A program made the translations under genes and the position numbers. Below the pieces are notes generated by a model that saw only the letters and a list, made by a program, of their open reading frames with translations, did no database searches and was not told the DNA's origin. From Methanotorris formicicus Mc-S-70 (lineage in GTDB: Archaea > AGJL01 > Methanococci > Methanococcales > Methanococcaceae), in assembly GCF_000243455.1 (NCBI RefSeq), contig NZ_AGJL01000014.1, positions 1-38,173 on the forward strand: 38,173 nucleotides of DNA. Direction: 5' to 3'. Shown here one piece after another: positions 1 through 38,173 of this stretch (positions are counted from its first letter, which is position 1; each line of letters opens with the position of its first letter).

Positions 1-384
1 CTGCTAGCATGGAGGTTTCACCGTTTTTTAACGAGTTATTTAAGTACTACCTATTTCTATTTTTTGGTCTTAATTTTAATAGTGTTAAATCACACTATCA
101 GAAAGTTTATTTCGAAGCGATAAAAAGAAATTAGGCAAACTCTTCGAGTTTGCTACTCGCTTGCTACCGCAAGCGAAAACATGATTAAATCGTTTATAGA
201 GAGAACAAAGTATAAAATATTGAATAAGTTGAGAAAAAGCATTGAGACCAACTTCTCAAAGTTAGTTGCGATGTTTTCTAAGCATATTCACGCTGTAAGC
301 AAGAAAGGGCTGAGTGTTAAGCTCCTACTCTTCACAATCGCTTATAATCTTAAAGTGTTAGATGAAGTTAATTCAATTAAATAA
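1..384 (+). pseudogene. Decayed insertion-sequence transposase tail
   Basis: From the ATG at 181 the frame encodes 67 residues (…FSKHIHAVSKKGLSVKL then LLFTIAYNLK) that look like the C-terminal end of a DDE transposase, where a basic helix precedes a final LLxFxxAYNL segment. The same frame is open from base 1 to 120, stops at 121-123, then stays open to 384, so there is no intact transposase. No ribosome binding site precedes 181; two GC-rich hairpins lie there instead. I read it as the 3' remnant of an IS whose body lies left of the window or has been lost. The family is uncertain (IS982- or IS5-like). It could also be a short unrelated ORF. Confidence 0.45.
135..176. repeat. Two tandem GC-rich hairpins
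   Basis: Positions 135-153 form a perfect 8-bp stem (GCAAACTC/GAGTTTGC) with a 3-base loop. Positions 157-176 form a second perfect 8-bp stem (TCGCTTGC/GCAAGCGA) with a 4-base loop. They are much richer in GC than the surrounding DNA and sit just before the transposase-like ORF. Such hairpins are common at ends of mobile elements or in small dispersed repeats; which applies here cannot be decided from one copy. Confidence 0.6.
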
Positions 385-467
385 ATATTTAAATTTGTGA
401 TGGGAATTATGGTATAATTTATCAAAATCATTTGAAAGTTTTTTAACTTAATATGAATGGTGAAAAT

Positions 468-3400
468 ATGATAAAAATAGGGTTTGTCTCAACTGTTGAT
501 AGTGATGATTTGGTTTTTGAAGAGGCATATAAAGAAGTAAAAAAGTATGGGATTGAATTTAAAATATTGGATTATAAATGTGGCGAGGAGGAGTTTAAGG
601 ATTTCTTAGAGTTTATTAAAGATGCCAACATTGTATTTACAAAACTAATGGGAGGAAAAAGTGCATTTAGATATTTTGATGAATTAAAGGCATTTGTTGA
701 TAAATATAACATTCCATTCCTCCCACTCCCTACATTAAACGAAGTTCATCCAGATTTGGATGAGGCAACAACAGTGAGTGAGGAAGTTAAACTAAAGGTT
801 ATCAAATATTTGGGTTATGAAGGGGTTGAAAATTACAAAAACCTCTTATTATATTTGGCAAATAAGTTTGGGGATAAAAACATTCCCTATGAAGAACCAA
901 AGCCCATGCCATGGCAGGGAATCTATTACAAAAACAAATACTTTGAAACTTTGGATGATTATTTGGATTATTTAAAAGAAATTGGTAAAGAAATAAATGG
1001 AAAACCAATAATAGGCATCCTATTTTACAGAAATTGGTTTATTGCAAACAATATCGATTATCTCAACGATTTAATTGAAATTGTTGAGGATAAAGGAGCA
1101 ATACCTATAGCAGTTTTCACATCCCATTTAAAAAATGAATTAGGGGCTATTGGGACATTAGGAGTGTTTAAGAAATTTTTCTATAAAGATGGCAAACCAT
1201 TCATTCATGCCTTAATAAATACAACCATGTTTACCTTATCCATGGGAGTTAAGGCAGATATCTTAAAGGATGAGCCAGAATTTTTGAAAGAGTTGAATGT
1301 CCCAATTTTGCAGGGGATTATAAGCACTGGATTTATTGAGAATTGGGAAAAATCAATATCTGGGATAAATCCAATTGATTTGGTCATTGGAATGGCCATG
1401 CCTGAATTTGATGGGGCAATAATACATTTCCCAATAGGGGGGAAGAAAAAGGTTAAAGATGGTGATGTTGGAGTTCCAATTATAAAATATAAGGCAATAA
1501 AAGATAGAGCAGAGAAAATTGTTGATTTGGCATTGAAATATGCAGATTTAAAGTTAAAACCAAACGATGAAAAAAAGATAGCGATAATTTTCCACAACTA
1601 TCCCCCAAGGAATGATAAAATAGCAAGTGCTTTTGGATTGGATAGCCCTGAGAGCGTCTTAAATATATTGAAGGAGTTAAAAAAGAGAGGCTTTGTTGTT
1701 GATGAACTCTATGAAAATGGAACTGAACTGATTAAAAAAATGCTAAATTATGCAACAAATGATAAGAGATTTTTGACAGAAGAAGTTATAAAAAAGGCTG
1801 TAGGGAAAGTTAAGAAGGAAAATTATGAAAAATGGTTCAACTCATTATCTGAGAAAGTGAAGGAAGAATTAATCAAAAATTGGGGGGCAATTCCAGGGGA
1901 GATTATGAACTTTGATAATGCCTTAATAATCCCCGGAATAATAAATGGAAATATCTTCATCTCAGTTCAATCACCAAGGGGCTTTGGAGAAAATCCTTCC
2001 GCCATTTATCATTCCCCAGATATGCCACCAACACACTACTATATTGCTTTTTACAAATGGGTTAAGGAGGTTTTTAAAGCAGATGCAGTGATGCATATAG
2101 GAAAACATGGAAGTTTAGAATGGCTTCCAGGGAAAGGGGCAGGTTTATCAAGAAATTGCTATCCAGATATTTGTATGGAGTTGCCAAACATCTATCCATT
2201 TATTGTAAATAATCCAGGAGAGGGAACTCAGGCAAAGAGAAGAGCCTATGCAACAATAATAAGCCATTTAATCCCCCCAATGACAACATCTGATTTGTAT
2301 GGGGATTTGGTGGAGTTGGAGAAGAATATTGATGAATACTATGAAACTGAAAATAAAGAAAAGAAGGAATTTTTAAAGAAGGAGATTTTGGATAAAATTA
2401 AGGAATTAAAGTTGGATGAGGATTTAATGGATGGGGAAGTTATAGATGAGGAAATAAATGAAGAAAACTTTGAAAAACTATTGAATAGGATTCACGATTA
2501 TTTGGAGGAGTTAAAAAATAGGCAGATAAATGAAGGATTGCATATAATGGGAATTCCTCTAAAAGGGGAGAAATTGGTTAATATGCTCTTTATGATTATT
2601 AGATATCAATTCAATTATTTGGAGAAATTAGCGGAGGTCTTAGGTTATAATTGGGATAAATTAAATGAAAATAAAGGAAAGAACCACAAAATTATCGATA
2701 AGATAAATGAAATTGGAATAAATTTACTAAAGGAATATATGGAATATAATTTTGATGAAAACAAAATTGATGAACTAAAAACCATAAAACTTAACTCTGA
2801 ACTAAAAGAAATCTTAAAAACCGTTTCAAAAATCTATAGGAATTTAATGAGGGTAAATGAAGAGATTGAAAATGCAGTAAATGCCTTAGAAGGAAAATAT
2901 GTCCCACCAAAAATAGCGGGGGCACCAACAAAGGATATAAACTGCCTCCCTACGGGAAGAAACTTCTATTCATGCAACCCCCAAGAGATACCAACAAAAA
3001 GTGCCTATGAGATGGGAAAGAGATTATCTGATGATTTGATTAATAAGTATTTGGAGGAAGAAGGCAAATATCCCGAGTATTTAGGAATTATCGTTTGGGG
3101 TTCTCCTACAATGAGGACAAAGGGAGATGACATTGGAGAGATTTTGTATTTACTCGGAGTTAAGCCAGTTTGGAATAAGATGGGGAGGGTTGTTGGTATA
3201 GAGGTTATTCCATTGGAAGAATTAGGAAGGCCGAGAATTGATGTAACTTTAAGGATTAGTGGTTTATTTAGAGATACTTTTCCACAGGTTGTTGATTTAA
3301 TCGATGAGGCAATAAGGACTGTTGCAAATTTGGATGAACCTGATGAGATGAATTATGTAAAAAAGCACTACAAGCAGGAAGTTGAGGAAAAATTAAAGAA

Positions 3401-4157
3401 GGGGATTGATGAGAAAATAGCAAGGGAGACAAGTTTATATAGAATATTCGGATGCAAGCCAGGATGTTATGGGGCTGGAGTTGCTGATTTATTAACTGAG
3501 AAGAATTGGGAATCGTTGGAGGATTTAGCAAAGGTTTATGTTGAATGGGGGGGCTATGTTTATGGGAAGGACATTTATGGTATTGAGGCAAAGGAAGAAT
3601 TTATTAAAAGGCTTTCAAAGATTGAACTAACTGTTAAAAATGAAGATAGCCAAGAATGGGATATTTTTGAGGGGGATGACTTCAACAGTTATCACGGCGG
3701 GATGATTGCATCTGTAACTTACTACTCTGGTAAGCAACCAAAAAGTTATATTGGAGACACTTCAAACCCAAATAAGATAAAAACAAAACATTTGAAAGAA
3801 GAAGGAAAGCAAATATTTAGAACAAAAATAATGAATCCAAAGTGGATTGAAGGGATGAAGAAGCATGGATACAAAGGGGCAAGTGATTTCTCAAAGTATG
3901 TTGACCACATGTTCCAATGGGATGCAACATCAAACATAATAGACGATTGGATGTATGAGAAAATTGCTGAGAAGTATGTTTTTGATAAAGAGATGGAGGA
4001 GTTTTTTAAAGAAAATAACCCTTATGCCTTATTAAATATAACTGAAAGGTTATTAGAAGCAATAGAAAGAGGAATGTGGAAGACAGATGAAGAAACAAAG
4101 GAAAAATTAAGAAAGAAATACTTAGAAATCGAAGGAATGATAGAAGAGAAACTCTAA
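468..4157 (+). CDS. cobN: Cobaltochelatase large subunit CobN
   Basis: Large subunit of the CobN/BchH/ChlH chelatase family, which binds the corrinoid ring and inserts cobalt with the help of AAA+ subunits (CobS/CobT or ChlI/ChlD type) that are not in this window. The product of about 1229 residues is the normal length for archaeal CobN. The family block MHIGKHGSLEWLPGKG is near residue 540, followed by NNPGEGTQAKRRAYATIISH, and the C-terminal half has the expected WGSPTMRTKGDD and GCKPGCYGAG stretches. The start chosen is the ATG at 468, because GGTGA at 459-463 is correctly spaced for it; an in-frame ATG at 453 lacks such a site. cobY lies 1.4 kb downstream on the other strand, so two corrinoid genes are close together. 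In methanogens the exact metal and substrate of CobN are less certain than in aerobic bacteria. Confidence 0.92.
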   Translation: MIKIGFVSTVDSDDLVFEEAYKEVKKYGIEFKILDYKCGEEEFKDFLEFIKDANIVFTKLMGGKSAFRYFDELKAFVDKYNIPFLPLPTLNEVHPDLDEATTVSEEVKLKVIKYLGYEGVENYKNLLLYLANKFGDKNIPYEEPKPMPWQGIYYKNKYFETLDDYLDYLKEIGKEINGKPIIGILFYRNWFIANNIDYLNDLIEIVEDKGAIPIAVFTSHLKNELGAIGTLGVFKKFFYKDGKPFIHALINTTMFTLSMGVKADILKDEPEFLKELNVPILQGIISTGFIENWEKSISGINPIDLVIGMAMPEFDGAIIHFPIGGKKKVKDGDVGVPIIKYKAIKDRAEKIVDLALKYADLKLKPNDEKKIAIIFHNYPPRNDKIASAFGLDSPESVLNILKELKKRGFVVDELYENGTELIKKMLNYATNDKRFLTEEVIKKAVGKVKKENYEKWFNSLSEKVKEELIKNWGAIPGEIMNFDNALIIPGIINGNIFISVQSPRGFGENPSAIYHSPDMPPTHYYIAFYKWVKEVFKADAVMHIGKHGSLEWLPGKGAGLSRNCYPDICMELPNIYPFIVNNPGEGTQAKRRAYATIISHLIPPMTTSDLYGDLVELEKNIDEYYETENKEKKEFLKKEILDKIKELKLDEDLMDGEVIDEEINEENFEKLLNRIHDYLEELKNRQINEGLHIMGIPLKGEKLVNMLFMIIRYQFNYLEKLAEVLGYNWDKLNENKGKNHKIIDKINEIGINLLKEYMEYNFDENKIDELKTIKLNSELKEILKTVSKIYRNLMRVNEEIENAVNALEGKYVPPKIAGAPTKDINCLPTGRNFYSCNPQEIPTKSAYEMGKRLSDDLINKYLEEEGKYPEYLGIIVWGSPTMRTKGDDIGEILYLLGVKPVWNKMGRVVGIEVIPLEELGRPRIDVTLRISGLFRDTFPQVVDLIDEAIRTVANLDEPDEMNYVKKHYKQEVEEKLKKGIDEKIARETSLYRIFGCKPGCYGAGVADLLTEKNWESLEDLAKVYVEWGGYVYGKDIYGIEAKEEFIKRLSKIELTVKNEDSQEWDIFEGDDFNSYHGGMIASVTYYSGKQPKSYIGDTSNPNKIKTKHLKEEGKQIFRTKIMNPKWIEGMKKHGYKGASDFSKYVDHMFQWDATSNIIDDWMYEKIAEKYVFDKEMEEFFKENNPYALLNITERLLEAIERGMWKTDEETKEKLRKKYLEIEGMIEEKL

Positions 4158-4313
4158 ATTATCTAAGAAGCATAGCCCTCCTTCCAAATAATAAAATTCC
4201 ACAAATACTGAAAATCTTGAATTGATTTAAATATGAAAATGGAAGGTATTTTTAAGGATTTTACACGGTAGATTACAAAAAATTTCCATAGGTTAATTAA
4301 AAACTTCAACTCA

Positions 4314-5201
4314 TTACCAAACAATATTCAATAACTTCCCATCATAAACCATCACTGCATCTCCAATCATATAAACTCCATCTTCTTTAATCTCAATTTC
4401 TAAATCACCACCATCTAAATGAGCCAAAACCTTGCTTTTTGTTTTTCCAAGTTTATTCGCTATAATAACTGAACTTGTTGTTCCAGTTCCACATGCTGTT
4501 GTATATCCCGCTCCCCTTTCCCAAGTGAGTATTTTTATTTCATCGTCATTCAAAACTTCAACAAAATGCACATTTATTCTCTCTGGGAAAACTTTGTGGT
4601 ATTCAATTTCTTTTCCAATAACATCCAAATGCTTTCTTGCGAAATCTAAATCAATGCCGTTATCTTCAACAAAAATCACTGCATGTGGATTTCCCACATT
4701 CACAACACTCAATTTTACCTTTTTTAGGTATGGGTTGTTGAGTTCAATCTCCCCATTTATAAACCCATCATCTTCATCATATCCATCAATTTTCATTGGA
4801 ATGTCTTTTAATTTGAATTTTGGAGTTCCCATATAGACCTTTATTTTCTTAACTTCATCATTTTCAATCTCCATTTCGGATATCCTTAAACCGCCTTTGG
4901 TCTCAACCCTTAAAGGATTTTTCTTTAAAACTCTCTCATATACATACTTTGAGAAACACCTAATCCCATTTCCACACATCTCTGCCTCAGAGCCATCACT
5001 GTTAAAGATTCTAAACCTCACATCAAACTCATCACTTGTTGCCTTTTGGATAAAGATGACTCCATCAGCCCCAACTGAAAACCCTCTTCTACAAATTTTT
5101 TTGGAAAATTCTTCTTTATCTTCTTCTTTTACAACTTCCCCATCAAACTCATTTATAACAATATAATCATTTCCCAAGGCGTGCATTTTTGTAAATTCCA
5201 T
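4314..5201 (-). CDS. dapF: Diaminopimelate epimerase DapF
   Basis: Converts LL-diaminopimelate to the meso form in cytoplasmic lysine biosynthesis. The 295-residue product has both catalytic-cysteine motifs of the family: EMCGNGIRCF in the N-terminal half and ACGTGTTSS in the C-terminal half, plus the N-terminal FTKMHALGNDYIV that opens DapF proteins. The start is the ATG at 5201, preceded by GGGTGGAT; the longer frame begins with a GTG inside that ribosome binding site. It is the last gene of a minus-strand run behind cobY and the PRC-barrel gene. It faces cobN tail to tail, 156 bp away. Confidence 0.95.
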   Translation of the reverse strand: MEFTKMHALGNDYIVINEFDGEVVKEEDKEEFSKKICRRGFSVGADGVIFIQKATSDEFDVRFRIFNSDGSEAEMCGNGIRCFSKYVYERVLKKNPLRVETKGGLRISEMEIENDEVKKIKVYMGTPKFKLKDIPMKIDGYDEDDGFINGEIELNNPYLKKVKLSVVNVGNPHAVIFVEDNGIDLDFARKHLDVIGKEIEYHKVFPERINVHFVEVLNDDEIKILTWERGAGYTTACGTGTTSSVIIANKLGKTKSKVLAHLDGGDLEIEIKEDGVYMIGDAVMVYDGKLLNIVW

Positions 5202-5305
5202 GTTATCCACCCATATTTATTTGAATATTCAAATTTTACATTAACCATAAAAATACAAAAAATAAAAATAAAAGTAAATCATAACTAAAAGATATAAAAA
5301 TAATC

Positions 5306-5554
5306 TTATGCCTTTTTGTTTATCTTCGATTCATCTATTACAACAACATCCTTTATAGCATTTACAATCTTAAATGGGATTAATGTGTAGTTCTCATCAC
5401 TTGGGGGGATTGGACTTTGTGGTGAAGGTTCAACATTCAATGAAACAACCTTACCAGTTTCTTCATCAATGATTATGTCCTCAACTGTTCCAATAATACT
5501 TCCTAAATTTCCAACAATAGATCTTCCAAATAATGCTCTAACTGGTATCTTCAT
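5306..5554 (-). CDS. PRC-barrel domain protein
   Basis: An 82-residue protein made of one PRC-barrel-like domain: MKIPVRALFGRSIV, then GTVEDIIIDEETGKVVSLNV, a proline-rich loop, and YTLIPFKIVNAIKDVVVID. Small archaeal PRC-barrel proteins occur as stand-alone proteins or fused to other domains and are thought to bind RNA or protein partners; no specific role can be read here. I start it at the ATG at 5554 because GGTGG lies just upstream. The longer frame to 5596 would overlap cobY and has no ribosome binding site. It sits between cobY and dapF and is probably co-transcribed with both. Confidence 0.8.
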   Translation of the reverse strand: MKIPVRALFGRSIVGNLGSIIGTVEDIIIDEETGKVVSLNVEPSPQSPIPPSDENYTLIPFKIVNAIKDVVVIDESKINKKA

Positions 5555-5586
5555 AATTTCCACCTTAGTTGTGTTTACATTGTATT

Positions 5587-6189
5587 CTAAGGACATATCT
5601 CCCTATATTTACTTAATTGTTTTAATAATTTTTCAGCAAGTATTTTATCCTCCCAAGTATTTACGTTTATTAATACTTCATCAACCACCATAACTTCCTC
5701 TATCTGCTCCCCATATTTTGGACTTATGATATTAATTCCTGCTGGAATATACCCATCCAACTCCATTGTAGGATTTCCAAGATAGTTGTCTTTTTTTACC
5801 ATTACACATAAAGCCTCTACTTTATTATTAATACCCCTAATGTTTAGGTAGTAATTTATAATATTATTAATAGTTTTCGGTTTAATTGTAGGAATATCGG
5901 ATGAAACAACCAAAAAAGGTGATGAAAAATATTTTATTGCCTCATTTAAATCCTCAACATATCCATTTCCAGAAGTTTTTATTAAAACTATATCTCTATA
6001 TTTTTCTTTTAGATATTGTTCTGTTTTTGGTGTGTTTTTGGATACTGCAACAAATATTTTTTCAATATTGGATTGTGTAAGTGTCTCAATAATATAATCT
6101 ATCATAAACTTACCATTTATCTCCACCAATGGCTTCTCTACATATCCCATACGAGTTCCTTTTCCTCCTGCCATTACCAATACATCCAT
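5587..6189 (-). CDS. cobY: Adenosylcobinamide-phosphate guanylyltransferase CobY
   Basis: Archaeal replacement for the bacterial CobU nucleotidyltransferase. It transfers GMP from GTP to adenosylcobinamide phosphate in the assembly of the lower ligand of cobamides. The 200-residue protein opens with the nucleotidyltransferase signature VLVMAGGKGTRMG, continues with EKPLVEINGKFMIDY, and has the metal-binding SSDIP motif near residue 98, all typical of CobY. Its length matches the family. GTGAAAAT precedes the ATG. It is the first gene of the cobY-PRC-dapF run and is divergent from mch across 174 bp. Cobamides are needed for methyl transfer in methanogenesis, so its placement beside mch and near cobN fits the metabolism. 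Confidence 0.92.
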   Translation of the reverse strand: MDVLVMAGGKGTRMGYVEKPLVEINGKFMIDYIIETLTQSNIEKIFVAVSKNTPKTEQYLKEKYRDIVLIKTSGNGYVEDLNEAIKYFSSPFLVVSSDIPTIKPKTINNIINYYLNIRGINNKVEALCVMVKKDNYLGNPTMELDGYIPAGINIISPKYGEQIEEVMVVDEVLINVNTWEDKILAEKLLKQLSKYREICP

Positions 6190-6363
6190 ATTTTCACTAA
6201 CGTTGATGTTTTGAGTAATCCATACTGTTACTTAAGATTCCTTATTATTGTTTTAAATGATTTAATATATTTTTTCCCTGAATTCAAATCAAAAATTATA
6301 AAAATTATAAAAATGCTATAAAAGAGTGTTGTCTAAGAGGAATAAAATTTTTTAGGTGGAAGG

Positions 6364-7344
6364 ATGTTGAGTGTAAACTTAAAATCTTTTGAAATTGTTA
6401 AAAGGATGATGGAAAATGCAGAAGAATTAAATATTGAAGTTAAGAAATTGGAAAATGGATCTACTGTTTTAGATTGTGGGGTTAACGTACCTGGAAGTTG
6501 GGAGGCAGGAAAGTTATTTACAAAAATCTGTTTGGGTGGATTAGCCCACGTAGGTATTTCATTAAGTCCATGTAGTTGTGGTGGCTTTAACTTACCTCAA
6601 GTTAAGATAAAAACATCCCACCCAGCAATTGCTACATTAGGTGCTCAAAAAGCAGGATGGGCTATTAAAGTTGGAAAATACTTTGCAATGGGTTCAGGTC
6701 CTGCAAGAGCATTGGCAAAAAAACCAAAAGAAACATACGAAGAGATAGGATATGAGGATAATGCAGGTGTTGCTGTTCTCTGTTTAGAAGCAAGTGCATT
6801 ACCAAATGAAGAAGTTGCTGAACATGTTGCTAATCAATGTAATTTAGAGCCATCAAACGTCTATTTATTAGTTGCTCCAACAAGTTCATTAGTTGGTTCA
6901 ATACAAATTAGTGGTAGGGTTGTTGAAAATGGAACCTACAAGATGTTGGAGGTTTTAGATTTCGATGTCAAAAAAGTTAAATATGCTGCTGGAATTGCCC
7001 CAGTTGCCCCAATTATTGGAGATGACTTTGCAATGATGGGAGCAACAAACGACATGGTTTTATATGGAGGAAGAACATTCTACTACATTGAGAGCGATGA
7101 AAACGATGATATAGAGGCTTTATGCAAATCATTACCATCCTGCACATCAAATGATTATGGAAAGCCATTCATGGAAGTATTTAAGGCAGCAAACTATGAC
7201 TTCTATAAGATAGATAAAGGAATGTTTGCTCCTGCTGTAGTAACCATTAACGATATGAGAACAGGAAAGGTCTACACCTATGGAGAGATAAATGTAGAGG
7301 TTCTTAAAAAATCATTAAAAATAACAGAATTGAAAAAAGAATAA
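6364..7344 (+). CDS. mch: Methenyltetrahydromethanopterin cyclohydrolase
   Basis: Cytoplasmic enzyme that interconverts 5-formyl- and 5,10-methenyl-tetrahydromethanopterin, the third step of hydrogenotrophic methanogenesis. The 326-residue product is the full family length. It shows [14 protein letters not shown] near residue 40, [28 protein letters not shown], and [16 protein letters not shown], all highly conserved in Mch. GGTGGAAGG is directly before the ATG. The upstream region has several TATAAAA-like blocks at about 6297-6320, consistent with a strong promoter. It is a single-gene unit whose neighbours point away from it or toward it. Confidence 0.97.
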
Positions 7345-7407
7345 TTTTTTAGTTCTATCTTAATTTTTTTTCTTTTATTTATTTTTAATTACTTTTTATT
7401 TTGAAAT

Positions 7408-8190
7408 TTAGATTAATCTTCCACAATTTCCAGAACAAAATTTATTTTCGCATTTGTATTTGTTTAGTGCCTTTTTTATGCTTTCAATTGCAATATATCC
7501 CGCCTCATGTAGGATGGTATCCTCCAACTCCTTATCATACTCCATACTTCCTAAGCATGGGTAGTTGTGATGGGCATTGGCAATCTCCTCTTTTAAACCT
7601 TTAATTTCTTTGTTTTTTATTCTCTTTGCAATATAGTAGGTTTCTCCACAAGGGGCAGAGATTTTAACTTTAACATCTTTAATAGTGTGCCCTTCAACCT
7701 CTATCTCCAATTCTGGCTTTCCTATTCTGAAGTAATCGATAAATTTGTTGATGGTTTCATTTCCCTCTTTTTTCTCCAATGAGCAGAATGGTTTTGGATT
7801 TTCAAATTCTATATTATATTCTTTGCAAATTCTCTTTAAATCTCTCCTCAGTGCAGGAGATAAATCATGTGGAGTTTCAGAAGGAACTATTAAACCTTTA
7901 TAATTTTTTTCTTTTAATAACAATGGGAGTTCATACAATAAATCCTCATGCAGTTGAGCAATGCAAACATCTCCCTCTGGAAGTTCTGGGAGGTATTCGT
8001 AAGGGTCATCTATGAATTCCTCCTTAGCCTCCTTTACAACAACATTTTTTACATCGTCCTTAAAACTCCAATCTCCTCTGCAGTTATAGCAATCCTCGCA
8101 AATCTTACAAAAATCCGATTCATTTAACAAATTTTTATAGAATTTTTCCATCCTATTATTTCCTTCGTGATAGATAAATACTGCTTTCAT
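7408..8190 (-). CDS. DUF166 family cysteine-rich protein
   Basis: A 260-residue protein of the methanogen-typical DUF166 family. The N-terminal third has the cysteine cluster CKICEDCYNC. The middle and C-terminal parts carry the family hallmarks SAPCGETYYIAKRI and YPCLGSMEYDKELEDTILH, and the last residues add CENKFCSGNC. The many spaced cysteines suggest bound metal or an iron-sulfur cluster. Some databases have linked this family to thymidylate synthesis, but I see no folate or dUMP motif and make no such call. The start at 8190 has GGTGAATATT in front; the longer frame begins with a TTG inside the leader. The gene is tail to tail with mch. Confidence 0.8.
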   Translation of the reverse strand: MKAVFIYHEGNNRMEKFYKNLLNESDFCKICEDCYNCRGDWSFKDDVKNVVVKEAKEEFIDDPYEYLPELPEGDVCIAQLHEDLLYELPLLLKEKNYKGLIVPSETPHDLSPALRRDLKRICKEYNIEFENPKPFCSLEKKEGNETINKFIDYFRIGKPELEIEVEGHTIKDVKVKISAPCGETYYIAKRIKNKEIKGLKEEIANAHHNYPCLGSMEYDKELEDTILHEAGYIAIESIKKALNKYKCENKFCSGNCGRLI

Positions 8191-8236
8191 AATATTCACC
8201 TGCAATAATTAATTAAATAAATTGGACTAATATCTT

Positions 8237-8610
8237 TTAAGGAATTTGCAAGTTCTCTAACCTTCTCTTCATCTCATCTCTAACTTTTCTATAAACTTCA
8301 ATATCTTTTCCTTTTGGGTCTTCAATATTCCAACTTATATGTTTTTTTGCTGGAACGAAAGGGCAAGAGTTTAAACATCCCATTGTAACAACTACATCAA
8401 ACTCCTTAACTTTTTAACAACCTCATCTATTGTTTGGGGCTTTTCTTTTGCCTCTAAATTCTTTTCCCTTAAAACCTCAACAACTTTCTCATCAATGCCA
8501 TCTGTTTTCTCAACTCCCGCACTGAAGGCATTTAAACCAAATTTCTTTGCAAACGCCTCTGCCATTACACTTCTTCTTTTATTGTGGATACAAACAAATA
8601 AAACCTTCAT
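8237..8610 (-). pseudogene. ArsC-like low-molecular-weight phosphatase, frameshifted
   Basis: The N-terminal 66 or so residues match arsenate reductase/low-molecular-weight tyrosine phosphatases: VLFVCIHNKRRSVMAEAF contains the CX5R-S phosphate loop (C7 to R13). The frame then reaches a TAG in KKLRSLM. In the -1 frame the protein continues with EFDVVVTMGCLNSCPFVPAK, then SWNIEDPKGKD, and runs to a TAA at 8237-8239, exactly the expected second half of about 124 residues. The break is at a run of five A (minus strand; 8411-8415), where six would restore the frame. It is either a recent one-base loss, a sequencing error in a homopolymer, or a natural frameshift. It lies 8 bp behind the TatD-like gene and is probably in its operon. 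Confidence 0.8.
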
Positions 8611-8618
8611 ATTCTCCC

Positions 8619-9377
8619 TTATAACCTATAGAATTCCTTTGCGTTCTTATAAACTGAATCAATTATTTTCTCTTCTTCAACACCAATTTTTTTCATATAT
8701 AACTTAGTTCTTGGTAATGCATAGATATCTGCCTTCAAACTCCCCAAATCACTGCTTAAAATAAATTTTTTGTTATAATTTTTTATTATCTCTGCCGCTT
8801 CTTCATGGCTTATTTTCATTGATGGTTGGACAGTTAAACCAACGTAAACATCCCTATCAATTAAATCTACCGTCTCTTTGTTTATGTGGTCAATCATAAC
8901 TAAATTATCTTTTATTTTAACCTCATCTAAAATTTTTAGGATTTCAATTAATGCCTCTTTTTTGTTTTTCTCTGGTGTATGGACTATTATCGGCATGTTG
9001 TAATCTTTAGCTAAAATCAATTGCTCTCTTAAAAGTTTTTTCTCATCCTCATTTAAGTAGTGCAATCCTGTCTCCCCAATAGCAACGACATTCTCATTTT
9101 CTAAAAATTCAGGAAGTTTTTTTATTAAAACCTCCCAATTCTTTGGATAACCCATAGGATGAACTCCCAATGCAACTTTAACCTCTACACCAGCCATTTT
9201 TCCTCTTTTTACTTCTAAATTAATCAATCTATCCCAATGGTCTAAATAAACTTCTGGAACGCTCATTTTGTATGGGTCATGAGAGCAGGTTATGATTGTT
9301 TCAATCCCACTCAATGCCATTTTTTCTAAATCTTCAAAACTCCTAACATCTAAATGGGTGTGGGCATCAATCATCAT
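8619..9377 (-). CDS. TatD-related metal-dependent hydrolase
   Basis: A 252-residue TIM-barrel amidohydrolase of the TatD type. Metal ligands are visible in order: DAHTHLD at the N-terminus, IGETGLHY near residue 112, IVHTPEKN, MIDHINKE and SSDLGS near the C-terminus. Bacterial TatD proteins are metal-dependent nucleases; the archaeal group to which this belongs is less well characterised, so the substrate is unknown. GAGGTGAG precedes the first ATG; a second ATG follows directly. It is 8 bp upstream of the broken ArsC-like gene. Confidence 0.85.
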   Translation of the reverse strand: MMIDAHTHLDVRSFEDLEKMALSGIETIITCSHDPYKMSVPEVYLDHWDRLINLEVKRGKMAGVEVKVALGVHPMGYPKNWEVLIKKLPEFLENENVVAIGETGLHYLNEDEKKLLREQLILAKDYNMPIIVHTPEKNKKEALIEILKILDEVKIKDNLVMIDHINKETVDLIDRDVYVGLTVQPSMKISHEEAAEIIKNYNKKFILSSDLGSLKADIYALPRTKLYMKKIGVEEEKIIDSVYKNAKEFYRL

Positions 9378-9429
9378 AATCTCACCTCAAAGTTTTTAAT
9401 CAATAAAATAATAAAAAATAGTTTTGATT

Positions 9430-9771
9430 TTATTTTAAGTAGAAATAGAATTTTTCATCACTTGTAAGGCAGTGTATTGTTGTCTGTCTAATTCCAAAGG
9501 TCATTCCACTCTCTTTTATAAGTTTTTTCTCCAATTCAATAGTTTCTCTTAATATTTCTTTTATATCCCCACTCAATTCAACATTTATTTTTGGTTTTTC
9601 CCCAATATACATTAGGTATTTTTCATATAACGCTTCAACATCCTTCATTTGACTAACAGCAATATCATCATATAATTTATTTTTATATTCCTCGATTGAT
9701 TTAAACTTACATATTAGTAAGAGTTTTATTTTATTATAGATGATTTTTTCCATTAATTCTTTTACTTCCAT
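9430..9771 (-). CDS. Unknown small protein (113 aa)
   Basis: I do not recognise this gene. A GGTGAAAAT ribosome binding site precedes the ATG, and codon use resembles that of its neighbours, so it is very likely real. The protein is predicted to be mostly helical and highly charged, rich in Lys and Glu, with no signal peptide or membrane segment. The C-terminal stretch MTFGIRQTTIHCLTSDEKFY is the least repetitive part and the best probe for homologues. It lies between the TatD-like gene and the cupin gene on the same strand. Confidence 0.7.
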   Translation of the reverse strand: MEVKELMEKIIYNKIKLLLICKFKSIEEYKNKLYDDIAVSQMKDVEALYEKYLMYIGEKPKINVELSGDIKEILRETIELEKKLIKESGMTFGIRQTTIHCLTSDEKFYFYLK

Positions 9772-9888
9772 ATTTTCACCATAAACTAAAAATTAAACCA
9801 AATAATATTTTAATTTAGATTTGTGATATAATTAATATGAAAAAATATTAAAATGTAATTACTTCATCGTACTCATTCAATTTTTAGT

Positions 9889-10239
9889 TTATTCGCACTT
9901 TATAGCCTCTTCAGGAGCATTTAATTTCTTTGGATGTGGAGCTTTTACTACAAAGAACTCCAATATATCAGAATTTAAGTTTTGAATGAGCATCTTTACA
10001 TTAAATGGGACATATACAATAGTTCCTTCTTTGTAGTTGTGTGGTTCTTGGTCTTCTAAGGTTAAAGTCATCTCTCCTTTGATAATTATCAAATGTACGT
10101 AAGAGTTTGAATAGTGTTTAGGCATTTGCTCTCCTTTTGGCAATATAATATGGTTGATTTGAACATGCTCGGTATTGACAATTTTTTCAACAACCTTTGT
10201 TATAGCATCTTTTTTAAATTCATAAACTTTTTCTATCAT
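9889..10239 (-). CDS. Cupin domain protein
   Basis: A 116-residue single-domain cupin. The first motif is visible as MPKHYSNSYVHLIIIKGEMTL and the second as GTIVYVPFNVKMLIQNL. The first motif keeps two His and a Glu that could bind a metal; the second motif lacks a clear His, so the site may be incomplete. GAGGTGATATAA precedes the ATG. It lies 72 bp downstream of hcp on the same strand and may be read with it, but its upstream gap has its own TATA-like ACTTTATAAC. Function is unknown; small cupins often act as sensors or sugar or metabolite binders. Confidence 0.8.
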   Translation of the reverse strand: MIEKVYEFKKDAITKVVEKIVNTEHVQINHIILPKGEQMPKHYSNSYVHLIIIKGEMTLTLEDQEPHNYKEGTIVYVPFNVKMLIQNLNSDILEFFVVKAPHPKKLNAPEEAIKCE

Positions 10240-10311
10240 TTATATCACCTCAAAATTCTTAAAAAATTGGTTATAAAGTATTAAGAGAAAGATTTAATAG
10301 ATGTAGGAAAT

Positions 10312-11959
10312 TTATCCAACTAATTTTTTGATATCTTCATCAACTGTTGAGATTGTTGAGATTCCAAACTTCTCAACCAATACTTTCACCACATTTGGTG
10401 ATAGGAATGCTGGTATTGTTGGACCTAATGCTATATTCTTAACTCCTAAGTAGAGCAATGCTAATAAGACAGTAACTGCCTTTTGCTCATACCATGCAAT
10501 GTTGTAAGCGATTGGGAGTTCATTTATGTCCTCTAACCCAAGAACTTCTTTTAACTTCAATGCAACTACTGCTAATGAATAACTATCATTACACTGCCCA
10601 GCATCTAATACTCTTGGAATTCCATCAATGTCTCCTAAATCTAATTTAATGAATCTGTATTTTGCACATCCACATGTCAATATAACTGTGTCTTTTGGTA
10701 ATTTCTTAGCAAATTCAGTGTAGTATTCTCTTGTCTTGTGTCTTCCATCACATCCAGCCATTACAACGAATTTTCTTATCTTTCCGCTTTTAACGGCTTC
10801 AACTATCTTATCTGCCAATGCTAAAACTTGATTATGAGCGAATCCTCCAACGATTTTTCCTTCTTCAAGTGGTGTTGGTGGTTTACACTTTTTAGCGTGT
10901 TCAATAACTTCTGAGAAGTCCTTAGTTCCATCTTCTCTTACAGGAATTCTCTTCAATCCAGGATAGCCAACTTCATTTGTTACATAAACTCTATCTTTGT
11001 ATGAGTCTTTTGGTGGAACTAAACAATTTGTTGTCATAACTATTGGACCGTTGAATTTCTCAAACTCCTCTTTTTGGAATGGCCATGAACCTCCATAGTT
11101 TCCTACAAAGTGTTCATATTTCTTAAAGAATGGATAATAATGGGCAGGTAACATCTCAGAGTGTGTATAAACATCAACTCCTGCATCTTTACTTTGCTCT
11201 AATAACTGCTCTAAGTCCTTTAAGTCATGACCACTAATCAATAATTCCTGGTCTGTCTCTAACTCCTAAGTTAACTTCAGTTATTTCTGGATGTCCATAA
11301 GTTTCAGTGTTTGCTTTGTCTAATAATGCTAATGTTTCTACTGCATATTTTCCTGTTTCCATTGCTAAGTTAAAGAGTTCATCAGCATCTTTACTATCAA
11401 CAAGTTTTGTCATTGCTCTAACTATAAACTTATGGATTTCTTCATTGTTATAGCCGAGATGCATTGCATGGCTTAAATAGGCACCAATTCCCTTAATCCC
11501 ATAAGTTATAAGTTCTTTTAAAGACCTTATATCTTCATTATCCTCTGCTAATACACTAACTTCTTTTGCTTTTGATAATTCTATTATGTCATTATCATTT
11601 TCATAATTCCATGTTGCACAGTGAGGAAGTTCTTCTTTATTTAAATTGGTTTTTTCAATAACTTTTTCCCTCAAAGTGACTCCTTTCTTTATCCAATCTA
11701 TTACATCTTTATCGTCAAAATTGACATTTGTGATTGTTACAAATAATGCCTTTGGTATGTATTCCATAACTTCATCATCTAAGTAGTTACCCTTATTACA
11801 TGCATAGCATAAACCTTTTATAGTATAAACCAATAAATCTTGAAGGTTTGCTACATTATCTTTCTTCCCACAAACCCCCACTACTGTACATCCTTCATTT
11901 CTTGCAGCCTCTTGGCATTGGAAACAGAACATATTTGTTGGTCTTGGAGTGTATTCCAT
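10312..11959 (-). pseudogene. hcp: Hybrid-cluster protein (hydroxylamine reductase), frameshifted
   Basis: Hcp carries a 4Fe-4S cluster and an unusual Fe-S-O hybrid cluster; it reduces hydroxylamine in vitro and acts in nitric-oxide stress in bacteria. The N-terminal 240 residues (11959-11234) contain C12-X2-C15-X8-C24-X5-C30 and end prematurely at a TAG after RDRPGIID. The C-terminal 308 residues continue from [15 protein letters not shown] to the stop at 10312, with [38 protein letters not shown] and [10 protein letters not shown], which hold hybrid-cluster ligands. Together the halves make the normal length of about 549 residues. One extra A at about 11242 (GGAATT-A-TTGATT) breaks the frame. 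Both halves look unmutated otherwise, so the lesion is recent, an assembly error, or bypassed. GGTGAAAAT precedes the start. Its promoter shares a 22-bp element with that of the CGGC gene upstream. Confidence 0.9.
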
Positions 11960-12050
11960 ATTTTCACCTATTAAATTTTTTAATTGTAAGCCAATCCTTT
12001 ACGAGAGCATTTTAGATTGCACTTTACAATTAATTTTTTCTTTTTCTATC

Positions 12051-12072
12051 ATATAAATAGGTTTTTGACCAT
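12051..12072 (-). promoter_or_regulatory. hcp promoter with shared TATA-proximal element
   Basis: On the minus strand, ATGGTCAAAAACCT is followed by ATTTATAT, a TATA box about 92 bp upstream of the hcp start. The same 22-bp block, with only two differences, is at 13269-13290 in front of the CGGC gene. Identity extends well beyond a TATA box and BRE, so a specific regulator is likely to bind here. Confidence 0.6.
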
Positions 12073-12155
12073 CTTTTTTTAGAAATTTGGACAATTAGTA
12101 TTTACAGCCATGGAGATGTTAGATATAATTATTATGAATAATTTTAGTTTTAGTA

Positions 12156-12839
12156 TTACTCTAACACTTTTCCATCAATTGAAATAACATGCTTTTTTAT
12201 TTCACAATCAATCCCCTCAAGTGCCTTTTTTACTAAGTTATACATGCTATGACAGCAAGGAACGCTCATTATTACAACATCAACCTTTTTTATGTTGTTT
12301 AATTTAACAATTGCTCTTATTTTCTCCATATATCCAGAAGTGTCATCCAATTTGGGACATCCAATAGCCAAAACCTTTTCTTTTAAGAATTTTTTGTGGA
12401 AATTAGCATAGGCGAATGGAACACAGTCCGCTGCAATAATAAGTTCGGCATTTTTGAAGTATGGGGCAGTTGGATTCAATAGATGAAGTTGTATAGGCCA
12501 ATTCATTAACTCTGAACTTATTTCTACATCATTATCTTCTTCTGATTTTTCCCTTTTCAATGTCATTGCCATTGAACCAGGACATTTATGTCCTGAATGT
12601 TGGTGTTCATCAACTTCAATTTCTTCTTTTGTTATTTTTATTGCATCTACTGGGCATACATCTAAACATGTTCCTATTCCATCGCAATAAACTTCTTTTT
12701 CTTTATTAACCTTAACCTTTTTAGTTTCTGGGTCTGGAATTAGAATATTTTCTTCACATGCTTTAACACATAGCCCGCATTCTTCATAACCAAGACACTT
12801 ATCTTGGTCGACTTCAATTCTATATCTCATTATTTTCAT
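12156..12839 (-). CDS. Iron-sulfur ferredoxin-type protein, probable Hcp partner
   Basis: A 227-residue protein. The N-terminal ferredoxin domain has C-X5-C-X2-C-X3-C (from CLGYEECGLCVKACEENI) and then CDGIGTCLDVCP, where the usual fourth cysteine is replaced by Ile. A GHKCPGS motif follows. The C-terminal domain has NWPIQLHLLNPTAPYF, ADCVPFAYANFH, AIGCPKLDD and a final PCCH. This two-part family is often found beside hcp in anaerobes and is thought to supply it with electrons (inference from context). The start is the ATG at 12839, because GGTGG lies 5 bases before it; the longer frame begins with TTG inside that site. It is 59 bp downstream of the CGGC gene with no strong promoter between, so the two probably form an operon. 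Confidence 0.88.
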   Translation of the reverse strand: MKIMRYRIEVDQDKCLGYEECGLCVKACEENILIPDPETKKVKVNKEKEVYCDGIGTCLDVCPVDAIKITKEEIEVDEHQHSGHKCPGSMAMTLKREKSEEDNDVEISSELMNWPIQLHLLNPTAPYFKNAELIIAADCVPFAYANFHKKFLKEKVLAIGCPKLDDTSGYMEKIRAIVKLNNIKKVDVVIMSVPCCHSMYNLVKKALEGIDCEIKKHVISIDGKVLE

Positions 12840-12898
12840 AAATACCACCAATTTAAATATCCAAATTTATCTAAGAAATAAAAGATTAAAGTTTTGAT

Positions 12899-13219
12899 TT
12901 AGAAGTGAGAACCAATTACAACTTTTGCCCCCATCTTTTCAATCTCCCCCTTCATTTCTTCGACATACCTGCATTTTGGTTTAAGTGCATCCATGCAGGT
13001 TGCAAAGTGAACAACTTCCAATCCATGCTTTTCTATTAGTTGTTTTATTTGATTCAATCCTAATCTTCCTGGACATCCATCACATGTTATCATGGTTAAG
13101 AACTCAACATCCTCATAGTCCTTAAATGTGTCTTTCTTGTTTAATGCTGCTGTCACACAACCTACTGCAGGGCAAGTCTTTGCCGCACTGTCGCACCTTA
13201 AAATTGCAACTTTTGTCAT
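12899..13219 (-). CDS. CGGC-domain-like protein
   Basis: A 106-residue protein with the layout of the CGGC family (about 100-110 residues, several invariant cysteines proposed to bind metal or act in redox). Visible cysteines: RCDSAAKTCPAVGC at the N-terminus, MITCDGCPGR in the middle where the family name motif CGGC lies, FATCMDALKPKCRYV near the C-terminus. The central motif is CDGCPG rather than CGGC. GGTGAAAAA precedes the ATG. It is the first gene of a pair with the ferredoxin and shares its promoter element with hcp. The biochemical role of the family is not established. Confidence 0.78.
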   Translation of the reverse strand: MTKVAILRCDSAAKTCPAVGCVTAALNKKDTFKDYEDVEFLTMITCDGCPGRLGLNQIKQLIEKHGLEVVHFATCMDALKPKCRYVEEMKGEIEKMGAKVVIGSHF

Positions 13220-13268
13220 TTTTTCACCATATTTATTTTTATTGACAAATAATATGCAGTATTTAATA

Positions 13269-13290
13269 ATATAAAAAGATTTTTGACCAT
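13269..13290 (-). promoter_or_regulatory. CGGC-ferredoxin promoter, same element as hcp
   Basis: On the minus strand, ATGGTCAAAAATCT is followed by TTTTATAT, a TATA box about 50 bp upstream of the CGGC start. Twenty of 22 positions equal the block in front of hcp at 12051-12072. The flanks on both sides diverge, so this is not simply a recent duplication of a large segment. Confidence 0.6.
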
Positions 13291-13414
13291 TTTAACTTAA
13301 AAAAATAGATAATAATTATTTTTTTGTTAAAGATTGAAGATATAATTTTTATGAAATAATAAAAGAATCGTAGGAATTTTTGAATGTAATTTTTAACCCA
13401 TAACAAAAGTTAGG

Positions 13415-13822
13415 TTAAAATATAACGACTTTATCATAAATCTTTCCATCAATCTTTGAAATCTCTTCATAAAATTCAGATATTTCCTTTGCATCCCCTT
13501 CAACAACAAAAATCTCTACTTTCTTATTTTTACCACATGATGTTGTTATATAAGATTGATTTAATGATTTAACCACATCATTATATTTAAAATACAATTT
13601 ACTCATCTTTTCCATCGACTCCTTTGTTGGAGTGTATACTACAATAATAATTCCGCTAATATTTCCATCCTTATCTAATGAATTACTCTCTAAGATGTGT
13701 TTTCTCACTGCATCCCTAATTAATTCACTCCTACTTGAGTATCCTTTCTTCTTAACTACATCATCTATTTCTTTTAAAAGAAATTTTGAAAATGATATAC
13801 TGATTCTCTCAACGTTTACCAT
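13415..13822 (-). CDS. NikR-like ribbon-helix-helix regulator lacking nickel histidines
   Basis: A 135-residue protein with the NikR architecture: an N-terminal ribbon-helix-helix (VERISISFSKFLLKEIDD, then SSRSELIRDAVRKHIL) followed by an ACT-like C-terminal domain (GIIIVVYTP, then YNDVVKSLNQSYITTSC, VEIFVVEGDAKEI). In nickel-binding NikR the ligands are three His and one Cys in a LHVHxxHxxC-type segment. Here that segment reads LNQSYITTSC: the Cys is kept but the His positions are Asn and Ser, and the earlier HHHHD-like stretch is FKYND. It is therefore unlikely to sense nickel in the usual way. It lies next to the CGGC/ferredoxin/hcp genes and could regulate them through another signal (inference). 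Possible translational coupling with the small ORF upstream. Confidence 0.85.
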   Translation of the reverse strand: MVNVERISISFSKFLLKEIDDVVKKKGYSSRSELIRDAVRKHILESNSLDKDGNISGIIIVVYTPTKESMEKMSKLYFKYNDVVKSLNQSYITTSCGKNKKVEIFVVEGDAKEISEFYEEISKIDGKIYDKVVIF

Positions 13823-13929
13823 ACTACCACTTCAAACTTTTCTTCTTTTTTACCAACTAGATTTATGTTAAATTTGTTAACAAGGGATTCTAAAACTTCA
13901 GAGGGTTTTTTATCTACAATAGACATCAT
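13816..13929 (-). CDS. Possible 37-residue leader ORF
   Basis: An open frame of 37 codons (MMSIVDKKPSEVLESLVNKF at the N-terminus, ending FEVVVW) whose TAA overlaps the ATGGTAA at the start of the NikR-like gene, a geometry typical of translational coupling. No GGTG ribosome binding site precedes its ATG, so it would have to be leaderless or is not translated. The amino-acid composition is protein-like. It could be a small partner or leader peptide, or the eroded N-terminal part of a larger protein. I recognise no family. Confidence 0.35.
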   Translation of the reverse strand: MMSIVDKKPSEVLESLVNKFNINLVGKKEEKFEVVVW

Positions 13930-14292
13930 AAATTTAAATTATTATGTTTTGTTGACATGGTTTTGCGTTAGAATTGATATAATTAACCTATTTCAAAATT
14001 TAAGGCAAATACAACATTTAAAACGGATATATAAATAAATTCCTAAAATTCACAAACAATTATAATTGAAATTATCCTAATAGGAACGACCATAATTTCT
14101 ACTTTATCGTAAGACATAAGTATTATAATATACATTTAACACTGTTTAGATATTTATAATTTGCAATAAGATTTCCGAAAGATCATAAATTGGGAATTTT
14201 AAATAAAGAATATTATATCTTTAATTTTATTTGGATAATGCAAATAAATAAATGTAGTATTTTTGTGTAATTGAAAAATTATGGGGTAGAGT
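13930..14292. other. Gene-free intergenic region
   Basis: About 360 bp of AT-rich DNA between two divergent genes, the NikR-like/leader unit and the tRNA thiolase. I see no ORF of note, no GC-rich structured RNA and no clear long dyad. A TATA-like GATATATAAATAAA occurs on the plus strand near 14028-14042, and ATAAATAAATG near 14239, close to the thiolase gene. Confidence 0.6.
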
Positions 14293-15210
14293 ATGATGAA
14301 ATGCAGTAAATGTGGAAGTAAGGCAATATATCATCAAAAATACTCTGGTCTATATTTATGCAAAGAGTGTTTTATAAAGGATGTTGAAAGAAAGGTGAGA
14401 AAATCTCTCGGCAAAAAAATCATAAAAAACAATATGAAAATAGGCGTTGGATTGAGTGGAGGAAAGGATAGTGTGGTTATGACATACATATTAAATAAAT
14501 TCTTTGAAACAATCCCAAATTCAGAGATTGTCGTATTTTTTGTAGATGAGGGTATAAAGGGGTTTAGAGAAGTAGCGAGAAAATTTGTTATAGAATTTTG
14601 TGAAAGATACGACATAAAATACAAAATCATCCCACTTAAAGAAGAACTTGGGATTACCCTTGATGATATTGTGAAGATTGCAAGAGAAAAAAATATAACT
14701 TTAAATCCATGTTCCTTTTGTGGTGTAATGAGGAGGAAATTATTAAACAAATATGCATTAAAAGAGGGATGTAATTATTTAGCCATAGGGCACAACTTGG
14801 ATGACATATCTCAGGCAATAATGATGAACTATATAGATGGATCTATAGAAAAACTTGTTAGATTGGGTAAAGATGCAGAGCATCCGCTTTTGGTGAAGAG
14901 GATAAGGCCCCTAAAATACATCCCGGAGGAAGAGGTTCAGTTGTATGCTGATTTAGTTGGATTAAAGTATCAAAAAGAACCTTGTCCTTACTCATCAATC
15001 TCATATAGGGCAGAAATAAGTGAGATTATTGACAAACTTGAAGACAGCCATCCAGGAACAAGGCATTCAATTGTAAGTGGCTTTGAAAAATTAATTAAGC
15101 ACTTGGATATTAAAATGGAAGTAAAAACATGCAAGATTTGTGGAGAACCAAGTTCAGGAGATATCTGCAAGGTTTGCTTATGGATGGAGAAGTTGGGACT
15201 TAGAGTATAG
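14293..15210 (+). CDS. tRNA 2-thiolation protein, TtuA/NcsA type
   Basis: An ATP-pyrophosphatase that activates a tRNA uridine by adenylation so that sulfur can be added. The 305-residue protein has an N-terminal zinc-finger-like pair (CSKCGSK and LCKECF), the PP-loop VGLSGGKDSVVM near residue 53, the catalytic and cluster-binding CSFCGVMRRK near residue 140, IGHNLDDISQ, and a C-terminal CKICGEPSSGDICKVC zinc site. This layout is that of TtuA/NcsA rather than TtcA or MnmA. Archaeal members hold a 4Fe-4S cluster and act at U54 or U34; which position this one uses cannot be read. GGGGTAGAG precedes the ATG. Marker protein 16 follows by 33 bp and is probably co-transcribed. Confidence 0.9.
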   Translation: MMKCSKCGSKAIYHQKYSGLYLCKECFIKDVERKVRKSLGKKIIKNNMKIGVGLSGGKDSVVMTYILNKFFETIPNSEIVVFFVDEGIKGFREVARKFVIEFCERYDIKYKIIPLKEELGITLDDIVKIAREKNITLNPCSFCGVMRRKLLNKYALKEGCNYLAIGHNLDDISQAIMMNYIDGSIEKLVRLGKDAEHPLLVKRIRPLKYIPEEEVQLYADLVGLKYQKEPCPYSSISYRAEISEIIDKLEDSHPGTRHSIVSGFEKLIKHLDIKMEVKTCKICGEPSSGDICKVCLWMEKLGLRV

Positions 15211-15243
15211 TCGTTTGCATTATAAAAATAAAAAGGTGAATCT

Positions 15244-16413
15244 ATGGATAAGATAGTGGTTACAATAGATGAGTTAAAAAAGATGATAAGGAATAATGAG
15301 GAAGATAAAATAGATGAAATAGATATTGTCACAGCAGCAACATGCGGTATAATGTCTGGAACAATGGCAATCTTTCACATCCCTATGAAAGACAAGTTTA
15401 GAAAAGCAGAGAAGGTATATTTAAATGGCATTAAGAGTTTCCCAGGACCATGTCCAAACGAATATCTTGGCAGTGTGGATGTGGTTGTTTTTGGAACAGA
15501 ACATAGTGAGGATTATGGAGGAGGATTTTTGTTTAAGGATTTGGTGAGAGGGAAGGAAGTTGAGGTAAAGGTTGAATGTGATGGAAAAATATACACAAAT
15601 GAAATAACTCTTGAGGAGATTCCAACTGCAAGGATGATTGGAACAAGAATGGCATTTAAAAACTACGTTGCAGTTACAAACCTTGGAGATGAACCAATAA
15701 AAACAATATTCCATAGAAAGTTTTTGAGAAAAGGAGAGGCATCATTCTCAGGTTGTGGGGAAATAAACCCACTACAAAATATGCACGTGGATGAGAAGGA
15801 ACTTGTTGGTAAGAAGATTTTGTTGAATGGTTCTGAAGGTGTTATATTAGGATTTGGAACAAGACACTCTAAGGAAAAACCAAACATCATGATTTCTGCA
15901 GATATGCATAATATGGATGCCTACTATTTAGGTGGTTTTATAACCTCAGCAGGATCGGAGGTATTCAACACTATAGCAATTCCAATAGAGGTGGATGAGA
16001 AGCATAAGGAGTATTTAAAGAAACTTGATGAATATATTGACTTGCCATTGACAAATGTCATTGGTAGGAATATTGTGGATGTTGGGAAATATTCAGAGGT
16101 TTGGAAAGATGTTGATTTAAGACCTCATGTTAATGTATATAGGTGTAGAAATTGTGATTTTTGCATAGTTGAGGAGTTGTGTCCAACAAAGGCAGTAAGA
16201 AGGGTGGAGCATTTAGGTGGGAGAAGGTTACCTAATGAAGATTGCTTTGGATGTGGAGTTTGTGCAACAAGTTGTCCTTATGGGATATATCAGATGAAAT
16301 TAGGTAGTATATTAGATATTCCAATAACATGCAGGCAATCTGATAGAGAGAGAGCATTAAAACTTGCTGAAGAATTAAAAGAGAGGATTATTAAGGGAGA
16401 ATTTGATATTTAG
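15244..16413 (+). CDS. Methanogenesis marker 16 metalloprotein (DUF39 plus ferredoxin)
   Basis: A 389-residue protein with an N-terminal DUF39/HcyD-type domain (ATCGIMSGTMAIFHIP, GPCPNEYLGSVDVVVFGTEH, GEASFSGCGEINPLQ) and a C-terminal two-cluster ferredoxin domain (CRNCDFCIVEELCPTKAV and CFGCGVCATSCPYGIYQM). This is the architecture of the protein family found only in methanogens and called marker 16. DUF39 relatives take part in sulfide-dependent homocysteine synthesis, so a sulfur-transfer role is plausible. AGGTGAATCT precedes the ATG. Its position right behind a tRNA thiolase gene agrees with a link to sulfur metabolism, though this is inference. Confidence 0.9.
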   Translation: MDKIVVTIDELKKMIRNNEEDKIDEIDIVTAATCGIMSGTMAIFHIPMKDKFRKAEKVYLNGIKSFPGPCPNEYLGSVDVVVFGTEHSEDYGGGFLFKDLVRGKEVEVKVECDGKIYTNEITLEEIPTARMIGTRMAFKNYVAVTNLGDEPIKTIFHRKFLRKGEASFSGCGEINPLQNMHVDEKELVGKKILLNGSEGVILGFGTRHSKEKPNIMISADMHNMDAYYLGGFITSAGSEVFNTIAIPIEVDEKHKEYLKKLDEYIDLPLTNVIGRNIVDVGKYSEVWKDVDLRPHVNVYRCRNCDFCIVEELCPTKAVRRVEHLGGRRLPNEDCFGCGVCATSCPYGIYQMKLGSILDIPITCRQSDRERALKLAEELKERIIKGEFDI

Positions 16414-16453
16414 GCAGATTAATTTTAAATTTTCTAAACATTAAAAAATAATA

Positions 16454-16524
16454 GTGGTGCCCTATTTTGGGGGTCGGAACCTTTAACCCGTCTCGGTGTC
16501 AGCCATAAGGCCTCATCCACAATA
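16454..16524 (+). ncRNA. GC-rich element, candidate small structured RNA
   Basis: About 57% of the 67 bases from 16454 to 16520 are G or C, in an intergenic region otherwise very AT-rich. In hyperthermophilic methanogens such islands between genes usually mark stable RNAs. The ends GTGG and CCAC can pair, inner short stems are possible (CCC/GGG at the start, GCC-ATAA-GGC near the end), and an ACA at 16519-16521 is followed by three bases, ATA, as in an H/ACA guide RNA on the plus strand. I could not fold a convincing guide pocket or kink-turn by eye, so the class is open. It is not a tRNA: no acceptor stem or anticodon arm. It could alternatively be a conserved 3' element of the upstream gene. 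Confidence 0.5.
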
Positions 16525-16644
16525 ATATTATAATCAGTATTAATCACATTTTAGTATTAATAATTTTTAATTTATATTACTTTCGATATAAAATTATCTA
16601 ATTAGTATTATTAAGATTGTTAAAAATAAGTCCATTATACATTT

Positions 16645-17218
16645 GAAATAGTAAAATCAAAGGGGCAAAGTATATTGAGGTTACTGAAACCATTCAAAGA
16701 TATTTAAATTCCCTTCCATCTGAAAAGAGACATAATTTAATGAAAGAAATAGAAAATGACTTTGAAGATTATTTAGAAAGACATTGGGAGGATTATGAAT
16801 TTACTGGAATAGTTAAAATTGACTTAAAAACTTTTGAAGTTAAGAGTGGAAAGGTTAGCGGGCATCTCTTAAACAACTTCGCCATGGATGAATTTAACAA
16901 CCATTTAAGAGTGGCAACAACAATTGGGAACTGGAGATTTAGAAATAAGATGACAAACAACATCTATCTTTAAGAGACTATCATGCCTTTTTATGGGATG
17001 AGAAGTATAAAATCTTCTTCATTCCAGTTCATAACCATGCATACATCTTCAAAGTGAGTAATGGAGAGATTGAGATGGTTAATGATGATGAACATAAAGG
17101 AGTAGTATTGAGAGCTTTATTTATAAACAACTATTTATATACATTCTCACGAACGGAGATGCATGTATTGGATGAGAATATCTGGGAATTAATTAAAAAG
17201 ATAGAGTTTGATAAATAA
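16645..17218 (+). pseudogene. Beta-propeller secreted protein, degraded remnant
   Basis: Two separated pieces of a beta-propeller family protein. Piece one (16645-16976; 110 codons including an internal ATG at 16740) reads VTETIQRYLNSLP, then HWEDYEFTGIVKIDLKTFEV, GHLLNNFAMDEFNNHLRVAT and NNIYL before a TAA. Piece two (about 16973-17218, another frame) reads DYHAFLWDEKYKIFFIPV, then LRALFINNYLYTFSRTEMHV, ending at a TAA. In intact proteins the NNIY segment is followed by several hundred residues before the HKAFLWD-like segment, so a large internal deletion joined the two, and the signal-peptide part is also missing. Full-length relatives have roughly 600 residues or more. No function is expected from the remnant. 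Confidence 0.75.
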
Positions 17219-17248
17219 TTTCCATATATAGTTAGATGAGGTAGAATT

Positions 17249-17809
17249 ATGATGCTTTACGTTCCATACTTAGTTTTTGAGGTTAATGGGAAAGAATATA
17301 TGATAGATGCCTATTTTTCAAAGAAGCTTGAGAAGATTGAGAGGGTCTCAGCACTAATTAAACCAATAGACAGAGATTTACCAAAAACTGCTAAAAATCA
17401 TCTCCCAATATTATTAAAAGAGAATGAATTGGAAGAATTTTTAAAAAAATTATTTGTTGAAGTTTATGAACAATCTGGAGAGAGATTGAATGCAAGATTA
17501 AAACATATGAGAAGATGGAACATATTTAGATTTATAGGCATTCCTGTAGGATTTTTAAGACATATAAAGAGAGAAGAAGATCTTGCAAAAGAAAATAGGG
17601 AGACAATGTTATCCTTAGCTATATTAAGAAAAATCCTTGACATTAAAAATCCAGAAGACATAAACAGCATAAAAATAACTGCAAAATACTACCTCTACTA
17701 TAAAATTGAAATTAAAGGCAACCAAATTTTTAATGAGAAGGGAAAAGATATCATATACACTCAACTCCTTGAGATTGATAACGGATTTAAAAAATCCTTT
17801 AATATTTAG
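17249..17809 (+). CDS. Unknown protein (186 aa)
   Basis: I do not recognise this family. GAGGTAGAATT precedes ATGATG, and codon use matches the neighbours, so it is probably a real gene. The N-terminus YVPYLVFEVNGKEYMIDAYF looks like paired beta strands. A basic central part (RLKHMRRWNIFRFIGIPVGF) has a short hydrophobic stretch, followed by a helical region with EDLAKENRETMLSLAILRKI. No signal peptide and no convincing full membrane helix. The last 11 bases overlap the end of oppF, which comes from the other strand. It sits just downstream of the beta-propeller remnant, in a region that has been rearranged. Confidence 0.7.
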   Translation: MMLYVPYLVFEVNGKEYMIDAYFSKKLEKIERVSALIKPIDRDLPKTAKNHLPILLKENELEEFLKKLFVEVYEQSGERLNARLKHMRRWNIFRFIGIPVGFLRHIKREEDLAKENRETMLSLAILRKILDIKNPEDINSIKITAKYYLYYKIEIKGNQIFNEKGKDIIYTQLLEIDNGFKKSFNI

Positions 17810-18773
17810 CATAAAGCCAGCAAGCAACGTAGTGGTTTTTCTCAACTTCAATCATTGGAGGTTCTTTCTCTCTGCAGATGTCTTTTACATAAGGACATCT
17901 TGGATGAAACCTACAACCACTTGGAGGATTAATTGGACTTGGTGGCTCTCCTTTAACAATCTTACGTTTTGCTTTAAGTTCTTTAGCAATTTCTGGGTTT
18001 GGAACTGGAATGGAGGAGAGGAGCATCTGGGTGTATGGGTGGAGAGGATTTTCAAAGATACTCTCTGAAGAACCAAGCTCAACGAGCTTTCCAAGATACA
18101 TAACACCCATTCTATGGCTCATATACTTAACAACAGCCAAATCGTGTGAGATAAAGAGATATGCAAATCCATACTCTTTCTGTAAATCCTTGAGGATGTT
18201 TAAGATATTTGCCTGAACTGAAACATCCAACGCAGACGTTGGTTCATCAAGCACAATGAACTCTGGTTTTAATGCCAAAATCCTTGCCAAAGAAATCCTC
18301 TGCCTTTGTCCTCCACTGAACTCATGTGGATATCTATAAAGATGGCTCTCATTCAAACCAACACTCTCCAATAGATTTATAACAAACTCTTCTGGATTGT
18401 CTACCTCAATACCATGAAATCTAACTGGCTCCATGATGATTTGAAAGACCGTCTGTCTTGGGTTTAGAGATGAGTATGGGTCTTGAAACATTATTTGAGC
18501 TTTCCTTCTAAACCATTTTAGCTCATTGCCTTTAAGTTTCACCACATCTTTGCCTTTAAATAGTATCTCCCCAGCACTTGGCTCTATTAAACAAAGAATT
18601 GCCCTTCCAGTTGTTGTTTTACCACAACCACTCTCCCCAACTAATCCAAACGTCTCTCCTCTATATATATCAAAGCTTATGTCATCAACTGCCTTAACAA
18701 ATCCTTTTGTAGAGAACAATCCCTTTATAGGAAAGTATTTTTTCAGATGTTTAACTTCCAATACTTTTTCCAT
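17799..18773 (-). CDS. Oligopeptide-type ABC transporter ATP-binding protein, OppF/DppF
   Basis: A 324-residue ATPase of the peptide/nickel ABC import family. Walker A is GLVGESGCGKTTTGRA near residue 44, signature SGGQRQRISLARIL near 155, Walker B FIVLDEPTSALD, and H-switch ISHDLAVV. The C-terminal oligo_HPY tail has SGCRFHPRCPYVKDIC, specific for OppD/OppF. Such proteins energise uptake of peptides or nickel together with OppD, two permeases and a binding protein. Here none of those partners is intact in the window: upstream is only the tail of an OppD fused to a Mop domain. The gene itself looks complete, with GGTGAAATT before the ATG; whether it still works with permeases elsewhere is unknown. 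Confidence 0.9.
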   Translation of the reverse strand: MEKVLEVKHLKKYFPIKGLFSTKGFVKAVDDISFDIYRGETFGLVGESGCGKTTTGRAILCLIEPSAGEILFKGKDVVKLKGNELKWFRRKAQIMFQDPYSSLNPRQTVFQIIMEPVRFHGIEVDNPEEFVINLLESVGLNESHLYRYPHEFSGGQRQRISLARILALKPEFIVLDEPTSALDVSVQANILNILKDLQKEYGFAYLFISHDLAVVKYMSHRMGVMYLGKLVELGSSESIFENPLHPYTQMLLSSIPVPNPEIAKELKAKRKIVKGEPPSPINPPSGCRFHPRCPYVKDICREKEPPMIEVEKNHYVACWLYAKY

Positions 18774-18782
18774 AATTTCACC

Positions 18783-19169
18783 TTAGTAAAGGTGGCAAGC
18801 AACAAAATGTCCATTTTCAATCTCTTTTAGCTCTGGTATCTTTTGTTTGCAGATATCTTTTACGTAGGGACATCTTTGATGAAACCTACAGCCACTCGGA
18901 GGATTTATTAAATTAGGCACAGTCCCTGGAATTGATTCCAAACGTTCTATCTTTGTCAGTAAATTAGGAACTGCCAATGCTACAGATGTTGACTTTATTA
19001 AAACAAAAACATCATCTCCAACTTCAATACCTAAATCATTTAGTGCATCTTTTGTAATAACAGAGATTATTTTTTGGTCTCCTATCTTAACTACAACCTC
19101 TGCCATTACTTGACCAACTTTTATTTCTTCAACAGTTCCTTTTAATTGATTTCTCATACTAACTTTCAT
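18783..19169 (-). CDS. Chimera: Mop (molybdate-binding) domain fused to OppD C-terminus
   Basis: The first 66 residues form one Mop/TOBE domain: MKVSMRNQLKGTVEEIKVGQ, then ISVITKDALNDLGIEVGDDV and FVLIKSTSV, where the KSTSV ending is typical of molbindins that bind molybdate or tungstate oligomers. Residues 67-128 (VPNLLTKIERLESIPGTVPN, then INPPSGCRFHQRCPYV and NGHFVACHLY) are instead the last 60 or so residues of an OppD ATPase; the ATPase core is absent. The join near base 18971 is in frame. It looks like a deletion that removed the end of a mop gene, the genes between, and most of oppD. I start at the ATG at 19169, with GGGTGATAA before it. The Mop domain may still fold and bind oxyanion. 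Confidence 0.8.
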   Translation of the reverse strand: MKVSMRNQLKGTVEEIKVGQVMAEVVVKIGDQKIISVITKDALNDLGIEVGDDVFVLIKSTSVALAVPNLLTKIERLESIPGTVPNLINPPSGCRFHQRCPYVKDICKQKIPELKEIENGHFVACHLY

Positions 19170-19221
19170 TTTATCACCCATAATACTTAACAAATAGTAT
19201 ATTATTATATTATTATATATC

Positions 19222-19251
19222 TTTCGGTATAAGGAAAGTTACTTCCTAATT
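19222..19251 (-). promoter_or_regulatory. Mod-type operator copy 1, before the Mop/OppD chimera
   Basis: Plus-strand TTTCGGTATAAGGAAAGTTA followed by CTTCCTAATT. It contains the imperfect dyad TATAAGGAA-N6-TTCCTAATT and matches two copies in front of modA. On the minus strand it lies just upstream of the TATA-like GATATATAATAA that would serve the chimera gene. It overlaps the stop codon of modC. Confidence 0.6.
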
Positions 19252-20285
19252 ACAACAGAAGATGATATAGATGCCTTCACGACCATTCCTTTTTTTAATC
19301 CCATTCTATATGCCTTAGATTTCATCAACTCACAGGTTAAATATACACCACCAACATCAACGATTGCCTCAACTGTTGATAAACTTAGTTGATAAACATC
19401 GACAACCTCTACCTCAAAGACGTTATTGTTTCTAAGGTGATAACGACATCCTCTCCCATCACCAACCAATACAATATCCTCCGGCCTTATGGCTAATGTT
19501 GCATCCCCACATTCATACCCACCATCAAGATAAATATCTAAATCTCCCTCAAAAATGTATGAGTCATCTTCTTTCTTAATTTTGCCTTTAAGAAAGTTCT
19601 TGTATCCAACAAATCTTGCTACAAATTCATTTTTTGGCTTGTTTAGTATTTCCTCAACGTCACCATATTGTTCTATCCTACCATTTCTTATTATTGCCAT
19701 CCTCTTTGCCAAAGCGATAGCCTCAATAAAATCATGCGTTACATGTATAAACGTTAAATCTGAATCCCCATAAATTCTTTTAAGTTCAAGTATGAGATTT
19801 TCATGGTTTAATCTATCCAAAGAATTTAAGGGTTCATCAAGAAGAATAATTTCAGGTTCTACAACTAAAGCCCTTGCTAATGCAACCCTCTGCTGTTCTC
19901 CCATGCTCAACGTCTCTGGTTTTCTATTTAGGAGGTGCTCTATACCCAATGATTTACTAACCTCCCTAACTTTTTCTTCTCTAATTTTTCTATCTTTAAT
20001 ACCATAGCCAATATTGTCCTTCACACTCAAATGTGGGAAGAGATATTTTCCATGACACATGACAATTTTTCTCTCACATATGGGCTTGTTTGTTATATCT
20101 TCTCCATTTAAGATTATTCTTCCGCTATCTGGCTTTCTAAATCCCGCTATTATTTCTAAGAGTGTTGTTTTTCCGCTTCCACTTAAACCAAGGAATACGA
20201 AATAATCTTTTTTCCTTATTTCAAGGTTGTCTATTTCAAGGGTGAAGTAGGCAAGTTTCTTCTTTAAATTTTCTATTTTTAGCAT
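19239..20285 (-). CDS. modC: Molybdate/tungstate ABC transporter ATP-binding protein
   Basis: A 348-residue ABC ATPase. Walker A is FLGLSGSGKTTLLEIIAG near residue 32, signature TLSMGEQQRVALARAL, Walker B IILLDEPLNSLD, and H-switch VTHDFIEAI. The C-terminal third is a TOBE-like regulatory region (TLAIRPEDIVLVGDG, VFEVEVVDVYQLS). This is the ModC/WtpC arrangement for high-affinity uptake of molybdate or tungstate, needed for formylmethanofuran dehydrogenase and other Mo/W enzymes of methanogens. It begins 2 bases after the DUF364 gene stops, at the end of the modA-modB-DUF364-modC operon. Mo and W specificity cannot be told apart from the sequence alone. Confidence 0.88.
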   Translation of the reverse strand: MLKIENLKKKLAYFTLEIDNLEIRKKDYFVFLGLSGSGKTTLLEIIAGFRKPDSGRIILNGEDITNKPICERKIVMCHGKYLFPHLSVKDNIGYGIKDRKIREEKVREVSKSLGIEHLLNRKPETLSMGEQQRVALARALVVEPEIILLDEPLNSLDRLNHENLILELKRIYGDSDLTFIHVTHDFIEAIALAKRMAIIRNGRIEQYGDVEEILNKPKNEFVARFVGYKNFLKGKIKKEDDSYIFEGDLDIYLDGGYECGDATLAIRPEDIVLVGDGRGCRYHLRNNNVFEVEVVDVYQLSLSTVEAIVDVGGVYLTCELMKSKAYRMGLKKGMVVKASISSSVVIRK

Positions 20286-20287
20286 AT

Positions 20288-20995
20288 TTATCTACCTAAC
20301 ATGCAGAATCTCTCAACTCCTAATATTTTAGCCATTCCAGCAATTGTTGTTCCATAGAAGATAATTCTTTTGTTATATTTTTTAGCCAACTCCCAAATTT
20401 CTTCAAATGTCCCATTTGCTATTGTTGAGCCAGTAGCTAAAACTACATCTGAATTTTTTATTAGCTCTTCATTATATTCCCCATGGATAATTTTAGCCCC
20501 ATATTTTATTTTTCCGACATTCTCTGGATTTAAATCGCTGACTATAACGTTCTCTGCTCCAAACTGACTAACAATTTCTTTAACAAATGCTGGCTGAAAA
20601 CCAATAATTCCGATTTTTTTAATGTTTTCATTTTTTAACATCTTGGCAAGTTCTTTTGCACATTTCTCTGGCTCATCTCCACTACAATGTATTGTTCTAT
20701 CAATCAAACCCAAGTATCTCATTATTGCATTTAATGTTGCAACAACTGCAGGATTGTTTCCATTCTCAATAACTTCTTTAACAGTTCCTTCAAATTCCAC
20801 AGGTTCATCTGTAAACGCATCTCCTCCACATCCTTTAAAATTAGCCCTTAACAAAATCTCCTTCCCACTCATTAAAGGATAATCCTTTATTCTTGATGTT
20901 TCAAGTTTTGTGTCTGATATTTTAATCTCAACTACCTCATTTAGAAGGTTATTCTCCTCTACAAGGTTTTTTAGCATCTCCCTAACATTCACCAT
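20288..20995 (-). CDS. DUF364 family, putative metal-chelating Rossmann-like protein
   Basis: A 235-residue protein of the DUF364 family, described as a putative heavy-metal chelation domain. Visible blocks: MSGKEILLRANFKGCGGDAF near the N-terminus, NPAVVATLNAIMRYLGL, DRTIHCSGDEPEKCAKEL, IGIIGFQPAFVKEI (Rossmann-like strand and loop), VLATGSTIANGTFEEIW, and FYGTTIAGMAKILGV. The start at 20995 has GGGTG correctly spaced; the frame extends 3 codons to a GTG inside that site. It overlaps the end of modB by 14 bases and abuts modC, so it is part of the molybdate/tungstate operon. The likely role is handling of the metal or its complex (inference from context). Confidence 0.82.
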   Translation of the reverse strand: MVNVREMLKNLVEENNLLNEVVEIKISDTKLETSRIKDYPLMSGKEILLRANFKGCGGDAFTDEPVEFEGTVKEVIENGNNPAVVATLNAIMRYLGLIDRTIHCSGDEPEKCAKELAKMLKNENIKKIGIIGFQPAFVKEIVSQFGAENVIVSDLNPENVGKIKYGAKIIHGEYNEELIKNSDVVLATGSTIANGTFEEIWELAKKYNKRIIFYGTTIAGMAKILGVERFCMLGR

Positions 20996-21782
20996 ATTTT
21001 CCACCCTCCAAATTTACTACAAATTTTATTAAGGATATAACCAATACAGCAATTGCTATATGGATTGTTGCAATTGCAAGTGCAAGTTCTATATTTCCAA
21101 TAGAAACATTTAAAAATACCGCAATTGGTAATGTTTCTGTTTTCATTTTTGTTGCTCCAGCAAGCATCAATGTTGCTCCAAACTCTCCAATAGCCCTTGC
21201 CCATCCAAGGATTGTTCCAGCAATAATACCACTCTTTGCAAGAGGGAGTGTTATTTTTAAGAAACTCTCTAATTTGGTAGAGCCCAGACTTTGTGCTATA
21301 TATTCATATTTTACATCTATGCCCTCAAATACTGCCCTTGTTGTTCTAATGATAAATGGTGTTGCTATAAAGAACTGAGCAATTATAATCCCATTTTGCG
21401 TAAAGATTATATTAACAATGTTTTCTGTTATAAACTTTCCAATGGTTGTATTTCCAAAGAATATGAGTAATCCAAAACCAGATACGAGAGGAGGCAATAG
21501 AACGGGTAAATTTATCAAACTGTCTATAATTTCCTTACCTCTGAAGTTATATCTTGCAAGTGCATACGCTGATGGAACACCTACGATAAGTGCAAGAAAT
21601 ATTGCAATGAATGAGCATTTGATACTCAATAATATGGCAAATCTAACCTCCTCTGATTGAATTGCGTTAAGTAGAGTTTCTATTGAAATCTTTCCAAGTA
21701 TGGAAACTATCACAGAAAGAATAATAAATAGAAAAAGCATCAATGTAGTGAGTGATACATATTTTAAACTTTTCTGATTCAT
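20982..21782 (-). CDS. modB: Molybdate/tungstate ABC transporter permease
   Basis: Inner permease of the Mod/Wtp importer, 266 residues with about six membrane segments. It opens with a hydrophobic helix (TLMLFLFIILSVIVSIL), then VPSAYALARYNFRGKE, LPVLLPPLVSGFGLLI, and the EAA loop AQSLGSTKLESFLKITLPLA followed by GWARAIGEFGATLMLAGA, a hallmark of ModB/WtpB. The start ATG at 21782 overlaps the end of modA by about one codon, with GAGGTGA inside the modA 3' end as ribosome binding site; a TTG three codons upstream is less likely. Typical translational coupling of binding protein and permease. Confidence 0.92.
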   Translation of the reverse strand: MNQKSLKYVSLTTLMLFLFIILSVIVSILGKISIETLLNAIQSEEVRFAILLSIKCSFIAIFLALIVGVPSAYALARYNFRGKEIIDSLINLPVLLPPLVSGFGLLIFFGNTTIGKFITENIVNIIFTQNGIIIAQFFIATPFIIRTTRAVFEGIDVKYEYIAQSLGSTKLESFLKITLPLAKSGIIAGTILGWARAIGEFGATLMLAGATKMKTETLPIAVFLNVSIGNIELALAIATIHIAIAVLVISLIKFVVNLEGGKYGEC

Positions 21783-21783
21783 T

Positions 21784-22563
21784 TCACTCAATCACCTCAA
21801 ATCCATATTTTTTAAACACATCTTTCCCCTCAGTTAAAACGAAGTTGTAAAACCTCTCTGCATTTTCTTTATTTTTTGTGGTTTTTAGTATGGCAATTGG
21901 AACTGTTTTTATAACATTATATTTTGGATTTATTGGGATGATATCGACTTTATCTTTGTTTTCAACTGCATCAGCCCTCCAAATCACTGCAGCATCTGCC
22001 TGTCCTTCAATAGCATACAACAAAACTTGCTTTACAGTTGCTCCCTTAACAACAACATTTTTATTTATTTTTTCTGAAATTCCAGGATTGTATTTCTCTG
22101 CCTTTTTAAGAATCTTTTTAAATGTCTTACCAATTGCTATATTCTCATCACCCAAGGCAACTTTAACCCCAGGTTTTCCCAAATCCTCAAGGCAAGTTAT
22201 ATTCTTTGGATTTCCTTTTTGAACTACAATAACTGGAATATGTTTGGTAAAGTTTTTGTATTCTAATATATAACCTCTTTTCTCAAGTTCTTTGAGGTAA
22301 AAATGTGCTCCTGGCATGAATATATCTCCTTCATTTGATGCTAAAATTTTTGAATAGAGATAACCACTTCCAGCGTAGTCGTATTCAACTTTTATTCCAT
22401 ATTTTTTTTCAAACATCTTTCCAATTTCATCCATGGGCTTTTGCATTCCAGCCCCAACATAGGCGTGTATTACCTCTTCTTTTGTTTCAGATTTTTGCAT
22501 ACATCCAGACGCCAAAACTATTCCTACAATCAACAATCCAAATATCGCTATTTTTTTATCCAT
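21784..22563 (-). CDS. modA: Molybdate/tungstate-binding lipoprotein
   Basis: Extracellular substrate-binding protein of the ABC importer, 259 residues. The N-terminus has a signal with lipobox (IFGLLIVGIVLASGC, Cys21), so the protein is lipid-anchored. The mature part has the ModA features HAYVGAGMQKPMDEIGKMF, EYDYAGSGYLYSKI (oxyanion-binding Ser/Gly), GDIFMPGAHFYL, VALGDENIAIGKTFKKIL, and GQADAAVIWRADA. Length and order match ModA/WtpA. It is the first gene of the operon, transcribed divergently from a metallo-beta-lactamase gene; the gap carries two operator-like repeats and three TATA boxes facing modA. Confidence 0.92.
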   Translation of the reverse strand: MDKKIAIFGLLIVGIVLASGCMQKSETKEEVIHAYVGAGMQKPMDEIGKMFEKKYGIKVEYDYAGSGYLYSKILASNEGDIFMPGAHFYLKELEKRGYILEYKNFTKHIPVIVVQKGNPKNITCLEDLGKPGVKVALGDENIAIGKTFKKILKKAEKYNPGISEKINKNVVVKGATVKQVLLYAIEGQADAAVIWRADAVENKDKVDIIPINPKYNVIKTVPIAILKTTKNKENAERFYNFVLTEGKDVFKKYGFEVIE

Positions 22564-22637
22564 ATTCTCCCTCAGATGTTAATGTAAGTTGTTACATTTT
22601 GTATGGAATAGTAATGTGTATCGATTATCGCCAGAAC

Positions 22638-22648
22638 TTATATATAAA
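22638..22648 (-). promoter_or_regulatory. modA: TATA box nearest modA
   Basis: On the minus strand AAAAATTTATATATAAG is a good archaeal promoter core about 75 bp upstream of the modA start. Unlike the two TATA boxes further upstream it is not joined to the repeated dyad. Confidence 0.45.
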
Positions 22649-22701
22649 TTTTTGAGTTTTGGTAAAATTGTTAAATACTACAACAATATATTATATAAAT
22701 T

Positions 22702-22731
22702 TTTCGGTAATCGGAAACTTCTTTCCGTATT
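22702..22731 (-). promoter_or_regulatory. Mod-type operator copy 2, before modA
   Basis: Plus-strand TTTCGGTAATCGGAAACTTC followed by TTTCCGTATT. The dyad core is TCGGAA-N6-TTCCGT. On the minus strand it is directly followed by CCGAAA and the TATA box TTTATATAA, so the site sits just upstream of BRE and TATA of a modA promoter. Confidence 0.62.
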
Positions 22732-22756
22732 TGTGATAGAAAATTATATATAAACC

Positions 22757-22786
22757 TTTCGGCATAAGGAAATATACTTCCGTATG
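22757..22786. promoter_or_regulatory. Mod-type operator copy 3, between modA and the divergent gene
   Basis: Plus-strand TTTCGGCATAAGGAAATATA followed by CTTCCGTATG. The best dyad of the three: CATAAGGAA-N6-TTCCGTATG with one mismatch. On the minus strand it precedes CCGAAAGG and TTTATATATAA, facing modA. On the plus strand it precedes TGTATAAATT, a TATA box for the metallo-beta-lactamase gene, so it could control both directions. Confidence 0.62.
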
Positions 22787-22854
22787 ATGTATAAATTTAA
22801 TAATAATTATAATATAATGAATGATGATATTATAATCATATTTGGGGTGGTATT

Positions 22855-23472
22855 ATGATAAAACTTCTATACAAGGGAGAGTTGATAAGGGAAGATGAAA
22901 CCATAAGGAAAGCCTCATCCTCAGTAACTTTAATTCAAACTGAAAACCATAATATAATAGTAGATACTTCAACTAAAGATAAAAGGGAATTGATAATTGA
23001 AGAACTAAAAAAATTAAACTTAGAACCAAAAGATATTGATGTTGTTATAAATACCCATAGACATTACGACCACATAGAGAACAACGACCTATTTGAAAAT
23101 GCAGTAGTTTATGCCTCACCACAAGAATGTATAAATGAGTGTTTAGGATGCAAACTATACTCAGGAAGTGATGAAGTCAACGAATTTGAACCAATTGAAA
23201 AATTTAGGGATGATGAAGTAATTATACTAAAAACCCCCGGACATACATGGGGGAGTATATCTGTAGTTTATGGGAACTATATTGTTGCCGGAGATGCAGT
23301 TCCATTAAAAGATAATGCCCTATTAGATATCCCTCCAGCAGTTAGAGTTGATTATAGGTCAGCAAAAGGTAGTTTAAGAAGAATAAAACTGCTAAAAAAG
23401 AATATCATAACCGGGCATGATGGGATTGTCTATATCAGTATAACATCCAATAATACTGATGAATCATTCTAA
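22855..23472 (+). CDS. Metallo-beta-lactamase-fold hydrolase
   Basis: A 205-residue single-domain protein. Zinc ligands are visible in order: INTHRHYDHIEN (HxHxDH) near residue 65, TPGHTWGS, VAGDAVP, and a final ITGHDGIV. These agree with the metallo-beta-lactamase fold but do not fix the substrate; glyoxalase II-like thioester or phosphodiester hydrolysis are options. GGGGTGGTATT precedes the ATG. It is divergent from modA and shares its regulatory region. It overlaps the end of herA by 9 bases. Confidence 0.88.
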   Translation: MIKLLYKGELIREDETIRKASSSVTLIQTENHNIIVDTSTKDKRELIIEELKKLNLEPKDIDVVINTHRHYDHIENNDLFENAVVYASPQECINECLGCKLYSGSDEVNEFEPIEKFRDDEVIILKTPGHTWGSISVVYGNYIVAGDAVPLKDNALLDIPPAVRVDYRSAKGSLRRIKLLKKNIITGHDGIVYISITSNNTDESF

Positions 23473-24975
23473 ATCCCCAAATACATCATCGTAAAATTCT
23501 TCCTCATCTTTAGTCATTTTTTCTTTTTCTTCCATTCTTTCTTTCCAGAATTTTATGAAGTCTATATCTTCTCCCCCATAGTTTCCATTGAACTTATTTA
23601 CTTTTACAATTGCTGGTATTTTTATGCAGGGACCTATAATTATTGCCTCTCCAATGTTCAAACTTGTTAACTGCTTAATTAAATCTTCACTTAAATTTTC
23701 TGATGCGTGTTGAACGTGCTTTTGGTCATTTGGTTCAATTAACTTTGAGATTATTAAGTTGCTGCATTGAGATAACGCCTCAGCATCCAATGTCTTTGGT
23801 CTTTGGGATACTAAACAAATCCCTACTCCAAACTTCCTACCTTCCCTTGCTATTCTTGATATGTAGTGTTTTGCTTTTGTTTTTCTATTTTGTGGAACTA
23901 TTAAATGGGCTTCCTCAAATATTAGGAATATTGGTTTTGCTCCATTCCTTCCATTTTCGAGGATGGCTCTTTTTCTGTCGTTTAGGATTTCTTTTGTGAA
24001 ATAGGAGACAATAATATCAACACTGTTCTCATCCAAACTTTCAAGTGGAAGGATGTTTATATGGTGCTCTTTTATTTCATTTATTGGATTGTAGTGGATC
24101 TTTATTAAATCCTTCTTAAATTGGAGTAAATCTTCCAATCTAAAAATTGCCGTCTGGATACTGTCTTTGTCTTTCTTATAGTTCTCATCCTCCATAAAAT
24201 TCTCTAATATGCCAATTATTGCATTTATGTATTCCTCTGCAGAGTTGAAGTCCTTCTCTTTATATTGTTCTTTTATTATTTTTATTGCCTTTCTTATGTA
24301 GGGTCTCTGCTTTGTTGCCTGTGCATCAACACCAGCCAAATCTGCCAAATCACTATCAGAAATATGGAAGATGTTTATTTTTGGTTCGATTACATGTTTT
24401 CTTAATGGGAAATTACATGATTCTATATTCCTATACTCTCCATGCATGTCAAAGACCAAAATGGTACCTCCAATCTTATTTAACTCTTCCATTAATACTG
24501 CAACTGTATTAGATTTCCCCATTCCAGTCATTGCCAATATTGCCAAATGCCTTGAGCAGAGTTTATTCACATCCAAAGAAACTTCAATATCTCTTGTGGC
24601 TAATCTTCCAATGGTTATGTAACTATTTGAAAATATGTCTTTTAGAGTTTCATTGTCTGCTTTATATATTGGTGTTCCTGGTTTTGGTGGGATTTTTGGT
24701 ATCTTTAATTCCTTAATATCCCCTAAAACCTTAATTTTTCCAATTATGTAGTGGGAACTTTCATCATCAAATTTTCTAATCTTTTCTAAATCCTCAATGC
24801 TTAAAATTTCACTTAAAACCATATTTCCTTGGATTGTACTTTCTACCATCCCTAAAACATCTATTCCATCATAACTAACCATCACATAATCTCCAACTTC
24901 TGGTGGATGCTTTGCTAAAAATGTCAATTCATCTGTTCTTGTTTCCCCTATTGTATATCCAATAATCTTTTCCAT
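23464..24975 (-). CDS. herA: HerA-type DNA translocase/helicase
   Basis: Hexameric FtsK/VirB4-like ATPase that, with the nuclease NurA and Mre11-Rad50, processes DNA ends in archaea. The protein has about 503 residues: an N-terminal HAS-barrel (IIGYTIGETRTDELTFL, GDYVMVSY), then an ATPase core with Walker A AMTGMGKSNTVA near residue 153, Walker B ILVFDMHGEY, PIFLIFEEAH and a downstream arginine-containing SRIAREGRKFG and SQRPKTLD. The ATG at 24975 follows GTGGTAATC; the longer frame starts at a GTG three codons earlier. NurA, Mre11 and Rad50 are not adjacent, unlike many archaea, so it may be a paralogue of the main HerA. Confidence 0.88.
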   Translation of the reverse strand: MEKIIGYTIGETRTDELTFLAKHPPEVGDYVMVSYDGIDVLGMVESTIQGNMVLSEILSIEDLEKIRKFDDESSHYIIGKIKVLGDIKELKIPKIPPKPGTPIYKADNETLKDIFSNSYITIGRLATRDIEVSLDVNKLCSRHLAILAMTGMGKSNTVAVLMEELNKIGGTILVFDMHGEYRNIESCNFPLRKHVIEPKINIFHISDSDLADLAGVDAQATKQRPYIRKAIKIIKEQYKEKDFNSAEEYINAIIGILENFMEDENYKKDKDSIQTAIFRLEDLLQFKKDLIKIHYNPINEIKEHHINILPLESLDENSVDIIVSYFTKEILNDRKRAILENGRNGAKPIFLIFEEAHLIVPQNRKTKAKHYISRIAREGRKFGVGICLVSQRPKTLDAEALSQCSNLIISKLIEPNDQKHVQHASENLSEDLIKQLTSLNIGEAIIIGPCIKIPAIVKVNKFNGNYGGEDIDFIKFWKERMEEKEKMTKDEEEFYDDVFGDLE

Positions 24976-25101
24976 GATTACCACTTAACTTAAAATTTTA
25001 AACCATAAGCATTATTGAAAAGATTTATAACAAAATATTAAATACATCATCTGTAAAAATTTATGTATAACTGGTTTTTAAAATTTGGGTTAGTGATGTG
25101 C

Positions 25102-25842
25102 ATGTATGCCATTGGAATTGGTGAAAAAAAGGATGAGGTTTTAAAAGCATATCATAAATTAAGTGAAGAGGGTATTGATGTTGAATTAATCAATAATCCA
25201 AAAACTTTAGTTGATAAACTTCTAAATAAAGAAATAGATGGAGCAGTTAGGGGCTCTCTCTCATCATCAAAGGTAATTCCTTATTTAAGGGAGAAAGTTG
25301 GGAGGTTTTATAGGGCATCTATATTAAAAAATCCGTTTAATAGAGAGATTTTTTTGCTCTCTCCAGTTGGGATTGATGACATTAGGGAAGATAACGAAGG
25401 AAGGATTAAAGATAAAATTGAATTGATAAACTATGCAATCAATTTCTTAAAAAGGAACAACATCAAGCCAAAGATTGCCTTGTTATCTGGTGGAAGGTTG
25501 TCTGATTATGGGAGGAGTAAAGAGGTTGATAAAACCATTGAAGAATGTGAAAAAATTTTAAAATACTTTAAAGAAACAGATGAAAAAGTTGATATAGTGC
25601 ATAATGGAATACTAATAGAAGAAGTTTTAAAAGATGGTTGTAATGTAATAGTTGCTCCGGATGGAATCAGTGGAAATTTGATGTTTAGGTGTTTTGGTTT
25701 GGTTTGTGGTTTAGAGGGTTATGGGGCTGTTTTATTGAATAATAAGGAGATAAATTTTTTTGATACCAGTAGAAATGCAACATGGAAAAGATACTACAAC
25801 GCAATAAAATTTATAGAAAATATTAATAAAGATAAGTCTTAA
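25102..25842 (+). CDS. Methanogenesis marker protein 4, MtxX/phosphotransacetylase-like
   Basis: A protein of about 246 residues related to phosphate acetyl/butyryl-transferases and found in methanogens as marker 4 or MtxX. Visible blocks: MYAIGIGEKKDEVLKAYHKL, DGAVRGSLSSSKVIPYL, REIFLLSPVGIDD, IALLSGGRLSDYGRS, HNGILIEEVLKDGCNVIVAP, and SGNLMFRCFGLVCG. The Ser/Gly-rich stretches resemble the phosphate and CoA sites of the family, but activity has not been established to my knowledge. The start is uncertain: the ATG at 25102 has GTGAT four bases upstream and begins the conserved part; in-frame ATGs exist at 25063 and 25096. Confidence 0.8.
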   Translation: MYAIGIGEKKDEVLKAYHKLSEEGIDVELINNPKTLVDKLLNKEIDGAVRGSLSSSKVIPYLREKVGRFYRASILKNPFNREIFLLSPVGIDDIREDNEGRIKDKIELINYAINFLKRNNIKPKIALLSGGRLSDYGRSKEVDKTIEECEKILKYFKETDEKVDIVHNGILIEEVLKDGCNVIVAPDGISGNLMFRCFGLVCGLEGYGAVLLNNKEINFFDTSRNATWKRYYNAIKFIENINKDKS

Positions 25843-25962
25843 TTTATAATTGTTTGGGAAATTTTATTGTTTATCAACATTAAATTAACTTAATAATGCA
25901 GTGATTTCATATATTTTATCTTTTCTATTCTTCCTTTATTAACTATGATAATGGTGATGTTT

Positions 25963-26754
25963 TTGCTGATTGAGTTGTATAATTTTTTAAATAAGATGGG
26001 TATTTTGAAAATTTACGAAAGGGTTCTTGAAAGAGAGATAGATAAGGGCAGGGTTCCAAAACACGTGGGAATCATAATGGATGGGAATAGAAGGACAGCA
26101 AAGGAACTAAAAAAACCTATAACCTATGGGCATTATTTGGGGGCGGAAAAGATTAGGGAAGTTTTAAGATGGTGTATTAATTTAGATATTAAGGTTATTA
26201 CAGTATATGCATTTTCCATGGAAAATTTTAGAAGACCTAAAGATGAAGTAAGGGCACTAATGGATTTATTTAAAAAGAAATTTATAGAAGTTGCAGAGGA
26301 TGAAGAAATACACAAATACAAAGTTAGAGTTAGGGCCATTGGAAGAACCAACAAACTACCAAAGGATGTGCAAGAGGCAATAAGATATGCAGAAGAAAAA
26401 ACAAAAAATTATTCAAATTATTTTTTAAATGTTGCAATTGCTTATGGTGGGCAACAGGAGATTGTTGATGCAGTAAAGAAAATAGCAAAAAAGGTTAAAA
26501 ATAATGAATTGGATATTGAGGATATAACAGAAGAGACCATTTCAAAACATCTCTATACATCCAATCTTCCACATCCAAACCCAGATTTGATTATTAGAAC
26601 CTCAGGAGAGGAAAGAATTAGTAATTTTTTAACATGGCAATCATCATATTCAGAACTATACTTTTGTGAAACCTACTGGCCGTTGTTTAGAAAGATTGAT
26701 TTTTTAAGGGCTATAAGGGATTATCAAAGGAGAGAAAGAAGATTCGGTAGGTAG
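25963..26754 (+). CDS. uppS: Cis-prenyltransferase (polyprenyl diphosphate synthase)
   Basis: Condenses isopentenyl diphosphate to form the long cis-polyprenyl lipid carrier used for glycosylation and envelope synthesis at the membrane. Family motifs are complete: HVGIIMDGNRRTAKEL with the catalytic Asp, GHYLGAEKIREVLRWC, TVYAFSMENFRRP, AIAYGGQQEIVDA, and DLIIRTSGEERISNFLTWQ with SELYFCETYWP. I start at the TTG at 25963, since GGTGAT at 25952-25957 is well placed for it and the upstream ATGs (25945, 25951, 25957) have no such site; the ATG at 25945 would add six residues. It is followed after 5 bases by a lipoprotein gene. Confidence 0.9.
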   Translation: MLIELYNFLNKMGILKIYERVLEREIDKGRVPKHVGIIMDGNRRTAKELKKPITYGHYLGAEKIREVLRWCINLDIKVITVYAFSMENFRRPKDEVRALMDLFKKKFIEVAEDEEIHKYKVRVRAIGRTNKLPKDVQEAIRYAEEKTKNYSNYFLNVAIAYGGQQEIVDAVKKIAKKVKNNELDIEDITEETISKHLYTSNLPHPNPDLIIRTSGEERISNFLTWQSSYSELYFCETYWPLFRKIDFLRAIRDYQRRERRFGR

Positions 26755-26759
26755 GAAAT

Positions 26760-27236
26760 ATGAAAAGATTGGTTATTTTAATTTTAGTGGTTTTGCTGTG
26801 CGGATGCATAGGAGACAAAACCACAGACACCCCAAGTGTCCCTAAGAATAATGTTGCAAAGACAGATACCAATCAAAACAACATCGTCCCAAATGAGACC
26901 CAAAATATCACAAATGAAACCAAAATCCCATCTGAAGTTCCAATTCCATTTGAGATCGTTGAAATGGGGATATTTGGGAAAGAAGAACATGGAAAATACA
27001 TCCACTATACAAAGGATAACAAAACCATAATTGAACTTTATATGGGAAAAAAACCAACTGCGGGGTATAGCATAAGTATATCAAAAATCACAAAAAAGAA
27101 CGATAAACTTCTTGTATATATAAATGAAAGTTATAGGGAAGAAGGCAATGCAATGGTAGTTACATCCCCCTATGTAATTGCAGAGGTTAATGGAACTTAC
27201 GATAACGTTGTTTTTGTGTTTGTTGGAAATGAATAA
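26760..27236 (+). CDS. Lipoprotein with PrcB-like C-terminal domain
   Basis: A 158-residue secreted lipoprotein. The N-terminus is a short signal with lipobox (LVILILVVLLCGC, Cys16). A Thr/Asn-rich linker with several N-X-S/T sequons (NETQNIT, NETKIPS) follows, expected for an archaeal surface protein. From about residue 75 a domain with KKPTAGYSISISKITKKNDK and SYREEGNAMVVTSPYVIAEV resembles the PrcB protease-complex domain. Five bases separate it from the cis-prenyltransferase gene, whose end holds its GGTAGG ribosome binding site, so the two are probably one transcript. Confidence 0.75.
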   Translation: MKRLVILILVVLLCGCIGDKTTDTPSVPKNNVAKTDTNQNNIVPNETQNITNETKIPSEVPIPFEIVEMGIFGKEEHGKYIHYTKDNKTIIELYMGKKPTAGYSISISKITKKNDKLLVYINESYREEGNAMVVTSPYVIAEVNGTYDNVVFVFVGNE

Positions 27237-27393
27237 TATCATTTAACTATTTTTTTAGTTCAAATCAAATTTAAATTTAAAGCATTTAAACAACTGTAAC
27301 TTAGGGTAAATAAACACGCTTCATTCCATTAAAGTATTTATAACACATTTTTACAATAATAAAAATTAATTTAAAAAATAGGGATGTGGTAAT

Positions 27394-28206
27394 TTGAGGG
27401 TTGAGATAATATTCTTAGGTTCGGGTGGTGGAAGATGGGCAACTATTACACAAACACGAGGTACTGGAGGATTTAGAATCCACACTGAAAAAACAAAACT
27501 CCACATAGATCCTGGACCAGGGGCATTAGTTAGAATGAAGGATTTAAAAATAACCCCATGGGGAACAAATGCCCTCTTTATCTCCCATTGTCATCCTGAC
27601 CACTATACGGATGGGGAAGTGATTATAGAGGCGATGACAAAAGGAATGACACAAAAAAATGGTGTTATAATAAGTAACTTTACAGTATTGGAAGGTTTTG
27701 GGGATTTTGAAAATGCAATATCAAAATATCATCAATCAAAGGCATTGAAGAGATATATTCTTTATCCAAAGGATTCTGCAAAAATTTATGATATGGAGTT
27801 GGTTGCAACAAAAACAAAACATGGAGATCCTTATGGCATTGGGATAAGGATAAAAACCAAAAAAGGAGATATCGGCTATACTGGTGATACGGAATATATA
27901 GATTCTTTAATTGAGGATTTTGATGGGGTTAGAGTTTTTATTGCAAATATTGTTAGGAAAAAAAATGAGAGGATAAGGGGACATTTATGCTCAAACGACG
28001 TTATAGATTTGGTAAATTCAATGAATAAAAAACCAGAATTGGTGGTTATGAACCATATGGGAGTTAAGATGACAAATCCTGAAAAAGAAGCAAATTATAT
28101 TGCCGAGAATATAGGAACCAATGTAATCCCTGCAAAATTGGGCTTAAAAATTGAGTTGTTAGAAGAAGGATATCTATCATACATGATAGGGCAAGAGAAA
28201 AAATAA
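27394..28206 (+). CDS. Metallo-beta-lactamase-fold protein, RNase Z-like
   Basis: A 270-residue protein. The N-terminus VEIIFLGSGGGRWATI is like that of tRNase Z and related hydrolases, and it is followed by HIDPGPGALVRM and the zinc motif FISHCHPDHYTDGE near residue 65. Later ligands are TKHGDPYGIGI, YTGDTEY and MNHMG. It lacks the exosite arm of true RNase Z, so it is better called an archaeal metallo-beta-lactamase protein of unknown substrate. Start is TTG at 27394, with ATGTGGTAAT in front; no in-frame ATG lies near. It abuts the gatE end. Confidence 0.85.
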   Translation: MRVEIIFLGSGGGRWATITQTRGTGGFRIHTEKTKLHIDPGPGALVRMKDLKITPWGTNALFISHCHPDHYTDGEVIIEAMTKGMTQKNGVIISNFTVLEGFGDFENAISKYHQSKALKRYILYPKDSAKIYDMELVATKTKHGDPYGIGIRIKTKKGDIGYTGDTEYIDSLIEDFDGVRVFIANIVRKKNERIRGHLCSNDVIDLVNSMNKKPELVVMNHMGVKMTNPEKEANYIAENIGTNVIPAKLGLKIELLEEGYLSYMIGQEKK

Positions 28207-30099
28207 TTATAGTTTTGATAACTTCTCCCTTAATATAGCATTAACTAATTTACCATCTGCCTTACCTCTCAAAACTGCCATACATCTACCCATTAACATA
28301 CCTATCGCTCCCATCCCCTTGCTTTTAACAACATCAATATTCTCATTTATAATATTTTCGATAATCTCTTCAACTTCCTCTTTTGAGAGTGATTTTAATC
28401 CCTTAATCTCTAAAATTTCATCAATGTTTTTATCTGGAAACTCGCAAAATCCTTTAAGAATTTCAATAATTGCTTCTTTTGACATCTTTCCTTCTGATAA
28501 ACCTTTAAATGTTTCTCTTAAATGTTCTTCAGTAATTTTTGATATTTCATAGCCCTCTCTTCTAATTTCTTTTAAAGTTCCTTCCAATGTTGTTGCTATC
28601 AACGTTGGTTTTATTGACTTGAATTCCTCACAAAGTTTCTCAAATACATCAACATAGTATGAAAGAACCATCTGTTTTGCTAACTCTTCATTTAACCCGT
28701 ATTCTTTAATAAACCTCTCAACCTTCTCTTCTGGCATCTCAGGTAAATTATTTTTAATTTTCTCGATCAACTCTTTGCTTATTTTTATTGGTGGGATGTC
28801 TGTTTCAGGATACATCCTCGCTGCTCCTGGCAATGGTCTTAAGTATGAGGTATTTCCATCCTCCAATGCCTTTCTTGTCTCCTCTGGAACTCCAATTAAT
28901 GCCTCTTTTGCCCTATCTTTTACTGCCTCTAATGCCTTATCTACCTTCTCCTCTTCATCCGCAACTATTATTACGGCATCCCCTCCTCCTGCATTAACAA
29001 ATTCTCTCAATTTTTTAACCTCTTCTTCACTAATGCCATATTTTGGAAGTTCATCTGTGTGGAATAAACCACCAACTCCTGCAATAACCTTTGCCCTATC
29101 TGAGAACTCCGTCCCTAACCTCCTGCCTGGTTGAATTTCCCTACCAACCAAACCAGCAAAGCCCTTTAATAAAATTGCCTTAACTTTACCATTCTTCTTT
29201 TTTAAAGCATTTCTTATAACTTTTGATTTTGTATCTTTAAATATCTCCGTTACATCAAATATATCATTAACAACCTCAGCATTTCTCTCTTTTAGTTCAT
29301 CTCTTATCTTTAATAAGTTAATTTGCCTAATTACCTCATTCTCTATGACTTTTTCAATTAAATCTAAGTTTTGAACCCCCTTAACCTCAATTCTTGCCCC
29401 ATCTTTTATTGATATGTTAATATCTTGCCTAATTGTTCCTAATCCCCTCTTAACTTTTCCTGTTGCCCTCAAAATTTCTCCAATTCTTCTCGCCGCTTCT
29501 TTACCCATTTTTGGGGATGTGATATCTGGTTCGGTTGAAATTTCTACTAATGGAATTCCTAACCTATCTAAATTATAAACGATGCAATCCCCTCTATCTT
29601 CAATCTTCCTTGCAGCATCCTCCTCCAAACATAAACTTGTTACCCTTACTTTTCCAAACTCCGTCTCAATATGTCCATCCTTTGCTATAAACATCGTCCT
29701 TTGAAAACCAGATGTGTTAGAACCATCAATAACAATCTTCCTCATTGTATGGACTTCATCAACAACTTTCATATTCATCAATAAAGCAACCTCTAATGCA
29801 ACCTCTATTGCTTCCTCAGATGGCAAATGAGGAGGTTCCTCATCTAACTCAACTAAGCAAGTTGTGTCATTGTAGTATTGGTAAATGAATTTCTTTCCTT
29901 TCTTTGCCTCAATTAACGCCGCTCTATCAACTTCTCCCATCTCACTTTGGGAAGGTCTTAAAACTCTCAATATTTCCCCATCTGGTTCATCATCCCTAAT
30001 GATTGTTGGGCAGTGGCAGAATAATTTCCTCTTTGTGTTTAATTGCTGATGAATTTCCAAACCAACCTTTAATCCTATTTTATTATAATTAATCTCCAT
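28207..30099 (-). CDS. gatE: Glu-tRNA(Gln) amidotransferase subunit E
   Basis: Kinase/amidotransferase subunit that, with GatD, turns Glu-tRNA(Gln) into Gln-tRNA(Gln); this is the archaeal-only route. The 630-residue length is normal. Visible blocks: GLKVGLEIHQQLNTKRKLFC, PSQSEMGEVDRAALIEAKK, CLVELDEEPPHLPSEEA, GSNTSGFQRTMFIA, GIPLVEISTEPDI, TIRQDINISIKDGARIEVKG, and the C-terminal YqeY-like helical tail ending NAILREKLSKL. An insertion domain of the AspRS GAD type is seen between (GLVGREIQPGRRLGTEFSD). AGGTGATAAG precedes the ATG. It follows gatD by 17 bp. Confidence 0.97.
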   Translation of the reverse strand: MEINYNKIGLKVGLEIHQQLNTKRKLFCHCPTIIRDDEPDGEILRVLRPSQSEMGEVDRAALIEAKKGKKFIYQYYNDTTCLVELDEEPPHLPSEEAIEVALEVALLMNMKVVDEVHTMRKIVIDGSNTSGFQRTMFIAKDGHIETEFGKVRVTSLCLEEDAARKIEDRGDCIVYNLDRLGIPLVEISTEPDITSPKMGKEAARRIGEILRATGKVKRGLGTIRQDINISIKDGARIEVKGVQNLDLIEKVIENEVIRQINLLKIRDELKERNAEVVNDIFDVTEIFKDTKSKVIRNALKKKNGKVKAILLKGFAGLVGREIQPGRRLGTEFSDRAKVIAGVGGLFHTDELPKYGISEEEVKKLREFVNAGGGDAVIIVADEEEKVDKALEAVKDRAKEALIGVPEETRKALEDGNTSYLRPLPGAARMYPETDIPPIKISKELIEKIKNNLPEMPEEKVERFIKEYGLNEELAKQMVLSYYVDVFEKLCEEFKSIKPTLIATTLEGTLKEIRREGYEISKITEEHLRETFKGLSEGKMSKEAIIEILKGFCEFPDKNIDEILEIKGLKSLSKEEVEEIIENIINENIDVVKSKGMGAIGMLMGRCMAVLRGKADGKLVNAILREKLSKL

Positions 30100-30116
30100 C
30101 TTATCACCTAACTTAT

Positions 30117-31370
30117 TTAATAGGTATCAAACCTACTCCTGTACTCAATTTCCCCAACTAAATTTTTGTTGATTAATCTTTTAGCCTCCTCTACATCATA
30201 ATTTCCTAAAAGATACATTAACTTAACCAATGCAACCTCTGGTAGCATGTCTTCGCATCCAATAACTCCCAACTTTTGTAATTCCCTTCCATTTGAATAT
30301 ACATTCATATTTACTCTTCCATTGATTGTTTGGGTTGTCATAGCAACAACAACACCATTATCTACCGCATATTTTATGCCATCAAAGAATGTTTCTGGTG
30401 CATGACCTAAACCAGTTCCCTCTAAAACAATTCCTTTATATCCATTGTCAACATAAAACTTTAAGATATCTGAACTAATTCCCGGATAAATCTTAATTAA
30501 TGCCACTTTTTCCTCTAAGTTTATATTTATTTTCACTTTTTTAGTGCCTTCACTTTTCTTTGGTTCTCTTAAATATTCTATCGCCTTTGTAAGTGGATTT
30601 ATCTTTGCAACAGGAATGGTGTTTATTGATTTAAATGCATCTCTTCTTGATGAATGGGATTTCCTAACTTTAACTCCTTCATGCAAATAGCAGAATGTAT
30701 CTCCACTCTCCCCATGCATAACAACATAAACTCCCTTAATTGGCTCTGTTGCTGCCAAAACACTACTAATTAAATTCAATGCCGCATCTGATGAAGGTCT
30801 ATCGCTACTCCTCTGTGCTCCAACCAAAATTATTGGCACATCAGTTTCTATCATAAAGGATAATGCACTTGCGGTATAGTGCATCGTATCTGTTCCATGA
30901 GTTATAACAATTCCATCCGCCCCATTTTCAATCTCTTCTTTAATTGCCTCAGCAATTTTCTTCCAATATGATGGGAGCATATTCTCGCTTAGAATATTCA
31001 TTATTACCTTTCCTTCAATATTTGCTATATCCAAAAGTTCTGGAACTGCCCTTATCAAATCATCTGCTGTAAATGCAGGGTGAACTGCCCCAGTTTTATA
31101 ATCCACTCTTGAAGCAACGGTTCCTCCTGTTGATAAAATAGAGATATTTTTTAAATTTGGATTCTTTTTGATGTCTAATGGAGGAAGTTTGTATTCTGGT
31201 TTTTTGCCCTTTTCGATGATTTCGATTTTTTCAATGTTTTCTTTTAAAATCCCCACATTATAGCCGTTCTTCATTTTTATAACTACTGTGTTCTCATCTA
31301 TTGAAGGTAAAATAACTCCTATATATTCAGAGTCCCTTGTGCAAACTTTTACAACATCTCCAATTTCCAT
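30117..31370 (-). CDS. gatD: Glu-tRNA(Gln) amidotransferase subunit D
   Basis: Asparaginase-like subunit that frees ammonia from glutamine or asparagine for GatE. The 417-residue protein has an N-terminal small beta-barrel ([20 protein letters not shown]) and then the L-asparaginase core with [20 protein letters not shown] (first catalytic Thr) near residue 80, [18 protein letters not shown] (Thr-Asp pair) near 160, and [24 protein letters not shown] precedes the ATG. It lies between phosphopantothenate synthetase and gatE, in one probable operon. Confidence 0.97.
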
Positions 31371-31397
31371 AATCTCACCAGATAAATTTTAATTACC

Positions 31398-32162
31398 TCA
31401 ATCAATCTCTAAACTTTTTAACCTATCCCCTATATAGTTGAGCATTCTTTTTAAATTTTCTTTGTTGTTGTAATTATTAAGAATATTTTCCAATTCATCC
31501 CTACTTTTATTTTTATACTCCCTAACATACTTTATGAGTAATGGCAAACATCTCGTTAATTCATCCACAATGGTTATTGTTGATTTCCTTGCTGTTCTTG
31601 ATAGTGGATTCAAATCAATAGAAATTACTTTTTTTCCCATTTTTACCAATGCTTCTGTTCTGTCTCCATCTTCTAAAGGAACTAAAACCACATCTGCAGT
31701 ATAAATTCCCTCTTCTGAAACATTTCCCCTCAAACTGTCTAAATTTGGAATTTGTTTGTTTGCATCATCCACTCCCAACAATTTTATCTCTCCATTTTCT
31801 ATCTCTTTTTCAAACTCTTTCTTTATTTTTTCTTCCCTTTCCTTTGTTCTATAAAACAAATTCACCTCAATTTTTCCATTTAGTTCTTTTGCAAGTTCTA
31901 CAACCTCTTCCTTAGCCAATGCAACTGTATTACCATTCACTGATATAACTGGATTCCCTGCCAAAACCAGTAAGGCAGATGCTGCCTTTATTGATTCGAG
32001 TGCGATATCTGTTGTTTTTTCTCCAATTAAATAATCAAAGGTCTCTCCTCTCCCATGTGCTATTAATCCAGGTTTTGCCAATATACCTTTATCTAATGCC
32101 TCTACAATTTTTTCTCTTTTTAATAGCGATTCGTATCTTGGATGTGATTTTGGAATATCCAT
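31398..32162 (-). CDS. 4-phosphopantoate--beta-alanine ligase (archaeal)
   Basis: Archaeal phosphopantothenate synthetase, which joins 4-phosphopantoate to beta-alanine with ATP in coenzyme A biosynthesis and replaces bacterial PanC. The 254-residue protein has [20 protein letters not shown] at the N-terminus, [78 protein letters not shown], and [20 protein letters not shown]; these blocks are characteristic of the DUF137 family. TTTGGTGGGACA precedes the ATG. First gene of the run with gatD and gatE; the link between the genes is probably only shared transcription. Confidence 0.92.
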
Positions 32163-32342
32163 TGTCCCACCAAATTATAATTGTTTATTTGGATTTTATG
32201 CGCAACTCAAAAATTAACAACCTATTTATACCAAAACTGGGATATTGTTAAATATGGTTGTTTTGCAATTAGATTTAAATTATAATTATTATAAATTTAA
32301 AATTTGAGGAACATTATATTCGCAGCGACAGGTTGTTGAGTT

Positions 32343-32362
32343 TTATGTTACGTCTAACATAA
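32343..32362. promoter_or_regulatory. Perfect inverted repeat upstream of pilin gene
   Basis: TTATGTTA-CGTC-TAACATAA: two perfect 8-base arms around a 4-base spacer, 35 bases before the pilin start codon and just before TTATAAATTT. It could be an operator or a hairpin in the 5' leader. Confidence 0.5.
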
Positions 32363-32396
32363 GTTATAAATTTTTCTTCTCTTGGATGGTGGGATA

Positions 32397-32615
32397 GTGA
32401 AAATTATAACATCCAAACGGGCACAAATTTCCCTGGAACTTGGTATATTACTTATGGTGGCTGTTACAGTTGTTGTAATTGTTGCGTACTATTATTTAAC
32501 AACAATAAAAACCTCTGGAGAAACTGTGAACAAAACAATTACAAATGCAAGTACCACATACTCTGAGAAGATTAAAGACATTGCCAATCAGTTGAGTAAT
32601 TTATCAAATAAATAA
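32397..32615 (+). CDS. Class III signal-peptide pilin-like protein
   Basis: A 72-residue small protein with the class III signal typical of methanococcal pilins: a short basic leader ending KRAQISLELGILLMVAV, where the prepilin peptidase EppA would cut before the Gln, leaving a QxSxE start and the hydrophobic assembly helix. The remaining 40 residues are polar, with NKTITNAS giving possible N-glycosylation. The start is GTG at 32397, preceded by GGTGG at 32388-32392; the longer frame begins with a TTG before it. Probably a minor pilin or adhesive surface subunit. It stands alone, upstream of sucC. Confidence 0.85.
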   Translation: MKIITSKRAQISLELGILLMVAVTVVVIVAYYYLTTIKTSGETVNKTITNASTTYSEKIKDIANQLSNLSNK

Positions 32616-32709
32616 TTCAGTCAAAAGTTTTTAATATTACTTTAAAAATTTTATTGTTTATGTATTTTTAAATTAAAATCATTGTTATCTGTGTTATAGG
32701 GGTGATTAA

Positions 32710-33810
32710 ATGAAACTGCATGAGTATGAGGCAAAGAACATATTTAAAGAATACGGTATCCCAACTCCAGAGGGCTTTGTTATTTCAAAGGAAGAACTCT
32801 CAAAGATAGATGATATTGATGTTAAATCTGTTGTGGTTAAAGCACAGGTTTTTGTTGGTGGAAGAGGAAAAGCAGGTGGGATTTTATTTGCAGATAATAA
32901 GGAAGAGTTAAAAGAAAAAATAAACGAACTTTTTAGTAAGGAGATAAAAGGAGAGAAAGTTGAAAAAATATTAATTGAGGAAAAACTACCAATAAAAAAG
33001 GAATACTACTTGGGAGTTGTTATTGATAGAAATGAGAAAAAACCAGCAATCATGTTTTCAACCGAAGGTGGAGTAGATATTGAAGAAGTTGCAAAAAGAA
33101 ACCCTGAGAAGATTGTAAAATACCACATAGAGCCAAGAAAAGAATTCCTTCCATACTCTGCAAGGTGGATTTTGAAACATGCCGGTATTCCATCAAAAGA
33201 AATTCCAGTTGTTGCCGATGTTATGTATAAATTATACAAAATATTCAAAGATATGGACGCTGTTTTAACTGAAATAAACCCTCTTGTTATAACAGAGGAT
33301 GGAAAGGTTTATGCTGCTGACGCTGTTTTGAATGTCGATGATGATGCTTATTATAGGCACGATTATTCAAAGTTTGAAGAGTTTGGCAAAAAGGAGAAGT
33401 TGGAGTTTGCCTATGTTGAGTTGGATGGGGATATTGGAGTTATTGGGAATGGAGCAGGTTTGACATTGGCAAGTATGGACATCATTAAAGAATTTGGTGG
33501 AAATCCAAGTTGTTTCTTAGATATTGGTGGTGGAGCAAGTGCGGAGATTGTTAAAAAAGCATTAAAAAAGGTTTTAGAAAATCCAAAGGTTAGGGGAGTT
33601 TTCATAAACATACTTGGTGGAATAACAAGGTGTGATGAAGTTGCAAGAGGAATCGTTGAGATTTTAAAGGAACATCCTAATGTAAAATTTGCCGTTAGAA
33701 TGATGGGGACTAATGAAGAAGAGGGGAGGAAAATTTTAGAGGAAAATGGCATTCCTTATGAGACTTCAATGGAAGAGGCAGCAAGAAAATTAATGGAGAG
33801 TTTGGCATAA
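32710..33810 (+). CDS. sucC: Succinate--CoA ligase, beta subunit
   Basis: ATP-grasp subunit of the succinyl-CoA synthetase of the partial citric acid cycle of methanogens. The 366-residue protein opens with MKLHEYEAKNIFKEYGIPTP, then KAQVFVGGRGKAGGI (nucleotide-binding loop), LTEINPLVITEDGKVYAADA, and the ligase-CoA part with GNGAGLTLASMDIIKEFGG, CFLDIGGGASAEIV and FINILGGITRCDEVARGI. GGGGTGATTAA precedes the ATG. The alpha subunit sucD is not next to it, which is usual in this group. The epimerase gene follows by 40 bp. Confidence 0.96.
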   Translation: MKLHEYEAKNIFKEYGIPTPEGFVISKEELSKIDDIDVKSVVVKAQVFVGGRGKAGGILFADNKEELKEKINELFSKEIKGEKVEKILIEEKLPIKKEYYLGVVIDRNEKKPAIMFSTEGGVDIEEVAKRNPEKIVKYHIEPRKEFLPYSARWILKHAGIPSKEIPVVADVMYKLYKIFKDMDAVLTEINPLVITEDGKVYAADAVLNVDDDAYYRHDYSKFEEFGKKEKLEFAYVELDGDIGVIGNGAGLTLASMDIIKEFGGNPSCFLDIGGGASAEIVKKALKKVLENPKVRGVFINILGGITRCDEVARGIVEILKEHPNVKFAVRMMGTNEEEGRKILEENGIPYETSMEEAARKLMESLA

Positions 33811-33850
33811 ATCAATAATTTTTTTAATAAACAACAAAATAGGCGATAAA

Positions 33851-34759
33851 ATGAAAGTTCTTGTAACAGGTGGGGCAGGATTTATTGGAAGTCATATCGT
33901 TGATGAATTGATAAAAAATGGATATGAAGTTGTTATTTTAGATAATTTAATAACTGGAAACAGAAAGAATATAAATCCAAAGGCAGAATTTGTTGAAGGA
34001 GATATAACAAACAAAAATTTGGATGAAAAAATTAATTTTCATGATATTGATGTCGTTATTCATCAAGCAGCACAAATAAATGTGAGAAAGTCGGTGGAAA
34101 ATCCCATCTATGATGGGGATGTTAATGTTTTAGGAACCTTGAATATCTTAGAGAATACGAGGAAGTATAATGTTAAAAAAATCATCTACGCCTCATCTGG
34201 TGGGGCAGTTTATGGTGAGCCGGAGTATTTGCCAGTGGATGAAAATCATCCAGTTGTTCCACTTTCCCCTTATGGATTGAGCAAATACTGTGGAGAGGAA
34301 TATATTAAACTATATAATAGGTTATATGGTATAGAATACTGCATTTTAAGATACTCCAATGTTTATGGAGAGAGACAAGACCCAAGAGGAGAAGCAGGGG
34401 TTATAAGCATCTTTATAGATAGGATTTTAAATAATAAAAATCCGATAATCTTTGGGGATGGTAATCAAACAAGGGATTTTGTTTATGTAAGGGATGTTGC
34501 AAAGGCAAATTTAATGGCACTTAATTGGAAAAATGAAGTTGTAAATATCGGAACTGGAAAAGAGACATCCGTTAATGAACTATTCAAAATTATTGCCAAT
34601 GAGTTAAATTACAAAGATAAGGCAATATATGACGATCCAAGGGAAGGAGAAGTTAGAAGAATTTATTTAGATATAAAAAAGGCAGAAATGTTGGGATGGA
34701 AACCAGAGGTTGATTTAAAAGAGGGAATTAAAAGGGTTGTAAATTGGATGAGGACGTAA
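33851..34759 (+). CDS. UDP-glucose 4-epimerase-like NAD-dependent sugar epimerase
   Basis: A 302-residue short-chain dehydrogenase of the extended (GalE) type. It has the NAD-binding VTGGAGFIGSHIVDELIKNG at the N-terminus, SSGGAVYGEPEY with the catalytic Ser/Thr region, SPYGLSKYCGEEYIKLYNRL with Tyr and Lys of the YxxxK motif, RYSNVYGERQDPRGEAGVIS, and FGDGNQTRDFVYVRDVAKA near the substrate site. It supplies sugar nucleotides for glycosylation of surface proteins; the exact epimer is not determined by these motifs. AGGCGATAAA precedes the ATG. Confidence 0.9.
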   Translation: MKVLVTGGAGFIGSHIVDELIKNGYEVVILDNLITGNRKNINPKAEFVEGDITNKNLDEKINFHDIDVVIHQAAQINVRKSVENPIYDGDVNVLGTLNILENTRKYNVKKIIYASSGGAVYGEPEYLPVDENHPVVPLSPYGLSKYCGEEYIKLYNRLYGIEYCILRYSNVYGERQDPRGEAGVISIFIDRILNNKNPIIFGDGNQTRDFVYVRDVAKANLMALNWKNEVVNIGTGKETSVNELFKIIANELNYKDKAIYDDPREGEVRRIYLDIKKAEMLGWKPEVDLKEGIKRVVNWMRT

Positions 34760-34783
34760 ATTTTATATCATTATTTTATTTTT

Positions 34784-35113
34784 TCATTTATTTTTTTCTT
34801 CTTCCTTAATCAATCTATAAAACCAAGGTTCTTCGTAATTTTCTAAATCTTTAACATAGGGACAATCCTTTGGAAAAACTCCAGCCATAATCCCTTCCAT
34901 AACTGTTAAACATCCATACTTAAACCTATTCTTATAAACAGTACATAATTTTGTTTCTTTATTCAAGTGCTCGCAGTAGACAACCTCTAATCCATTTTCT
35001 GTTTTGTATGCGTGTAGTATGCAACATCTTCCACATCTTTCACATAACTCATCTGGAAATAGTTCTTCACTTATCTTGATAACCTTATTTTTCCTGAACC
35101 TTAATGTTTCCAT
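34784..35113 (-). CDS. YkgJ-type cysteine-cluster protein
   Basis: A 109-residue protein with the CxxCxxCC cluster of the YkgJ/UPF0153 family (CERCGRCCILHAY near residue 20), further cysteines in YCEHLNKETKLCTVYKNR, and GCLTVMEG plus KDCPYV. It is thought to chelate zinc or iron; no reaction is known. AGGTGATAAT precedes the ATG. It is a single gene between the epimerase and the antiporter, both on the other strand. Confidence 0.85.
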   Translation of the reverse strand: METLRFRKNKVIKISEELFPDELCERCGRCCILHAYKTENGLEVVYCEHLNKETKLCTVYKNRFKYGCLTVMEGIMAGVFPKDCPYVKDLENYEEPWFYRLIKEEEKNK

Positions 35114-35367
35114 ATTATCACCTAAGTTAGAAAGATAAGTTAAATGATATTAGTATATAAATTTTTGGTATGTGGAATTTTTAAACAAAATAATCTATAA
35201 ATATATGTTTGCGTTAAATTAGTAGGGAATGTTGAATATACTATATAAAAAACTTTAAGTAGGGTTATTTACGTTATTAGATGTCACAAAATACCATACT
35301 AAAATTTATTGTTTCATTTAATCTTAATTTTGTAAAACTGAAACACTAATAAAAAATAGGTGTGAAA

Positions 35368-36624
35368 ATGGAGTATTCCATAGTAATTGGATATATTTCG
35401 TTTTTATTAATTGCAGGGTCATTTATAGCGAGAATTGGAGAAAAAATGGGACTGCCTGATATCCCACTATTACTGTTATTTGGGCTTTTTGTTGGACCGG
35501 TGACTGGTATAGTGTCTTCCAATTATGCACAGAACATCTTTGCCATTGTTGGAACCATAGGATTGATTGTTCTTTTATTGGTAGGAGCATTTGAAATGAG
35601 ATGGATTGTTTTAAAGAGGGTATTAAAAACAGTTTTAAAATTAGATACAGTTGCACTCTTTATTTCTCTCGCTATTTCTGGAGTGATATTTAATATGATT
35701 TTCAAACTACCTCACTTCAATCCAGTTGGATATTTGTATGGTGCAATAAACTGTGCTACAGACCCTGCAACACTAATCCCAATATTTTCCAAATCCAACA
35801 TAGACCCAGAAATCGCTATAACCTTAGAGGCAGAGAGTGTATTTAACGACCCCCTTGGTATTGTGGCAACTATGTTGAGTTTATCCGCATTGGGATTGGG
35901 AGAGAGTACCAACCCAATATTGGAATTTTTAGCATTGGCTATTGGTGGAGGAATTTTGGGTTTAATAGCAGGGAAGATATTTGAGATAATGGTTTTAAAA
36001 GAAGATTTTAATGAGTATATAGCCCCACTAAGTATTGGAGCTGCAATGGCTGTATGGTATGTTGGAGAAGAGTTGATTCCAAAGGTAATTGGTTATGAGT
36101 TTAGTGGGTTCATGGCAGTTGCTATAATGGGATTGTATTTAGGGAATACATTAACAAAATACCCAAGAAAGTCGAATGAAATTGAAAAAATTACGGAATT
36201 CTGCACAGATTTGTCAACACTTATAAGAATATTGATATTTGTATTTTTAGGGGCAAGTATAAGCCTTCCCTTCCTAAAAAGTTATGGATTTGAAGGTTTG
36301 TTGTGTGCAGTAGGTGCTATTTTCATTGCAAGACCAATTGCCGTATTTATGGCAACATCAATACCACCTATCAACGAAACTTTAAAAGAAAGGTTATATC
36401 TCGCATTGGAGGGGCCAAGAGGTGTGGTTCCTGCAGCATTGGCGGCAACGGTTTATTCACACATAATGGCAAATCCAAACATAATTCCATCATATATTGG
36501 AAAGTACATACAACCAGAGGCTATTGCCGGCTCAATTTTGGTGGCAACATTCATGACGATTTTACTGAGTGTGGTTATTGAAGGTTCATGGGCAAGACCA
36601 CTTGCAGACAAACTCTTAAAATAA
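35368..36624 (+). CDS. Na+/H+ antiporter, CPA1/NhaP family
   Basis: A membrane protein of 418 residues with about 12-13 helices that exchanges Na+ for H+ across the cell membrane. The helices begin with YSIVIGYISFLLIAGSFI and GLPDIPLLLLFGLFVGPVTG. The ion-binding region is visible as NCATDPATLIPIF and ESVFNDPLGIVATMLSL, with the Asn-Asp pair typical of electroneutral NhaP. A late ALEGPRGVVPAALAATV is the conserved Arg-containing helix. The start is the ATG at 35368, with AGGTG six bases before it; a GTG at 35362 overlaps the ribosome binding site. WecC follows by 21 bp. Confidence 0.93.
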   Translation: MEYSIVIGYISFLLIAGSFIARIGEKMGLPDIPLLLLFGLFVGPVTGIVSSNYAQNIFAIVGTIGLIVLLLVGAFEMRWIVLKRVLKTVLKLDTVALFISLAISGVIFNMIFKLPHFNPVGYLYGAINCATDPATLIPIFSKSNIDPEIAITLEAESVFNDPLGIVATMLSLSALGLGESTNPILEFLALAIGGGILGLIAGKIFEIMVLKEDFNEYIAPLSIGAAMAVWYVGEELIPKVIGYEFSGFMAVAIMGLYLGNTLTKYPRKSNEIEKITEFCTDLSTLIRILIFVFLGASISLPFLKSYGFEGLLCAVGAIFIARPIAVFMATSIPPINETLKERLYLALEGPRGVVPAALAATVYSHIMANPNIIPSYIGKYIQPEAIAGSILVATFMTILLSVVIEGSWARPLADKLLK

Positions 36625-36645
36625 GGTTAAATTTGGGGTGAATCT

Positions 36646-37983
36646 ATGGAAGTTGTAAATGTAGAGGATGAGATGAGTAAAGAAAAAACAAAAAGGGACA
36701 AAAAAGTATGCGTTGTTGGTTTAGGCTATATAGGATTACCAACTGCAAGTATGCTCGCAAATCATGGGTATAAAGTTGTTGGCGTAGATATTAATGAGGA
36801 TAGGGTAAATGCTATAAAAAATGGGACTTTGCAAATAGAAGAACCTGGTTTAATGACGTTGGTTAAGGGAGCAATAAATTCTGGAAATTTGGTTGTTAAA
36901 ACTACTCCAGAAGAAGCAGATATTTTCATCATCTGCGTTCCAACACCTGCAGTGGAAAATAATGGGGTAAAAAAATGCGATCTAAGTTACGTATGGAGTG
37001 CGGCAAAGAATATTAAACCATATTTAAAGAAGGGAAATTTAGTTATAATTGAAAGCACAATCCCTCCAAATACTACCAACCAACTACGCGAGTTTTTTGG
37101 AGAAGGCATTTATGTTGCCCACTGTCCAGAGAGGGTTCTTCCAGGAAGAATTTTGATAGAGTTGGTTGAGAACGATAGGATTATTGGTGGAGTTGATAAA
37201 AAATCCGCAGAATTGGCAAAAGAAATATATCAATCATTTGTTGATGGGAATATATATCTAACTGATGCCACAACGGCAGAGATGGTAAAGTTGATGGAAA
37301 ACACGTTTAGGGATGTGAATATAGCGTTGGCAAATGAATTTGCAAAGGTTTGTGAGGAGATTGGTGTTAATGTTTGGGAGGCAATAGGGTTAGCCAATAA
37401 GCATCCAAGGGTTAATATCCTAAAACCCGGCCCAGGGGTTGGAGGACATTGTATAAGTATAGACCCATGGTTTATAGTAGAAAAATCTAAAAATGCCAAT
37501 CTCATAAAAACTGCAAGGGAATTAAATGACAAAATGCCAGATTATGTTTGTAACTTGATTTTGAGAGAGATTGAAGGTATTAAAAATCCAAAAATTGCCA
37601 TTTTTGGGGTGACTTATAAGGGTAACGTAGATGATACAAGAGAAAGTCCTGCTAAAAGGATTGTTTCCAAATTGTTATCAAAAAACATGGATGTTAAATG
37701 CTATGACCCACATGCTAAGGTATTTGATTATGAACTTTGTGGTTTATGGGAATGTGTTGAAAATGCAGATTGCATAGTTGTTTTGGCAGATCACAATGAG
37801 TTTAGGGATTTTGTTGAGGAGGAGGTAAAAAACATAGGTTTAAAAGTTAAGACCAAAAAAATTATCGATACAAAAAATATCCTAAACCACGAATTGTGGG
37901 AGAACTGCGGTTTTGATGTGACTTTGTTGGGAGATGGTAAAAGATTTAGGACTTTCGCAAATACATTTAAATACTTAGATTAA
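36646..37983 (+). CDS. wecC: UDP-N-acetyl-D-mannosamine dehydrogenase
   Basis: Oxidises UDP-ManNAc to UDP-ManNAcA with NAD+, making a uronic acid for N-glycans. The 445-residue protein has the Rossmann motif [77 protein letters not shown], and the catalytic-Cys block [18 protein letters not shown] near residue 265, then [17 protein letters not shown] in the C-terminal NAD/UDP domain. These indicate the ManNAc rather than the glucose dehydrogenase branch. GGGGTGAATCT precedes the ATG. The last 9 bases overlap the end of a transposase-like frame on the other strand. Confidence 0.9.
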
Positions 37984-38173
37984 CAATAAACCAGTTTCTT
38001 TACATAAAGAGATTATGGCATTCCCAACGGCTATTCGATTTAGTTCTCTTCTAAACTCATACCAAGTAATCTTTTTATCGATTCTAATTTTCTCTAAAAT
38101 AAAGAAAGCCCTCATAGCTAACGAAATATGACCTAATACTGGAAATCTTTTTCTAACGAAGAAATTTCCAATA
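37975..38173 (-). CDS. Probable transposase C-terminus, partial at window edge
   Basis: On the minus strand, an open frame enters from the right edge and ends with TAA at 37975-37977, giving 65 residues: [20 protein letters not shown], then [20 protein letters not shown] and [12 protein letters not shown]. The basic-hydrophobic pattern and helical end look like the C-terminal part of an archaeal transposase. The family cannot be named from this piece, and another protein type is not excluded. Its stop lies inside the 3' end of wecC, so the frame and the end of wecC overlap by 9 bases. Confidence 0.45.

Follow-up and report, generated by a model that had tools for sequence, protein, structure and literature searches.

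A three-part promoter arrangement common to hcp and a CGGC-ferredoxin unit in Methanococcales, with a NikR-like protein as candidate regulator

In Methanotorris formicicus Mc-S-70 the gene for the hybrid cluster protein (hcp) and the unit encoding a CGGC-domain protein and a ferredoxin-like protein are preceded by the same three-part promoter arrangement, whose architecture and spacing are conserved in most hcp promoters of Methanococcales and which is accompanied in that order by a NikR-like protein, both co-occurring with it and encoded in its neighborhood. We consider it probable that these genes form part of a small Methanococcales regulon for the handling of nitrogen oxides, served by an operator-promoter and having as its likely regulator the adjacent NikR paralog, which lacks the nickel ligands. 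The regulon so proposed would comprise hcp, the CGGC-ferredoxin unit, a gene of 113 aa, a DUF166-like gene and, where present, narK-nas-fsr. The shared element and its candidate regulator provide a testable link between hcp and the genes of nitrate transport and reduction in methanogens; and if the regulator is indeed a repurposed NikR, a metal sensor can switch its signal and yet retain its fold and DNA spacing.

The 22-bp Block as Part of a Larger Promoter Arrangement

The stretch of DNA analyzed, hereafter the window, has 38,173 nucleotides and is contig 14 of a 1.82-Mb Methanococcales genome in 121 contigs (G000). The original prediction had pointed to a 22-bp block upstream of hcp (12051-12072) that recurs upstream of the CGGC gene (13269-13290) with 20 of 22 positions identical, and both the identity and the coordinates proved exact: this pair is the best ungapped 22-mer common to the intergenic regions 11960-12155 and 13220-13414. 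On the coding strand the block reads ATGGTCAAAAA-C/T-CT-A/T-TTTATAT, thus spanning the TATA box and the ATGGTCAAAAA upstream of it. The composite pattern ATGGTCAAAAANCYNTTTATA, with zero to two mismatches, is found in the genome at these two sites only; five further sites have three mismatches, which sites we did not take as regulon members, and a third exact match to RTTTTTGACCAT, located within a coding sequence on contig 12, was dropped.

Upon dinucleotide shuffling of both intergenic regions, an identity of at least 20/22 was reached in 6 of 5000 trials (p about 0.001), which frequency makes the match significant for one pair of promoters, though not decisive if many AT-rich promoter pairs are compared, in which circumstance a chance match would be possible. 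The reading that the two AT-rich promoters of the window are similar by chance could draw on those six shuffles and on the many promoter pairs that are comparable; but the conservation and spacing of the elements in relatives and before other genes of the regulon have already refuted that reading, to which we attach practically no probability.

The sequences flanking the two blocks had been described as different, which description was mistaken. The block is the TATA-proximal part (e3) of a larger arrangement common to hcp and the CGGC gene, in which TTCATAATAATTATATC (e1) lies about 67 bp upstream of GGTCAAAAATCTTTTTATA (e3), with a weaker copy (e2) between the two at about 33 bp; in the window, e1, e2, and e3 are all present in both promoters at equal spacing (Table 1). 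Neither the upstream elements nor the adjoining gene for the candidate regulator figured in the original prediction. Among the hcp promoters of relatives, those of most Methanocaldococcus and Methanotorris genomes, and of some others, have the start of e1 66-68 bp upstream of e3; in the two Methanococcus genomes with hcp this distance is 33 bp. The weaker e2 is located 33-34 bp upstream of e3. A distance of 21-22 bp, equal to two helical turns, separates the T-C step of e2 from that of e3; this is the peak for the correctly anchored promoters and agrees with a separate comparison of the hcp promoters.

Gene Order in the Window

Table 1. Genes and promoter elements of the window that are considered in the text.
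Feature	Position	Strand	Remarks
NikR-like RHH + ACT-type regulator gene, 135 aa	13415..13822	-	Candidate regulator; Pfam RHH_1 + NikR_C
e1 of CGGC promoter	13337..13355	-	TTCATAAAAATTATATCTT; offset -66 from e3
e2 (middle) of CGGC promoter	13304..13322	-	AAAATAATTATTATCTATT; weaker e1 copy, offset -33
e3 of CGGC promoter	13267..13289	-	TGGTCAAAAATCTTTTTATATTA; overlaps BRE/TATA; contains most of block 13269-13290
CGGC-domain protein gene, 106 aa	12899..13219	-	Pfam PF08821, E 1.5e-25
Ferredoxin-like 4Fe-4S protein with C-terminal domain, 231 aa	12156..12851	-	Second gene of CGGC unit
e1 of hcp promoter	12120..12138	-	TTCATAATAATTATATCTA; offset -67 from e3
e2 (middle) of hcp promoter	12086..12104	-	AAATACTAATTGTCCAAAT; offset -33
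e3 of hcp promoter	12049..12071	-	TGGTCAAAAACCTATTTATATGA; contains most of block 12051-12072
hcp (hybrid cluster protein, hydroxylamine reductase family)	10312..11959	-	Pfam Prismane halves; two ORFs
Cupin-domain gene	9889..10239	-	3' of hcp, same strand; also after hcp in many relatives
Third e1 copy, upstream of 113-aa gene	9823..9841	-	TTCATATTAATTATATCAC; e2, e3, TATA missing
113-aa gene	9430..9771	-	Regulon member in relatives by promoter evidence

The hcp product is a putative class I hybrid cluster protein, both Prismane halves being matched, whose gene is split in this assembly. A one-base frameshift near 11240 divides the gene into two ORFs: the stretch 11234-11241 has one extra base (GGAATTATTG versus GGAA-TATTA in the relatives G001 and G035), and the gene is intact in relatives. 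The extra base may be either an error of the draft sequence or a true frameshift. Orthologs of the ferredoxin-like gene adjoin hcp in several genomes. The 113-aa product matched no family in either Pfam or NCBIfam. Between its gene and the cupin-domain gene, G001 and G035 have several small genes, apparently TusA/DsrE-like sulfur-relay genes, that are missing from the window (9772-9888), which loss goes along with that of e2, e3, and the TATA box of the 113-aa promoter; the names TusA/DsrE-like and DUF166-like were assigned only by reading translations. At 8205-8610, moreover, a gene resembling those for low-molecular-weight phosphatases and arsenate reductases is interrupted by single-base gaps with respect to G035 and G001.

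Conservation and Content of the Proposed Regulon

A bipartite PWM (e1+e3), whose training set consisted of only the hcp promoters of other genomes, gave scores of 45.4 and 43.4 for the hcp and CGGC promoters of the window. Scores of 27-45 were obtained for the five of five intact CGGC promoters, the ferredoxin promoter of G023, the 113-aa gene in three of three relatives, narK (3/3), and the DUF166-like gene (2/2), each promoter, the two of the window included, surpassing all 300 of its own shuffles (0/300); and the matches keep their spacing, with e1 and e3 separated by 66-67 or 33 bp. The ferredoxin promoters of G019 and G020, in which genomes both hcp and the regulator are lacking, scored below the shuffle mean and contained no element. 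For the 113-aa gene, the e1+e3 promoter is intact in G001, G035, and G034; compared to the first two, the promoter in the window has retained e1 and lost e2, e3, and TATA. An element copy belonging to the ferredoxin gene itself was discarded, since none was found upstream of that gene in G000, G001, G035, or G034, the gene instead following the CGGC gene.

An order-wide model (R1), constructed from sequence only, identified the hcp and CGGC promoters as the two best matches in their own genome (E 6e-17 and 5e-14, the next being at 0.01), and in the other genomes all the matches at E<1e-9 were located at promoters of the cluster. The exact GTCAAAAATCTTTTTATA was found nine times in 36 genomes, on eight occasions at regulon promoters; the lone exact e3 match off the cluster (G021:C12:19387, L187) is in a genome devoid of hcp and the regulator.

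The comparison with the hcp promoters of relatives had been set beforehand as the test of common control, with absence of the block there to count against it; and the element was present. Since the architecture occurs in most Methanococcales hcp promoters and in all five intact CGGC promoters, the claim that both units share a control element, and probably one regulator, is well supported by the comparison across Methanococcales.

Alternatively, the block might constitute a strong core promoter alone—an extended BRE plus TATA, derived from a promoter duplication or from strong expression—without dedicated control; and AAAAATCTTTTTATA does resemble a BRE/TATA sequence. The strong and constitutive expression of hcp in M. 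thermolithotrophicus (PMC10210160) would also fit such a promoter. Against this explanation, however, the GTC extension hardly occurs outside the promoters of the regulon, the distal element is kept at a fixed spacing, and the architecture recurs before genes as unrelated as narK, the 113-aa gene, and the DUF166-like gene, all of which observations render it quite improbable compared to a dedicated operator.

A NikR-Like Protein as Candidate Regulator

The genomes with an ortholog of the NikR-like protein (59-100% identity) coincide with those that contain hcp: 26 of the 36 have both, and the remaining 10 have neither. In M. jannaschii, a species described as genetically tractable (PMC13381448), the ortholog is located at G004:689096-689503. 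The gene mostly lies beside hcp, the CGGC gene, or narK, and in most genomes directly before a motif-bearing promoter. Such co-occurrence could reflect linkage to hcp; the gene is kept as well where it is unlinked from hcp, as in G003, G009, G013, and G031.

The best score of the protein with the NCBIfam model for nickel-responsive regulators was 84.9 bits, below the cut-off of 111, and its AF2 model (pLDDT 86) matches NikR structures. The canonical H-x-H...C nickel ligands are absent from the aligned positions in all 26 orthologs, and Cys96 is invariant in 26/26. The genome also encodes a canonical NikR with the ligands, and the RISIS beta strand is identical in the two proteins; a third NikR paralog (L221, G000:C24) is likewise without the canonical nickel ligands. 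Two turns separate the half-sites recognized by NikR tetramers (PMC5385501); the half-site spacing of 21-22 bp fits a NikR-type tetramer and makes e2 together with e3 a candidate binding site, as judged by DNA spacing only. A scan of contigs beyond Methanococcales returned only remote NikR-type matches, with at most 35% identity over most of the protein, and in the open-access literature searched we found neither an archaeal hcp regulator nor a role for a NikR paralog of this kind.

The shared operator might nevertheless be real and be bound by another transcription factor, the NikR-like protein traveling with hcp while having some other function. The evidence tying the protein to the motif is correlational; the hcp promoters of G009, G013, G027, and G031 carry a weak element or none, although the regulator is present in these genomes along with hcp; and the motif is absent before the NikR-like gene, for which reason autoregulation was discarded. 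Yet the distribution of the protein is that of hcp throughout the 26 genomes and persists where the two genes are unlinked, the motif-bearing promoter that its gene directly precedes is the one of narK in G003 and G007, and the half-site spacing is that of a NikR-type tetramer, in view of which we consider a different factor unlikely and retain the NikR-like protein as the candidate.

A Possible Link to Nitrate Assimilation

Only three of the 36 genomes contain narK, and in all three the element precedes narK-nas(-fsr). In G007 the genes nikR-like, narK, nas, fsr, CGGC, and hcp are contiguous, as are narK, nas, fsr, CGGC, the ferredoxin gene, and hcp in G034; in both G003 and G007 the NikR-like gene is immediately before narK. 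The NCBIfam assignments—NarK, a molybdopterin reductase of the Nas/Fdh type, and an F420-dependent sulfite/nitrite reductase—support the identities of these proteins, as do published data (PMC13381448). The three genomes match species of that same study, which reported a Nas split by a stop in M. thermolithotrophicus, as in G034, along with growth of M. infernus on nitrate and an increase of about 5 log2 in the expression of the narK operon of M. thermolithotrophicus under N2 fixation (PMC13381448). A text search of that article found promoter, NikR, and hybrid cluster unmentioned, with "regulat" occurring in one reference only.

The original prediction of a hydroxylamine/NO or redox stress regulon fared unevenly. 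The context supports a handling of nitrogen oxides because narK-nas(-fsr) has this element before it in 3/3 of the genomes with narK; against this, hcp in M. thermolithotrophicus was highly expressed with no effect of the nitrogen source, and the authors of that work, who stated that the function of the encoded protein in methanogens is unknown, judged a link to nitrate assimilation less probable (PMC10210160). The main tension is between this constitutive expression of hcp and a regulon devoted to stress alone.

All three narK promoters contain GGAA-N6-TTCC downstream of TATA (L199:3595-3608, L200:3165-3178, L203:6501-6514); no such motif was noticed among the hcp and CGGC promoters that were inspected. 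We take GGAA-N6-TTCC to be the NrpR-type operator of methanogen nitrogen-assimilation genes, so that these are probably NrpR sites, distinct from the element described here. Their presence in the narK promoters would account for the upregulation of narK, and not of hcp, under N2 fixation, and that rise of narK may be due to NrpR alone.

Proposed Mechanism and Known Systems

We infer that a tetramer of the NikR-like protein would occupy a pair of half-sites spaced by 21-22 bp, the first in e2 and the second in the GGTC part of e3, which latter half-site overlaps BRE/TATA, with e1, where present, as a further binding site about 33 bp upstream. The protein might in this manner adjust the access of TBP and TFB at the BRE; and, e3 overlapping BRE/TATA, we slightly favor repression by covering the BRE over activation. 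The signal would be a nitrogen oxide or a redox change, perhaps perceived at the invariant Cys96. A broader reading, which we advance tentatively as a possibility, is that of a NikR-family regulator that has abandoned nickel sensing, whose invariant Cys senses NO, hydroxylamine, or thiol redox, and which controls hcp, the CGGC-ferredoxin unit, and nitrate assimilation in hyperthermophilic methanogens, thereby being an archaeal counterpart of HcpR from outside the CRP family.

The bacterial HcpR regulon, under a CRP/FNR-family protein, includes hcp, the frdX ferredoxin, and in some species nar/nrf (PMC1274295). Here, as there, the regulator (in the present case the candidate) is often encoded beside hcp and co-occurs with it, a common site precedes hcp and a ferredoxin-like gene or its operon, and genes of nitrate and nitrite reduction belong to the regulon in some species, by the evidence of the narK-nas promoters (3/3). 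Unlike HcpR, however, the present candidate is archaeal and of the RHH/NikR type, and the DNA element does not resemble the HcpR sites TTGACnnnnGTCAA or GTAACnnnnGTTAC. With NikR the candidate shares fold and sequence family—an RHH DNA-binding domain and a C-terminal ACT-like domain—as well as the RISIS strand, and its proposed half-sites have the NikR spacing of two turns; but it lacks the His/Cys nickel ligands, has its invariant Cys elsewhere, and would target hcp and nitrate genes rather than nickel transport. The narK-nas-fsr operon of nitrate assimilation in Methanococcales (PMC13381448) would fall within the regulon and, in two genomes, is physically inside the cluster.

Other Loci Near or Resembling the Proposed Regulon

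Two weaker R1 matches were discarded. At G034:C1:1663131-1663238 (-) (L202; E 1e-4) the minus-strand gene behind the match was not evident, the upstream flank resembling the narK promoter; and the match at G004:675874 (L201), at a locus for a 4Fe-4S membrane protein and a flavodiiron protein, was too weak (E 0.003); it lies before a NapH-like gene. In G023 (L211), genes for NapH-like membrane 4Fe-4S, flavodiiron-like, and rubrerythrin-like proteins, so named from their translations, are near the regulon. Finally, in G004, which genome we take to be that of M. jannaschii, the CGGC gene that precedes hcp has decayed to a remnant interrupted by several stops (L042, L058).
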